Shown: positions 1 to 53,621 of the stretch, in pieces
Position numbering within the stretch: the stretch's first letter is position 1
Layout: every line of letters starts with the position of its first letter
NCBI GenBank assembly: GCA_944392605.1
Contig: CALXXE010000014.1
Span: 1-53,621 of the forward strand
Direction of reading: 5' to 3'
Length of the DNA stretch: 53,621 nt
Source: an uncultured Clostridia bacterium
GTDB lineage: Bacteria; Bacillota; Clostridia; TANB77; CAG-508
The notes under the pieces: generated by a model
What the model saw: the letters and a program-made list of their open reading frames with translations, nothing else
The model's database searches: none
Told to the model about the DNA's origin: nothing
Made by a program: the position numbers and the translations under genes

Positions 1-67
1 CTTAATTATATATGATTTGAATCACTTATTCAATTTTTATTATTTTTGTTTCACATCAATTGTAACA

Positions 68-364
68 CTACAATTTTTTATAATTCTTACCATAAAAATA
101 TAATTTTTGTCTAAATATAAACTTAAATAAATAAGATAGAACTGTAATAATATTTTCACCATGAAAACCAGAAAAACTAAATAAGAACAAAGGGAAACAT
201 AAAGAAATAAAAACAAATACTTTAACATTTATGGAATCAAAGATTAAATTAACTAAAATAAGAACAAAAACATACCAAACTAAATTAACAAAGGCAGTTG
301 TATAATCAATAATTCCTAAAATCTTATTTTTAAAATGATAATTTTGTGGAAATATAAATTTCAA
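68..364 (-). CDS. PrgI-like small membrane protein of a type IV secretion system
   Basis: A 98-residue protein with a short polar N-terminus, two closely spaced hydrophobic stretches (about residues 25-45 and 47-65) and a basic C-terminus ending in a KLYFYGKN-type tail. This size and layout match the PrgI family, which in Gram-positive conjugative elements sits between the VirB6-like protein and the VirB4 ATPase. The call rests on that layout and on position: it is the fourth T4SS-type gene in a minus-strand operon, and VirB4 would be expected just left of the window. The start is a TTG with AGGAGGG six bases upstream. No ATPase or relaxase is visible, so whether the element is complete cannot be judged. 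Confidence 0.6.
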   Translation of the reverse strand: MKFIFPQNYHFKNKILGIIDYTTAFVNLVWYVFVLILVNLIFDSINVKVFVFISLCFPLFLFSFSGFHGENIITVLSYLFKFIFRQKLYFYGKNYKKL

Positions 365-378
365 TATAATCCCTCCTT

Positions 379-1257
379 TTAAGTTTTTATATTAGTTAAA
401 GATTTCACAGATTGTGAAATATCTGTGGAAATTCCTCCTATAAATTGTCTTACAAATGTATTTGCTCGAATTAATGCATAAATACCACCAACATATACGA
501 ATTTATTAAAGAGATTTGTTGTAGAATAATCTAAAGAAAATAAAATTAATAAAACTAAAGATATAATAATTTGAATAAACAGTAAAGAAAATAAGTTTTT
601 TATCCATGATTTAAAGAACCAACTTGTTGAATCAAGACTAAGCGAAATAAAAGCAAATGGCGCGAGTAGAACAAATACCTTAATCATAATATATCTAAGT
701 GAATATGAAAATACTAAACTAAGTAAAGATATACTAAGAGTGCTTTTAATTAATCCATCCACAGAAAATATGTTTAAAGAATTCGTATCAATAGCAGCAT
801 TTGTATTTATTGTGGTTATTAATTCAGAAAAACATATTTCTTTTCCAAATAGATTTTCACCAAGGCTTCTAATCGCTAAAGAGATGTTAGATGTTAAATC
901 TAATACAATTTCCACAATAAAAAATGAAAAGTTCATGCATATTCCAAATAAAACAATTTTTATAATAAAACTAAAAGGAGAATCGACTCTATGATATGTA
1001 ATGTGTGACATTAAATATCTAAAACCATAATATAGAATAAATCCTAAAAGAAGTGAATTTGCAATAAGTAGAATACCGTTAGAAGTGGAAGTTCCGAATA
1101 ATTTTTCAAAGTTTGGGTCATTTAGAATATCTGAATTGACAAAAGTTATTTGATCTAAAACAGAATATAAATTATTATCAATTGATGCGAAAAGTGTTTC
1201 AAAAATACTATTAATTGTATCAATAATTGTTTGTGTAATATTATTTGTGTTTTCCAA
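379..1257 (-). CDS. VirB6/TrbL-like polytopic inner-membrane protein of conjugative T4SS
   Basis: A 292-residue protein with an amphipathic N-terminus and about six hydrophobic segments from residue 60 onward, then a short C-terminal tail. The segment ALIRANTFVRQFIGGIS is typical of the VirB6-like channel proteins of clostridial ICEs. The family forms the inner-membrane part of the DNA-transfer channel. It starts at a TTG preceded by AAGGAGG with five bases of spacing. It lies 14 nt upstream of the PrgI-like gene and 10 nt downstream of the pilin-like gene, so all are one operon. An antisense reading frame at 740-994 is a shadow of this gene. Confidence 0.7.
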   Translation of the reverse strand: MENTNNITQTIIDTINSIFETLFASIDNNLYSVLDQITFVNSDILNDPNFEKLFGTSTSNGILLIANSLLLGFILYYGFRYLMSHITYHRVDSPFSFIIKIVLFGICMNFSFFIVEIVLDLTSNISLAIRSLGENLFGKEICFSELITTINTNAAIDTNSLNIFSVDGLIKSTLSISLLSLVFSYSLRYIMIKVFVLLAPFAFISLSLDSTSWFFKSWIKNLFSLLFIQIIISLVLLILFSLDYSTTNLFNKFVYVGGIYALIRANTFVRQFIGGISTDISQSVKSLTNIKT

Positions 1258-1267
1258 GATGACCTCC

Positions 1268-1600
1268 TTACTCTACTAATGATTTAATAGCAGAAAGAAT
1301 TAAATCGATTGCAAGTATAAAAGCGTAAGAAAAAAGGGAACCTTTTATAATTTTTTTACCAGTTCTAATTTTTTCTTCATCACCAAAGCTAAATTTTTTC
1401 ATAAAGATTCCGCTACCAACAGCCACTGCTGCTGCAGGTGTGGCAATTTTTAGAAGCCAACCTTCTATAGTTTCAAAAGCAGAATTAATTTTGCTGACTA
1501 TTTCTGGATCACCCCAAGCAAAACAAAAATTACTTATACTAAATAATAGAATAAAAGAGAAGGTAAATATAAATAATAAATAAAAAAATTTTTTTTTCAA
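1268..1600 (-). CDS. VirB2-like pilin/TrbC-type protein
   Basis: A 110-residue protein with a cleavable-looking signal peptide (basic MKKK, hydrophobic core, then SNFCFAWG near residue 25) followed by two hydrophobic helices separated by a charged loop containing FGDEEKIRTGKK. This is the VirB2/TrbC pilin plan: a signal peptide and two membrane helices with a short basic loop. Members polymerise into, or line, the conjugation channel. The likely start is a TTG about nine bases after AAAGGA. It is located between the VirD4-like and VirB6-like genes, as in other clostridial conjugation modules. Confidence 0.65.
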   Translation of the reverse strand: MKKKFFYLLFIFTFSFILLFSISNFCFAWGDPEIVSKINSAFETIEGWLLKIATPAAAVAVGSGIFMKKFSFGDEEKIRTGKKIIKGSLFSYAFILAIDLILSAIKSLVE

Positions 1601-1640
1601 TTAAATCAGTCCTTTAATTTATTTAGGTTTTAAGGAAAAC

Positions 1641-3386
1641 CTATAAACCATCCTCTTTAAAATGAGGAAACATTTTTAATTTTTTTGGTGAATAGATTGT
1701 ATTTCCATTAGATAAAAATGTAAGAGCAGTGAAAGTTTCTAAATTTTGAGTGAAAAATTTAGATTCATAAATATAATCATTTTGCACATAGGTACTATAG
1801 CTTTCTGAAATATTAGAGTTTTGAGAATTTAAAGTATTAGTAATGTAACTAAAATTCGTTTCTTTTGCACTTTCTGATATACTTTTTGAAACTTTCTCTT
1901 TGTCTTCCTTCCCAAGTTGTTTTTGTGCTTCTTCAATAGTAAAAATATCATCTGTTCTAAACCAAATTTTATTAATTAAATTTTGAACAATAACTTTAAC
2001 AGAAGATTCATCTTTCAGAGTTGTTTTTAGGGAGGAATAACTTTGTGTACTAAGGATATTTATACATTTAGCTTCTCTACTTAATGAGAAAAATTCGCCA
2101 TCTGTTTTACTTGCAAATTTATCATATTCATCACAAATAAAAGCAGATGTTCTCGCACTGTTTTTTGCCAAATGACTCATAACTTCTGTTTGAAAGTCCA
2201 ATTTTAAATATGTTGCAATAATTTTAGAAAGAGAATCATATTCAAAAATGTTCATATTTAAAACAACAATTTTTCCTTTGGATAAAACCTCATCAAAGCC
2301 TGTAAAAGTTAATTTTTCTTTAGGCGAACAGAATGTGTTTTTTACATCAAAATCTGAAATAAAAGTACTAGTGATTCTAGTAATTTCTGAAATTAGAATT
2401 CCTTTTGTTCGACTATCTAAGTTATTAAATTCCTTTTCAAAAAAATCCAAACTTGCATTTAATTCATAAATTTGTCTATTGTTAAATTTAGAAGAAATAA
2501 ACAGATTTCTTAATACAGATATTTTCTCTTTATAATAATTTGGAATAGTAACTAATTTATGAAGTTCTGAAAAAGTAACGTATCCATTATTATATAGTCG
2601 ACATAGTTTAATGCATTCACAAAGAACTTCTTCTGCTTTGTCTAGCCAATAAGATTCTGAATTGTTTTCTGAAAATAAAAGTAAAATTGTTTTTAATCTA
2701 CTTGCCAAAACTTGTGCCTTTAAATTTGGTTTATGTAATGGATTATAAAAAACATTAGAACCTAATTCAAGAACAATTAAATCATTATTAAGATTATATT
2801 TTGTTGCATATTCTTTAACTTGTTTATAATAATTTCCCTTTACATCTAAGATTAACATACCTATTTTATTATAAGGATTTAAAGAATTAAATTCTAATAA
2901 TTGACGAGTAAAAGGATACATTGCACTTGAAGTTTTTCCAGAACCAATAGTTCCAGTGATTAAAAAGTTTTGATATAAACCACTCTCAGGAATAAAAATT
3001 ATGTTTTCATTTTCGTCTTTTCCTATTTTTAAAGATAAAGCTTTTTGAAAATTTTTAGAATTGTATTTAGTGTCTTTCTTAATAAAATCATTTTTTTTCT
3101 TAAATTTTAATTTTATATTTCTAAATTCTTGAACTATTTTTAAAATGATTCTTGTATATATAAAATGTCCAAGTATAAAGAAAGATATTGATGAAGTAAA
3201 AATATAAGTTGTTTTAATAATATCCCATAATTGTGGATTTCTAGAACAAATGTCAAATGGATGTATTCCGTAAGGAATTATAATTTCAGTTGCTGTGTAA
3301 ATTGGATTAAAGATTTTAAAACTTAAAAAACTAAAAACAAACAGAAACACAAAAGAAAATAATATACTTTTTTTAGAAAATAGAAT
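1641..3386 (-). CDS. VirD4/TcpA-type coupling ATPase of conjugative T4SS
   Basis: A coupling protein that docks DNA-relaxase complexes at the secretion channel. Two N-terminal hydrophobic segments precede a P-loop ATPase with Walker A GTIGSGKT (about residue 145 counting from 3386), Walker B MLILDVKG, and the conserved FICDEYDKFAS followed by LSTQSYSSL. The first conventional start is GTG at 3350, but it has no ribosome binding site. A perfect AAGGAGGT lies at 3393-3400, and the only plausible initiation codon at normal spacing is an in-frame ATT at 3384-3386. This gives a 581-residue protein beginning with a basic then hydrophobic segment (LFSKKSILFSF). I therefore place the start at the ATT. 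The function call is firm; the start is an inference. Confidence 0.85.
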   Translation of the reverse strand: MLFSKKSILFSFVFLFVFSFLSFKIFNPIYTATEIIIPYGIHPFDICSRNPQLWDIIKTTYIFTSSISFFILGHFIYTRIILKIVQEFRNIKLKFKKKNDFIKKDTKYNSKNFQKALSLKIGKDENENIIFIPESGLYQNFLITGTIGSGKTSSAMYPFTRQLLEFNSLNPYNKIGMLILDVKGNYYKQVKEYATKYNLNNDLIVLELGSNVFYNPLHKPNLKAQVLASRLKTILLLFSENNSESYWLDKAEEVLCECIKLCRLYNNGYVTFSELHKLVTIPNYYKEKISVLRNLFISSKFNNRQIYELNASLDFFEKEFNNLDSRTKGILISEITRITSTFISDFDVKNTFCSPKEKLTFTGFDEVLSKGKIVVLNMNIFEYDSLSKIIATYLKLDFQTEVMSHLAKNSARTSAFICDEYDKFASKTDGEFFSLSREAKCINILSTQSYSSLKTTLKDESSVKVIVQNLINKIWFRTDDIFTIEEAQKQLGKEDKEKVSKSISESAKETNFSYITNTLNSQNSNISESYSTYVQNDYIYESKFFTQNLETFTALTFLSNGNTIYSPKKLKMFPHFKEDGL

Positions 3387-3401
3387 AAAATTACCTCCTT
3401 T

Positions 3402-3545
3402 TTAAAAATATTTCTTTTTAATTTCTAATTTTGCACCTTGTTTGTTATGAAATAAAAAGATATCAAATAAAGTATAAATTGAATATAAAGTGATAAAAAG
3501 ATAAATAATAAAAGTAATGAAATAAAAATTAATTAGATTAGAAAT
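3402..3545 (-). CDS. Small single-pass membrane protein heading the T4SS operon, apparent AUU start
   Basis: An open frame of 47 codons with no ATG, GTG or TTG, which a standard ORF caller would miss. It is preceded by AAGGCGGTGAT (one mismatch to the full anti-SD complement), with an ATT at 3543-3545 seven bases after the core; a second ATT lies directly upstream at 3546-3548. The product has one long hydrophobic helix and a polar, basic tail (NKQGAKLEIKKKYF). Its TAA is followed immediately by the ribosome binding site of the VirD4-like gene, as expected for a coupled operon. No family is recognised. Evidence is start context, length and operon fit only. Confidence 0.5.
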   Translation of the reverse strand: MSNLINFYFITFIIYLFITLYSIYTLFDIFLFHNKQGAKLEIKKKYF

Positions 3546-3571
3546 AATATCACCGCCTTACAATTTTTCCC

Positions 3572-3600
3572 ATAATACAACATTTTTTTAATTTTGTCTA
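3572..3600 (-). promoter_or_regulatory. Promoter of the T4SS operon
   Basis: On the minus strand TAGACA (3595-3600), a 17-base spacer and TATTAT (3572-3577) form a good sigma-A promoter. It lies about 25 bases upstream of the ribosome binding site of the small operon-leading gene. It faces away from the DUF1858 gene, with which it shares a short divergent intergenic region. Confidence 0.6.
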
Positions 3601-3660
3601 TACTTTTTTAAAAATTTATGGTAAAATTATTATTAGGTTATAAAAAGAGGAGGATAAGAA

Positions 3661-3849
3661 ATGAAATTTAATAAAGATACAAAAATTGGTGAATTACTAG
3701 AGCAAGCACCAGAAAAAGCAGAAATATTATTAAATATGGGAATGCATTGCTTAGGATGTCCAGCATCTCAAATGGAAACATTAGAAGAAGCTTGTATGGT
3801 ACATGGAATTGATGTTGAAGAAGTTGTAGAAAAGTTAAATGAACAATAA
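3661..3849 (+). CDS. DUF1858 / hybrid-cluster-protein-associated redox disulfide domain protein
   Basis: A 62-residue soluble protein beginning MKFNKDTKIGELLEQ and carrying CLGC in the context MHCLGCPAS. This is the hallmark of the DUF1858 family (hybrid-cluster-protein-associated disulfide domain), thought to act in thiol/disulfide redox and common next to metal or nitrogen-stress genes in anaerobes. Strong ribosome binding site GAGGAGG seven bases before ATG. It stands alone, divergent from the T4SS operon. The precise partner is unknown. Confidence 0.9.
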   Translation: MKFNKDTKIGELLEQAPEKAEILLNMGMHCLGCPASQMETLEEACMVHGIDVEEVVEKLNEQ

Positions 3850-3878
3850 TTCACAAAAAAAATATAAAAATTACAAAT

Positions 3879-3912
3879 TTTTTTCACAAATGTATTGACA
3901 TTTGTGAAAAAA
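3879..3912. repeat. Perfect inverted repeat overlapping the -35 of the tRNA operon
   Basis: Two 14-base arms (TTTTTTCACAAATG and its complement) separated by TATTGA. The -35 box TTGACA of the tRNA promoter begins in the loop and ends in the right arm. It could be an operator, or a weak terminator for the upstream DUF1858 gene, because it lies 30 bases past that stop codon. Confidence 0.6.
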
Positions 3913-3923
3913 TATTGTAAGAT
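3895..3923 (+). promoter_or_regulatory. Promoter of the tRNA-Lys-Glu-Thr operon
   Basis: TTGACA (3895-3900), 17-base spacer, TAAGAT (3918-3923), about 30 bases upstream of the first tRNA. The consensus -35 and ideal spacing fit a strong stable-RNA promoter. Confidence 0.8.
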
Positions 3924-3952
3924 ATAAAGGCGTTATGAGTGAAAACGCACAT

Positions 3953-4028
3953 GGGCTATTAGCTCAGGTGGTAGAGCACTTGACTTTTAATCAAGTTGTC
4001 CCGCGTTCGAGTCGCGGATAGCTCACCA
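3953..4028 (+). tRNA. tRNA-Lys (TTT)
   Basis: Complete cloverleaf: acceptor GGGCTAT pairs with ATAGCTC, D-arm AGCTCAGGTGGTAGAGC, anticodon loop CTTTTAA with anticodon TTT, T-loop GTTCGAGTC, discriminator A and an encoded CCA. First gene of a three-tRNA operon. Confidence 0.96.
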
Positions 4029-4030
4029 AA

Positions 4031-4060
4031 AAGAACTAAATACTAATCTATTTAGTTCTT
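4031..4060 (+). terminator. Hairpin between tRNA-Lys and tRNA-Glu
   Basis: Perfect 12-bp stem (AAGAACTAAATA and its complement) with a six-base loop, followed by only a few T residues. It could partially terminate after tRNA-Lys or mark a processing site in the polycistronic precursor. Confidence 0.5.
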
Positions 4061-4069
4061 TATATATTA

Positions 4070-4144
4070 GGCCCCGTGGTCAAGCGGTTAAGACATCGCC
4101 CTTTCACGGCGGAGACATGGGTTCGATTCCCGTCGGGGTCACCA
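4070..4144 (+). tRNA. tRNA-Glu (TTC)
   Basis: Acceptor GGCCCCG pairs with CGGGGTC, anticodon loop CTTTCAC with anticodon TTC, T-loop GTTCGATTC, discriminator A and encoded CCA. Second in the tRNA operon. Confidence 0.96.
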
Positions 4145-4148
4145 AATT

Positions 4149-4225
4149 GCCACTTTAGCTCAGCTGGCCAGAGCATCGCACTTGTAATGCGAGGGTCATC
4201 CGTTCGAATCGGATAAGTGGCTCCA
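4149..4225 (+). tRNA. tRNA-Thr (TGT)
   Basis: Acceptor GCCACTT pairs with AAGTGGC, anticodon loop CTTGTAA with anticodon TGT, T-loop GTTCGAATC, discriminator T and encoded CCA. Last gene of the tRNA operon, only four bases after tRNA-Glu. Part of its anticodon arm reappears, loop-inverted, at 13402-13422. Confidence 0.95.
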
Positions 4226-4545
4226 ATAAAGGTCATTAGTTTTGAGGTATCTCTTAATTATTGGCTTTTTTTTTGGCTTTATTTATTTTACTTCATTATT
4301 TTTTATAATTGCTATCGCACAGATAAGGTTTTGTACAATATAATTTTCCACGAATGTCAATATGTATCAAATTTTCTATATTTGTTAATTCTTCTGCTTT
4401 ATATATGTTTGATTGAATTAATTATTATTAAGTTTAAATGTTAAAATATTATTTGCTTTTTACTTATGATAATATATAATGTAAATACAATAATAAAAGT
4501 AGGTAGATAAATTATAATTAATTTGAAAGAAAGTGGTAAATAGAA
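4226..4545. other. Gene-free AT-rich stretch after the tRNA operon
   Basis: No convincing gene. A frame entering from inside tRNA-Thr runs to 4444 but has no ribosome binding site and begins in the tRNA. A possible promoter for the next gene lies at 4453-4480 (TTGCTT, 16 bases, TATAAT). The 3' side of tRNA genes is a common integration site, but no integrase or direct repeat of the tRNA end is visible. Confidence 0.5.
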
Positions 4546-4899
4546 TTGAAAAAAGAATATATTTTTATAATTATAAATTATGCAATATTTTTTGTATGTT
4601 GGGCATTATTTAAAAGTGGAATAGGATTAACAGATAATGATATATTGGTAAGTATAGGTTTAGTAAATTTATTAATTCATACGTTACTTATACTTGGTGG
4701 AGAAGGATTGATTTACTGTATTTTTTCATCAAGAAATGATCCGCAATTAGTTTTTAAGGTTTTAGAAATTTCCATATTCATAAATATCTGTATAAGTATC
4801 ATTATTGGTATGAATGATATTATTATATATTTGTCAATAAATCAAATTGTTGGAATTATAATTGGAAGAATATATCATAAAATAAAATATAAACAATAA
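4546..4899 (+). CDS. Unknown small polytopic membrane protein
   Basis: 117 residues with about three to four hydrophobic helices (residues 5-22, 34-55, 68-85 and 88-108) and a basic C-terminus. No family recognised. The probable start is TTG with only a weak purine-rich stretch upstream (GAAAGAAAGTGG). It opens a cluster of small unknown membrane proteins between the tRNA operon and position 6642. An alternative later start cannot be excluded. Confidence 0.55.
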   Translation: MKKEYIFIIINYAIFFVCWALFKSGIGLTDNDILVSIGLVNLLIHTLLILGGEGLIYCIFSSRNDPQLVFKVLEISIFINICISIIIGMNDIIIYLSINQIVGIIIGRIYHKIKYKQ

Positions 4900-4911
4900 A
4901 TTAAAATTTTG

Positions 4912-4942
4912 ATGAGAGTGGTTATATTGATAATTACTCTCA
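4912..4942 (+). terminator. Probable terminator after the 4546-4899 gene
   Basis: Eight-base stem ATGAGAGT/ACTCTCAT followed by a short T-containing stretch, located 12 bases past the stop codon. The T-run is weak. Confidence 0.45.
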
Positions 4943-4988
4943 TTTATGTTAGTATAAATTCATCAAATATTAAATTGTGGGAGAAAAG

Positions 4989-5412
4989 ATGAAGAAAAAT
5001 TTTTATATGTGATTTTGATAACAATTTTAGTAGATTTATATACAGCATTTTTGGCATTTATAGACTATCTTGCTAGTTATAAAACAATAGAAATTCATAA
5101 TCAGGAATCTTATATAGTAAAAAAATTAAAGAACATTTTAAAATTGATTATAATATAAAAAAAGTTAGATTTCTTGCGGGAATACCTGATGGATATTATT
5201 TAGACATATATAATGAAGAAAATCAAGTAGAAAGAGTCTTTGAAGACAATCATGAAGATAGTGAAATATATGATTATTTTAGAAATGTAAAAGCAGATAT
5301 GCCTCAACACTTAATCTATCTAATAATCGAAATTCTATTAGAACTATTAGCAATTTTTGTAATTGAAATATTATATAAAAAAAGAATAAAAAAATATTCG
5401 AATGATATATAA
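4989..5412 (+). pseudogene. Frameshifted membrane-protein gene (two single-base losses in A/T runs)
   Basis: An ATG with GGGAGA upstream opens a frame that stops after seven codons. The remaining coding sense continues in a second frame (VILITILVDLYTAFLAF...) up to a run of seven A at 5119-5125, then in a third frame to TAA at 5410-5412. Adding one base in the A5T5 tract near 4996-5005 and one A at 5119-5125 restores a single protein of about 140 residues. It has an N-terminal membrane helix, a central acidic domain (SEIYDYFRNVK) and a C-terminal membrane helix. The layout and central motif resemble the intact gene directly downstream, so this looks like a decayed or phase-variable paralogue. 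A sequencing or assembly error is the main alternative. Confidence 0.7.
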
Positions 5413-5446
5413 TATTTTCTATGATTTTTAAATGGAGGGTTTGATT

Positions 5447-5848
5447 TTGAAAAAAATTTGTTGTTATATATATTTAGTACTTTCAATAATATGTATAGTT
5501 ACTTCAATTAAACTATTTATAAAAAATCAAATGGTTGTATATGTAACTCCTAAAAATGAGGCTATTCTAAAGGAATATTTTGAAGAGGCAAAATTAGAAG
5601 ATAGTGATTCTATAACCAAAGTAGGACTTGGAAATAAAACTGAGCCTGGTGAACTTACAGTTTATTATTCATCAGGTGAAAATTTTAATGTTAATATTAC
5701 TGGTGATAGTTTATATTCAAACATCTCAAAATATATTAGAGAAAACGGATATAATACAGGTGATTCATCTCTAACTATAGCTATTTTTGCAGCAATATTC
5801 TTTATAATATTTATATTTAAAATTATGCAATTAAGTAGAAATAATTAA
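5447..5848 (+). CDS. Unknown membrane protein with N- and C-terminal helices
   Basis: 133 residues: membrane helix at residues 3-25, an extracytoplasmic-looking domain of about 75 residues, and a second helix near 105-125. An in-frame ATG at 5432 is embedded just ahead of the ribosome binding site GGAGGG, so the TTG at 5447, seven bases after that site, is the likelier start. It appears paralogous to the broken gene upstream: both have TM-domain-TM layout and a central segment ending in S-I-x-x-Y-x-R-E/N-type residues. No family recognised. Confidence 0.6.
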   Translation: MKKICCYIYLVLSIICIVTSIKLFIKNQMVVYVTPKNEAILKEYFEEAKLEDSDSITKVGLGNKTEPGELTVYYSSGENFNVNITGDSLYSNISKYIRENGYNTGDSSLTIAIFAAIFFIIFIFKIMQLSRNN

Positions 5849-6006
5849 ATTATTAATGTATTATGAATCAAATTGTGATATTCTATCGTTTTAGCATTTT
5901 CTATGTCTATTGCTTTTTCGAATTGTAAATAAATTATCTAAAAATATAAATTAAATGTAAAAAAATACAATTTATGATATAATACAGAAAAAAGAGGAGT
6001 GGTTTT

Positions 6007-6642
6007 ATGAAAACACATAAGATGAGGCTATGGGAAAAAATCTTAAACATAGTATTATTAATAGTGTTAGTAATATTTTTAGTAGTTGCTTGTAGATATT
6101 ATGCTTTGATTGATATTACAGAAGAAAATAGTATAAATCTTACTAAAAGAAATTATTATTATTGTTCAGAAAGTAATGATATTATAATAGAATGTTGGAG
6201 AAAAGATAGTATTGTAAAAATTAATATGAGGCAGATAAATAGAGACGGAGATATTACATTTTGGAAAGATATTAATACAGGGGAAGAATATGTTTTCTAT
6301 AATACAGTAAAAGAATATTCAGAAAATAACGCAGGAATATTAGGTTCAAGGCCAAGCAGTATAACAACATCATATGATAACTTTAGTAAATTTATGTTAG
6401 CTTTAAATCCAACAGTATATATAGGAACTGAAAATTATGAAGATAAAGAATGTTATCATATAAAAATAGGCGAACAAGAAGAATATGTAGAAAAAGAAAC
6501 AGGTTTATTATTAAATACAAAATATGGTGATAATGAAAGAAAATTAATTTATAGTTTTAATAATGTAACAGATGAAGATATCCAAAAACCAGATATAAAT
6601 GAGTATACATTACAAGAAAACAATCAGAGTTTAAATGAATAA
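6007..6642 (+). CDS. Membrane-anchored extracytoplasmic protein, LolA-like ectodomain suspected
   Basis: 211 residues: basic N-terminus, one membrane helix at residues 12-30, then a soluble extracytoplasmic domain rich in beta-strand-like segments with the pattern CYHIKIGEQEEYVEKETGLLL and an ending FNNVTDEDIQKPDINEY. This pattern (short strands, a conversion-factor-like 'ETGL' turn) recalls the ectodomain of the anti-sigma-like protein at 26911-27843 and LolA/LppX-type folds, but this is by eye only. Ribosome binding site AGAGGAG six bases before ATG. A TATAAT lies at 5978-5983 without a good -35. It is followed by a bidirectional terminator. Confidence 0.6.
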   Translation: MKTHKMRLWEKILNIVLLIVLVIFLVVACRYYALIDITEENSINLTKRNYYYCSESNDIIIECWRKDSIVKINMRQINRDGDITFWKDINTGEEYVFYNTVKEYSENNAGILGSRPSSITTSYDNFSKFMLALNPTVYIGTENYEDKECYHIKIGEQEEYVEKETGLLLNTKYGDNERKLIYSFNNVTDEDIQKPDINEYTLQENNQSLNE

Positions 6643-6653
6643 GAAATAAAAAT

Positions 6654-6676
6654 AAGCTCTAGTTTTACTAGGGCTT
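6654..6676. terminator. Bidirectional terminator between convergent genes
   Basis: Ten-base stem AAGCTCTAGT/ACTAGGGCTT (one wobble/mismatch) between convergent stop codons, with T-rich sequence on the plus side. It overlaps the stop of the minus-strand gene. Confidence 0.6.
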
Positions 6677-7023
6677 TATTCTTCTTCAAAATTAACTTCA
6701 TTATTGGTATCTAATTCTGTTTCAATATCTAAAGTATTAGAATTGTCATTTACTTCATCAGTTACTATATCTGATGAAAAAGAAAATACTTTCTTTTCAG
6801 CTCTTGCCTTTTCGTCAAATTTTTTATTAAATTCTTCTTTAGCTTCATTTAATGTTTCTTGCATAGCATTAAACATATCATCCACGTCTTTTCTTGTAAA
6901 ATCGTAAGAATTACTTCTAGCCATTGGCTCTAAAATTTGAATATCATGTAATACATTATTTACTCTTTTTCCTGCAAATTCAACGAATTTTTTTCTTTTT
7001 TCTTCATTAACTACTCTTTCCAT
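6676..7023 (-). CDS. Conserved hypothetical cytoplasmic protein with acidic tail
   Basis: 115 residues. Residues 1-70 are helical and charged (KKFVEFAGKRVNNVLHDIQ, then YDFTRKDVDDMFNAMQETL), resembling a widespread uncharacterised family seen in many bacteria in which a KRV-x-x-x-L helix is followed by Y-x-x-T/D-x-x-D-V. The last 40 residues are acidic and probably disordered. Start ATG with AAAGGA upstream. No function can be assigned. Confidence 0.65.
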   Translation of the reverse strand: MERVVNEEKRKKFVEFAGKRVNNVLHDIQILEPMARSNSYDFTRKDVDDMFNAMQETLNEAKEEFNKKFDEKARAEKKVFSFSSDIVTDEVNDNSNTLDIETELDTNNEVNFEEE

Positions 7024-7145
7024 ACTACAATCCTTTCTTTCTATATAATGTTTTAAAATTTCCTAATAAACAATATCATATTTTAAAAAAATTTTCAAAT
7101 ATTTATTAGTAAAAAAATTCAAAAGATTTGTAGAGAGCCTTATAA

Positions 7146-7174
7146 TTGATAAATTTTATAATTTATGCTATTAT
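7146..7174 (+). promoter_or_regulatory. Promoter of the SDR gene
   Basis: TTGATA (7146-7151), 17-base spacer, TATTAT (7169-7174), about 70 bases ahead of the start codon. Good match with ideal spacing. Confidence 0.5.
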
Positions 7175-7243
7175 AGTATTTAGAAAACAAATAAATTTAG
7201 GTGAATTTCAAAATGAAAAAGTAAATATTATGTGGAGGAAATG

Positions 7244-7975
7244 ATGGAAAAAATAGTAATTATAACAGGAGCATCAAGGGGAATAGGAAGAGAGATTGCA
7301 AAGAGACTAGCTAAAAAAGGTTTAAATGTAATTGCAAATTACAATAAATCAAAAGAGGCGGCAAAAGAATTAAAATCTGAATTAGAGCAAGAGGGAATAG
7401 AAATTGATATTGTAAAAGCAGATGTGTCTAAAAGAGAAGAAGCTAAAAAATTAGCAAAATATGCATTAGATAAATATGGTAAAATAGATGTTTTAATAAA
7501 TAATGCAGGAATCTCAGAATATAAATTATTTACTGATGAAACAGATGAAGATTGGAATAAAATAATAAATACTAATTTATATTCAGCGTTTGCAATGTCA
7601 CAAGAAGTTATCCCTAATATGATTCATAATAAGGATGGATTGATTATTAATATGTCATCTGCTTGGGGAGTTGTAGGAGGTTCTTTGGAAGTTATTTATT
7701 CTGTTTCAAAAGCAGGAATGGATGGATTAACTAAAGCTTTAGCAAAAGAACTTGGACCGTCAAATATAAGAGTAAATTCAATAGCACCAGGAATGATTTA
7801 CACAAAAATGAATGAAAAATTTTCTGAAGAAGAATTAGAAGAAATAAAAGAAGAAATACCTCTAGGAATAATTGGTGAGGCATCTGATATTTCAAAATGT
7901 GTGGAATGGTTAATAGAAGATAAATATACAACAGGACAAGTAATTTCAATAAATGGTGGATGGATTATAACTTAA
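7244..7975 (+). CDS. Short-chain dehydrogenase/reductase, 3-oxoacyl-ACP reductase (FabG)-like
   Basis: Classical SDR of 243 residues: cofactor motif TGASRGIG near the N-terminus (NADP(H) preference suggested by the basic residue after Ser), NNAG, catalytic Ser in NMSSAWG, catalytic YSVSK and the following PGMIYT. The closest family is FabG-type 3-oxoacyl-ACP reductases, but the gene stands alone and not in a fatty-acid operon, so its true substrate may differ. The GTG at 7232 lies inside the ribosome binding site; GTGGAGGAA places the start at one of the two ATGs at 7241/7244, and 7244 has the better spacing. A strong terminator follows. Confidence 0.85.
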   Translation: MEKIVIITGASRGIGREIAKRLAKKGLNVIANYNKSKEAAKELKSELEQEGIEIDIVKADVSKREEAKKLAKYALDKYGKIDVLINNAGISEYKLFTDETDEDWNKIINTNLYSAFAMSQEVIPNMIHNKDGLIINMSSAWGVVGGSLEVIYSVSKAGMDGLTKALAKELGPSNIRVNSIAPGMIYTKMNEKFSEEELEEIKEEIPLGIIGEASDISKCVEWLIEDKYTTGQVISINGGWIIT

Positions 7976-8003
7976 AAAAGCGATACTTATGTATCGCTTT
8001 TTT
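7976..8003. terminator. Strong bidirectional terminator
   Basis: Stem AAGCGATAC/GTATCGCTT with a four-base loop flanked by A and T runs, between the convergent SDR and carbohydrate-binding genes. Confidence 0.85.
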
Positions 8004-8474
8004 TTATTGATTTTCCTTTAACTTTCTTTTATAATTTCCTGAAATTAGTTTTGGTAAATAAGTAATTATTTTATAAACAGCTAAACGAACTTTTTTACTC
8101 CATAAATAAGATCTTCTCAATTTTTTAGCAGATCCTAAAGAAACAGGTTCGTCATCTAAAACGACTAATTCAGTTTGAACTTTTTCTAATGGAAATACAT
8201 AATTTTGACCATTATTATTATCCCACTTATCGTCTCCATTTCTAAAACAGAAATTAAAAGTATCACCCTCTAATAATTCTATTTCTGCTTGGAATCCTAA
8301 ATCTGTTTTTTCCATTTTTATATCATTAACATTATCCCAATTTAAACCGAACCCATAATGAATAGATACTTCTTCTGAGTTTTCTTGATATAATTTTCCT
8401 AAATATGAGATTTTAACTTTACTATTTTCAACTAATTTGTCTGTATTAAAGAATATATTTTTTGATAATTCCAT
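8004..8474 (-). CDS. Starch-binding-module-like protein (CBM25/53 type), cytoplasmic
   Basis: 156 residues. Residues 15-95 form a single beta-sandwich-like module with YHYGFGLNWDNV-type spacing (here HYGFGLNWDNV), GDTFNFCFRNGDDKWDNN and NGQNYVFP, the hallmarks of CBM25/CBM53 starch-binding domains. There is no signal peptide, no catalytic domain and no wall anchor. The last 40 residues are strongly basic with an amphipathic stretch (WSKKVRLAVYKIITYLPKL), which could contact membrane or nucleic acid. It may bind intracellular glycogen, but this is inference. Family identification is by motif only. Confidence 0.65.
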   Translation of the reverse strand: MELSKNIFFNTDKLVENSKVKISYLGKLYQENSEEVSIHYGFGLNWDNVNDIKMEKTDLGFQAEIELLEGDTFNFCFRNGDDKWDNNNGQNYVFPLEKVQTELVVLDDEPVSLGSAKKLRRSYLWSKKVRLAVYKIITYLPKLISGNYKRKLKENQ

Positions 8475-8566
8475 TTAATTTCTCTCCCTTTTTTTGTCTT
8501 TTGCTGTTAACATTATAATATTAAATTCTACAATGTTCAAGTATTTTTTTAAAAATTTTCTTTACG

Positions 8567-8592
8567 TTTTTGTTACAATTGTGTAACAAAAA
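8567..8592. repeat. Palindromic operator-like site upstream of the VanW gene
   Basis: Perfect 11-base arms TTTTTGTTACA / TGTAACAAAAA separated by ATTG, in the intergenic region between two divergent genes (stretch 8475-8730). Reads as a binding site for a dimeric regulator. It is about 75 bases upstream of the likely VanW-gene promoter. Confidence 0.5.
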
Positions 8593-8667
8593 TGAATGTA
8601 TATGTAAATTGTAGGATAAATTAAGCTTTTTAGGTAATTAGAATAATTTAGAAAAGATAAAAAAATA

Positions 8668-8696
8668 TTGTAAAATAATTTGCTTTATGGTAATAT
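8668..8696 (+). promoter_or_regulatory. Probable promoter of the VanW/G5 gene
   Basis: TTGTAA (8668-8673), 17-base spacer, TAATAT (8691-8696), 35 bases upstream of the start codon. Confidence 0.4.
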
Positions 8697-8730
8697 AAAG
8701 AGGAAATAAAAAAGTAGAAGGGGAATTTTT

Positions 8731-10671
8731 ATGGGAGAAAAAGTTATGGATAAGAAAGAGGAAGAAACAAAAGAAGTAGAAAATGAGAAAAAGACGGAAC
8801 AAGAAGAAATACAAAAACGAGAAAACAGTAAAAAAGAAGAGAAAAAGAAAAAAGAAAAAGTAGAAGTAGTAAAAAAGGAGGAAAAAGAAGAACAAAAAAA
8901 TAATAAAAAAGAGAAAGAAGAAAAGAAGGAAAAAGAGCCTAAATTTAAAAAGTCAGAAGAAAATTCTAAAAAACAAGAAAAAGAAATGAGCAAAATGGAA
9001 AATGATAAAAAGAAAAAAGGCAAAAGAAAATATGTAGTAATCGGTGTAGTAATAGGAATTCTTCTTTTAATCGGTCTTTTTGTATCAACAATATTTGCTT
9101 TAGTAAATGTTGGTAATGAAAACATTATAAACGGAGTTTCAATTGTAGGAATAGACGTATCAGGATTATCAAAAGAGGAAGCAAAAGCAAAAATAGAATC
9201 TATTTATAATGAAAAGAAAGAAAAAGATATACAATTAAAACATGGAGAATATGAAACAACATTAAGTCCTGTTTTAATGGAAGTAAATTATAAAATTGAT
9301 GAAGCAATAGAAAATGCTTATTCAATTGGGAAAAGTCCAAATATTTTTGTAAACAATTATGATATTTTGTTTGCATTAATTAGTAAAAAAGACATACCTG
9401 TAGAGATGACACTAAACGAAGAGGTAACAAAACAAACAATAGAAGATATGAATATTAACTTACCTGATGTTGTAATTGAATCTAGCTATTCTGTTGAAGA
9501 TGATGAATTAATAATTAGCAAAGGAAAAGCTGGAATAATAATTGATACAGATAGTTTGCTAACGCAAGTAAAAGAAAGATTAAATAATACAAATGCAAGC
9601 GACGATGTAATAGAAATCCCAGTTGTAAATAAAGAACCGGATTCAATAGACATTGATAAGATTCATGAAGAAGTATATCAAGAAGCACAAGACGCATATA
9701 TAGTAAAAGATCCATTTGAAGTTCATCCAGAAGTTGAAGGTATAGATTTTGATGTAGAAGCAGCAAAAGAATTATTAAAAGAAGATAAAGAAGAATATGT
9801 AATACCATTAATAATCACTGAGCCAGAAGTAACAATAGATGAATTAGGAGAAGAAGCGTTCCCAGACCAACTAGCAACATTTACAACAAGATATGATGTA
9901 AGTGATGTTGATAGAACAACAAATTTAAGACTTGCTTGTCAAAAGATTAACGGAACAGTACTTTTAGCAGGAGAGACATTCTCTTATAATGATGTAGTAG
10001 GTGCAAGAACAGTAGCAGCAGGATATAAAAATGCCAAGATTTATGAAGCAGGTCAAGTAGTAGATGGATTAGGAGGAGGTATTTGTCAAATATCTTCAAC
10101 ATTATATAATGCTGCATTACTTGCAAATTTAGAGATTGTTGAGAGAAGAAATCATCAATTTGTAACTTCATATGTACCAGCAGGAAGAGATGCAACAGTA
10201 GTTTATGGTTCAACAGACTTTAAATTTAAAAACACAAGAAAATATCCTATAAGGATAGTAGCAACAGCAAATGCAGGAATTGCTACAATATCAATTTATG
10301 GAATAAAAGAGGAAAATGAATATACATTTAAATTTAGTACAAAAACTGTATCTACTATTCCATATTCAACTCAATATATAGATGATAGTACATTACCTCA
10401 AGGTACAGAAGTAGTTAAGCAAAAAGGAGCAAATGGATTAATAACTGAAACATATATTTCTAAATATTTGAATGGAAAAACAATTTCAACAGAATTACTT
10501 TCAAGAGATACTTATAGTGCTATGACGAGAATAATAAGACGAGGAACAGGGGCAGTAGTTAATTCTTCTACAGAAGAGCAAACAGTAGAGACAACAACGC
10601 CAACTGTAGAAGAACCAGCAACAACGCTGCCAGAGCAAACAACAGAAGAAACAACACCAACAGAGCAATAA
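8731..10671 (+). CDS. VanW-family cell-wall protein with charged N-terminal region, PG-binding-4 and G5 domains
   Basis: 646 residues. Residues 1-100 are almost entirely Lys/Glu, likely a cytoplasmic coiled or disordered region; residues 101-125 are a membrane helix; then two repeats of the putative peptidoglycan-binding type (GVDVSGLSKEEAKAKI-like, here GIDVSGLSKEEAKAKIESI). Next comes a VanW domain (FTTRYDVSDVDRTTNLRLAC, GGGICQISSTLYNAAL), a G5-like segment (STQYIDDSTLPQGTEVV) and a Thr/Glu-rich tail. Proteins of this type (YoaR-like) are extracytoplasmic and thought to act on or bind peptidoglycan; VanW itself has no proven function. ATG follows AAGGGG; an in-frame ATG at 8746 is a less likely start. 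Confidence 0.85.
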   Translation: MGEKVMDKKEEETKEVENEKKTEQEEIQKRENSKKEEKKKKEKVEVVKKEEKEEQKNNKKEKEEKKEKEPKFKKSEENSKKQEKEMSKMENDKKKKGKRKYVVIGVVIGILLLIGLFVSTIFALVNVGNENIINGVSIVGIDVSGLSKEEAKAKIESIYNEKKEKDIQLKHGEYETTLSPVLMEVNYKIDEAIENAYSIGKSPNIFVNNYDILFALISKKDIPVEMTLNEEVTKQTIEDMNINLPDVVIESSYSVEDDELIISKGKAGIIIDTDSLLTQVKERLNNTNASDDVIEIPVVNKEPDSIDIDKIHEEVYQEAQDAYIVKDPFEVHPEVEGIDFDVEAAKELLKEDKEEYVIPLIITEPEVTIDELGEEAFPDQLATFTTRYDVSDVDRTTNLRLACQKINGTVLLAGETFSYNDVVGARTVAAGYKNAKIYEAGQVVDGLGGGICQISSTLYNAALLANLEIVERRNHQFVTSYVPAGRDATVVYGSTDFKFKNTRKYPIRIVATANAGIATISIYGIKEENEYTFKFSTKTVSTIPYSTQYIDDSTLPQGTEVVKQKGANGLITETYISKYLNGKTISTELLSRDTYSAMTRIIRRGTGAVVNSSTEEQTVETTTPTVEEPATTLPEQTTEETTPTEQ

Positions 10672-10680
10672 AAAAGAATA

Positions 10681-10714
10681 GAAAGGTCGGTATAAAATCA
10701 GCCTTTCTTTTTTT
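10681..10714 (+). terminator. Terminator of the VanW gene
   Basis: Stem GAAAGG/CCTTTC with an internal loop followed by eight T residues. Confidence 0.7.
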
Positions 10715-10724
10715 ATGTAAACGG

Positions 10725-10753
10725 TTGAATTGTTAGAGAAATCTTGGTATAAT
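10725..10753 (+). promoter_or_regulatory. Promoter of the GNAT gene pair
   Basis: TTGAAT (10725-10730), 17-base spacer, TATAAT (10748-10753), with an SD immediately after. The leader is very short. Confidence 0.65.
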
Positions 10754-10772
10754 AATAAAGGAGGTTATGAAT

Positions 10773-11456
10773 TTGAAGTTTTTACAGATTGATATAAATA
10801 ACAAAACTACAATGGAAATATTTTATAAGTTTTATAGAGAAATTATAGTTCCTAATTTTGACGATAGTGAACGTGAAACGATTGATCAGTTTGAACATGA
10901 ATTAAAATTAGAAGATGATAGTCGTAAATATTATATAGTAGTTATATTAGATGATAATTCTAACATGTTAGGAGGAATTATTTTTGATTACTTTACAGAA
11001 ACAAATGTGGGTTTAATAGAATATATAGTAACAGATAGCAAACAAAAAAGAAAAGGAATAGCAAGTGAATCGTTGAAATTTGCAGTTAATATATTAAATA
11101 AAGAAGCTAAAAAAAGAAGATATGAAAGGATTAAGTTTATCTGCGGAGAAGTAGAAAAACAAATAAACGGTAAACAAGATAAGCATTATTTTTGGGAGAA
11201 GTATGGATTTAAAAAACTTGATTTTGACTATATACAGCCAGCTCTTGATAGTGAAAAACAACCAGTTGAAATTATGGATTTTGGCATCATGACAAAAATA
11301 CCAAATTCAGAATTTTTAGAAAAAGGAATAAATACAAAAGATTTAATTAATATTTTATATAATTATTATGGAGAACAACCTAATTCAGAAGACACTTTAT
11401 CAAAGATGAAAAAGGAAATTGAAGGTAAAGGAGATGTTATCTTACTAGTATATTAA
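10773..11456 (+). CDS. GNAT-family N-acetyltransferase-like protein
   Basis: 227 residues. The central part shows a GNAT acetyl-CoA fold: strand with MLGGIIFDYF, then VGLIEYIVTDSKQKRKGIASESL, where KQKRKGIA fills the Q/R-x-x-G-x-G/A pyrophosphate loop (the last Gly is Ala), and HYFWEKYGFKKLDF as the C-terminal GNAT motif B. Substrate unknown. AGGAGG is only two bases ahead of an in-frame ATG (10767) but eight bases ahead of TTG at 10773, so TTG is likelier. Twenty bases separate it from the next gene, which also begins with a GNAT-like domain; they form one operon. Confidence 0.7.
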   Translation: MKFLQIDINNKTTMEIFYKFYREIIVPNFDDSERETIDQFEHELKLEDDSRKYYIVVILDDNSNMLGGIIFDYFTETNVGLIEYIVTDSKQKRKGIASESLKFAVNILNKEAKKRRYERIKFICGEVEKQINGKQDKHYFWEKYGFKKLDFDYIQPALDSEKQPVEIMDFGIMTKIPNSEFLEKGINTKDLINILYNYYGEQPNSEDTLSKMKKEIEGKGDVILLVY

Positions 11457-11476
11457 TAAATAAAGGGGATATAAAA

Positions 11477-13246
11477 ATGGGAGAATATGTAGTAAAAAAA
11501 CCAGATACTAATGATGAAGACTTTTTAAAAGATATTTTAGAGTTAGATAAAATAGTTTATACAGAAGATGTCCAAGGAAATTTAATTGAGTTACAAGAAA
11601 GATTTAAGTCTAAAAAGCAAGATTTCTTATTAGTATATAAAGAAAAAAGAATAATAGGTTATATGTGCTTTTTCCCTATTTCAGATAAAGCTTCTAAGCA
11701 AATTCAAGCTCAAAATAAAATATATGATAATAATATAAAAGCAAAAGATATATGCAATTATAGAAAAGATAAGGCAACAGATATATATGTAATTTCTGTT
11801 GTAATAACTCCAGAGGAACAAGACACAGATGCAATAAGATTTTTAACAAATAATTTTATAATTGATTTAAAGGAAAAAATTAAACAAGGTTTCATATTAA
11901 AAGATATATTTGCAACAGCTGTAACAAACGATGGAAAGAAATTTTTAAAAAATCTAAATTTTAAAGAAGAAAAAGTTTTTGAAAATGATTACAAACTAAT
12001 GAAATGTAATATAAATGATTTGAGAAGCATTCATTTTGCAAAGACATATAAAGATGATTTATATATAATGATACCTTTAAAAGGAAATGAGGTAACAATT
12101 CCTAAAAATAGTAATGATATAGGAGACTATTATATAGACTCATTATATAGATTTTCAAACTATGAATGTAATAATAATATAGCACAATCCTTGAAAAGAA
12201 CATTTTTAGGAGAAATACCAATAGGTTGTATAGATGATTATTATACTAAGGAAGTTATAGATAGCCAAATTGCATACTTGTTTTTAACAAGTCATATTGA
12301 TACAAAACTGCATATTTTAACCGTAGTTGTTCCTAATAATAAATTATCAACAACAATGCTACAAGATCAAGCATCAAGTAATAATTTATATATAAAAGAT
12401 GGAGGAAATTGGAGAAATTTATTTGAGTATATACTTGAGAAATATAAATTAAAAAAATGCGGAGAACCAAAAACTATAGTATGTTTATCAAATAAGCCAA
12501 GAAATGAAAACGAAATGAGAGCTATGCTGGCTTCAGAAGCGTTTGATGGAGAATATAATTTAGAAAGTGAAGAACTTTACTTAACATCTAACAAATTAGA
12601 TCAAATTTCTAATAATAATATATCACAATATGCATTTTGTGAAACGTATGCATCTGAAGTTGCAGTAATATATGTTTTAAAAGGTTTTAAGGATAATTTT
12701 AAAGAAAACTTAGGACATGAGGAATTAGTTATATTTATCGTTGAATTAACTATGTTCCAATTTTCAGCTATAAATAGAACAAATCAAAAAATAGTAGAAG
12801 GATTATCAAAAGAAGGAAATGTGTCACTGAAATTTATAGAAAATTTATATAAAGAATTAGGAAAAACAGTAATATTTTGGAATAATGACAATTTTTATTA
12901 TAGTTCATCACAAAGTTTTGCAGATGCTATATATAGAAGTTTTAAAACACACGAAAGCTTTGAACTTTATAAAAAGAATCAAGATTTCTTAGAGCATATT
13001 GTAGATTTAAAAAATGCACAATCAACAAATAGAGAAAATAAAATACTTAATATTATTGTTATAATATTAACTTGTTTACAAGTTATACCTGTTATAATTA
13101 GCTTCATAACATGGCTTTTAGATATAACTTCTCCTTATACAGTATTAGGGGTATCAGGGACCAGTGTAACTATTATTATCTTATTAATAATTATTCTAAT
13201 TAGAAGAAATAAAGAAACTAAGAAGAAAAGAAAAAATAAAATATAA
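11477..13246 (+). CDS. GNAT-like domain fused to a large unknown domain with C-terminal membrane anchor
   Basis: 589 residues. Residues 1-180 look like a GNAT fold (FLLVYKEKRIIGYMCFFP, then IYVISVVITPEEQ and TAVTNDGKKFLKNLNFKEE). Residues 200-500 form a domain I do not recognise. Residues about 525-550 and 555-580 are two membrane helices followed by a Lys/Arg-rich tail. The pre-membrane segment (SFADAIYRSFKTHESFELYKK, then RENKILN) resembles the helical hairpin that precedes membrane anchors in CorA-like or RMD1-like proteins, though no catalytic motif confirms that. It is co-transcribed with the soluble GNAT gene upstream and ended by a strong terminator, so the pair is a self-contained module. 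Confidence 0.6.
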   Translation: MGEYVVKKPDTNDEDFLKDILELDKIVYTEDVQGNLIELQERFKSKKQDFLLVYKEKRIIGYMCFFPISDKASKQIQAQNKIYDNNIKAKDICNYRKDKATDIYVISVVITPEEQDTDAIRFLTNNFIIDLKEKIKQGFILKDIFATAVTNDGKKFLKNLNFKEEKVFENDYKLMKCNINDLRSIHFAKTYKDDLYIMIPLKGNEVTIPKNSNDIGDYYIDSLYRFSNYECNNNIAQSLKRTFLGEIPIGCIDDYYTKEVIDSQIAYLFLTSHIDTKLHILTVVVPNNKLSTTMLQDQASSNNLYIKDGGNWRNLFEYILEKYKLKKCGEPKTIVCLSNKPRNENEMRAMLASEAFDGEYNLESEELYLTSNKLDQISNNNISQYAFCETYASEVAVIYVLKGFKDNFKENLGHEELVIFIVELTMFQFSAINRTNQKIVEGLSKEGNVSLKFIENLYKELGKTVIFWNNDNFYYSSSQSFADAIYRSFKTHESFELYKKNQDFLEHIVDLKNAQSTNRENKILNIIVIILTCLQVIPVIISFITWLLDITSPYTVLGVSGTSVTIIILLIIILIRRNKETKKKRKNKI

Positions 13247-13256
13247 TATTGTAAAG

Positions 13257-13279
13257 TTCGGGCATATGCCCGAATTTTA
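13257..13279 (+). terminator. Terminator of the GNAT pair
   Basis: Stem TTCGGGCA/TGCCCGAA, nearly no loop (AT centre), followed by TTTTAT. Confidence 0.75.
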
Positions 13280-13340
13280 TAATCAGACTAAAAATCAATT
13301 TAAATAAATAATATAAGTAAAGAAGATATTGGCTTTGCTA

Positions 13341-13369
13341 TTGACATTTTGTAAAAAAAAGTTTATAAT
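13341..13369 (+). promoter_or_regulatory. Consensus promoter of tRNA-Lys(CTT)
   Basis: Perfect TTGACA (13341-13346), 17 bases, perfect TATAAT (13364-13369). Transcription would start near 13376, giving a leader of about 60 bases that contains the tRNA-like relic. Confidence 0.85.
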
Positions 13370-13392
13370 TTATAAAGTTTGATTAATATATT

Positions 13393-13422
13393 ATCAAGTT
13401 GTCGCATTACAAGTGCGAGGGT
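13393..13422 (+). other. Mosaic tRNA relic in the tRNA-Lys(CTT) leader
   Basis: ATCAAGTTGTC (13393-13403) is identical to 3990-4000 in tRNA-Lys(TTT), the 3' anticodon stem and variable loop. It runs directly into TCGCA-TTACAAG-TGCGAGGGT (13402-13422), which matches the anticodon arm of tRNA-Thr(TGT) at 4176-4196 except that the seven-base loop is reverse-complemented. The remaining tRNA parts are absent, so this is not a functional tRNA. It would fold as a hairpin in the leader transcript. Confidence 0.6.
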
Positions 13423-13437
13423 TACCAAAATACAAAC

Positions 13438-13513
13438 GGCTCTTTAGCTCAGTTGGTAGAGCAACAGACTCTTAATCTGGAGGTCCTCGGTTCGAAGCCG
13501 AGAAGAGTCACCA
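13438..13513 (+). tRNA. tRNA-Lys (CTT)
   Basis: Acceptor GGCTCTT pairs with AAGAGTC, D-arm AGCTCAGTTGGTAGAGC, anticodon loop CTCTTAA with anticodon CTT, T-loop GTTCGAAGC, discriminator A and encoded CCA. A single-gene unit with its own promoter and terminator. Confidence 0.96.
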
Positions 13514-13514
13514 T

Positions 13515-13549
13515 AATAAAAACTTCCTACATAATAGGAAGTTTTTATT
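13515..13549 (+). terminator. Terminator of tRNA-Lys(CTT)
   Basis: Perfect 15-bp stem (AATAAAAACTTCCTA and its complement) with a five-base loop, followed by ATTTTT. Confidence 0.85.
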
Positions 13550-13639
13550 ATTTTTAATCAAAAATATAATTTGGCTATTGAAAAATATAAATTTAAAATA
13601 TAAAATATAGTTAATAATGAAGAGAAAAGAGAAAAATAA

Positions 13640-14017
13640 ATGAGAATAGTTTTAAGTGGAAGTTCGAAAGTAAAAGAAAACGTTTTTCAAGTGGCAGAAA
13701 AACTTGGTGATAAAGGTTATGAAGTAGTAGTACCAAAAGAATTTATAACAGACTTAGAAAAGAAAGAGGCCTCAATAAGGCATTTTGATGAAATATGTAA
13801 AGACGAAACGGATATATTACTTGCTGTTAACGAGCCAAAGAATGGTATTGAAAACTATATAGGACCTAATACGTTTGCTGAAATCGCGATGGCATTTTAC
13901 AAAGAAAAGAAAGTTTATGTGTTGAATGACTTATATAAACCATACTTAGATGAATTAGAAGGATGGGGTGTGATTCCACTAAAAGGTGATTTAGATAAAC
14001 TAAAAAACGAAGATTAA
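13640..14017 (+). CDS. Nucleoside 2-deoxyribosyltransferase-like protein
   Basis: 125 residues with a Rossmann-like order: MRIVLSGSS at the N-terminus, DETDILLAVNE in the middle, and YIGPNTFAEIAMAFYKEKKVY followed by VLNDLYKPYLDELEGWG. The G-x-N-T-x-x-E-I-A-x-A-x-x-x-K-K-V-Y pattern is typical of the nucleoside 2-deoxyribosyltransferase-like superfamily, in which the Glu is the nucleophile. The usual substrate-binding N-terminal motif is not clear, so actual enzyme activity is uncertain. The ribosome binding site is weak (GAGAAAAGAG). Confidence 0.6.
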   Translation: MRIVLSGSSKVKENVFQVAEKLGDKGYEVVVPKEFITDLEKKEASIRHFDEICKDETDILLAVNEPKNGIENYIGPNTFAEIAMAFYKEKKVYVLNDLYKPYLDELEGWGVIPLKGDLDKLKNED

Positions 14018-14019
14018 TA

Positions 14020-14048
14020 TTGACAAAACACCCGAAACATACTAAAAT
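14020..14048 (+). promoter_or_regulatory. Promoter of corA
   Basis: TTGACA (14020-14025), 17-base spacer, TAAAAT (14043-14048), directly after the upstream stop codon. Confidence 0.7.
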
Positions 14049-14084
14049 AATAGTGTTGTAGAAAAATAAGAAGGGGTGATGGAT

Positions 14085-15035
14085 TTGCTAAAAATATATA
14101 ATACAGATATGGAAACAAATGATTTCCAAGAAATAAAAGAATTTAAGAAAGGCTCATGGATTAATTTAGTAAATCCATCGGAAAATGAAATAAAAAAAGT
14201 TTGTGAGAGCATAAGTATACAAGAAGACTTTATAAGAGATGCTCTGGATTATGAAGAGAAAGCCAGAATTGATCAGGAAGATGATGATAATACAATCCTA
14301 TTTGTTGTAGATGTTCCTATTATAGAAAAGGGAGAAGAAAATGAAATATATGCTACAATGCCCTTAGGAATGATTGTTGTAAGAGATGACTTTTTTATAA
14401 CAGTTTCATTAAGGAAAAATAGAATTATTGAGAGTTTTGAAAAAAGAAAGATTAAGAATTTTCAAACATATAAGAAAACAAGATTTATTTTTCAAATATT
14501 ATATTTAAATTCATCTTTTTACTTAAACTACCTAAAACAAATAAATAAAGAAACAGAAATTGCAGAATATATATTGAAAAATTCTATGAGGAATAAAGAG
14601 CTTCTAAAATTATTAAATTTAGAAAAAGGATTAGTATATTTTACAACATCATTAAAATCAAATGAACTAGTAATGGAGAAAACTTTAAGAGGAAAAATAA
14701 TTAAATTATATGAAGAAGATAGTGAAATACTAGAAGATGCAATTACTGAAAATAAGCAGGCTATAGAAATGTCACAAATATATACAAATATTTTGAATGG
14801 AACAATGGATGCATATGCATCAATTATTTCAAATAATCTAAATAGTGTTATGAAAACATTAACATCTATTACAATTATACTTGCTATACCAACAATGATT
14901 TCAAGCTTCTGGGGAATGAATGTTAATTTGCCATTACAAAATAGCCCATTTGGATTTATTATAATGATTGCTATCTCTGTAATACTTACATTGTTAGTTT
15001 CTTGGTGGCTAAAAAGAAGAAATATGTTAGACTAA
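14085..15035 (+). CDS. corA: CorA-family divalent cation channel
   Basis: 316 residues: a soluble, acidic, helix-rich cytoplasmic domain, then two C-terminal membrane helices with the signature GMN in SSFWGMNVNLP between them, and a basic C-terminus (WWLKRRNMLD). CorA pentamers let Mg2+ (or Co2+/Ni2+) into the cell. AAGGGG at 14071-14076 overlaps GTG 14076 and lies two bases from ATG 14079. TTG 14085 has normal spacing and gives the family-typical N-terminus LKIYNT, so I use it. Own promoter and a bidirectional terminator. Confidence 0.9.
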   Translation: MLKIYNTDMETNDFQEIKEFKKGSWINLVNPSENEIKKVCESISIQEDFIRDALDYEEKARIDQEDDDNTILFVVDVPIIEKGEENEIYATMPLGMIVVRDDFFITVSLRKNRIIESFEKRKIKNFQTYKKTRFIFQILYLNSSFYLNYLKQINKETEIAEYILKNSMRNKELLKLLNLEKGLVYFTTSLKSNELVMEKTLRGKIIKLYEEDSEILEDAITENKQAIEMSQIYTNILNGTMDAYASIISNNLNSVMKTLTSITIILAIPTMISSFWGMNVNLPLQNSPFGFIIMIAISVILTLLVSWWLKRRNMLD

Positions 15036-15067
15036 AAAAGAAAATGGAAAAATTCCATTTTCTTTTT
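15035..15067. terminator. Bidirectional terminator between corA and the CapA-like gene
   Basis: Perfect 15-bp stem AAAAAGAAAATGGAA and complement, three-base loop; A and T runs on both sides. It overlaps the stop of the minus-strand gene. Confidence 0.85.
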
Positions 15068-16355
15068 ATGTATCTAAAATACCTTGAATCTTTGACAATT
15101 CACTTTTTAAAGTATTATATAGACTTTCACTAATAGAAGTATCTATGTAATTTTCATAATTATAAATCGTTTTATTAATGTCTAGCAATTTCATTTTTTG
15201 TTTTGATTTAGTAGAGTCTTTATACATATAAATTGGTATATATTCATAATTATCAATTGACATTGTTCCATCTACATGTTTTGTTATATCTATATTTAAA
15301 ATGATAGAGTCCCTTGTATATTCTGCATTCTGGTCTGCTATAAAATTACCTAAAGAATAAATTACAAAACCATCTTTTGTTGATCCATCTTCTAAAGTAA
15401 CAGTCCTCTTTTCCATTGGTTCTAATACATGAGGATGTGTTCCTAAAATAATATCTACACCATTTTGAAATAGAAAGTCAGCTAATTCTTCTTGTGTAGA
15501 ATTTTGAGTTGTTTTATACTCATTTCCCCAATGCATGCAAGCTATTATTATATCTGGATTTTCTTCTTTTGCGCTATCAATTTGCTTTTTCATTAAATCT
15601 TCATCTATTAAATTAACACAATAAGGCTTATCAGAAGGAATTGCTATTCCGTTAGTTCCATAAGTATAATTCACAAAAGCAATTTTAATTCCTTTAACAT
15701 ATTTAATTAAAGTTTTATTTTGATCTTCTTCTGTTTTATATGTTCCAAGGTGAGCTATATCTGCGGCATTTAATGTATCTATTGTTCTAGATAAACCATC
15801 AAAGCCTTTATCTAAGGCATGATTACCTGCTGTGGAAAGAACATCAACACCAAGGTCTTTTAGTTCATATGCTAAACTGTCAGGGGTATTAAATGTTGGA
15901 TAGCTACTGTAACCTACTTCTTCTCCAGCAAATGTTGTCTCAAGATTTCCGATACATATATCAGCCGTCTTTGTATAAAGACTAATATCATCAAAAACAT
16001 AAGAAAAATCATAGGTATCTGTATCTTCGTTATAGGCGTCAATATATTGAGTATTATGACACATTATATCTCCAATTGCTGATAAAGTAAAAGTTACATC
16101 TACTGGCTCTTCTTCCTCTTCATCAGAAGAATCATCTTTATTCTCTTGGTTTTCTTGTTCAAGTTCTTGTTTGGAAGTTTCAATTAAATTTTGATAGTCA
16201 CTTCTATTTTTGAAATAATAAAAAATAGCAATTATAATAAAAAGAACAAGTAAACATGTAACCATAGAAATTAAAATTTTATGTACTTTAGGATAATCAG
16301 TATCAATATTTTTCTTCCTTTTTCTATTACGCGTACGTGCAGAATCTCTTCTCAA
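15066..16355 (-). CDS. CapA-family (PGA_cap) metallophosphoesterase-like membrane protein
   Basis: 429 residues: basic N-terminus, one membrane helix (residues 26-48), an acidic linker, then a calcineurin-like CapA domain with the metal-site motifs AIGDIMCHN, GNLETTF, AGNHALDKG, CMHWGNEY and GTHPHV. CapA proteins belong to poly-gamma-glutamate capsule systems, but isolated homologues without capBC, as here, are common in Clostridia and of unknown role at the cell surface. Start TTG preceded by GAGGTGAT with nine bases of spacing. Confidence 0.85.
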   Translation of the reverse strand: MRRDSARTRNRKRKKNIDTDYPKVHKILISMVTCLLVLFIIIAIFYYFKNRSDYQNLIETSKQELEQENQENKDDSSDEEEEEPVDVTFTLSAIGDIMCHNTQYIDAYNEDTDTYDFSYVFDDISLYTKTADICIGNLETTFAGEEVGYSSYPTFNTPDSLAYELKDLGVDVLSTAGNHALDKGFDGLSRTIDTLNAADIAHLGTYKTEEDQNKTLIKYVKGIKIAFVNYTYGTNGIAIPSDKPYCVNLIDEDLMKKQIDSAKEENPDIIIACMHWGNEYKTTQNSTQEELADFLFQNGVDIILGTHPHVLEPMEKRTVTLEDGSTKDGFVIYSLGNFIADQNAEYTRDSIILNIDITKHVDGTMSIDNYEYIPIYMYKDSTKSKQKMKLLDINKTIYNYENYIDTSISESLYNTLKSELSKIQGILDT

Positions 16356-16484
16356 AAATAATCACCTCAAATTCTTTCTTACAAAATATCACATAAAATA
16401 AAAAAATTCAACAAAATGAATAATTTTTGAAAATTTTCAAATAATAAGGATAATGAAAAAAATTAAGCTAAAGGAGGAAATAAA

Positions 16485-16673
16485 ATGAAGGTTGTTGACA
16501 AGATTGCATTAGTACTAATTATAATTGGAGCTCTTAACTGGGGATTAATAGCATTATTTAATTTTGACTTAGTTGCAACAATATTTGGTGATATGACAGT
16601 AATCTCTAGAATAGTATATGGATTAGTTGGATTATCAGGATTATGGGGAATAAAATTATTATTTGATGATTAA
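16485..16673 (+). CDS. DUF378 small membrane protein
   Basis: 62 residues, two membrane helices, with the family signature LVIIGALNWGLI (here LIIIGALNWGLIALFNFDL) and a second helix containing YGLVGLSGLWG. DUF378 proteins are widespread and uncharacterised. AAAGGAGG seven bases before ATG. Confidence 0.9.
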   Translation: MKVVDKIALVLIIIGALNWGLIALFNFDLVATIFGDMTVISRIVYGLVGLSGLWGIKLLFDD

Positions 16674-16686
16674 TATATGATAAAAA

Positions 16687-16750
16687 GGGGACAGGTCTTA
16701 AAAGTTTCATTAGAACTACGTAAAAAAAGGAACAAAAAAGGCCTGTCCCC
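16687..16750. repeat. REP/MITE-like inverted repeat with GGGGACAGG ends
   Basis: A 64-base element starting GGGGACAGGTCT and ending with the near-complement GGCCTGTCCCC, 40 bases apart. GGGGACAGG...CCTGTCCCC palindromes are a recurrent small repeat class in several bacterial phyla, often linked to REP-associated tyrosine transposases. Only one copy and no transposase is present in the window. It also lies where a terminator for DUF378 would be expected. Confidence 0.65.
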
Positions 16751-16761
16751 AAAATTCTTAC

Positions 16762-16790
16762 TTGAAAAAAATAGGAAAATATTGTATAAT
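16762..16790 (+). promoter_or_regulatory. Promoter of the ABC-F gene
   Basis: TTGAAA (16762-16767), 17-base spacer, TATAAT (16785-16790). The first in-frame TTG of the ABC-F reading frame is this -35 box, which argues against that upstream start. Confidence 0.75.
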
Positions 16791-16821
16791 TACCTACGAT
16801 AAAAAATTAGGAGGAAGAAGA

Positions 16822-18405
16822 ATGTTAGTAGCAAATAATGTAACCGTAAGATTTGGTAAAAGAGTGTTATTTGAAGATGTAAATATAAGTTTTGGAAAAG
16901 GAAACTGTTACGGAATTATAGGTGCTAATGGTGCTGGAAAATCTACTTTCTTAAAAGTCCTTTCTGGAGAGATAGAACCAAGCAAAGGTGATGTAAGTAT
17001 TGATAAAGGAGAGAGAATATCAGTATTAAAACAAGACCACTATGCTTTTGAAGATTATACAGTTATAGATACAGTTATTATGGGAAATAAAGAATTGTAT
17101 GACATTATGAAGGAAAAAGAAGCAATATATGCAAAGCCTGACTTTTCAGAAGAAGATGGAATGAAAGCCGCAAAATTGGAAGAACGTTTTGCAGAACTTG
17201 ATGGCTGGAATGCAGATTCAGATGCAGCAAAACTTTTAAACGATTTAGGAATAATACCAGAAGACCATTATAAATATATGAGAGAAATAGAAGCAAAAGA
17301 TAAGGTAAAAGTACTTTTAGCACAAAGTCTATTTGGAAATCCAGATGTATTATTACTAGATGAGCCAACAAACGACTTAGATGTAAAAAGTATAAATTGG
17401 TTACAAGAATTTTTAATAGATTTTGAAAATACAGTAATAGTTGTATCACATGATAGATATTTCTTAAATAAAGTATGTACACATATAGCAGATGTAGACT
17501 TTGGTAAAATAAAAGTATATCCAGGAAACTATGATTTCTGGTATGAATCAAGCCAATTAGCATTAAAACAAGCAAGAGAACAAAATAAGAAAAAAGAAGA
17601 AAAGATTAAAGAATTACAAGACTTTATTGCTAGATTTAGTGCAAATGCTTCTAAATCAAAACAAGCTACATCAAGAAAGAAAACATTAGAGAAAATACAA
17701 TTAGAGGAGATAAAACCTTCTAACAGAAAATATCCATACATAGACTTTAAACCAGATAGAGACCCAGGAAAAGAGATATTACAAGTAAAGAATGTTTCTA
17801 AAACAGTAGACGGAGTGAAATTATTAGATAATATATCTTTTGACGTTAAAGAAGGAAATAAGATAGCTATTCTTGCAGATAACGAACTTGTAAAAACAGT
17901 TTTATTTCAAATAATTGCAGGGGAAGTAGAACCAGATGAAGGTGAAGTGATTTATGGAACTACAATAACAAATAGTTATTTCCCAAAAGACAACAACTAT
18001 TTATTTGAAACAGATGAAAATGTTACAGAATGGTTAAGAAAATATTCAAAAGACCCAGACGAAACATATGTAAGAAGTTTCTTAGGAAGAATGCTATTCT
18101 CAGGAGATGAAGCATTAAAGAAAGTAAATGTTTTATCAGGTGGAGAAAAAGTAAGATGTGTATTATCTAAAATGATGTTATCAGGTGCTAATTTCTTAAT
18201 ATTTGATGAGCCAACAAATCATTTAGATATGGAAAGTATAACTTCATTAAATGAAGGAATGAAAAAATTTACGGGAAATATTATATTCACTTCACATGAC
18301 CATGAATTAACACAAACAGTTGCAAATAGAATAATAGATATTAAGGAAAATGGAGAAGTAGTAGACAGAGAAGTTACTTATAATGAGTATTTAGGAGTTG
18401 AATAA
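16822..18405 (+). CDS. ABC-F family ATPase (YbiT/YkpA-like)
   Basis: 527 residues, two tandem ABC ATPase domains joined by a charged linker (about residues 240-310), no membrane segments. ABC-F proteins act on the ribosome (translation factors or antibiotic protection). Site 1 has an intact Walker A GANGAGKS (residues 34-41) and Walker B LLLDEPTNDLD, but its signature is REIEAKDKVKV rather than LSGGE. Domain 2 has an intact LSGGEKVR and FDEPTNHLD but a degenerate Walker A, ADNELVKTVL, lacking the glycines. YkpA/YbiT relatives show similar drift. Start ATG 16822 follows AGGAGGA. It overlaps the next gene by one base (TAATG), implying translational coupling. Confidence 0.9.
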   Translation: MLVANNVTVRFGKRVLFEDVNISFGKGNCYGIIGANGAGKSTFLKVLSGEIEPSKGDVSIDKGERISVLKQDHYAFEDYTVIDTVIMGNKELYDIMKEKEAIYAKPDFSEEDGMKAAKLEERFAELDGWNADSDAAKLLNDLGIIPEDHYKYMREIEAKDKVKVLLAQSLFGNPDVLLLDEPTNDLDVKSINWLQEFLIDFENTVIVVSHDRYFLNKVCTHIADVDFGKIKVYPGNYDFWYESSQLALKQAREQNKKKEEKIKELQDFIARFSANASKSKQATSRKKTLEKIQLEEIKPSNRKYPYIDFKPDRDPGKEILQVKNVSKTVDGVKLLDNISFDVKEGNKIAILADNELVKTVLFQIIAGEVEPDEGEVIYGTTITNSYFPKDNNYLFETDENVTEWLRKYSKDPDETYVRSFLGRMLFSGDEALKKVNVLSGGEKVRCVLSKMMLSGANFLIFDEPTNHLDMESITSLNEGMKKFTGNIIFTSHDHELTQTVANRIIDIKENGEVVDREVTYNEYLGVE

Positions 18406-18974
18406 TGCTTAAGAAAATTAATTTGAAAGAATTTAAAGATTTATATAGAAAACATATAGTAAGAGATTTTCCAAGAGAGGAAAGAAGATCATTAAATAAA
18501 TTTAAAAAGAGAGTCACGAGTGGAAAAGAAGAGGTATATGTTTATTTAGAAAATGGACAAGAAAAAGCATACACAATAATAGTGATTTTAAATAATTATG
18601 TTATGGTAAGTTTTCTTGCTGTTTTTAAACAATATAGAGGAGAAGGGATTGGAACTAAATTATTAAAAGAAATAAAAGATAACTTTAGTAATAAAAAAGG
18701 AATCTTACTTGAAGTAGAAAATCCTAAATATAACAAAGATGAGAAAGAAAAAGAAATAAGACAAAGAAGAATTAAATTCTATGAGAAGTCTAATTATAAT
18801 ATAATAGATGGAGTAGAAGTAAATTCACATTCTATTATGTTTAATATTATGATTTTAAATATAAATAATGAAAAAATAGATAAACAAGAAATTGCAAAAG
18901 AACTTAATGATTTTTATACAGAAATTTTTAGAAAATATGATAAAAACCTATCTTTTGAAATAATAGAAAATTAA
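18405..18974 (+). CDS. GNAT-family N-acetyltransferase
   Basis: 189 residues. GNAT motif A is MVSFLAVFKQYRGEGIGTKLL with the acetyl-CoA loop QYRGEGIG, followed by ILLEVENP and the C-terminal RRIKFYEKSNYNIID. Substrate unknown; could modify a small molecule, a peptide or a ribosomal protein. Its ATG overlaps the ABC-F stop as TAATG, so the two proteins are made together. A terminator with a GAAA tetraloop follows. Confidence 0.8.
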   Translation: MLKKINLKEFKDLYRKHIVRDFPREERRSLNKFKKRVTSGKEEVYVYLENGQEKAYTIIVILNNYVMVSFLAVFKQYRGEGIGTKLLKEIKDNFSNKKGILLEVENPKYNKDEKEKEIRQRRIKFYEKSNYNIIDGVEVNSHSIMFNIMILNINNEKIDKQEIAKELNDFYTEIFRKYDKNLSFEIIEN

Positions 18975-18999
18975 GATATGCGAAAGCATATCTTTTTTT
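18973..18999 (+). terminator. Terminator of the ABC-F/GNAT operon
   Basis: Nine-bp stem AAGATATGC/GCATATCTT closed by a GAAA tetraloop and followed by T residues. Its first bases overlap the stop codon of the GNAT gene. Confidence 0.85.
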
Positions 19000-19055
19000 A
19001 AAATTACATAAAAATTTGAAATGAACAGTAGTAAACAAAAATGGAATAAACAGTG

Positions 19056-19090
19056 CTAAAAAATAGTGAAAGATTTTTAACATCTTTCAC
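19056..19090 (-). terminator. Terminator of the surface-glycan operon
   Basis: On the minus strand, stem GTGAAAGAT/ATCTTTCAC followed by TATTTTTT, 15 bases past the stop of the PP2C-like gene. Confidence 0.75.
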
Positions 19091-19105
19091 CTTAAATATT
19101 ATTCT

Positions 19106-19963
19106 TTAACTTCTTTTATAAACAACCAAGGTTCTTTCTTTTCCAGAATGTTCTAAAGAATCTAAATTTTCTAATAAATTTTTAATATTTTCTTTACTTT
19201 CAAAAAAAGGTTCACAACCATCTGAATAAGCACATATATATTCTACATTTGATAAATCCACTTTATATGCATCTATATAATATTCTGCAGTATCTTCACC
19301 AGAAAATGCTCCATAAGATACATCGTTACCGTTATATTTTTTAGAAGGATTATTTCTATAATCTTTTCTTACCATAATTCTATCTTTGGGATTATCCCAA
19401 TTAAATATATTTTCTTTTGAATAAACATTGTCTAAATAATCTTCAAATTGTTTATGATTATTAATTGTTGTAAAAATAATATTACAATCTTTAGCTAATA
19501 ATGTTATATGACAATCTCCTAAAGAGAAACAATATAAGTAATTATCAATAATCTTACCACCAACAGCTTCACAACAATAGTAATCTTCTTTTAGATAGTC
19601 TATATCTCTGTTAGCATTTAAAGGTTTAAGAGCTTTATTACATAATTTTGCAACATCCATAATAACATTTTCTGAAATTTTATTTTCCTGATATTTTTCT
19701 ATTTCAGAAATAAAGGTATCACATACTATTTTTGCAGAATCAAAAGCGCCACTAGGATTTGGATAGGTTTCTACCCAGTATTTAGCTTCTTCTTCATCTT
19801 TGGGATATGAAACTGCTTCTCCTTTTATATTATCTCTTGTAACTCCATCTGCAACGCAAAAAGATAAATTATTTATTTTATAATAATCTTCTACGACTGG
19901 AGTTAAATGTAGTTTAGAAAAAATAGTATTATCAAAAGTTTTATTATAAATTAATTTAAACAT
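19106..19963 (-). CDS. PP2C-like phosphatase domain protein
   Basis: 285 residues with PP2C-family landmarks: FCVADGVTRD near the N-terminus, CFSLGDCHITLL in the middle and EYICAYSDGCEPFFES near the end, supplying the metal-binding Asp residues. No membrane helix. Its unusual position is last in an operon with a glycosyltransferase fusion and a pyruvyl transferase, so it may regulate glycan synthesis or be an enzyme-like relative; this is inference. The frame remains open upstream to 19981 across the neighbour's stop. I prefer ATG 19963, which lies just after that stop and leaves GGAG upstream, but the start is uncertain. Confidence 0.65.
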   Translation of the reverse strand: MFKLIYNKTFDNTIFSKLHLTPVVEDYYKINNLSFCVADGVTRDNIKGEAVSYPKDEEEAKYWVETYPNPSGAFDSAKIVCDTFISEIEKYQENKISENVIMDVAKLCNKALKPLNANRDIDYLKEDYYCCEAVGGKIIDNYLYCFSLGDCHITLLAKDCNIIFTTINNHKQFEDYLDNVYSKENIFNWDNPKDRIMVRKDYRNNPSKKYNGNDVSYGAFSGEDTAEYYIDAYKVDLSNVEYICAYSDGCEPFFESKENIKNLLENLDSLEHSGKERTLVVYKRS

Positions 19964-19964
19964 A

Positions 19965-20918
19965 TTAACTTTCATCTCCAATTTCTTTTATTAAAATGTC
20001 ACTTATTGTTTTTACGGCAAAATCATTATTATATAAATAAGGTTTAGAATTAATAGCTTTTTTGATACATTCTTCTAAATTATTTATATCATTACACATT
20101 TGTATATATCCTAGATTTTTAAGCCAATCATATGATTCTACTATTTTGTGTGTAAGACTATCAAATACAACACAAGGCGTCTCAGTAATTGCAGAAAATA
20201 CCATACCGTGAAGTCTATCTGTAATAACAAGTTCTGCACTTTGAAGTTCTTTAAATTTGCTTTCCAATATTTCTTTTCTCATTTTCTCTGAAATATTATT
20301 AACAACTTCAGTTCCTATGTTCATATCAGTAATTTTATAAGTGTTAAAATGTTTTTTTATATATTCAAAAATAGAATCAGTTTTTTCATTTCCTAATGTT
20401 TTTTCTTTATCCCTTCTAAACATTAAAAGAGCGCCACTTCTTTTGATGTCAGATATTTCTTTTAAACTCATAACAATATCAGGAGTTAAGTAAATTTTGG
20501 CATTATAGAAATGTTTTTTCATAAAATCATATGACCTTTTTTCTCTTGCCATTATTATTAAATTATTATGTGCATTATATATTTTTTTGGAAATATCTAG
20601 TTCTTTTTCATTTTCAAAATAAGCTGTCTGAGGAAAAATGATGATTTTATTATTAGGATAAGAAGAGATAACTTCTCTTCTTCCTTGTTCAGGTGTAACA
20701 TAGGTATCTCCTATATTACCACCTCCGTGTAATAAAATTATATCATCTTTTTTTATATAATTTTTTACTCTTTTGGCACATACATCTAATTTTTCTTCCT
20801 GCATTACATATAATTTTTTATCAGGAAAAAGTTGTTTTATCATTTTTTCTTCAGCATATGCTATTGCTAAATCGCCAATATTCGCATGATGTGGAGTTCC
20901 CATAAGAATAATTTTCAT
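19965..20918 (-). CDS. Polysaccharide pyruvyl transferase family protein
   Basis: 317 residues with the family motifs GTPHHANIGDLAIAYA at the N-terminus, LLHGGGNIGDTY, FPQTAY, and ITDRLHGMVFS with PCVVFDS near the C-terminus. Such enzymes (EpsI/CsaB relatives) add pyruvate ketals from PEP to sugars of exopolysaccharide, teichoic acid or secondary wall polymers. GAGG is seven bases ahead of ATG 20918; the ATG two codons earlier is too close to it. Ten bases after the glycosyltransferase fusion in the same operon. Confidence 0.85.
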   Translation of the reverse strand: MKIILMGTPHHANIGDLAIAYAEEKMIKQLFPDKKLYVMQEEKLDVCAKRVKNYIKKDDIILLHGGGNIGDTYVTPEQGRREVISSYPNNKIIIFPQTAYFENEKELDISKKIYNAHNNLIIMAREKRSYDFMKKHFYNAKIYLTPDIVMSLKEISDIKRSGALLMFRRDKEKTLGNEKTDSIFEYIKKHFNTYKITDMNIGTEVVNNISEKMRKEILESKFKELQSAELVITDRLHGMVFSAITETPCVVFDSLTHKIVESYDWLKNLGYIQMCNDINNLEECIKKAINSKPYLYNNDFAVKTISDILIKEIGDES

Positions 20919-20928
20919 ATACATACCT

Positions 20929-22845
20929 CTATTCTATATCTTCTATTATTTGTGATAAATATTTTTTATCATGAATGTTATTTGTGACATTTCCCCCAGA
21001 TACTTCGTTAGTATATTTATTAGCAATTTTTTCTTGCTTTTTTGCATTTCTTTTATACCATTCATACTCAATATCAAAATGTCCCATATCCAATGCTTGA
21101 TAACCAACTTTAGCTAAATCATATGCAAGTACTGTAGCCGTAGGACCTAATGCAAATAAGATTAATATATCTTTTGGTTCTTGCTTTAATCTATTTAAAA
21201 TTTCATCATATTTACTAAAAGCATTTTCAGAAGGACAAATTATTCTTCTTACAGATTTACATTTTGAAAGTAAATCGTTTCCTACGCCAACTCTAGTTTG
21301 AGCTCCTTCACAAATTATAATGTCACGATCTTTCCATATTTGTTTAAGCATTGAAAAATATTTTCCAGTATTACTTCTATCTTTATATCTAATATAAAGT
21401 CTTGTTAAGTTTGCTGTTGCATATTCCATATCTTCATTAATATATTTAAGCCAAGTTTTTCTGGTTCTATCCATGTTTTTAATCCAGAAAATTTCACTTT
21501 CTTCTGTTAAATTGTTAAATTCATTAATAACATCTGGAATCCCTATTAAACAAAAATCTTGTTTACTTCTTAAAATTTCTTCTAATCTATGTGACAATCT
21601 TTCATCATGAACTTGGAAATCCAAATCTTTTCCAAGTATTAAATCTAATTCTCCGTCACCAAAACGTGCAATAGATTTTTTTTCTATAAAAATTTTATTT
21701 ATAGAATCTTCTATGTTTAATATTTTTATTTTACTTTGTTCCATATCTTTTAACAAAGATTCTTTCATATTTACTATTTCAGGATCCATTTCTTTGTTTT
21801 CTATTTCTCTATATGTATTAGGATTTGGTTTAGACATCTTTTCCCTCTCTTCTTTTGACATTATTTTTCTTACTTGTTTTAACATATCACAATATTTTAA
21901 TGTTTGCTCATAATCTCTTGCTACTATGGATTCTATAATATATTGTACTGATTTTATAATAGTAGGTATTTTTAAGTCATTATTTAACATGTAGAACCAT
22001 TTCATTTTTTCTAGAAGTTCTATTTTTTCCTCATTTGTTAATAAATCCGTATCTATAAATCTATATAAAATATAGTTCATACTTTTAGCATAATAGTAAC
22101 GATAATATTCCAAATTATCTGAAGTTCTAAAATTATCATATATCATTCTATATGCTTTATTAATTCCTAAAAAGTACTGTTTTGAACAATTTGTTGAAAT
22201 AGAATTTGAATCTCTTAATCTATAATTATAAACATTATCAGGAGTATAAAAAACCCTTTCAGAGTGTATGAAACAATATGTAGTAAAAATTGCATCTTCG
22301 GCTGGTAATTTTTCAACAAAACGAACCCCCAATTTGTCTAAGAAAGACTTCCTAAAAATTTTATTCCAAACACCTGAGTTCATTATAAAGAATGAATTTG
22401 TATAATCTTTGATTGATAATCTAAATGCTTTGAACTTTTCTCTGTCAAATACAGGTTTTTGCCATTTTGTACCATCTCCGTCTGTATTTGTATAGTTTCC
22501 TATAGCATAATCTGCATTTGTTTCTTCTATTGCATTATATAAACTTTCACAAGAATTAGGGTCAAAAAAATCATCAGAATCGAGAAACATAATATATTTC
22601 CCAGTAGCATTGTCTAGACCTGTGTTTCTAGCTCCTGATAGACCTTGGTTTTCTTGATGAATTAATATAAATCTTGGATCTTTTTTTACATATTCTTCTG
22701 CTATTTTACTTGAATTATCTGTTGAACCATCATCAATTAATAATACTTCTAAGTTTTTATATGTTTGTTTTATAACAGAATCTAATGCAAAAGATAGGTA
22801 TTTTTCTACATTATAAATTGGTACTATAATTGTAATTTTGTCCAT
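20929..22845 (-). CDS. Bifunctional glycosyltransferase: GT2 domain fused to GT-D (DUF1792) domain
   Basis: 638 residues. Residues 1-110 are a GT-A fold of family GT2 (TIIVPIYNVEKYL, LIDDGSTDNS, GLSGARNTGLDNA, MFLDSDDFFD), with an all-helical stretch to about 350. From about 375 to the end is a GT-D/DUF1792 domain (SIARFGDGELDLILG carrying the metal-binding D-G-E, CEGAQTRVGVGNDLL, ILFALGPTATVLAYDLAK, ALDMGHFDIEYEW). GT-D enzymes include the glucosyltransferase that extends glycans on streptococcal serine-rich adhesins. A single protein may therefore transfer two successive sugars. Start ATG after AAGGAGATGG. First gene of an operon with the pyruvyl transferase and PP2C-like genes. Confidence 0.9.
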   Translation of the reverse strand: MDKITIIVPIYNVEKYLSFALDSVIKQTYKNLEVLLIDDGSTDNSSKIAEEYVKKDPRFILIHQENQGLSGARNTGLDNATGKYIMFLDSDDFFDPNSCESLYNAIEETNADYAIGNYTNTDGDGTKWQKPVFDREKFKAFRLSIKDYTNSFFIMNSGVWNKIFRKSFLDKLGVRFVEKLPAEDAIFTTYCFIHSERVFYTPDNVYNYRLRDSNSISTNCSKQYFLGINKAYRMIYDNFRTSDNLEYYRYYYAKSMNYILYRFIDTDLLTNEEKIELLEKMKWFYMLNNDLKIPTIIKSVQYIIESIVARDYEQTLKYCDMLKQVRKIMSKEEREKMSKPNPNTYREIENKEMDPEIVNMKESLLKDMEQSKIKILNIEDSINKIFIEKKSIARFGDGELDLILGKDLDFQVHDERLSHRLEEILRSKQDFCLIGIPDVINEFNNLTEESEIFWIKNMDRTRKTWLKYINEDMEYATANLTRLYIRYKDRSNTGKYFSMLKQIWKDRDIIICEGAQTRVGVGNDLLSKCKSVRRIICPSENAFSKYDEILNRLKQEPKDILILFALGPTATVLAYDLAKVGYQALDMGHFDIEYEWYKRNAKKQEKIANKYTNEVSGGNVTNNIHDKKYLSQIIEDIE

Positions 22846-22878
22846 GTATCCATCTCCTTTATTCTATTTTTCATGATA

Positions 22879-22907
22879 ATTATATCACAAAAATTAACAT
22901 AATTCAA
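22879..22907 (-). promoter_or_regulatory. Promoter of the surface-glycan operon
   Basis: Minus strand TTGAAT (22902-22907), 17-base spacer ending TTTTTGTGA, TATAAT (22879-22884). Closely similar in sequence to the promoter of the pilin-like gene at 24474-24501. Confidence 0.75.
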
Positions 22908-22935
22908 ATGAAAAATGATGGGGATTTTTATAGGA

Positions 22936-22970
22936 AAAATAAAAAAAGTATGCAAAATATATACATACTT
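22936..22970 (-). terminator. Terminator of the pilin-like gene
   Basis: Minus-strand stem AAGTATG/CATACTT followed by TTTTTATTTTT, ten bases past the stop codon. It separates this gene from the downstream glycan operon, which has its own promoter. Confidence 0.7.
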
Positions 22971-22980
22971 CTTTTCTATT

Positions 22981-24441
22981 TTATTTTTCTACATATTTTT
23001 TTGATCTTTCCCAGTTACTTTGAATGCTTGAATCAACTAATGAAACTCCATAAATTCCAAACTCATATATTTTTCCTACAAATTTTAAATTTCTACCAAC
23101 ACGTAAGTCACCTAATGTTGTATATTGTAATTTTAGACTAGAATTACCAGCTTTAAAAGTCTTTACTTTTTCTCCATTTATATATATATTAACATCTCCA
23201 CCTCTTACAGCTGTGACTTGTATGTTTATAGGACTTCCTTGATATTTTGATATATTTATACTTGCAAATCCTTTCATTGTAGATTCGGCTTTGATGTTTC
23301 CTAAAGCAGAGCCTGAATAAAATGCATATACATGTAAAAATCCATTATATACACCTATCCATGACAAGTATCTACTGCTATCATCTGATAATGCAACGAT
23401 TGTATTAGGAAATGAATCTTGAGGAAGTACACAATCTTGCATATAATCTCCATCAACAGTAACATTTATAGAATAGTTATCTTCTATATTAAATTTTTCA
23501 TCAATTTCAAGTACTGGTATTGCATTATCTCCATCTAAAAGTAAAGCGCCATCTTCATTATATTGTAACTCACCATTATTATCCTGATATATAGACAGTC
23601 CACCACCATAGCCAGTTACAGGACCTGTATATTTTGAAGTGGAAATTAGATTGCCATATGAGTCTGCTGTCTTATTAGTAAAGGAATTAACATAGGTAAT
23701 AGTGTTTGATAAGTTACTATCATAGTTATCATTAAATGAATGTACTGTTATTTGCGCTTGATACATTACCATACCATCAATACTTAAAACTACACCAGTA
23801 TGATAGTTTACTAAATATGGTGCATGAGTTGTATCTTTTAAATTTAATGCATCAAAATGTTCTTGATAAGTATTATTTGTCTTTTCTTCATCAGAATAAT
23901 TTCCAATTAAATACCAACCAAAGCCATATGTATTATCTCCTATTGTAATAGTACTAGCAAAATCGGATGATTGTAATTCTCTACCTATATTCTTCTTTTC
24001 ACCTACAGAATCTTCTAAAATACCTAATTCAATATAATATTTAAACTCTGTTGGTGTCATATCTATAATAGTAAATCCATAGTTTTGAAAAAGAATAGAT
24101 TCTTCTGCTTCAGGTTCACCTAGATAAACAGGACTAGTACGATATATACCAATTTTATCTTTATATTGTTCAGTTGTTCCACTAATTATTTTATTTACTT
24201 CATCTGTGTTCATATATCTAACTTGTTTTATACGTTCATTTTCTGTAGTTGTTTCTAGATTTAATATCTCTTTTATTGAAGATATTTCATATTCTTTTGT
24301 AGCTGATACAGATTTAGTTATTAGACCATTTGAGCCAAGCAACATAGATAAAGATACTCCTGCTAAAATAAGTAAAACAAGGATAGTAATAACCAAAGCA
24401 ATTAATGTAATTCCTTTGCAATTTTTCTCATTTGTGCTCAT
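22981..24441 (-). CDS. Prepilin-like surface protein with LamG/concanavalin-like C-terminal domain
   Basis: 486 residues. The N-terminus is a type IV prepilin-like leader: a short charged leader ending KG, then ITLIALVITILVLLILAG, with predicted cleavage after Gly10. The usual Glu at mature position 5 is Ala. A middle domain of about 280 residues is unknown. Residues about 330-480 have a laminin-G-like plan (INVTVDGDYMQDC, SINISKYQGSPINIQVTAV, VNIYINGEKVKTF, LRVGRNLKFVGKIYEFGIY), typical of carbohydrate- or protein-binding sandwiches. It is probably exported and embedded or assembled at the surface by a type II/IV-pilus-like system not seen here. ATG follows TAGGAG. Confidence 0.7.
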   Translation of the reverse strand: MSTNEKNCKGITLIALVITILVLLILAGVSLSMLLGSNGLITKSVSATKEYEISSIKEILNLETTTENERIKQVRYMNTDEVNKIISGTTEQYKDKIGIYRTSPVYLGEPEAEESILFQNYGFTIIDMTPTEFKYYIELGILEDSVGEKKNIGRELQSSDFASTITIGDNTYGFGWYLIGNYSDEEKTNNTYQEHFDALNLKDTTHAPYLVNYHTGVVLSIDGMVMYQAQITVHSFNDNYDSNLSNTITYVNSFTNKTADSYGNLISTSKYTGPVTGYGGGLSIYQDNNGELQYNEDGALLLDGDNAIPVLEIDEKFNIEDNYSINVTVDGDYMQDCVLPQDSFPNTIVALSDDSSRYLSWIGVYNGFLHVYAFYSGSALGNIKAESTMKGFASINISKYQGSPINIQVTAVRGGDVNIYINGEKVKTFKAGNSSLKLQYTTLGDLRVGRNLKFVGKIYEFGIYGVSLVDSSIQSNWERSKKYVEK

Positions 24442-24473
24442 ACTTTTTTCTCCTAAATATTTTTCTATAAATA

Positions 24474-24501
24474 ATTATATCATAAAAATTGAAGGATTCA
24501 A
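24474..24501 (-). promoter_or_regulatory. Promoter of the pilin-like gene
   Basis: Minus strand TTGAAT (24496-24501), 16-base spacer ending TTTTTATGA, TATAAT (24474-24479). Extended -10 (TGATATAAT). Confidence 0.6.
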
Positions 24502-24531
24502 ATAATCTGATTATATAAATTTATAAAACAT

Positions 24532-24560
24532 TTGACTTAAGACTTACGGATTGTTATAAT
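24532..24560 (+). promoter_or_regulatory. Promoter of tex
   Basis: TTGACT (24532-24537), 17-base spacer, TATAAT (24555-24560), divergent from the pilin-like gene promoter. Confidence 0.8.
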
Positions 24561-24591
24561 AGGACTGTTGATAAACAGTTCTATTTTTTTT
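24559..24591 (+). terminator. Terminator-like hairpin overlapping the tex promoter
   Basis: An 11-bp stem (ATAGGACTGTT with AACAGTTCTAT, one G-T pair), loop GATA and eight T residues. The stem begins inside the -10 box, so a transcript from this promoter would lack part of the left arm. It may block read-through transcription from upstream. Confidence 0.5.
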
Positions 24592-24633
24592 AGAAAGATA
24601 GAAAAAAGATAAAAAGAAAAGAGGAATTAAAGA

Positions 24634-26814
24634 ATGGATAAAATTATAAAAATAATAGCAGAAGAGTTAGGAATAAAAGAAAAACAAGTAGAAAATGCAA
24701 TTAAATTAATAGATGAAGGAAATACAATACCATTTATTGCACGTTATAGAAAAGAAGTAACAGGAGGATTAAGTGACGAAATACTTAGAGACTTAGGAGA
24801 AAGACTAACTTATTTAAGGAATTTAGAACAAAGAAAAGAAGAAGTTGTAAAATCAATAGACGAACAAGGAAAATTAACAGATGAAATATTACAGCTAGTT
24901 GCAATAGCTAAAACATTAGCAGAAGTGGAAGATATTTATAGACCTTATAAACAAAAGAAGAAAACGAGAGCTACAGTTGCTAAAGCAAAAGGATTAGAGC
25001 CATTAGCAAATATAATATTAGAACAAAAAGAAACAAAAAATATAAATGAAATTGCAAAAGAATATGTAAATGTTGATAAGTTGTCAGAAGAAGATAAGAA
25101 GAATAAAGATAAAGTTGTAGCAAGTGTGGAAGATGCAGTAGCAGGAGCATTAGATATAATTGCTGAAATGATATCAGATGAACCAAAATACAGAAAACAA
25201 ATAAAGAAAACTTGTTATAGAGAAGCTTTAATTGTAACAAAAGCAGCAAAAGATGAAAAATCTAATTATGAAATGTATTATGATTATAATGAAGCTATAA
25301 AATATATACCAAGCCATAGAATCTTAGCAATAAATAGAGGAGAAAAAGAAGGATTCTTAAAGGTAAAAATAGAAAAGCCAGAAGATAAAATTTTAAACTA
25401 TATTGAAAGAGATATAATAAAAGGCGAAACACAATTTACAATTATGCTAAAAGAAACTATTTTAGACAGTTTTAGAAGATTAATAGAACCTTCAATTGAT
25501 AGAGAAATTCGTTCTGATTTAACAGAAAAAGCAGAAGAAAAAGCAATAAAGGTATTTGGAAAAAATTCTAAACAATTATTACTAGGAGCTCCTATAAAAG
25601 GAAAAACAGTTATGGGATTTGACCCAGCATATAGAACAGGTTGTAAGATAGCGGTTATTGATGAAACAGGGAAAGTATTAGATTATACAACAGTATATCC
25701 AACAGAGCCACAAAATGATGTAGAAGGAGCAAAAAATGAGTTATTAAAACTAATAGATAAAGATAAAGTAGATATGATAGCAATAGGAAATGGAACAGCA
25801 TCAAGAGAATCTGAAATGTTTGTTGCTGATATGATAAAGGAATGTTCTAGAGATGTTCATTATGTAATTGTAAGTGAAGCAGGTGCATCTGTATATTCTG
25901 CATCTAAACTTGCAACAGAAGAATATCCAGATATAAATGTATCAATAAGAGGAGCTATTTCAATTGCAAGAAGATTACAAGACCCATTAGCAGAGTTAGT
26001 TAAAATAGACCCAAAAGCAATAGGAGTTGGACAATATCAACATGATGTAAATCAAAAGAAATTATCAGAAAGTTTAACAGCTGTTGTAGAAGACAGTGTT
26101 AATAAAGTTGGTGTGGATGTAAACACAGCAACGCCATCTTTACTTAGTTATGTATCAGGAATAAATAATACAATTGCTAAAAATATTGTAAAATATAGAG
26201 ATGTAAATGGAAAGTTAAGAAACAGAAAGGAATTATTAAAGGTTCCAAAATTAGGAAAAGTAGCATATGAACAATGTGCAGGTTTCTTAAGAATATATGA
26301 TGGAGATAATCCACTAGAAGTAACAGCAGTTCACCCAGAAAGCTATGAAGCTACAGAAAAATTATTAGAAAAAATAGGATTTAACAAGAATGATTTAAAA
26401 GACAAAGAAAAACTAGAAGATTTAAGAAACAAACTAAAAAATGTAAATATAGGGGAAATGTCTAAAGAATTAGATATTGGTGAGATGACATTGGGAGATA
26501 TAATAGAAGAAGTATCAAGACCAGGAAGAGACCCTCGTGAGGACATGCCAAAACCTATTCTAAGAAGCGACGTTCTAAAATTAGATGATTTAAAAGAGGG
26601 AATGGTATTAACAGGTACAGTAAGAAATGTAATCGATTTTGGAGCTTTTGTAGATATTGGGGTTAAACATGATGGTTTAGTACATATTTCAGAAATGAGT
26701 GATAAATATATTAAAAATCCATCTGATGTTGTATCTGTTGGAGATATAGTAAAAGTCAAAGTAATTAAAATAGATAGAGAAAGACAAAAAGTAGCTCTTT
26801 CTATGAAGATATAA
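24634..26814 (+). CDS. tex: Tex family RNA-binding transcription accessory protein
   Basis: 726 residues, full length for Tex. Order: helical N-terminal domain (AEELGIKEKQVENAIKLIDEG, FIARYRKE), YqgF/RuvC-like domain (GFDPAYRTGCKIAVID, AIGNGTASRESE), helix-hairpin-helix segment (GVDVNTATPSLLSYVSG, YRDVNGKLRNRKELLKVPKLG) and a C-terminal S1 domain (GMVLTGTVRNVIDFGAFVDI, VDIGVKHDGLVHISEMSD). Tex binds RNA and the transcription machinery. AGAGGAATT nine bases before ATG. Single-gene unit with its own consensus promoter. Confidence 0.96.
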   Translation: MDKIIKIIAEELGIKEKQVENAIKLIDEGNTIPFIARYRKEVTGGLSDEILRDLGERLTYLRNLEQRKEEVVKSIDEQGKLTDEILQLVAIAKTLAEVEDIYRPYKQKKKTRATVAKAKGLEPLANIILEQKETKNINEIAKEYVNVDKLSEEDKKNKDKVVASVEDAVAGALDIIAEMISDEPKYRKQIKKTCYREALIVTKAAKDEKSNYEMYYDYNEAIKYIPSHRILAINRGEKEGFLKVKIEKPEDKILNYIERDIIKGETQFTIMLKETILDSFRRLIEPSIDREIRSDLTEKAEEKAIKVFGKNSKQLLLGAPIKGKTVMGFDPAYRTGCKIAVIDETGKVLDYTTVYPTEPQNDVEGAKNELLKLIDKDKVDMIAIGNGTASRESEMFVADMIKECSRDVHYVIVSEAGASVYSASKLATEEYPDINVSIRGAISIARRLQDPLAELVKIDPKAIGVGQYQHDVNQKKLSESLTAVVEDSVNKVGVDVNTATPSLLSYVSGINNTIAKNIVKYRDVNGKLRNRKELLKVPKLGKVAYEQCAGFLRIYDGDNPLEVTAVHPESYEATEKLLEKIGFNKNDLKDKEKLEDLRNKLKNVNIGEMSKELDIGEMTLGDIIEEVSRPGRDPREDMPKPILRSDVLKLDDLKEGMVLTGTVRNVIDFGAFVDIGVKHDGLVHISEMSDKYIKNPSDVVSVGDIVKVKVIKIDRERQKVALSMKI

Positions 26815-26816
26815 AA

Positions 26817-26845
26817 AGAGCGAGCGAAATATACCGCTTGCTCTT
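26817..26845 (-). terminator. Minus-strand terminator beyond the anti-sigma gene
   Basis: Eleven-bp stem (one wobble) with AGAGCAAGCG; on the minus strand it is followed by TTTTTAT. It lies right behind the tex stop codon, so it serves read-through from the sigma/anti-sigma operon. Confidence 0.55.
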
Positions 26846-26879
26846 GCAGAAAGAATCTTTATAAAAACTAAGTCATTGT

Positions 26880-26912
26880 AAGGTGTAATAGAATATACAC
26901 CTTTTCTATATT
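26880..26912 (+). terminator. Terminator of tex
   Basis: Eight-bp stem AAGGTGTA/TACACCTT followed by a T-rich tail on the plus strand. The convergent terminators of the two operons are interleaved. Confidence 0.6.
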
Positions 26913-27843
26913 ATTTTAAGTAAATATATTCAAAATCATTTAATTGTGTATCTTCAATATATGAATCATCTACAGAGTCAAATTTGAAATCTGTATAATC
27001 AGTTCTTGTATAATTTCCATCAGGATAATTTACAATTTCAATACTTTCTATTCCGGTAGATTGATTTATATATTTTTGTATTTTTGTTTCATCATTTAAA
27101 TTTTCTTCTATCACGTAATAACTTACTCCATCTATATTAGCAGTTTTTATTGGTTTTAAAATCCAACAAGTTAAAAGCTCAAAAAATGTTAGGTTGTTAT
27201 TTTCAGTATCAATATAATTTATTTGTGGTAATATCTTCTTACCATATTCGATAGTTTGGTAATCACCATCAACATTTTCTTGTACTGTAACTTTTTTATT
27301 TATAAAATCTATATAGGTAAGTTCCTTTGTTTCAGAATCATATAAGGTTTTACTTATTGTACTACCTTCATTATTCCTATTAATTGTTCCACTTATATTG
27401 TCTTTGAAAAATACTTCAGTTTCTTTTATTTCTAAATTATTATTAGTGCTATAACTTGAATTTATTATTTTCTTATATTGTAGATTATTAATATTATTAC
27501 AATTAGTCATTGTTGTTTTTCTTGCCTCTAGTATAGAAGAATAAATTTTGTAATTATGATACATAAATCCACCTAATATAAATAGGATGATAACAATGAC
27601 AACTATTAATAATTTGAGTAAATTCATTCTAAAGTTATATTTCTTCAATATGTTAATGTGTTTTTCTTCAGTATTATCACTATCCAGTTTTATATTTTTT
27701 TTCATATTTTCTAATATTTTTTTACATTGTGGACACTCTTTTATATGTTTTTCAACAAAATCATTAGTAGTTGTAGAAGTAAGTTTTTCTATATAAATAG
27801 GTATAATGTCTTTTACAATATCACACTCTTTATTATTTTTCAT
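26911..27843 (-). CDS. Zinc-finger anti-sigma factor with extracytoplasmic sensor domain
   Basis: 310 residues. Residues 1-50 carry a ZAS-type anti-sigma motif: the pattern H-x3-C-x2-C in HIKECPQCKK, with an upstream conserved helix (CDIVKDIIPIYIE). A membrane helix follows at about residues 74-92, then a 210-residue extracytoplasmic domain. It would hold the co-encoded ECF sigma factor inactive at the membrane until an envelope signal releases it. The ectodomain ending (GVSYYVIEE, INQSTGIESIEI) resembles that of the protein at 6007-6642. Its start overlaps the sigma gene's end by 11 bases, indicating coupled translation. Confidence 0.85.
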   Translation of the reverse strand: MKNNKECDIVKDIIPIYIEKLTSTTTNDFVEKHIKECPQCKKILENMKKNIKLDSDNTEEKHINILKKYNFRMNLLKLLIVVIVIILFILGGFMYHNYKIYSSILEARKTTMTNCNNINNLQYKKIINSSYSTNNNLEIKETEVFFKDNISGTINRNNEGSTISKTLYDSETKELTYIDFINKKVTVQENVDGDYQTIEYGKKILPQINYIDTENNNLTFFELLTCWILKPIKTANIDGVSYYVIEENLNDETKIQKYINQSTGIESIEIVNYPDGNYTRTDYTDFKFDSVDDSYIEDTQLNDFEYIYLK

Positions 27844-28327
27844 CTTCTTTTCCCTCCATCAACTTTTCTTTTCCCCTATAAAAAGTAACTCTTGCCCACA
27901 CTTCGCTTTTGCCAAAAAAGTTAGCAATTTCTCTGAAAGTTTTTTCTTCTTGCACTCTAAGTATTATTACTTCTTTTGTTACCTCATCTAATTTATTTAT
28001 ATTGCAATACAAATTTTTCTTATTTTCTTTTTCAATAATTTCTTCTTCCACACTATAATTAGAAGGAATTTCTGGTGAAATATCATCAGAAATAATATTA
28101 AGAGTCTTTCTTTTTTTATTGTATTCTTTGTATAATAAATTTTTTGAGATTTGACAAAGCCACACAGATAGTTTGCAATTGCCTTTAAATTTATTTATAT
28201 CTCTTACAGCATAATAGAACGTTTCTTGCGTTAAATCTTCTGCAAGTTCAGGATTATTAGTTTTGGCTAATAAAAATTTATATATTATTTTAAAATACTT
28301 TGAATACAATTCTTCTAAATTAGGCAT
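27833..28327 (-). CDS. ECF-type sigma-70 factor
   Basis: 164 residues: region 2 (YSKYFKIIYKFLLAKTNNPELAEDLTQETF) and region 4 (LDEVTKEVIILRVQEEKTFREIAN with a helix-turn-helix SEVWARVTFYRGKEKL), joined by an acidic linker. This is the two-domain layout of an ECF sigma factor. The next gene encodes its probable anti-sigma factor. Start ATG after AGAGGGAG. Two identical-format ECF-like promoter elements lie just upstream, suggesting autoregulation. Confidence 0.95.
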   Translation of the reverse strand: MPNLEELYSKYFKIIYKFLLAKTNNPELAEDLTQETFYYAVRDINKFKGNCKLSVWLCQISKNLLYKEYNKKRKTLNIISDDISPEIPSNYSVEEEIIEKENKKNLYCNINKLDEVTKEVIILRVQEEKTFREIANFFGKSEVWARVTFYRGKEKLMEGKEDEK

Positions 28328-28349
28328 TTTATCTCCCTCTATTTATAAT

Positions 28350-28375
28350 GTATCATTTTTTCTAATTGGTTACAA
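28350..28375 (-). promoter_or_regulatory. Candidate ECF autoregulatory promoter P1
   Basis: On the minus strand TTGTAACCAAT (TGTAAC at 28369-28374) then 16 bases after TGTAAC and TAC (28350-28352). Same spacing and flanks as P2 60 bases further upstream. TGTAAC is a known ECF-type -35 (SigX/SigW group). Confidence 0.5.
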
Positions 28376-28413
28376 GGATCTATATAAAACTTTAATTCCT
28401 TACATAATATAAG

Positions 28414-28439
28414 GTACTTTTTTTAAAGATTCGTTACAA
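28414..28439 (-). promoter_or_regulatory. Candidate ECF autoregulatory promoter P2
   Basis: TTGTAACGAAT (TGTAAC at 28433-28438), 16 bases, TAC (28414-28416). Matches P1 in -35, AAT extension, spacing and -10 core. Confidence 0.45.
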
Positions 28440-28474
28440 AATTTTACAAAAAAATTTAAATTTTTCTTAAAACT

Positions 28475-28504
28475 AATAAAAAGGTCTAGTATTTCTACTA
28501 GACC
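28475..28504 (-). terminator. Terminator of the HD-GYP response regulator gene
   Basis: Minus-strand stem GGTCTAGT/ACTAGACC, six-base loop, then TTTTTATT. Confidence 0.8.
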
Positions 28505-28512
28505 AAATATTT

Positions 28513-29601
28513 TTATATATTGTCTTCTTCATCTTCTATTCCTGTATATTTTTCTTGAATTTCTTTTATTTCATCATAATGATTTTCTAAAATGTCCAAG
28601 AAAACATTAGCTAAATTAGGGTCAAATTGAGTTCCGCTATTTTTTCTAAATTCTTCTTTAATAACATCCAAAGGTAAAGAATCACGATAAGATCTTCTAG
28701 AACTCATAGCGTCAAAACTATCAGCAACAGCTGTAATTCTAGCTAAATATGGTATGTTCTCTCCGGAAAGCTTACTTGGGTAGCCGTTACCGTCATATCT
28801 TTCATGGTGGTGTTCAACAATTGGTAAAATATTTTGGAATATTTTAGCATGTGATAATATATGTACACCAATATTAGGGTGTTGTTTAATTTGAGAATAT
28901 TCATCATCAGTAAGTCTTGCTTCTTTCTGAAGTATACTATCTGGAACGCCAATTTTTCCAATATCATGGAATAAACCACCAATTCTTAAAGTGTCTAAAT
29001 CGGCTTCTGGTAGTCCTAAATATTTTCCAAGCAAAACAGAAAACTCAGAAACACGGTCAGAGTGACCTCTTGTATATGTATCTTTTGCCTCAACTGTATA
29101 ACGTAATGTTTGAATACTCTCTAAATAAGCTTGTTCTAATTTTTCATATGTATCAGATAATTCTTCGTTAATCTTTTTTATTTGATTCATTTGAGCAATA
29201 GATTTTATACCTGATTCAATAAGTAACAATAATTGGTCAAATTTATCACTTTTTTCACAGTAGCCTTGTATGTCTAACCTTCTAATAGTCTCTAGTGGAG
29301 GAGCTAAGTCCTTATGACCTGTAAGCAATAAAATATATAAATCTTTGTTGAACTTTCTGATTTCTTCAACCACTTGATCACCATGAATAGGAGTCATAAT
29401 AAAGTCTAATATCATAAGGTCGAAATGTTCATTTCTTACTAGCTCTATTGCTTCCTCTGGATCTGTTACTCCTACAAAATTATAGCCAGATCTTTTTAAG
29501 AAAATAGATAAAGAATCTACAATTCCTTGTTCATCATCTACGGCTATAATTTTATAATTTTGATTTCCGTTATTTTCTAAATTCTGCAATCCTTTTCTCA
29601 T
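28513..29601 (-). CDS. Response regulator with HD-GYP output domain
   Basis: 362 residues. Receiver domain (residues 16-130) with acidic pocket VDDE (21-24), phospho-acceptor Asp66 in LMILDF, Thr in LLTGH and Lys118. A coiled-coil linker (135-165) leads to an HD-GYP domain (170-350): HD at 212-213 in GLFHDIGKIGVPD and GYP at 273-275 in RYDGNGYPSKLSG. HD-GYP domains usually hydrolyse cyclic di-GMP; the HD and GYP motifs appear intact. It follows the 7TM histidine kinase gene after a terminator and is its likely partner. ATG after GAGGT. Confidence 0.93.
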   Translation of the reverse strand: MRKGLQNLENNGNQNYKIIAVDDEQGIVDSLSIFLKRSGYNFVGVTDPEEAIELVRNEHFDLMILDFIMTPIHGDQVVEEIRKFNKDLYILLLTGHKDLAPPLETIRRLDIQGYCEKSDKFDQLLLLIESGIKSIAQMNQIKKINEELSDTYEKLEQAYLESIQTLRYTVEAKDTYTRGHSDRVSEFSVLLGKYLGLPEADLDTLRIGGLFHDIGKIGVPDSILQKEARLTDDEYSQIKQHPNIGVHILSHAKIFQNILPIVEHHHERYDGNGYPSKLSGENIPYLARITAVADSFDAMSSRRSYRDSLPLDVIKEEFRKNSGTQFDPNLANVFLDILENHYDEIKEIQEKYTGIEDEEDNI

Positions 29602-29660
29602 TATTATACCTCATAATATATTATTTATTATTTTTTACATATTATATTAATAAAAATAAT

Positions 29661-29710
29661 AAAAAGCAATAGTTTTAATGAAAAATTTTTTGCTAAAACT
29701 ATTGCTTTTT
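29661..29710. terminator. Terminator of the NRPS-kinase operon
   Basis: Perfect 17-bp stem AAAAAGCAATAGTTTTA and complement around a 16-base loop, flanked by T-rich sequence on the minus strand. It separates the kinase from the response regulator. Confidence 0.75.
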
Positions 29711-29728
29711 AAAGTAAAATACGCAATT

Positions 29729-31531
29729 TTATAAAGGTAATATTATAGTAAAAGTGGTACCTTTATCAGGCTCAGATTCAAAAGTAATATCTCCACCAAA
29801 ATGAGCTTTTATTGTAGAGTAAGACATATATAGTCCAAGACCTGTGCCATTTTTTCCTTTAGTTGTAATCATCTCTTTAAATAACTTATCCTTAACCTTT
29901 TTAGATAAGCCACAACCATAATCTCTTACAGAAATATATATTTTATTATCTTTTTTTTCAAAGATTAAATCAATATTCTGTTCAGTTTTTCCCTGATATG
30001 CTTGTATAGAATTTGAAATCATATTATTAATTACTTGGACTAAACTATTAACATCGCCATGTAATATTGTATGTTCAGGGATATTCATAGATACTTTTAA
30101 ATAAATTAATGCACTTTTTAATTCATGTCTCATCAGAATATCAACACGTTTAACTAATTCTTCTACATCAAAATTAGTATTTTCAGCCTCTGACATTGTA
30201 ACGGCTTGGCCTTTTACAACAGTAATAACATCCGACATATAACTTGTATACTCTTTAATTTTTTCAATCCAACTCATCATATCTTTTGCAATATCATGAT
30301 GGTCTTGAGAATTTACTTCGGGGTCATCAATTGAGGAATCATATTCTTTAATTAAATCAGATAATCCTTCAGTAGCTCCTGATATGGACATAATAGGAGT
30401 TTTTAAGTTATGAGCGATACCACCTATTAATTGTCCTAAAGAAGCTAAACGTTCACTTTCCATAAGCATATCTTGGTTATCTTTAATTTGATTTATGTCT
30501 AAAATATGTTGAGTAATATCTTTAAATAGAATCAATACGCCTATAAATACTTTTTTATTAAATAATGGGCTAATTTCAACATTAAAATATTTATTAGTTT
30601 TTGTATTTTGATATTCTACTGTATACGTTTTTTTATTTTTTATAGAGTTATAGAAAGTTTCCTTAAACTTATCCAAGTTCTTAGAAGAACTTAATAAATC
30701 AAAAATAGTTTTTTTACGTATATCAACTTCTTTAATATTAAAAGTTCTTACGAATGTATCATTATAGTCTATAATATTATTATTTGTATCTAAAACTAGA
30801 TAGCTATCTGACATTACATTTACTATTTTTTGTAAGGCTATAGGAGATATACTTAAAAAATTTAATCTTAATATAGCAAAAGCATATAGTATAATACCAA
30901 TAGTAAACGAAATTGGTGTTGAATATACATTCATATCAACTATTCTTAATGTTCCCAAGAAGTTTATAACAATAGGAATAATTGTACCTAAAATAATCAA
31001 AATAGATTGTTTTGAAAACATACCAGATGTTTTTAGAGAAGTTTGTATTAGCATAAACATACTTATTAGTAATAAACCATAAGTATAAACTGAATGTATA
31101 TAGAAATAAGGTCCAAAAATAGCATCACTCATTCTACTATTAGTAAAACGTACATAGAATAAATGGTGAAAATCATTTGTCCATAATACCAGTAGTGAAA
31201 TTACTGGTATTATAAACAAAAGTAAATATTTCTTTTCAAATTTAATTTTTGTGTTTTTAAAAATTAGAGCAGTAAAAAATACGGCTATAGGTAAGAGACA
31301 TGTACCTATATAAATAAAATATTCAAAATATATAGGTTCAATATTAGTATAGTTCATAAAAATATCTTGTATTAAAACACCAAAAGATATAACAAATACA
31401 CACATCAACATTGCTAAAAAACTTTTTTGTAATTGTGCTAAAGGTCTTTTTGACAATACATAAAATATTAGTAATACTATAGATAATATTGAGATAATAA
31501 GTAATATAAAAGGTATACTAGCAGTAGACAT
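29729..31531 (-). CDS. Sensor histidine kinase with N-terminal 7TM region and PAS domain
   Basis: 600 residues. Seven to eight N-terminal membrane helices (residues 5-235) of the histidine-kinase-7TM type, including TNDFHHLFY. Then a PAS domain (about 245-345, LVLDTNNNIIDYN...), an H-box with His near residue 374 in IGGIAHNLKTPIMSIS, an N-box (LVQVINNMISNSIQAY), G1 DYGCGLS and G2 GTGLGLYMS. The 7TM type is commonly thought to sense small or hydrophobic ligands. Its ATG lies 14 bases after the NRPS stop codon and uses AAGGAGG placed against that stop, so it is co-transcribed and probably coupled with the NRPS. Likely partner: the HD-GYP regulator downstream. Confidence 0.93.
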   Translation of the reverse strand: MSTASIPFILLIISILSIVLLIFYVLSKRPLAQLQKSFLAMLMCVFVISFGVLIQDIFMNYTNIEPIYFEYFIYIGTCLLPIAVFFTALIFKNTKIKFEKKYLLLFIIPVISLLVLWTNDFHHLFYVRFTNSRMSDAIFGPYFYIHSVYTYGLLLISMFMLIQTSLKTSGMFSKQSILIILGTIIPIVINFLGTLRIVDMNVYSTPISFTIGIILYAFAILRLNFLSISPIALQKIVNVMSDSYLVLDTNNNIIDYNDTFVRTFNIKEVDIRKKTIFDLLSSSKNLDKFKETFYNSIKNKKTYTVEYQNTKTNKYFNVEISPLFNKKVFIGVLILFKDITQHILDINQIKDNQDMLMESERLASLGQLIGGIAHNLKTPIMSISGATEGLSDLIKEYDSSIDDPEVNSQDHHDIAKDMMSWIEKIKEYTSYMSDVITVVKGQAVTMSEAENTNFDVEELVKRVDILMRHELKSALIYLKVSMNIPEHTILHGDVNSLVQVINNMISNSIQAYQGKTEQNIDLIFEKKDNKIYISVRDYGCGLSKKVKDKLFKEMITTKGKNGTGLGLYMSYSTIKAHFGGDITFESEPDKGTTFTIILPL

Positions 31532-31545
31532 ATAATCCTCCTTTT

Positions 31546-34500
31546 TTAAATAAAATTTATTTTCCTAAAGTAATTTATATATTTTATTAAATAATTTTTA
31601 TCAATATCTTTCCAATGAAAACCTATATGGCTTAGATATTTTTCAGTAAAGTCACAATCTAGTTTGATTCTAGAAGTATAAACTAATTGTTTGTTTTTAT
31701 CTAAATCATGTATAATCCCAGAAAGAATAGATTTTTTATTATCATCCTTTAATAATTCGTCTATTATGTTATACATTTCGTCATTAGATACAGGTAATAA
31801 TTTATATCCCATTTCATATAAAGTGTCAACTAGTAATTTTATAGATAATAATTTTGTATCATAAATATGAAATACATTACAAGGACTAGTATGGTTGGCA
31901 ATTTTTAATATGGCATTTGCACATAAATCTACAGGAGTTAGTTCAATTTCATGATTTAAAGAATAGTCAGGGAATACTCCCATATTGATAAATGATTGCA
32001 ATCTCTTAGCGAAAGCGTTTTCTTCTACATTTCTTTGGAACATACCATCTGAATATCTATTGGTTATATTACCAATTCTAACAATTTGTGCGTCTAAGCC
32101 ATTTGAAATTGATTCTAATACAATTCGTTCTGCCTCAAATTTTGTTATTGTATATACGTTATTTAAATGTTGTTTAATATATAAATTTCTCTCAGAAAAT
32201 GTATCTTTTTGATCAATGTTTTCAGGTGTTTCAATAATAGATTCTTCTTTTTCACCGTTGCCAGAAATACTTATTGTTGAAACATGAATTAATCGTTTTT
32301 TAAATGTTTTACAAATTTCAACTACATTATAAGTTCCATCAACATTTATTTTTTTAAATAACTCTCTTTGCCCGAAATGTTTAACAATAGCGCCAGAGTT
32401 TATGACGGTTGTAACATTATTTTTTATAATATCTAAATTCTCATTAGAAACACCAATGTTAGGCTTTGTTATATCACCTTCCATTATATGAATTCGGTGT
32501 TTATATTTTTGATAAAATGAATCACCAAAATAGTAAATAAGAGTATTTCTTAATCTTTCACGAGGAATCATATTATCTTTTTGTCTAATAAGACAGTAAA
32601 TATCACCATTATTATTTTTTAAAAATGAGTATATTAAATGTGATCCTAGATATCCAGTAACGCCAATTAATAGGACATTTCCTATATCGATATTTTTCGT
32701 ATTGGATATATTTTCTATTGTGTTTTTTGATAATAATGAGTTTATTTTACTATAATCATAATTTTCTAATGTATCATTAGGTTTATAAGAAATTTTTGTA
32801 GCTAATTCTCTTATAGTAGGAAAATTAAATATATCAGCATATTCAAAATTAAATCCATTCTTTAAGGCTTCTATTTGCATATTAATAGCCAATATAGAAT
32901 CTCCACCTATATCGAAGAAATTATCATCAATTGATATAGAGTTGTTATGTAGGAGTTTTGACCATATTTTTAACAATCTTTTTTCCTTAGAATTTAATTC
33001 TTCTTGTTTTGCAGGATTAACGTTATTATTCATATCAGGTATTGGTAATGCTTTTCTATTGATCTTTCTATTTATAGTATAAGGCATTTCTTTAAGTTGT
33101 ACAAAATAAGTAGGAACCATATAGCTAGGAAGAGATTTCCTTAGAAATTCTCTTACAGTGTTTTCAGGAATTTCTACATTTTTATCACAAACATAATATC
33201 CACATAGAAATTCTCTATCATCTAGCTCTATTTTGTTTACAACAGAAGAAGTTATACCTTCTATACTTTCCATTTTTGTTTCTATTTCTCCAAGTTCTAT
33301 TCTTAAACCACGCAATTTTACTTGGTTATCAATTCTACCAAGACATTGTACTTTACCATCAAAAGTCCATCTACCAATATCACCAGACTTATACATTTTG
33401 CCGTTACCAAAAGGATTATCTAAAAATTTCTCTTTAGTCATTTTTGGTTTTCCTAGATAACCAAGACCAACTTGAATTCCAGAAATATATATCTCTCCAA
33501 CAACGCCAATTGGTAATCTATGTCCATTCTTGTCTAGAATATGTATACCGGTATTCATTATTGGTGGACCTATAGTAATTTTATTTTCTCTATTTAAATT
33601 TTGTACATTTGATAAAACAGTTATTTCGCTAGGGCCATATATATTGTAAATAGTGACACCAGGAGAAAGGTTTCTTAAGTCTTTTACGAATTTTTCAGGT
33701 AAAGGTTCACCACCGAAAACCATATGTTTAATATTAGATAATGCTGAAGGATTTAACCTATTATCATAGTTGATTTTCATAAGGCTAGGGGTAACAGTCA
33801 TGACATCTGCATTATATTTTTTTATCAAAGCATCTAATAATATAGGATTTCTATGCTCTGCATTATTTGCCATTAATACTTTTAAACCATGAGTTAAAGA
33901 TACAAAGATTTCATATACAAATATATCAAAAGGTGTTGATGTAACAGAAGCTATACAATGTTTATTTCCTTCCTTCAAATAATCAAGAACTAGAGTCATA
34001 GCTTTGACCATATTAGCAAATCCAACTTGATGTAGTAGTACACCTTTTGGTACACCTGTAGATCCAGAGGTATATATTACATAAGATAAATCAAAAGGTT
34101 GCACTTTAACATTTGGATTATCAAAATCTTTGTTATACAAATTATTTTCAAGATCTATTTCTATAATATTATTAGCATCTTTAACTTTATCTTTTAAAGC
34201 TTTTTGAACAAGAACATATTCGGCTTTACTATTTTCCAAATAATATTTAGTCCTATTTTCTGGATAAGTAGGATCCAAATTTAAGAAAGCAGCACCAGCT
34301 TTTAAAATTCCAAGCATACATATAATTGTTTCTAAAGAACGATTAGCCATAATAGCTACAATATTATTAGGTTTAACGCCAATATCAATTAAGTAATGAG
34401 CCAAACTATTAGCTTTTTTATTCAACTCAGAATATGTAAGCGTTTTATTATCACAAATTACGGCTATATTATTTTTGTTTTGTTTAACAACATTTTCGAA

Positions 34501-37500
34501 AATAGAAACAACAGTATCATCATTAATTTCACCATCGGTTTTATTATAAAGTGATAGTAATGAGTCCTCTTTTTTAGTTATAATATTTATATTATCTAAA
34601 GATGTAGATAAATTATTATCTAGAGTTTCTAATAAGAATATATAGTGTTCATAAATACTTTCAATTGTTTCTTTATTAAATAAGTCTGTATTATATTCAA
34701 AATTAATATTATATGTAGAAGGAACAATTTCAACTGTCAAATTGAACTTAGAATATGGTATTTTAGAAGCAATTGTTTTTATGTTATTATCCCATAAATA
34801 GTTATTATTCTCGTTTTGATAAGTAAATACAACATCAAATAAAGATGTGTTAGCAGGTATTTTTAAATCTTTTAATAACATATCATAAGGATAAGGTTGA
34901 TTAGACAAGGAATCTAATACTAGTGATTTAACCTTATCAAAAAACTCTTCCAATTTCATTTTACCATCGATACTTAAGTTTAAGACAATATTATTAACAA
35001 ACATACCAATCATATTTTCTAATTGAGATGAATATCTTGATTCTATAGGAGAACCAATAATAATATTTTCTTGACCAGTATATCTATATAGTAAAATATA
35101 TAAAGTAGATAGGAATATCATATAGTCAGAAATACCATATTTTTTAGCTAAATTTGAAACAGAATGGAACAAAGTTTGAGGTATTTTATAATAAACTTTA
35201 CTTCCACTATATGATTTTTTGTCACTTGGCTGATTATCATATGGTAAATTTATAATTGGTATTTCATAATTTTTAAATCTTTTACTCCAGTAATTTTTAA
35301 TAGCTAAAATATTATCACTATTTAGATAATCATTTTCCCAAACAGAATAATCTTTATATTCAATTTCTGAGTTTTCTAGTTTTTTACCATTATATAAGTC
35401 GCAAAATTCAGAAATTAAAATATTTAAAGAAGTTCCGTCCATTATTATATGATGAGTATCTATTAATATTAAAGAAGAATTATTAATATAGTGAAGTTCA
35501 ACTCTTAGTAAAGGGGCAAAGTCCAAGTCAAAAGCTTTTGGAAAATTATCTGCAATTGATTGTATATCACTATTTAATATAATTCCGTCATCATAAAATT
35601 TAACATTGATTTTACATTTATCTAAAACAAATTGCCTAATTTCTCCATTATAAGTTGAAAAATAAGTTCTAAAGCCACTATGTTTTTCAACAATTTTATT
35701 AAAAATAGATTCTACTGTTCCAGGGTTTAAAAGTTCATTGATAATAATTCCACCGCTAATATTATATAAAAGAGAAGACGAGTTGGCTATTTTTGAAGCG
35801 TAGTAAATTCTCTTTTGGGCAGATGACAAAGGATAACTGCTTTCATTAGGAGTTTTAGAGATTGTGTAAATATCCTTGTCTGGAGTAGTATGCTTATCTA
35901 TTAAAGTAGCTAATTTATGGATAGTATTATTTTTATATAAACTTGAAACATTTAAATTAATGCTAAACTCATAATAAATACTTAAAGATAATCTAATAGC
36001 TAATAAAGAGTCTAAGCCTAGCTCAAAAAAATTATCATAAATAGAAATTTTATCTACATTTAACAAATTGCATAACATACTATGTAATTTTATTTCTGTT
36101 AAAGTAGATGGTTTTATATATTTTACAGGTTCAACATCTATATATGGTAAATTTTTTCTATCTATTTTTCCGTTAGGAGTAAGAGGTAATTTGTCTAATA
36201 TTATTATATGATTAGGTATCATGTAATAAGGTAATAGTTCAGCCAATTTATTTTTTATATAATCAGGCGTAATAACAGGGCTAGATGTTGAAATATAACA
36301 ACAAATAGCAGGGACATTATGAATTTCTTTAAATATAGTAACAGAATTACTTACATTTTCAATATCTTTAATACAATTATTTATTTCACTTAATTCAACT
36401 CTATGACCGCGATATTTTATTTGAGAGTCATTTCTTCCAACAAAGTATAAATATCCTTCTTCATTCCAATAACCAATATCTCCGGTTCTATATATCAAAT
36501 TTTCTGATAAAGATTTAATTGTGAAAAAAGCTTCTCTAGTTTTTTCTAAATTATTTAAATAACCTTTAGAAACACTAGTACCAGTAATACAAATTTCTCC
36601 TGGAAAACCAATAGGTTGTAGATTATTTAGAAAATTTAATATAAAAATATTATTATTTTTTAAAGGATATCCAATAGGAACAGTATTTGCATCATTCTTA
36701 TTATATTTATATGGATAAAAAGTAGAGCAAATAGTAGCTTCCGTTGGTCCGTACCCATTTACAATCTCTATATTCTTATTTAATTCTATAAAATGATTTA
36801 AAGTACCATTTCTAATAGCCTCCACTCCAACTAACATTTTATTTACACCAAATTTTTTATTTGAAGTTTTAATAAAATTATATACATCATCTAATACATT
36901 TGGTGGAATATATAAAAATGTAATATTTTCTTTTTCTAAAATATTCACTAAAATTTTTATATCTGTTAATGTGTTTTCAGGGTATAATACAAGTGTGGCA
37001 CCAAAACATAAAGGAGTATAAATTTCAGCAACGCTAACATCAAAAGAAATATTTGTTAAAGACAAGCAATTATCTTTAGATGAAAATTTGTTTTTAAAAC
37101 AGTCATTAAACACATATACAAAATTTATCAAATTTTTATGTGTAAGCATAACGCCTTTTGGTTTCCCTGTAGAGCCAGATGTATATATAACATAACATAA
37201 ATCATTCGAAGAAATATTAACATTCAAATTAGTATCATCAAAGTTATTCAAATTAATTTTGCTTGGATTAATAATATCTATGTCATCAATATTAAGGTTA
37301 CCATTAGATATTAAAAGCCTAGAGTTACTATCTTCTAATATATAATTAACTCTTTCAATTGGATAATCAGGATGCATAGGTAAATAAGCTGCTCCTATTT
37401 TTTGAATTGCCAAAATAGATATAATAAACCAGTCAGACTTGTTCATATAGACCCCAATTATATCTTTTGCTTTGGCTCCTTTAGATAATAAGTATCTTGC

Positions 37501-38985
37501 AAAACGGTTAACAATATTATTTAATTCTAAGTATGAATAAGATTTGTTCTTATAAATCAAAGCAGTTTCTTTTGGATACTTAATAACCATCTCTTCAAAA
37601 AGTTTGATTATATTAGAATCAAGAGGACATTTTAAAGTATGATTATTAAAATCATTTAAAATTTGAGATTTCTCATCATCAGTAATATATTCCACATCTT
37701 TTATAAGGATAGATTCATTACTTAATACTTGAAAAATAATCTTTAAAATGCGCAAATGCCAAGAAGTAATTTCTTCCTCAGTATATTTATTAATTAAGTA
37801 ATCATAATCTATTCTCAAAGTACCAGTATCATTAATATCATATAAGCTAATAGTAAGTTCATCAATTCCTGTACCTGTAAAAAACCAGTTAGTTTCATAA
37901 TTATTAATATCCGGTGTTGCTTTTGTAATTTGATAAGAAACAGAGATATTATATAAATTAGAAATAGAATCATTTTGTTTTCTAACATCTTCAATAATAT
38001 TTATATAAGAATATTTTTGATGTCTAAAGATAGACATTATATTAATATTATTTTTAATTGCAAAATCCGAAAATGAAATATCTGGTAATACATGAGTACG
38101 GAAAGGTATTGTAGATATAAACATACCAGTAGAGTTCTTCTCTTTAAAATTAGTCCTGTTTAAAATCGGTGTACCAATAGCGAAGTCATCAGTATTGGTT
38201 GAATTAGCCATAAAAACAGATATTACAGACATAAAGAAAGAATATACTGATAATTTATGATTTTTACAGTAATCATTAATTTTAAGCATTATATCTTTAT
38301 CAATAAAATATGTAAGTCTAGATGCTTTACGTGAATTATCCAAATTATTTGACTTCTTATGAATAGAAGGAATAGAAACTACATTAGAAAAATCAGATAA
38401 ATAATTTGCCCAAAATTCTTTATCTTTTAAACGTTTTTTACTATCAACATAATTCTCCTCAGAATTTATGAAATCAATGTAAGAAAATGTAGGAGAAATA
38501 TATTCAGTTTTATTAATTAATGAGTGATATATTTTTACAATTTCTTTTATAGTAATTCCAAGAGACCAAGAGTCAGAAATAATATGATGGATATTTAAAA
38601 TAACAGCTGCATATCCATTAGGAAATAAAGCCAATTTAAATTTAAAAAGTGGCGAATTTAATAAAGTAAATTTTTCTTTTACCATTGAATTTTCTAAATT
38701 TTTAAAATCTTCCATAGAAGAAATATTTTCAACATCTATATCAAAAGGTTTAAAATCAACCAAATATTGCATAGGTTTACTGTTTTCTAAAGTCAATTGA
38801 ATTCTAAAGCTGTCATTTTTGCTAACTAATATATTTATAGCTTTTTTTAATAAATTTATATTTATATTTTCTTTAATAAGTCCTGAAGCACAAATGTTAC
38901 ATATATTAGTACCAGAATAATAAAATTCCATATTCCAAATATTTTTTTGTGGGTTTGTTAGCTCATAAACATCCTTTTTTAACAT
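31546..38985 (-). CDS. Two-module nonribosomal peptide synthetase, C-A-T-C-A-T-R
   Basis: 2479 residues. Domain order with landmark residues: starter C (HHIISDSW near 135), A1 (YTSGSTGKPKG near 600, GYGPTEATIC, NGKIDR), T1 (FFELGLDSL near 995), C2 (HHIIMDG near 1180), A2 (YTSGSTGVPKG near 1640, IYGPSEITVL), T2 (FFDIGGDSI near 2030), and a C-terminal thioester reductase (GVTGYLG near 2110, catalytic Tyr and Lys in VYTITKFEAE near 2280). The initial C domain suggests N-acylation of the first amino acid; the R domain releases an aldehyde reductively. Hand-derived ten-residue codes are DVAYLGGICK (A1) and DIYTVGIVLK (A2); I cannot assign substrates. All catalytic motifs look intact. ATG 38985 follows AAGG by eight bases; the upstream GTG is inside the binding site. 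No phosphopantetheinyl transferase or exporter is nearby. Confidence 0.96.
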   Translation of the reverse strand: MLKKDVYELTNPQKNIWNMEFYYSGTNICNICASGLIKENININLLKKAINILVSKNDSFRIQLTLENSKPMQYLVDFKPFDIDVENISSMEDFKNLENSMVKEKFTLLNSPLFKFKLALFPNGYAAVILNIHHIISDSWSLGITIKEIVKIYHSLINKTEYISPTFSYIDFINSEENYVDSKKRLKDKEFWANYLSDFSNVVSIPSIHKKSNNLDNSRKASRLTYFIDKDIMLKINDYCKNHKLSVYSFFMSVISVFMANSTNTDDFAIGTPILNRTNFKEKNSTGMFISTIPFRTHVLPDISFSDFAIKNNINIMSIFRHQKYSYINIIEDVRKQNDSISNLYNISVSYQITKATPDINNYETNWFFTGTGIDELTISLYDINDTGTLRIDYDYLINKYTEEEITSWHLRILKIIFQVLSNESILIKDVEYITDDEKSQILNDFNNHTLKCPLDSNIIKLFEEMVIKYPKETALIYKNKSYSYLELNNIVNRFARYLLSKGAKAKDIIGVYMNKSDWFIISILAIQKIGAAYLPMHPDYPIERVNYILEDSNSRLLISNGNLNIDDIDIINPSKINLNNFDDTNLNVNISSNDLCYVIYTSGSTGKPKGVMLTHKNLINFVYVFNDCFKNKFSSKDNCLSLTNISFDVSVAEIYTPLCFGATLVLYPENTLTDIKILVNILEKENITFLYIPPNVLDDVYNFIKTSNKKFGVNKMLVGVEAIRNGTLNHFIELNKNIEIVNGYGPTEATICSTFYPYKYNKNDANTVPIGYPLKNNNIFILNFLNNLQPIGFPGEICITGTSVSKGYLNNLEKTREAFFTIKSLSENLIYRTGDIGYWNEEGYLYFVGRNDSQIKYRGHRVELSEINNCIKDIENVSNSVTIFKEIHNVPAICCYISTSSPVITPDYIKNKLAELLPYYMIPNHIIILDKLPLTPNGKIDRKNLPYIDVEPVKYIKPSTLTEIKLHSMLCNLLNVDKISIYDNFFELGLDSLLAIRLSLSIYYEFSINLNVSSLYKNNTIHKLATLIDKHTTPDKDIYTISKTPNESSYPLSSAQKRIYYASKIANSSSLLYNISGGIIINELLNPGTVESIFNKIVEKHSGFRTYFSTYNGEIRQFVLDKCKINVKFYDDGIILNSDIQSIADNFPKAFDLDFAPLLRVELHYINNSSLILIDTHHIIMDGTSLNILISEFCDLYNGKKLENSEIEYKDYSVWENDYLNSDNILAIKNYWSKRFKNYEIPIINLPYDNQPSDKKSYSGSKVYYKIPQTLFHSVSNLAKKYGISDYMIFLSTLYILLYRYTGQENIIIGSPIESRYSSQLENMIGMFVNNIVLNLSIDGKMKLEEFFDKVKSLVLDSLSNQPYPYDMLLKDLKIPANTSLFDVVFTYQNENNNYLWDNNIKTIASKIPYSKFNLTVEIVPSTYNINFEYNTDLFNKETIESIYEHYIFLLETLDNNLSTSLDNINIITKKEDSLLSLYNKTDGEINDDTVVSIFENVVKQNKNNIAVICDNKTLTYSELNKKANSLAHYLIDIGVKPNNIVAIMANRSLETIICMLGILKAGAAFLNLDPTYPENRTKYYLENSKAEYVLVQKALKDKVKDANNIIEIDLENNLYNKDFDNPNVKVQPFDLSYVIYTSGSTGVPKGVLLHQVGFANMVKAMTLVLDYLKEGNKHCIASVTSTPFDIFVYEIFVSLTHGLKVLMANNAEHRNPILLDALIKKYNADVMTVTPSLMKINYDNRLNPSALSNIKHMVFGGEPLPEKFVKDLRNLSPGVTIYNIYGPSEITVLSNVQNLNRENKITIGPPIMNTGIHILDKNGHRLPIGVVGEIYISGIQVGLGYLGKPKMTKEKFLDNPFGNGKMYKSGDIGRWTFDGKVQCLGRIDNQVKLRGLRIELGEIETKMESIEGITSSVVNKIELDDREFLCGYYVCDKNVEIPENTVREFLRKSLPSYMVPTYFVQLKEMPYTINRKINRKALPIPDMNNNVNPAKQEELNSKEKRLLKIWSKLLHNNSISIDDNFFDIGGDSILAINMQIEALKNGFNFEYADIFNFPTIRELATKISYKPNDTLENYDYSKINSLLSKNTIENISNTKNIDIGNVLLIGVTGYLGSHLIYSFLKNNNGDIYCLIRQKDNMIPRERLRNTLIYYFGDSFYQKYKHRIHIMEGDITKPNIGVSNENLDIIKNNVTTVINSGAIVKHFGQRELFKKINVDGTYNVVEICKTFKKRLIHVSTISISGNGEKEESIIETPENIDQKDTFSERNLYIKQHLNNVYTITKFEAERIVLESISNGLDAQIVRIGNITNRYSDGMFQRNVEENAFAKRLQSFINMGVFPDYSLNHEIELTPVDLCANAILKIANHTSPCNVFHIYDTKLLSIKLLVDTLYEMGYKLLPVSNDEMYNIIDELLKDDNKKSILSGIIHDLDKNKQLVYTSRIKLDCDFTEKYLSHIGFHWKDIDKNYLIKYINYFRKINFI

Positions 38986-39024
38986 TTTTCTCACCTTATA
39001 TTAAAAATAAATTTATCTAGTCAA

Positions 39025-39054
39025 ATTATATATATATTTGTCTTAAAATGTCAA
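39025..39054 (-). promoter_or_regulatory. Promoter of the NRPS-kinase operon
   Basis: Minus strand TTGACA (39049-39054), 18-base spacer, TATAAT (39025-39030), about 30 bases from the ribosome binding site. Both hexamers are consensus, so basal expression may be substantial. Confidence 0.75.
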
Positions 39055-39117
39055 GGGATTATGGAGGTTCTTTGGCGCATTTTTTAAATAAAAAACTTAT
39101 GTGAATTATAAAAAATA

Positions 39118-39174
39118 TTTCCTTATTCTCATATTTATTTATTAAACTTTGATTAAAATATGAAAATAAGGAAA
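39118..39174. repeat. Long inverted repeat between the NRPS operon and htrA
   Basis: Arms of 19 bases (TTTCCTTATTCTCATATTT at 39118-39136 and its complement at 39156-39174 with one mismatch), loop of 19 bases. It lies immediately upstream of the htrA ribosome binding site, in the 200-base divergent intergenic region. There is no T-run on either side, so it is more likely an operator or a leader RNA structure than a terminator. Confidence 0.6.
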
Positions 39175-39196
39175 CAATATTTTTGAGGTGGAATAT

Positions 39197-40333
39197 TTGG
39201 TAAAGAGAAAGAAAAATAAATCAAGAAAAATAATATTTATTTCTATTTTTTTAATATTTATTTGGATATTTGGATTTTATTTATATACTACATACCAGAA
39301 TATAGAAATAAATGAAAGTAATTACACAGCTGAAAGGCAACAATCCACAATAGAAGAACAAACTGTGGAAAAGGTAGAAGAAAATAGTAAGACAGTTGCA
39401 GATATGATAGAGGAAACAACAGAAAAGGTAGTAGGAATTTCAAAACTAAAGAATACAGGAAGTAGTATATTTTCTAGTAATGAAGAAAATGATTTAGGCT
39501 TAGGAACAGGATTTATAGTAACAGCTGATGGTTATATAGTAAGTAATAGTCATGTAACAGGAGAAAAGTACAGTAAATGCTATGTAACATTAGAAAATGG
39601 AAATAACTATGAAGGAACTGTGGCTTGGAGTGATACAGATTTAGACTTGTCTATTGTAAAAATAAATAGCAAAAATTTGCCATATGTGAGTTTAGGAGAT
39701 TCTAGTTCAATTAGAGTAGGGGAAACTGTTTATGCGATAGGAAACCCAATAGGGTTTGAATTTAGAAGAACAGTAACATCAGGAATTATAAGTGCAAAAA
39801 ATAGAACAATAAAAATAGAAGAAGAAAATAAAACTTCCTATATGACAGATTTAATACAAACAGATGCAACAATAAACCCTGGAAATAGTGGGGGACCGTT
39901 AATATATCCAAATGGAAATGTCATTGGAATTAATACTGTTAAAATATCAACAGCAGAAGGTATAGGTTTTGCAATACCAATTAATATAATAAAGCCAATA
40001 ATAGAAAGTTTTAAAAAGACGGGAACATTTGAGGAAGCGACAATCGGAATTTATGCTTACGATAAAGAGGTAATACCATATTTAAACTCTAGTTATAATA
40101 CAATTAATTTTGATACAGGAATATATGTAGAACAAATTACAAAAAATGGCCCAGCGGATAATACAGAACTAAAAGAAGGAGATATTATCACAAATATAGA
40201 TGGTAAAGAATTAAATACGATGAATGATTTAAGAGAATATATTTATACCAAAAAGCCAAATGATGAAGTAACACTTAAAGTTACAAGAGGTAAAATAAGT
40301 AAAGAGATAAAACTAGTATTAGGAAAAAAATAG
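39197..40333 (+). CDS. htrA: HtrA/DegP-like membrane-anchored serine protease
   Basis: 378 residues: basic N-terminus, one membrane helix (11-29), a linker, a trypsin-like protease domain and one PDZ domain. Catalytic triad: His in YIVSNSHVTG, Asp in DTDLDLSIVKI, Ser in NPGNSGGPLI. PDZ: GIYVEQITKNGPADNTELKEGDII. HtrA proteins degrade misfolded extracytoplasmic proteins under envelope stress. GTG 39188 overlaps the GAGG ribosome binding site; TTG 39197 is eight bases downstream and gives a typical basic start (VKRKKNKSRK). It is divergent from the NRPS. Confidence 0.93.
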   Translation: MVKRKKNKSRKIIFISIFLIFIWIFGFYLYTTYQNIEINESNYTAERQQSTIEEQTVEKVEENSKTVADMIEETTEKVVGISKLKNTGSSIFSSNEENDLGLGTGFIVTADGYIVSNSHVTGEKYSKCYVTLENGNNYEGTVAWSDTDLDLSIVKINSKNLPYVSLGDSSSIRVGETVYAIGNPIGFEFRRTVTSGIISAKNRTIKIEEENKTSYMTDLIQTDATINPGNSGGPLIYPNGNVIGINTVKISTAEGIGFAIPINIIKPIIESFKKTGTFEEATIGIYAYDKEVIPYLNSSYNTINFDTGIYVEQITKNGPADNTELKEGDIITNIDGKELNTMNDLREYIYTKKPNDEVTLKVTRGKISKEIKLVLGKK

Positions 40334-40390
40334 CAAAAGAAAAACCCAAAGCAAAGCAATGGGAAAAGATAATTCTTTTTTTAAAGAAGG

Positions 40391-40582
40391 CTAGTCGTCA
40401 GTGACGTCATCAAACCAAACTGAATTGAACTTACCGTAAAGCCCTTCAAGGATGTAGTCGGTCTGCCAAGGGTACACGTCTTCCTTGATGACAGTGTACT
40501 CTTGCCCTACGACCAAAATGGACGGATTAGAACAATTGTAGTAGCTTTCAGTACCACCGTTATAGCGAACCTTCTTTGCCAT
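40391..40582 (-). CDS. Small hypothetical protein of atypical base composition
   Basis: 63 residues: MAKKVRYNGGTESYYNCS, then a compact beta-rich sequence with VGQEYTVIKED, WQTDYILEG and a FNSVWFDDV end. The pattern resembles small proteins found in mobile regions of Firmicutes, but I cannot name the family. By my count 87 of 192 bases are G or C (about 45%), far above the neighbours, and codon use is mixed (GTC, ACG, CCC, GTG), so it is probably a recent import. ATG follows AAAGGAGGA. It has its own consensus promoter and a palindrome at the transcription start. Confidence 0.7.
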   Translation of the reverse strand: MAKKVRYNGGTESYYNCSNPSILVVGQEYTVIKEDVYPWQTDYILEGLYGKFNSVWFDDVTDD

Positions 40583-40624
40583 GAATTTCCTCCTTTGCAA
40601 TCGCAATACTTATGCTGCCACACA

Positions 40625-40657
40625 TTAGATGAATAGGAGTAGAAACAATTCATCTAA
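40625..40657. repeat. Palindrome at the transcription start of the 40391-40582 gene
   Basis: Perfect ten-base arms TTAGATGAAT / ATTCATCTAA, 13-base spacer. It begins right at the predicted +1 of the minus-strand promoter, so it is either an operator or a 5' mRNA hairpin. Confidence 0.55.
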
Positions 40658-40662
40658 GCACG

Positions 40663-40691
40663 ATTATAACATAATTAACATAAATAGTCAA
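40663..40691 (-). promoter_or_regulatory. Promoter of the 40391-40582 gene
   Basis: Minus strand TTGACT (40686-40691), 17-base spacer, TATAAT (40663-40668). Confidence 0.8.
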
Positions 40692-40699
40692 AATCATGG

Positions 40700-41737
40700 T
40701 TATTCTGTATTTTCATCCATAAAATCAAATTTTCTAGAATAATCTTTAGTTTCTTGATTTGACATGTAGACTTCAGAACAGTTTTGCTTTAAGAATTCTA
40801 TTATTTCATATACATCAATCCATATTTCATTTGGACTATCTACTTGAGATTCATCAAAGATAAGTTGCATACCAAAATGGAGATGAGGAACATTTATATT
40901 ATTCACATTTTCTTTTATACTATATCCAGTCATACCAAGATATCCAATAACATCTCCTGCTTTAACAATGTCACCTTCCTGCAACTTTTCTACATAAGGA
41001 TGGTCTTTTCTTAGATGTGCATAATAGTAATATCTTTTACCATCAAAGCTTCTAATTCCTATTCTCCAACCTCCATATTGGTTCCAACCTAAATGTGCGA
41101 TTGTACCAGATTCCACTGCAACAATTGGAGTTCCAATACTTCCAATTAAATCGTTTCCTAAATGAGTTCTCTGAAAACCATAAGATCTACTTTTTCCAAA
41201 ATCATCATAATGTGAAAATGAATAATTTTTTGCAATAGGAAGAAATGCTTTTACTCCATATTTCTGAGTAAATGAGGTTTCTCCATTTTCTTTTTTGGTT
41301 TCTATAGAATAATTACCAATGAAGTTAGAAAGAATAGCTGAATATGCTTCATAATAATAATCATAATATTTTAAATCTTTTGTAATATCTTCTATTGTTT
41401 CACCGTTTTGTAATCTTTCTACTAATTTATCTAAGTCAGATTGTTTAAAATTGTCAAAATTACCTCCGCATTTACAAGCTAAATAACTTAGGAGTTCTAT
41501 CCAATTATATTTAATTTCTGAATCACTGTTATGAGAATCAATATCTAATTTTGAAGTCAAGTTCATAGCTTCAGAAGTAACATTAAAATCAACCCATTTT
41601 ATATAATCATCTTCTTTTTCTTCTTCAACAGAATCGTTTGCAAAAGATACGAAAAGGAGAATAGACAGAGATATTATTAATAATATAAAAAAACAAATTA
41701 TAAATTTTCTATTTACTTTAAAAGATTTAACAAGCAA
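40700..41737 (-). CDS. Membrane-anchored M23-family metallopeptidase
   Basis: 345 residues: N-terminal membrane helix or signal anchor (residues 9-30), an acidic then helical region of about 150 residues, and a C-terminal LytM/M23 domain with the zinc ligands in HLGNDLIGS and VPHLHFGMQ and the conserved VAVESGTIAHLGWNQYGG and YAHLRKDHPYV. M23 enzymes cut peptidoglycan cross-bridges or act as division/sporulation scaffolds. The frame is open as far as 41992, but that part overlaps the divergent deaminase. GGGGTGA eight bases before TTG 41737 marks the start, giving LVKSFKVNRKF before the helix. Confidence 0.85.
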   Translation of the reverse strand: MLVKSFKVNRKFIICFFILLIISLSILLFVSFANDSVEEEKEDDYIKWVDFNVTSEAMNLTSKLDIDSHNSDSEIKYNWIELLSYLACKCGGNFDNFKQSDLDKLVERLQNGETIEDITKDLKYYDYYYEAYSAILSNFIGNYSIETKKENGETSFTQKYGVKAFLPIAKNYSFSHYDDFGKSRSYGFQRTHLGNDLIGSIGTPIVAVESGTIAHLGWNQYGGWRIGIRSFDGKRYYYYAHLRKDHPYVEKLQEGDIVKAGDVIGYLGMTGYSIKENVNNINVPHLHFGMQLIFDESQVDSPNEIWIDVYEIIEFLKQNCSEVYMSNQETKDYSRKFDFMDENTE

Positions 41738-41852
41738 AAGATTCACCCCATACAAATATATGGTAAAATATTTTATATTATGATAATATATAAAAGGTAG
41801 AATTAATAATAAATGAAAAAGAAAAAATAGAAGCGAAGAAGGAGAGTGTAGG

Positions 41853-42314
41853 ATGAATAGATTTATGAAAATTGCAAACGATAATGCTGAAAAAGGAATT
41901 GAGAAAAAAGAAGGAGGACCTTTTGGAGCAGTAATAGTTGATAAAGACGGAAATATAATTTCAAATGGAAATAATAAAGTTTTAAAAAACAATGACCCAA
42001 CAGCACATGCAGAAGTTGTTGCAATAAGAGAAGCTTGTAAGAAATTAAATACTTATGATTTATCAGATTACATTTTATACACTTCTTGTGAGCCATGTCC
42101 AATGTGCTTATCAGCAGCTATTTGGGCAAATATAAAAACTATATATTATGGTTGTACAAAAGAAGATGCAAACAATATTGGCTTTAGAGATGATATTATC
42201 TATGATTATTTAAAAGGTGAGAATAAAAGTTTAGTAAAACTAGAAAATATGGATAGGGAAGAATGTCTAAAAACATTTGATAAATATAGTAAAGAAAATG
42301 GAATAATATATTAA
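41853..42314 (+). CDS. guaD: Guanine deaminase (GuaD-type cytidine-deaminase-fold enzyme)
   Basis: 153 residues with zinc-site motifs PTAHAEVVAIR and SCEPCPMCLSAAIWA, and the C-terminal stretch GFRDDIIYDYL, which distinguishes Bacillus-type guanine deaminase from TadA. It converts guanine to xanthine in purine salvage. Start ATG with AAGGAGA upstream. It could be misassigned if it is a TadA paralogue; the GFxDxxIY feature argues for GuaD. Confidence 0.8.
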   Translation: MNRFMKIANDNAEKGIEKKEGGPFGAVIVDKDGNIISNGNNKVLKNNDPTAHAEVVAIREACKKLNTYDLSDYILYTSCEPCPMCLSAAIWANIKTIYYGCTKEDANNIGFRDDIIYDYLKGENKSLVKLENMDREECLKTFDKYSKENGIIY

Positions 42315-42318
42315 AAGC

Positions 42319-42351
42319 AAATAAAACGAGAGAAAAACTCTCGCTTTATTT
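42319..42351. terminator. Bidirectional terminator between guaD and aspS
   Basis: Stem AAATAAAACGAGAG / CTCTCGCTTTATTT (one mismatch) with a five-base A-rich loop, between convergent genes, flanked by T-rich tails. Confidence 0.75.
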
Positions 42352-44106
42352 ATTTTGCGGTATTGTTCTTATATGAACATCTCTTAATAAATCCATTTTA
42401 ATATTACTTGGAGCTCCCATCATTAAATCTTGTGACCTGCTATTTAATGGGAATGCAATTACGTCTCTTATTGATTCAGTATCTGCCAAAAGCATTATCA
42501 TTCTATCAATACCATGTGCTATACCGGCATGAGGTGGAGCACCGTATTGGAATGCGGTATATAAAGCACCAAATTTTGTTTTTACTTCTTCTTCTGTATA
42601 TCCTGCCATTGAAAATGCTTTAATCATTACTTCAATGTCATGATTTCTAACAGCTCCAGAAGCAATTTCTACACCATTACATACCATATCATATTGATAT
42701 GCAAGTATCTCTAATGGATTTTGATTTTCTAAAGCTTCTAATCCACCTTGTGGCATAGAGAATGGATTATGGCTAAATGCAAGCTTACCATCATTATCTT
42801 CGAACATAGGAAAATCGACAATCCAGCAAAATTCAAAACGATTATTATCAATTAATTCTAATCTTTTTCCTAATTCATCTCTTACTTGACCTGCTAATTT
42901 TTCAACTACACCAGGAACTTCTGCAACAAAGAAAATACAATCTCCTGGTTTTGAATTTGTTCTTTTTTGCATTTCAATTCTAGCTTCATCTGTTATAAAT
43001 TTAGCAATAGGTCCTTGGAAAGAGCCATCATCTAATATTCTAAGCCAAGCTAATCCTTTTGCTTTTAATTCTTTAATTGCAAAGTTTGTCATATCTTCAA
43101 AGAAAGATCTTGGCTTATCTCCAACATCATGTGTTGCAATTACACGAACTATCATATTTTTAAATGCTCTTAGCTCTAAATGTTCAAAGATATCAGTAAC
43201 ATCTACAATCTCTAATGGATTTCTTAAATCAGGCTTGTCTGTTCCATATTTTAGCATAACATCTTTGTATTTTAATCTAGGGAATGGACAAGCATTTATT
43301 TCTTTATCAGAAAATTCTTTAAATAGATTGTATATTACTGGTTCTATACTAGATAATACATCTTCTTGAGTTGCAAAACTCATTTCCATATCTAACTGAT
43401 AAAATTCTCCTGGAGTTCTATCAGCCCTAGCATCTTCGTCTCTGAAACATGGTGCTATTTGGAAATATTTATCAATACCAGCAACCATTAATAATTGTTT
43501 AAATTGTTGTGGTGCTTGTGGCAATGCATAAAACTTTTCAGGGTGAAGCCTACTTGGAACTAGATAATCTCTTGCACCTTCTGGTGATGAACTAGTAAGT
43601 ATAGGTGTTTGTACTTCTAGAAAGTTTCTTTCTACCATTTGATTTCTTAAAAATTGTAATATTTTTGCACGTAATATTAAATTATTTTTCAATTTTTCGT
43701 TTCTTAAGTCTAAATATCTATATTGTAATCTTAAATCTTCTCTTATATCTTGATTACTGTTTACTTCAAAAGGTAAGTTTAAAGACCTTTTGCCTAATAT
43801 TTCAATTTTTTCAATTTTAATTTCTACTAAACCTGTTACTAATTTAGGGTTAATAGTTTCTTCATCACGTTTTTTTACAGTTCCATATACAGATACAGCA
43901 GATTCAACTGGAATGTGAGATGCAAAATCCACATCTTCATCTTTACCAGATGTAACAACTTGTGTTATTCCATACATATCTCTTATGTCTAAGAAAACTA
44001 ATCCTCCTAAATCTCTTATTGTTTCTACCCATCCTGATATTTTTACTTTTTCTCCTACGTTATCTAAACGTAACGCATCACATTTTAGTTTTTTGTACTC
44101 TGACAT
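42346..44106 (-). CDS. aspS: Aspartyl-tRNA synthetase
   Basis: 586 residues, full length for the bacterial enzyme with OB-fold anticodon-binding domain (VKISGWVETIRDLGG), class II catalytic core with motif 2 FRDEDARADR and motif 3 GIAHGIDRMIML, and the inserted GAD domain of bacterial AspRS. It charges tRNA-Asp (and tRNA-Asn if non-discriminating; not decidable here). Start ATG follows AAGGAGG. Regulated by the T-box leader immediately upstream. Confidence 0.98.
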   Translation of the reverse strand: MSEYKKLKCDALRLDNVGEKVKISGWVETIRDLGGLVFLDIRDMYGITQVVTSGKDEDVDFASHIPVESAVSVYGTVKKRDEETINPKLVTGLVEIKIEKIEILGKRSLNLPFEVNSNQDIREDLRLQYRYLDLRNEKLKNNLILRAKILQFLRNQMVERNFLEVQTPILTSSSPEGARDYLVPSRLHPEKFYALPQAPQQFKQLLMVAGIDKYFQIAPCFRDEDARADRTPGEFYQLDMEMSFATQEDVLSSIEPVIYNLFKEFSDKEINACPFPRLKYKDVMLKYGTDKPDLRNPLEIVDVTDIFEHLELRAFKNMIVRVIATHDVGDKPRSFFEDMTNFAIKELKAKGLAWLRILDDGSFQGPIAKFITDEARIEMQKRTNSKPGDCIFFVAEVPGVVEKLAGQVRDELGKRLELIDNNRFEFCWIVDFPMFEDNDGKLAFSHNPFSMPQGGLEALENQNPLEILAYQYDMVCNGVEIASGAVRNHDIEVMIKAFSMAGYTEEEVKTKFGALYTAFQYGAPPHAGIAHGIDRMIMLLADTESIRDVIAFPLNSRSQDLMMGAPSNIKMDLLRDVHIRTIPQNK

Positions 44107-44138
44107 TTAAAATCCTCCTTTTTTATGTAGCAAGGATA

Positions 44139-44345
44139 CAAAAAGTCCCTGCCTATAATGCAGGGACGAAATATCTTTTCCGCGGTGCCACCCAGCTTGA
44201 AAATTTACAATTAAATTTTCCACTTTATTTAATATGCTCCAATATGTTTCACATTTTAGGTTGTCCTTCAAAGGTTTCCAGCCTAAGACCTTTGTTCTCT
44301 AGTAAGTAACTTCTAAAAGCTTTGTATTGTTCAAACGCATTTCTT
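44139..44345 (-). ncRNA. T-box riboswitch (Asp specifier) of aspS
   Basis: On the minus strand the leader has a Stem I with an AGAGAA element and an apical GGTCTTAGGCTGGAAACC region. A GAC triplet (44263-44265) lies at the specifier-loop position in GAAGGACAACC, then the T-box sequence CTGGGTGGCACCGCGG (44180-44195), and a terminator stem GTCCCTGC/GCAGGGAC followed by TTTTT (44139-44167). Uncharged tRNA-Asp would pair with the specifier and the T-box bulge and favour antitermination. The GAC specifier agrees with the gene controlled. The 5' boundary is approximate. Confidence 0.93.
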
Positions 44346-44376
44346 ATATTTTATGAAAATTGTATTTGTAATATAC

Positions 44377-44398
44377 ATTAAAAACTTTAAAAAGTTTT
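44377..44398 (-). terminator. Weak terminator after tRNA-Arg
   Basis: Minus-strand stem AAAACTTT/AAAGTTTT with almost no loop, followed by TTAAT, directly after the tRNA CCA. Read-through into the aspS leader is possible. Confidence 0.4.
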
Positions 44399-44402
44399 AT
44401 AA

Positions 44403-44479
44403 TGGTGCGCCTGGAGGGACTCGAACCCCCGGTCTCGAACTTCGTAGGCTCGCATTTTATCCAGCTAAACTACAGACGC
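44403..44479 (-). tRNA. tRNA-Arg (ACG)
   Basis: Minus strand: acceptor GCGTCTG pairs with CAGGCGC, anticodon stem CGAGC/GTTCG with loop CTACGAA and anticodon ACG, T-arm GGGGGTTCGAGTCCCTC, discriminator A and encoded CCA. Confidence 0.93.
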
Positions 44480-44500
44480 ATATATTACAGATACTTTACT

Positions 44501-44529
44501 ATTATATAGTAAAATGCTAAACTTTTCAA
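44501..44529 (-). promoter_or_regulatory. Promoter of tRNA-Arg
   Basis: Minus strand TTGAAA (44524-44529), 17-base spacer, TATAAT (44501-44506), about 20 bases from the tRNA. Confidence 0.75.
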
Positions 44530-44569
44530 TATTTAGAGAGAAATTTATTAAAAAAATTTCAAAAAAATC

Positions 44570-44598
44570 TTGCAAACCAAATAAAAATGTGTTATTAT
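44570..44598 (+). promoter_or_regulatory. Promoter of tRNA-Pro
   Basis: TTGCAA (44570-44575), 17-base spacer, TATTAT (44593-44598), 31 bases before the tRNA. Confidence 0.65.
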
Positions 44599-44629
44599 AT
44601 ATGAGCGGTAGATAAAATACCAAATAAAT

Positions 44630-44705
44630 CGAGGTGTGGCGCAGTTGGTAGCGCGCGTGGTTTGGGACCATGAGGCCGCAGGTTCGAACCCTGTCACCTC
44701 GACCA
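44630..44705 (+). tRNA. tRNA-Pro (TGG)
   Basis: Acceptor CGAGGTG pairs with CACCTCG, D-arm GCGCAGTTGGTAGCGC, anticodon region GTTTGGGAC with anticodon TGG, T-loop GTTCGAACC, discriminator A and encoded CCA. Confidence 0.95.
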
Positions 44706-44909
44706 CACAAAAAAACAATTTTATACGTTATATAATTGTAAAATAGAATGGCAAATGGTATAATTTTTATATCATTTGTTATTTTTTTATATATTAGGAA
44801 AGTAAAGCATTTTGTTTTAAATTTAAATAAAAAATAAAATTTTATTAAAAAGTTCTTGCGAAAATTTGTTTTATATGATATGAATAATAAAACGATTGGA
44901 GGTGAGAGT

Positions 44910-46178
44910 TTGAAATTAACATTTGTATATAATTTAAAATTAAGTAAAACACAAGAAAAAATAATAAGGGAAATAAAATGGCATTGTAGTAAAGTATATA
45001 ATGCTTTTAATTATTCAATAAGAGAAGGAAAAGTAGATGTAAGTAAAATAAAAAGAGTAAATGAAGATGGAGGAAAAATATATAAAAGTTATAGAAAAGA
45101 AAATTGGCATTCAAAATACTTACATTCACACACATTACAGCAAATAATATTAAATTGTATAAGAGACCATAAATCATATTTAGCATTAAAAGAAATGTAT
45201 GAAGAAGGAAACGAAGATATAAAAGAAAAACCACAAATGCCAGGATATAAAAACAAAGGAAAAATACAAATAACATTTACAAATTATGCAATAAGGCGAG
45301 ATGGAAGAGAAATAAAGCTATCAATATCAAAGAAGATGCAGGAAAAATTTAAAGTAAAAAGTTTAAATTTTCTAATGCCAAAGAAATTAGAAAAGCTAAT
45401 AAATTTAGAAAGCATAAAAATGATAAAGATAGGAAATATAGTAGATGGAAAATGTAAAATGTATATAATATACGAAAAAGAAGAAAAGGAAATAGCAATT
45501 GGTGGAAATATAATGGCAATAGATTTAGGAATGGATAATCTAGCAGCATGTACAAATATGAATAATAGTAATAGTTTAATAATAGCAGGAGAAAGAATAA
45601 AATCAAAAATAGGCTATATAAATAAAGAAATATCAAGACTACAAGGAATACAAATGAAGATGACAGGAAGCAAAGATTTTAAGAATACTAAAAAGATAAA
45701 TAAATTATATGAGCAAAGAAGAAATTACACGAATACATATATGCATAAAGCAAGTAGAATGATAGTAGATTATGCAAAAGCAAATGGGTGTAGTACAATT
45801 GCTGTTGGAAATATAAAAAATATAAAACAAAATATGAAAAATAATAAAAGATTTGTAGAAATGCCAATACAAAATTTAGTAGAAAAAATAGAATATAAAG
45901 CAAAAATAGAAGGAATAGAAGTAGAAAAAATAGGAGAAGAATATACATCAGGAGTAAGTAGTATAGACAAAGAAGAAATAAATAGAAAATACTACAATAA
46001 AGCAAAAAGAATAACAAGAGGTCTATTTAAGTCAAATAGTGGAAAAGTTATAAATGCAGATATAAATGGAAGCTTAAATATCTTAAGAAAGTATATAAAA
46101 GAAATCTTTAGTCCAGACCTAGAAATAGCGATGGGTATTGGTCGAGAACAACGACCATTAAAGAAAAGGGTTGCCTAA
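44910..46178 (+). CDS. tnpB: TnpB, RNA-guided nuclease of IS605-family element
   Basis: 422 residues: N-terminal helix-turn-helix/WED-like part (TFVYNLKLSKTQEKIIRE), then a RuvC-like nuclease with catalytic Asp in MAIDLGMDN and the last Asp in NADINGSLNI. The canonical RuvC-II Glu is not in its usual context: the strand reads TIAVGNIKNIK. A Glu is available in RFVEMPIQNL a few turns later. The zinc-finger cysteines of typical TnpB are absent (YTSGVSSID), a feature shared with a clostridial TnpB subgroup as I recall it. The frame extends upstream to 44856, but GGAGGTGA four to five bases before TTG 44910 decides the start. Confidence 0.88.
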   Translation: MKLTFVYNLKLSKTQEKIIREIKWHCSKVYNAFNYSIREGKVDVSKIKRVNEDGGKIYKSYRKENWHSKYLHSHTLQQIILNCIRDHKSYLALKEMYEEGNEDIKEKPQMPGYKNKGKIQITFTNYAIRRDGREIKLSISKKMQEKFKVKSLNFLMPKKLEKLINLESIKMIKIGNIVDGKCKMYIIYEKEEKEIAIGGNIMAIDLGMDNLAACTNMNNSNSLIIAGERIKSKIGYINKEISRLQGIQMKMTGSKDFKNTKKINKLYEQRRNYTNTYMHKASRMIVDYAKANGCSTIAVGNIKNIKQNMKNNKRFVEMPIQNLVEKIEYKAKIEGIEVEKIGEEYTSGVSSIDKEEINRKYYNKAKRITRGLFKSNSGKVINADINGSLNILRKYIKEIFSPDLEIAMGIGREQRPLKKRVA

Positions 46179-46220
46179 AAATTTTAGGTGGAAACTTAAA
46201 AACAACATCTTTATAAAAAA

Positions 46221-46248
46221 CTAGGCACTAATTTTAATTAATGCCTAG
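46221..46248 (+). terminator. Hairpin downstream of tnpB
   Basis: Stem CTAGGCA/TGCCTAG extended by four further pairs after a C-A mismatch, loop TTTA. No following T-run, so it may be the right-end imperfect hairpin of the element rather than a terminator. Confidence 0.5.
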
Positions 46249-46292
46249 AACGGAAATCTTGATTTTCATTTTGTTCTTTGAGGTGAAAAAAT

Positions 46293-46982
46293 ATGAATAT
46301 TTTAAATTTTATATTGAATGACAAAAATTATTTGGAAGATTTAATTACAAGAAGTACATATCATTCAAATGCTATTGAAGGAAGTACTCTTACTTATGCT
46401 GAAACTTATGCTATTTTATATAATGATAATAGCTTCAAAATAGAGGGAAAAGAGCCAAGGGAAATATATGAGGCTATAAATCATAAAAAAGCATTAGAAT
46501 TAGTTTTTAAGAATCTACAAAATAATGAAGAATTTAATGAGAGATTTATAAAAAAGCTAAATGAAACTATAAATAGAGATATTAAAGATACTGAAGATAC
46601 TGAAGGTTATAGAACTGTACAAGTATTTATTCAAGGTAGTGAACATATTCCACCAGAGCCTGAGAAAGTGCCAAATTTAATGATGTATTACATATATAAT
46701 TATAATCACGATGAAGAAGACATATTTACTAAAGTTGCTAAATATCATATTGATTTTGAGAAAATACATCCTTTTGAAGATGGGAATGGAAGAACTGGTA
46801 GATTACTTATAAATTATGAATTATTAAAAAATGACTTACCACCTGTTGTTATAGCTAAAGAGGATAGGGTAAAGTATTTTGAATTTTTAAGAAATAATGA
46901 TAGTAATGGATTAGCTGAATGGCTAAAAGATTTATCTACTAGAGAAGAAGAAAGAATGGAGAAGTTTGGATATAATGAATAA
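46293..46982 (+). CDS. Fic-domain adenylyltransferase (AMPylase) with intrinsic inhibitory helix
   Basis: 229 residues. Catalytic Fic motif HPFEDGNGRTGR is complete, and the N-terminal inhibitory motif S-x-x-x-E-G is present as SNAIEG at residues 25-30, making this a class II (self-inhibited) Fic. Fic enzymes transfer AMP to Ser/Thr/Tyr of target proteins. Target unknown. ATG follows GAGGTGA. It overlaps the ASCH gene by eight bases. Confidence 0.92.
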   Translation: MNILNFILNDKNYLEDLITRSTYHSNAIEGSTLTYAETYAILYNDNSFKIEGKEPREIYEAINHKKALELVFKNLQNNEEFNERFIKKLNETINRDIKDTEDTEGYRTVQVFIQGSEHIPPEPEKVPNLMMYYIYNYNHDEEDIFTKVAKYHIDFEKIHPFEDGNGRTGRLLINYELLKNDLPPVVIAKEDRVKYFEFLRNNDSNGLAEWLKDLSTREEERMEKFGYNE

Positions 46983-47319
46983 TTTTTGCTACAAAGTATA
47001 TCGTAAAGTATATGATAATATGCTTGCTGAGACAAAGAAAGTTGAAATAAGATTACTTAATGAAAAGTCAAGTAAAATAAAAATAGGGGATAAAATCAAA
47101 TTTTCGGTGGTTGATGATGAAAACACATATTTAAATGTTAAAGTAACTAATTTATATCATTTTAAAAATATAGAAGATTTATGGGAAAATAAAAATTTTA
47201 TTATTCTTGATAAAGAAACATCGAAAGAAGAATTTGTAAAATTATTTTATGAAATATTTGGAGAAAACGAAGTTAAAACTCACACTATAATAGGTATTGA
47301 ATTTGAAATTATAAAATAA
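46975..47319 (+). CDS. ASCH-domain protein
   Basis: 114 residues matching the ASCH (PUA-like beta-barrel) fold: a KKVEIRLLNEKSSKIKIGD segment where bound RNA or nucleotide contacts usually lie, then IKFSVVDDEN and a C-terminal HTIIGIEFEII strand. ASCH proteins are thought to bind RNA or act as small ribonucleases or modified-nucleoside amidohydrolases. The ATG at 46975 overlaps the Fic stop; an upstream TTG at 46966 is less likely. The pair is probably co-translated. Confidence 0.8.
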   Translation: MNNFCYKVYRKVYDNMLAETKKVEIRLLNEKSSKIKIGDKIKFSVVDDENTYLNVKVTNLYHFKNIEDLWENKNFIILDKETSKEEFVKLFYEIFGENEVKTHTIIGIEFEIIK

Positions 47320-47406
47320 AAATTTAATTACATTCAAACCATATTAAAAAATGTTGAAGTGCTAGAAAATAAGTGGTTTTCAAAAGCAAATTCTCAACAC
47401 CTCGAC

Positions 47407-47447
47407 TATAAAAAATCTTGGAATCAAATGGGTTTAAGATTTTTATA
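47407..47447. terminator. Terminator after the Fic-ASCH pair
   Basis: Stem ATAAAAATCTT/AAGATTTTTAT around GGAATCAAATGGGTTT, with A- and T-rich flanks. The rest of the 220-base intergenic stretch holds no gene. Confidence 0.55.
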
Positions 47448-47496
47448 AATTCTAAATAATATTATTTATATTGTTTTACAAGGACCAAAGCATCGT

Positions 47497-47524
47497 AAAA
47501 AGCCATTCGTATGAATGACTTTTT
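47497..47524. terminator. Bidirectional terminator before the phosphatase gene
   Basis: Stem AAAAAGCCATTC/GAATGACTTTTT with one mismatch and loop GTAT, 17 bases beyond the stop of the minus-strand gene. Confidence 0.7.
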
Positions 47525-47541
47525 ATTAATATATTTAATTC

Positions 47542-48261
47542 TTATAAAATTATTGGCTCGCAAAATTTATTTCTTATTTTTTCTATATTTTCTTTTGAGA
47601 CTTTGCAACTTAAAATATAATCTTCAAAAGAATTGTATTCATCTAGTAAATTATCTATGAATGTCTTAATAAATTCAGGAGGAGATTTTTTCATATTTGT
47701 TGAATACGTATTCATAAATTCAGAATTTGAAACATATGTATTAGTAACTTCATAATTCGCTATAATATCTTTTATATCTACATTACAAAGACCAAGAATT
47801 AATGCAGAAACTATGCCTGTCCTATCTTTACCTGCTGTGCAATGGAATAAAACACCACCTTTAGCATTGGCAAGTATATCAAAAATATTTTTTATTTTAG
47901 TTTTATTATCTAGTAAATAAGTATAGCCTATTCCAAAATTAAAATCTTCTTTTTCCTGTTCATTATTTGCATATTGTTCCATTTCAACAGTGGATAAAGG
48001 AATGTAATGAAATTTAAAATAATTTCTATTTATATTATCATCACTAACAAATGTCGCTTGTATTTTTGTCACTCCTCTTAAATCAATTATATCTGTAATA
48101 CCATAATTTTTTAAAAAATCATTATCTTTATCAGTTAAGTTAGTAAGTCTGCTACTTCTAACATAAACATGAAATTTAGTTACTTTATTATCTTTGGTCG
48201 GATATCCTCCTAAATCTCTTGTATTTTCAGAGCCTTTTAATGGTAACCTAACAAAATTCAT
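47542..48261 (-). CDS. Tyrosine/serine protein phosphatase (LipA/Y_phosphatase3 type)
   Basis: 239 residues with the N-terminal motif NTRDLGGYPT and the P-loop HCTAGKDRTG (Cys and Arg of C-x5-R; preceding FHC) and an upstream conserved IIDLRG. Such atypical PTPs act on phosphotyrosine or phosphoinositides. ATG follows AGGAGGAG. It lies 38 bases after the MYG1-like gene in the same direction, so the two are likely co-transcribed. Confidence 0.9.
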   Translation of the reverse strand: MNFVRLPLKGSENTRDLGGYPTKDNKVTKFHVYVRSSRLTNLTDKDNDFLKNYGITDIIDLRGVTKIQATFVSDDNINRNYFKFHYIPLSTVEMEQYANNEQEKEDFNFGIGYTYLLDNKTKIKNIFDILANAKGGVLFHCTAGKDRTGIVSALILGLCNVDIKDIIANYEVTNTYVSNSEFMNTYSTNMKKSPPEFIKTFIDNLLDEYNSFEDYILSCKVSKENIEKIRNKFCEPIIL

Positions 48262-48299
48262 AAATATTTCTCCTCCTTCTATTTGTTTTTTAGTATTTA

Positions 48300-49190
48300 T
48301 TATTTCTTTTCATTATATTTTACAAGTTGAATTGCACTTTCTAACGTTTTTGTGCAACAAAGATTTCCATGCATATCAACATATATTAAATCATTTATAT
48401 TTGTTAAAATTCTTGCAGTATTTATATCTTTAGCTTGAACTAGTTCTTTTTTAAACTTATAAGTATCACTTATTGTTCTGATATCATAACCTTCTCTTCT
48501 TGATTTAAATATTATGTATTTTAATTTATCATTGTTAGAAAGTTTTATTGCTTTTCTATAGGGCATTTCTTTATCTAACACTAAATAGCAGTCTTTGCAA
48601 TTTTTTATTTTATCTAAAATAATATCTACTGCTTCTACTTCAGCTATTGCATGTTTTAAATAAATTTCCCAAAATTCATCTGCTAATTTCAAAGCACGAA
48701 TAAAAGCTTCATCTTCAGATATATTTTCATCCCACTCAGGATTACACAACTTTATAAAATCTGGTGAAATTTTATTTTCCAAATATTCTGTTTGCATATT
48801 GTCCGTTGCATCAATATATTGTATTAATTCTTTATCCATATATTCAAAAGTTTTATCTATATTCTTTACTTTTAATTTTTCTAAATATTTCTTACCAAAT
48901 TTTTGCCATAGTAAACCTATAGAAGAATAAAAAATTCCATTTTCTCTTTGACCATTTCTATTTTTTTGATGATGATCAAATTCTCCAAAACCTATATCAT
49001 AAACTATTTTATTTTCCAAATTCTTATTTTCTGTAGAAGAAATTCTTAATAAAATAATTTTTTCAAGAAGTTTGCTTAAAAACACCGTTGATATAACATC
49101 GTCAACATGAAATTTACCTGAATGTGTTATGCAATTAGCTTCATCAATTTGGTTGGTTAATTGAATATTTTTATATTTTTTAAAACTCAT
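48300..49190 (-). CDS. MYG1/UPF0160-family DHH-like hydrolase
   Basis: 296 residues with THSGKFHVDDVIST at the N-terminus and YDIGFGEFDHHQK (the DHH-like metal motif), followed by YIDATDN and FIRALKLADEFW. The family has the DHH phosphoesterase fold; eukaryotic MYG1 is a 3'-5' RNA exonuclease. The bacterial role is not established. ATG follows GGAGG-like AGGAAA. It is the first gene of a pair with the phosphatase. Confidence 0.88.
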   Translation of the reverse strand: MSFKKYKNIQLTNQIDEANCITHSGKFHVDDVISTVFLSKLLEKIILLRISSTENKNLENKIVYDIGFGEFDHHQKNRNGQRENGIFYSSIGLLWQKFGKKYLEKLKVKNIDKTFEYMDKELIQYIDATDNMQTEYLENKISPDFIKLCNPEWDENISEDEAFIRALKLADEFWEIYLKHAIAEVEAVDIILDKIKNCKDCYLVLDKEMPYRKAIKLSNNDKLKYIIFKSRREGYDIRTISDTYKFKKELVQAKDINTARILTNINDLIYVDMHGNLCCTKTLESAIQLVKYNEKK

Positions 49191-49245
49191 ATTTTTCCTC
49201 CATATTAATTATACAATTCTCCTTGTTGACATTGAGTTTTGTTGC

Positions 49246-50166
49246 TTAAGATTTTTTATAATATTTTCCTTGCCATAAATTTTGTTCTTTTAATAATTTT
49301 TCAAATCCATTTAATACCCATTTTTTATGTATATTCCACTCAGGAGCAACTAATAAATCTTTTGGAGCATCACCAGAAATTCTATGAACTATAATATCAG
49401 GTCTTAAATGTGATACAACATAAGCTAAATTGTCTAAGTAATATTCTAAAGTTATAGGGGTATATTTATTGTTATAATACATATTTGCTAAAACAGTATT
49501 TTTTACAACATAGGTAGAATGTATTTTAATTCCTTGAACATCATGATTATTTATAAATTCTACTGTGTTTTTTATATCATCAAAAGTTTCAGTTGGAAGA
49601 CCAATCATCATATGAACTATCACTTCAATGTTATTTTTTCGTAAAATGTTTACGGCATTTGTAAATTGAGAGCTAGAATAACATCTATTAATTAATTTTC
49701 CAATTTTATCATTTGAAGTTTGTAATCCAAGTTCAACAGAGACATTATATGTATCAGAATATGAAGCAAGTAAATTTACAATTTCTTCTGTTATACAATC
49801 AGGTCTTGTTGCAACAGATAATCCAATAATTCTATCATCAACTAAAGCAGAATCATATTTGGATTTTAAATTCTGAATAGAATCATATGTGTTTGTAAAG
49901 TTTTGAAAATATGCAATAAATTTGTTGGCACGTTTTCCTTTGTAACTATTTAAAAAATTTTGCACTTGTTTAGTTATATCAAAATTAGAAAATCTTATTA
50001 ATTCACCGGAACCTTTTTCACTACAGAAAATGCAACCAGCATGGCTTAAAGTTCCATCACGATTAGGACATGTAAATCCTGCATCAATACAAATTTTTAA
50101 TGTCCTCTCACCAAATTTATTCTTATAATATGTATTTAAATGATTATATCTTTCTTTGTCTTTCAT
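49246..50166 (-). CDS. TIGR01212 family radical SAM protein (YtqA-like)
   Basis: 306 residues. Cysteines in ICIDAGFTCPNRDG and GCIFCSEKGSGE, followed by YFQNFTNTYD, GLSVATRPDCI and NVSVELGLQTS, are diagnostic of this radical SAM subfamily. The CxxC-type spacing is family-typical. Substrate unknown, suspected tRNA or cofactor modification. ATG directly after a short spacer; separate from the MYG1-like gene by 55 bases. Confidence 0.93.
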   Translation of the reverse strand: MKDKERYNHLNTYYKNKFGERTLKICIDAGFTCPNRDGTLSHAGCIFCSEKGSGELIRFSNFDITKQVQNFLNSYKGKRANKFIAYFQNFTNTYDSIQNLKSKYDSALVDDRIIGLSVATRPDCITEEIVNLLASYSDTYNVSVELGLQTSNDKIGKLINRCYSSSQFTNAVNILRKNNIEVIVHMMIGLPTETFDDIKNTVEFINNHDVQGIKIHSTYVVKNTVLANMYYNNKYTPITLEYYLDNLAYVVSHLRPDIIVHRISGDAPKDLLVAPEWNIHKKWVLNGFEKLLKEQNLWQGKYYKKS

Positions 50167-50444
50167 AATATAGCTATTATAACATATATTATATGGATTT
50201 GTTAAGTATAATACTACATACTTGATGATATAATTAAAAAAGAATGTGAAGATAAATAAAAGATTAAAAAAACGAAACAGTTTAATATTTTGTACTATTA
50301 TATTTTAAATAAAAATAGAACTAGATTTACTTATTTAGAAGAAATCTAGTTCAATAAACAAAAAATAAACATATAAATATATGATTTATTCTAAAAGCAT
50401 TTTAGCAAAAAAAATCCTAGAAGTCAACAAAAATAATAAATAAT
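50167..50444. other. Gene-free stretch with a minus-strand terminator
   Basis: About 280 AT-rich bases between two minus-strand genes. The only structured element is an 11-bp inverted repeat GAACTAGATTT/AAATCTAGTTC (50318-50352), followed on the minus strand by TATTTTTATTT, terminating the upstream oxidoreductase gene. No other feature seen. Confidence 0.6.
50318..50352 (-). terminator. Terminator of the FAD-Rieske oxidoreductase gene
   Basis: Perfect 11-bp stem with a 13-base loop and a T-rich tail on the minus strand. Confidence 0.75.
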
Positions 50445-51953
50445 TTACAAATCATAAGTATCTAAATTTTTAAAAGCGGGGTCATATAAATTTGTACCAT
50501 CAAAATTAAATCTAGAACCATGGCAAGGACAGTCCCAAGTTTTATCAATATCATTCCAAGAAAGAAGACAGCCAAGATGAGTACAGATAGGTTTTACAGC
50601 GTAAATCTTACCATTATCATCTTTATATATTCCTACCTTTTCACCATTAACTTCAATAATACTACCAGAATTATTTTCTATTTCATCAAAAGACATATTA
50701 GGTCTTTTTAATTTATCAAGTAAAAGAGAGTTAGTAGATTGCACAAGTATGTTTTTAAATTCATCATGATTTTTTATAGGTTTTAAACGAGTAGACTTAA
50801 ATAGATACTCATATTTATTATAATTGCCACAAATTTTATCTACAATAATATTGGCAGCTACATTAGATAAAGTCATCCCCCATTTTTTAAATCCTGTTCC
50901 AACAAACATGTTTGGCATACTAGAAGAAAAAGAGCCAATATAAGGTAACTTATCTAAGGAAATACAATCTCTAGTATTCCATCTAAATAAAATATTTGAG
51001 TCAGGATAATATTTTTTTGCAATATCTTCTAGTTTTCCATAAGTATCTTTATAAGAACTAGGGTGACCTGTCTTATGGTCCATTCCTCCTATTAAAAGTA
51101 TTTCTTTATTGTTATATAAAGCAGTTCTAAAAGAAAGAGTAGGAACACCTGCTGATATATGCATACCTTTAAATAAAGTCTTTTTAGTATCTACAGCAAT
51201 TAAATAAGAAGTTGACTGATACATTTTAGTAAAATAAAAACCGGGAAAACTAATAAAAGGATAGTGAGTAGCGATAATAACATATTTTGACTTTATTTCA
51301 TGACCATTTACATATGTTATATAATCACTATTTTCCATCTTAATATCTATGGCAGTAGAGTTTGTATAGATTTTACCGTTTCTTGCTATAATACATTTAC
51401 ATAGACCTGCTAAATATTTTACAGGATGAAACTCTGCTTGGTTTTTAAAACAAAGAGCTCCTACAACATTAAAAGGAAGCCCTGTTTTGGTTACAAGTTC
51501 ACAATTATATCCTAGATTTGATACAGCGTTATATTCATTTTTTATAAGAGAAAGTTCGGATTTTTTAGTTGTAAATACATAAGAATTTTGATACTTAAAA
51601 TCACAATTAATATTTTCTTCATCAATAATGTTTTTAATATTTTGAATTGCTTCTTCATTTACATCTAAATAGTCTTTAGCAAATTTTTGACCATAAGAAT
51701 TAGTTAAATAATCATAAAATAAACCATGCTGACTAGTAATTTTTCCAGTAGTATGACCAGTTGCTTTGGAAGTTATATCTGATTTTTCTAAAACAGTTAC
51801 ATTAAATCCTAATTTAGTTAGATGGTAGGCACATGTAAGACCAAATATGCCAGCGCCAATTATACAAATATCAGTAGAGAAGTCTTGCTTTAGAGTAGTA
51901 TTTAAATCAATATTTTTAAAAATGTCATTATCAGATAGCCATAAAGAATTCAT
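50445..51953 (-). CDS. FAD-dependent oxidoreductase with C-terminal Rieske [2Fe-2S] domain
   Basis: 502 residues. The DAO-type FAD domain starts with the dinucleotide motif DICIIGAGIFGLTCAYHL; residues 410-500 form a Rieske domain with CTHLGC and CPCHGSRF (two Cys and two His ligands). Proteins of this layout occur in Clostridia and Bacillus; the substrate is unknown, possibly an amine or amino acid, with electrons passing via the Fe-S cluster. The frame is open to 51983, but GAGGTGA followed by ATG 51953 is the preferred start. Confidence 0.93.
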   Translation of the reverse strand: MNSLWLSDNDIFKNIDLNTTLKQDFSTDICIIGAGIFGLTCAYHLTKLGFNVTVLEKSDITSKATGHTTGKITSQHGLFYDYLTNSYGQKFAKDYLDVNEEAIQNIKNIIDEENINCDFKYQNSYVFTTKKSELSLIKNEYNAVSNLGYNCELVTKTGLPFNVVGALCFKNQAEFHPVKYLAGLCKCIIARNGKIYTNSTAIDIKMENSDYITYVNGHEIKSKYVIIATHYPFISFPGFYFTKMYQSTSYLIAVDTKKTLFKGMHISAGVPTLSFRTALYNNKEILLIGGMDHKTGHPSSYKDTYGKLEDIAKKYYPDSNILFRWNTRDCISLDKLPYIGSFSSSMPNMFVGTGFKKWGMTLSNVAANIIVDKICGNYNKYEYLFKSTRLKPIKNHDEFKNILVQSTNSLLLDKLKRPNMSFDEIENNSGSIIEVNGEKVGIYKDDNGKIYAVKPICTHLGCLLSWNDIDKTWDCPCHGSRFNFDGTNLYDPAFKNLDTYDL

Positions 51954-52077
51954 AAAATTCACCTCTAAAACTAGTATAACCAACTTTTTCGAATAAATAA
52001 TAAAAATTCTGGAAAAATATTAATTATAGTGATATACTAATGAAGAAAATAAATAATAGAAATAAGGAGGCAAAAAT

Positions 52078-53481
52078 ATGAGTGAAGAATTAAAGAAGAA
52101 ACTATTTAGAAATCAAAGTACAGGATGGGAAGAAGTAAGTGAAGAGGAAAAAACAGTAATAGAAGAAGTATCAAAAAGCTATATGGATTTCTTAAATAAA
52201 GCAAAAACAGAAAGAGAATTTATAAAAAGAGCAAAAGAATTAGCAGACGCTAATGGTTATAAAGATATAATGACATTTGATACATTAAAACCAGGTGATA
52301 AGGTTTATTTTATAAATAGAAAAAAGAGCATGTACCTTGCAATAATAGGAGAAAATACAGTTGAAGATGGACTACATATTATAGGTTCACATGTAGATTC
52401 TCCAAGATTAGATTTAAAACCAAATCCTTTATATGAGGATGGAGGATTAGCTTATTTTAAAACACATTACTATGGGGGAATAAAAAAATATCAATGGACT
52501 ACAATACCACTTAGTATGCATGGTGTAATTGTAAAAACAAATGGTGAAGTGGTAGAAATTGACATTGGAGAAAATGAAGATGATCCAATATTTACAATTA
52601 CAGACTTATTACCACACTTAGCACAAGATCAAATGGAGAAAAAGTTAAAGAACGGAATAGATGGTGAAGATTTAAGCCTTCTAATAGGAAGTATTCCATT
52701 TAAAGATGGAGATAAGAAAGTTCCAGAGGGGGTAAAACTTAATATACTAAACATATTAAATCAAAAATATGGAGTAACAGAAGAGGATTTAACAAGTGCA
52801 GAAATAGAATTAGTGCCAGCATTTAGAGCAAGAACATTAGGATTAGATGGAAGTATGGTTGCAGCATATGGCCAAGATGATAAAGTATGTGCATATACTT
52901 CACTTCATGCTATGATGGAACTTCAAAATGTAAAAAATACAGCAGTATGTATTTTATCAGATAAAGAGGAAATAGGAAGTATGGGTAACACAGGTATGGA
53001 ATCTCATATGTTTGATTTCTTCATATCAGAAATATTAAACAAATTAGGAGTAAATAAACCAAACCTATTAGAAAAAGTATTCTGTTTTTCTAAAATGTTA
53101 TCATCAGATGTTGATGCTGGTTTTGATCCATTATATGCATCAGTATCAGACAAAACAAATGCAGGATATATAGGAAGAGGTATTAGCCTAAACAAATATA
53201 CAGGTTCTAGAGGAAAATCAGGAGCTTCTGATGCAAATGCCGAATATGTTGCTTGGGTAAGAAATGTATTAGAGAAACATAATATTAGATATCAAGTCGC
53301 AGAATTAGGAAAAGTTGATGTAGGGGGAGGCGGAACTATAGCCTATATTATAGCTAATAAAGGTGCAGATGTAATTGACTGTGGTGTTCCAGTTCTTTCA
53401 ATGCATGCTCCATATGAAGTAACAAGTAAGTTTGATGTTTATTCAGCATATAAAACTTATAAAGCTTTTTGGCAAGAATAA
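52078..53481 (+). CDS. M18-family zinc aminopeptidase
   Basis: 467 residues, full length. Metal and catalytic motifs of the M18 (aspartyl aminopeptidase/LAP4) family: HIIGSHVDSPRLD, LSDKEEIGSMGNTG and VSDKTNAGYIG, with SMHAPYEV near the C-terminus supplying the last His. Cytosolic peptide turnover. ATG follows AATAAGGAGG. Confidence 0.95.
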   Translation: MSEELKKKLFRNQSTGWEEVSEEEKTVIEEVSKSYMDFLNKAKTEREFIKRAKELADANGYKDIMTFDTLKPGDKVYFINRKKSMYLAIIGENTVEDGLHIIGSHVDSPRLDLKPNPLYEDGGLAYFKTHYYGGIKKYQWTTIPLSMHGVIVKTNGEVVEIDIGENEDDPIFTITDLLPHLAQDQMEKKLKNGIDGEDLSLLIGSIPFKDGDKKVPEGVKLNILNILNQKYGVTEEDLTSAEIELVPAFRARTLGLDGSMVAAYGQDDKVCAYTSLHAMMELQNVKNTAVCILSDKEEIGSMGNTGMESHMFDFFISEILNKLGVNKPNLLEKVFCFSKMLSSDVDAGFDPLYASVSDKTNAGYIGRGISLNKYTGSRGKSGASDANAEYVAWVRNVLEKHNIRYQVAELGKVDVGGGGTIAYIIANKGADVIDCGVPVLSMHAPYEVTSKFDVYSAYKTYKAFWQE

Positions 53482-53509
53482 TAAAAAAATAAAGTTAAAA
53501 ACAATAAAG

Positions 53510-53535
53510 TACCGCATGGATATAACCATGCGGTA
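53510..53535 (+). terminator. Hairpin after the aminopeptidase gene
   Basis: Perfect ten-bp stem TACCGCATGG/CCATGCGGTA, six-base loop, but followed by TTAAAA rather than a T-run. Confidence 0.5.
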
Positions 53536-53558
53536 TTAAAATGAGGTTCTATAATAAA

Positions 53559-53594
53559 TGTTGGGGTGGGTAAAATCACTTCAACATTTTTTTG
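53559..53594 (+). terminator. Terminator near the right edge
   Basis: Stem TGTTGGGGTG with CACTTCAACA (two G-T pairs in RNA) followed by seven T residues; a better terminator than the hairpin just upstream. Confidence 0.65.
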
Positions 53595-53621
53595 TAAAAA
53601 ATAGTGCACTTATCTAAAATA

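Follow-up and report, generated by a model that had tools for sequence, protein, structure and literature searches.

A nonribosomal peptide synthetase (NRPS) gene followed at once by a sensor histidine kinase (HK) gene raises the question of whether the two belong to one functional unit and, if so, what the kinase reads. This arrangement is found in an uncultured Clostridia bacterium (GenBank assembly GCA_944392605.1, a 2.0-Mb draft in 38 contigs, with completeness of 88.74% and contamination of 7.25%), where it occupies positions 29729..38985 of the window, that is, the whole 53,621-nucleotide stretch of DNA that was analyzed (contig CALXXE010000014.1, positions 1-53,621, forward strand). A preliminary description had proposed that the cell makes a small reactive or cyclized peptide and senses it, or the state of its target, with the kinase, linking the NRPS product to cyclic-di-nucleotide signaling.

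The NRPS-kinase operon and its regulator

All genes concerned are encoded on the minus strand, in the order promoter-like site, NRPS, 14-nt gap, HK, hairpin, response regulator (RR), ECF sigma factor, and anti-sigma-like protein. The NRPS (31546..38985, about 2479 aa, delineated by open reading frame (ORF) and Pfam matches) more likely starts at the ATG at 38985, which lies behind AAGGTGAG, than at the GTG at 38994, where the longest ORF begins. About 40 nt before this ATG, a consensus scan of 28300-39300 found its sole 12-of-12 sigma-70-like match, TTGACA-18-TATAAT (39025..39054, minus strand), a promoter-like site by consensus match only; promoter-like matches overall in this interval, 110 in number, are not clearly above those in shuffled sequences (93.7, sd 9.0). 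The NRPS stop and the HK ATG are separated by 14 nt, AAAAGGAGGATTAT, and a GGAGG ribosome binding site of the HK (31537..31541, minus strand) lies inside this gap. Behind the HK (29729..31531, minus strand, 600 aa), RNA folding predicts an intrinsic terminator-like hairpin at about 29660..29711 (-19.1 kcal/mol, z -5.75), with 0 of 200 shuffles as stable; the consensus terminator scan, which allowed loops of 3-8 only, missed this hairpin because of the loop limit, so it was folded separately.

Between the promoter-like site and the hairpin, no gene besides the NRPS and the HK was seen among ORFs of at least 120 aa or on inspection of the intergenic sequence. The operon includes no exporter, and the NRPS is its only enzyme gene; with a 14-nt gap and no extra gene before the hairpin, a ribosomal pro-peptide and its processing enzyme were not found there either. 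Judged by sequence, the NRPS-HK pair is real and appears to be one transcription unit, with one consensus promoter before it and one hairpin behind both genes, which bears out the preliminary description on the pair, on its joint transcription, and on the lack of anything else in the operon. That description had also placed an RR with HD-GYP output next; such a regulator is present (28513..29601, minus strand), but it starts 127 nt past the HK, on the far side of the hairpin, and in the window it is outside the NRPS-HK unit.

Two further features of the surroundings can be mentioned. A 19-pair imperfect hairpin lies within the 7TM-coding part of the kinase gene (31176-31220, minus strand). Behind the RR, at 26911-28327 (minus strand), are the ECF sigma factor and the overlapping anti-sigma-like protein, whose zf-HC2 match is slightly below the Pfam cut-off; similar pairs occur near the module in loci L077 and L111.

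Pfam assigns to the NRPS the architecture C-A-T-C-A-T-NAD_binding_4, that is, two modules and reductive release. The first condensation domain, C1 (minus strand, approximate limits 37657..38970), is matched by PF00668 in two stretches, and the adenylation domains A1 (36139..37614) and A2 (33025..34524), both on the minus strand, have the pockets DVAYLGGIC and DIYTVGIVL, respectively, located by motif and alignment at positions that we take to be those of GrsA. The C-terminus is a thioester reductase release domain (TD; 31549..32724, minus strand; NAD_binding_4, 169.8 bits), as in reductive gut NRPSs of the peptide aldehyde type. Among the long NRPS ORFs of relatives, the Y..[ST]K motif is present in 158 of 158, a GxTGxxG-like motif in 139, and an HHxxxD-like condensation motif in 149; the carrier serine was judged by eye to be present in 50 NRPSs paired with type B kinases (see below). 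The nine-residue pocket codes are diverse, with 19 A1 and 17 A2 kinds in 40 loci. From the domain content, we infer a small peptide product that would be released reductively, as an aldehyde or a cyclized pyrazinone.

The HK has Pfam matches to HisKA_7TM, PAS, HisKA (25.2 bits, just below the cut-off of 26.9), and HATPase, and no REC or HPt domain of a hybrid kinase was matched. Its sensor half, 7TM plus PAS (30497..31531, minus strand), was delimited by Pfam, distance correlations, and an AlphaFold2 model (pLDDT 85.6), and its catalytic core, with an HNLKTP H-box and HATPase (29732..30496, minus strand), by alignment and by its co-evolution with the RR; the next-best match to the HK in the window genome is 27% identical over residues 265-600. 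The RR, the presumed partner of the HK by co-occurrence, consists in Pfam of Response_reg and HD domains, with HD and GYP motifs. There is no DNA-binding domain among its annotated domains (REC and HD domain only), and therefore no autoinduction loop is visible. The two-component features, namely the phospho-acceptor His, the ATP-binding motifs, and the receiver Asp, are intact. The H-box is present in 194 of 199 kinases, the 5 misses all coming from other families of the order, and the Asp, HD, and GYP residues are kept in 90 of 90 aligned RRs, with GYP found by pattern search in 137 of 140. A c-di-GMP output is plausible because the draft window genome contains GGDEF matches, albeit only 2.

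Conservation of the module across Clostridia

We searched 145 genomes of the window's family, representing 39 genera, for the kinase, the RR, and the TD. HK and TD co-occur in 107 genomes, are jointly missing from 35, and disagree in 3 (Fisher 4.8e-30), with the HK alone in G023 and G073 and the TD alone in G072; G040 was counted as HK-positive from a contig-edge fragment. HK and RR ortholog (threshold 450 bits, with G106, at 395 bits and at a contig end, added by hand) are both found in 106 genomes, neither in 33, and 6 are discordant. All three genes occur together in 105 genomes and none of them in 33; these module-less genomes are spread over 19 genera, 16 of which also have module-bearing genomes, and one of them (G083) retains strong C-A matches. 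Co-occurrence extends to some genomes (e.g., G087, G103, and G061) in which the RR is on a different contig from the NRPS-HK pair.

Synteny was examined in 210 mapped kinase loci, comprising 110 from the family (window included), 80 named MAG loci, and 20 from other families of the order. The 80 named relatives retained from public genomes are nearly all labeled as uncultured Clostridia or Clostridium MAGs, with some record titles pointing to animals (chicken, 'Lapin', and wild mice); among the matches listed, 577 of 585 stretches encode relatives. Leaving out 6 duplicate HKs and 5 contig-edge loci gave 199 testable loci; L170 (G040), without a kinase core, was unmapped. The NRPS is immediately upstream of the HK in 188 of the 199, and the RR is the next gene in 133. 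The NRPS-HK gap has a median of 12 nt in 155 single-ORF cases, is 50 nt or less in 134 of these, and is zero or an overlap in 36. The 11 non-adjacent loci include three with a split HK and the NRPS upstream (L164, L204, and L211), one with the NRPS at least two genes upstream (L300), five without a nearby NRPS (L108, L135, L171, L296, and L302), and two (L299 and L301) that are flipped, with the kinase first and NRPS sequence directly downstream, 0 or 19 nt after it. Because two loci are flipped in this manner, the NRPS-kinase pairing outlives gene order. Across 28 diverse members, the kinase core shares 57-80% identity with that of the window.

Beyond the order, a class-wide search with the kinase core at 1e-35 matched 52 of 391 genomes, 36 of them outside the order, and the best locus was inspected, with 1.5-kb flanks, in 18 of these 36. 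A TD end is directly upstream of the kinase in 3 of the 18 and an A-T end in 2, the others being different or unrecognized; an RR with HD-GYP is immediately downstream in 11. Family f77 has the same layout, with a 2493-aa C-A-T-C-A-T-TD NRPS, an HK, and a REC-DUF3369-HD-GYP protein. In family f11, a C-A-T NRPS with a different terminal domain overlaps the kinase start by 11 nt; this domain (L337:7632-8714, genome G528) matches PDB 9e4s, 'amino acid adenylation domain protein' (E 2.9e-75), and is not alignable by BLASTP to the TD of the window; it looks as if another release chemistry had been placed before the same kinase. Judged by eye, L331 and L332 have upstream ends of this kind too. The upstream partners of the kinase in L321, L325 (f86), and L324 (f11) look like thioesterase/hydrolase ends rather than a reductase, which Pfam backs for L324 only, with no Pfam match for L321. 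Five loci of family f56 (L319, L320, L322, L323, and L327), in genomes of 3.1-4.9 Mb, encode kinases in tandem in which different sensor halves precede the same core, with no NRPS within 1.5 kb; the distant kinases in f30 and f44 are located beside a REC-HTH regulator (by eye), with no adjacent NRPS.

Co-occurrence in the 145 genomes and adjacency in 188 of the 199 loci rule out a chance neighborhood of NRPS and HK. The NRPS-HK-RR synteny, for which the preliminary description had suggested a search, is conserved in relatives across the family and the order and into other Clostridia families, and we hold it to be practically certain that the NRPS, the kinase, and the RR form one functional module.

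The genomes without a complete module are informative as well. In three module-less genomes, an HtrA gene and a diverged RR gene adjoin divergently, with 161, 205, and 174 nt between the matches (G043:C1:2756-5076, G055:C2:298097-300428, and G009:C34:3740-6064, respectively) and with neither NRPS nor kinase in between; the remaining RRs are only 56, 50, and 55% identical, and the arrangement looks like an empty module site. Two genomes of one genus, G037 (L173:70-8688) and G062 (L174:6472-15378), have a two-module NRPS in two open frames with the RR directly after it and no kinase between, along with a one-module NRPS and a type B kinase on another contig; HtrA was seen upstream of the broken NRPS in L174. 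These broken NRPSs look like decay following partner loss.

In the window, the divergently encoded HtrA-type serine protease (39188..40333, plus strand, assigned by Pfam and neighborhood) is a neighbor and possible target, not a required part. In the 117 loci whose upstream sequence extends for 2.5 kb or more, a divergent HtrA lies within four genes upstream in 89 and is missing in 28; HtrA of the neighbor type (at least 50% identity; two as fragments) persists in 17 of the 33 module-less genomes, and all 33 have some HtrA match, so we rejected HtrA as a fixed part of the module. An AMP-dependent ligase-like protein of ~570-590 aa is divergently encoded between HtrA and NRPS in 45 of the 117 loci (e.g., L126, L074, and L076). 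An Sfp-type phosphopantetheinyl transferase was likewise rejected as a module part: the family genomes have one PF01648 match each in 132 of 145 cases, mostly in AcpS-size frames, and none in the other 13, irrespective of module presence. No family genome thus has more than one such transferase, though most carry an NRPS; that of the window genome is at G000:C2:162148-162486.

Two sensor halves above one kinase core

Two unrelated input halves are found above one kinase core. Type A kinases, to which that of the window belongs, total about 600 aa and have a 7TM plus PAS input. Type B kinases, of about 670 aa, are predicted to combine several transmembrane helices with an extracytoplasmic alpha/beta domain, and they match HAMP weakly. 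PAS domains are numerous among the matches of the type A sensor model; VqmA, which has a pyrazinone signal, is one of 61 at 0.001 or better and does not stand out from the rest. The type B sensor fold yielded no confident match (best E 0.014, none below E 0.001), and the sequence profile gave nothing useful.

Sensor type goes with the number of NRPS modules. Among loci with a complete NRPS, those of type B have one module in 93 cases plus 3 that were recoded, with no multi-module NRPS among the 96; the recoded loci (L146, L152, and L162), first scored as having two modules, contain a one-module NRPS beside a separate ligase ORF. Type A loci have two modules in 62 cases, three in 5, and one in 9, and two of these nine one-module-sized NRPSs (L115 and L178) are broken into pieces. 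The rule is one-sided in that type A also occurs with a one-module-sized NRPS.

This association recurs independently. On an RR tree of 122 loci, with 27 and 27 changes in the two traits, the traits agree in each of the 14 independent pairs that have branch support (median p 1.2e-4). As an RR in the locus was required for this set, it covered a single one of the nine loci that combine type A with one module, and the test was redone on a kinase-core tree of all 171 usable loci, including all 9 exceptions; with 36 and 40 changes, 14 of 14 pairs agreed, and 13 of 14 did so in 21 of 200 pairings. A tree of the neighboring gene TEX (74 loci, 18 and 18 changes) gave agreement in 9 of 9 pairs (p 0.004). 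All were quick trees without a mixture model.

Pairwise distance correlations, computed for 40 type A and 50 type B loci with close relatives included, locate the boundary of what is exchanged. In type B, for which r was obtained without permutation, the sensor half correlates with the NRPS C, A, and TD domains at 0.92, 0.92, and 0.95 and with its own core at 0.39, the core correlates with the RR at 0.79 and with the NRPS at 0.35-0.40, and the switch is sharp, near residue 400. In type A, the 7TM region has r of 0.72 with the TD, 0.48 with its own core, and 0.43 with the RR; r between core and RR is 0.70, and the switch is near residue 340. Mean divergence is 0.54-0.69 for NRPS domains and sensors, 0.27-0.32 for cores, and 0.22-0.24 for the RR. 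The NRPS and the sensor half therefore make up one evolving block, and the kinase core and the RR another; NRPS and sensor half are exchanged together. Read from these distances, the HK gene is chimeric: the sensor half evolves with the NRPS, whereas the core evolves with the RR. The reading put forward in the preliminary description is supported in part, the sensor half co-evolving with the NRPS both in these correlations and in the joint changes of sensor type and module number.

What the kinase may read

We consider it rather probable that what the kinase senses is the product of the NRPS, or something closely derived from it, in a self-contained signaling circuit that leads on to the HD-GYP regulator. 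Since the sensing half of the kinase evolves together with the peptide-building enzyme, the producing cells probably read the peptide as a signal. In such a circuit, the NRPS, which the single AcpS-type transferase found would have to activate, would make a small peptide, and reductive release would give an aldehyde (or a cyclized pyrazinone), small enough to cross or partition into the membrane without an exporter. The membrane-embedded sensor half, encoded on the same transcript as the NRPS, would bind the product or a close derivative, and the kinase core would phosphorylate the REC-HD-GYP regulator, whose HD-GYP domain would cleave c-di-GMP and so lower its level. NRPS and sensor half would then amount to a synthase-receptor cassette that is exchanged as one piece, with an unchanging kinase core and regulator downstream of it.

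Alternatively, the two-component system might sense an outside cue, from the host, the envelope, or nutrients, and control a lifestyle state that favors the NRPS product as a protease inhibitor against host or competitors, with the kinase sharing the promoter and not reading the product. The type B extracytoplasmic domain weakly resembles common-ligand sensor domains (at the E-values given above), and related gut NRPS products are described in the excerpts of PMC12327764 and PMC12282076 as dipeptide aldehydes or as peptide aldehydes, those called peptide aldehydes being protease-inhibitory; both observations would fit. An outside cue gives no reason, however, why sensor type and module number should change together in 14 of 14 pairs or why the sensor half should follow the NRPS over its own kinase core, and an RR that, by its annotated domains, cannot bind DNA is a poor match to such control; we regard this reading as unlikely.

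Plain hitchhiking is a live alternative, though in our estimation quite an improbable one. The NRPS and the sensor half would co-move through adjacency, homologous recombination in the conserved kinase core and in upstream genes carrying all that lies between, and their match would have no ligand meaning. Consistent with this, the exchanged block ends where conserved sequence begins, and the type A correlation peaks next to the sensor: partial r with the 7TM region is 0.68 for TD, 0.65 for T2, 0.53 for A2, 0.50 for C2, 0.32 for T1, 0.42 for A1, and 0.45 for C1. Pocket codes correlate with the 7TM region at 0.22 and 0.49 when core and RR are controlled; with the TD also controlled, the values fall to 0.06 and 0.03 for 7TM and to 0.06 and -0.18 for PAS, with hardly any correlation in divergent pairs. 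Sensing of amino acid identity as set by the A-domain pockets thus finds no support once the TD is controlled, and this result, together with the maximum at the nearest domain in type A, fits plain physical co-exchange. However, there is hardly any decay in type B, where the far C domain correlates as strongly as the TD does; C1, the domain most distant from the sensor in type A, retains r of 0.52 with PAS when TD, core, and RR are accounted for (p 5e-4); no multi-module NRPS occurs among the 96 complete type B loci (three recoded); and the joint keeping and loss of the pair and the RR is left unexplained by hitchhiking.

Action of the product on the divergently encoded HtrA, with the kinase reporting the resulting envelope or proteolysis state, has in its favor the frequent proximity of HtrA and the fact that serine proteases can be inhibited by peptide aldehydes, but it is highly improbable given the 28 loci without HtrA nearby and the persistence of HtrA in module-less genomes.

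If the kinase reads the NRPS product, several known systems invite comparison. The Rpf/DSF system of Xanthomonas comprises RpfF, an enzyme of the crotonase type that makes a fatty acid, RpfC, a hybrid kinase with a polytopic input, and RpfG, a REC-HD-GYP protein. The excerpt of PMC13220807 presents this system as a signal synthase plus a sensor kinase, with c-di-GMP degraded by the regulator that partners the kinase. Like Rpf, the module combines a synthase, a membrane kinase, and a REC-HD-GYP regulator with intact motifs; unlike Rpf, it has an NRPS and no RpfF-type crotonase synthase, its kinase is a plain one without REC or HPt, and it occurs in Clostridia. A hypervariable region in agr of Staphylococcus spans agrB, agrD, and agrC (excerpt of PMC10482373), and ComP of the Bacillus comQXPA system has a variable N-terminal domain versus a conserved cytoplasmic domain (excerpt of PMC4008528). 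There, as here, signal genes and sensor half vary together while kinase core and regulator stay constant, whereas agr and comQXPA rely on ribosomal peptides that an enzyme processes or modifies and on a regulator that binds DNA, in place of a nonribosomal putative signal and an HD-GYP regulator. By this comparison, the system would work like Rpf with the evolutionary habit of agr and comQXPA, and it is a member of none of these because the synthase, the kinase architecture, or the regulator differs.

With respect to the enzyme, the NRPSs of gut peptide aldehydes (ruminopeptin and the family of Guo et al. 2017, reportedly the main paper on these compounds) also end in a terminal reductase. The best NCBIfam match of the window NRPS is the aureusimine synthetase AusA (NF047350), likewise a two-module reductive NRPS, at 1380.6 bits and thus below the curated cut-off of 2500; we know of no kinase partner of AusA, unlike the NRPS analyzed here. 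The gut peptides, dipeptide aldehydes also isolated as pyrazinones (excerpt of PMC12327764), are known for protease inhibition, and a kinase has 0 occurrences in PMC12327764. No description of an NRPS-kinase pair was found in the open-access literature by titles and the starts of abstracts, most subscription papers being outside this scope.

Gut peptide aldehydes from small NRPSs have been described, and the conserved, cassette-like pairing makes their role for the producer directly testable, since every NRPS has its presumed receptor beside it. A broader proposal, which we put forward tentatively as a real possibility, is that a nonribosomal quorum-sensing or self-sensing system has spread through Clostridia, in which a 'pherotype' cassette of NRPS and sensor half is swapped between species above a constant core and HD-GYP regulator, and that the reductive gut peptides are primarily signals, protease inhibition being secondary. 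If the kinase does read the NRPS product, an NRPS-based class would join the synthase-receptor systems, nonribosomal products would be tied to cyclic-di-nucleotide signaling, many uncultured species would have a readable chemical language with products and receptors open to expression from their sequences, and the gut peptides would have a bacterial purpose.
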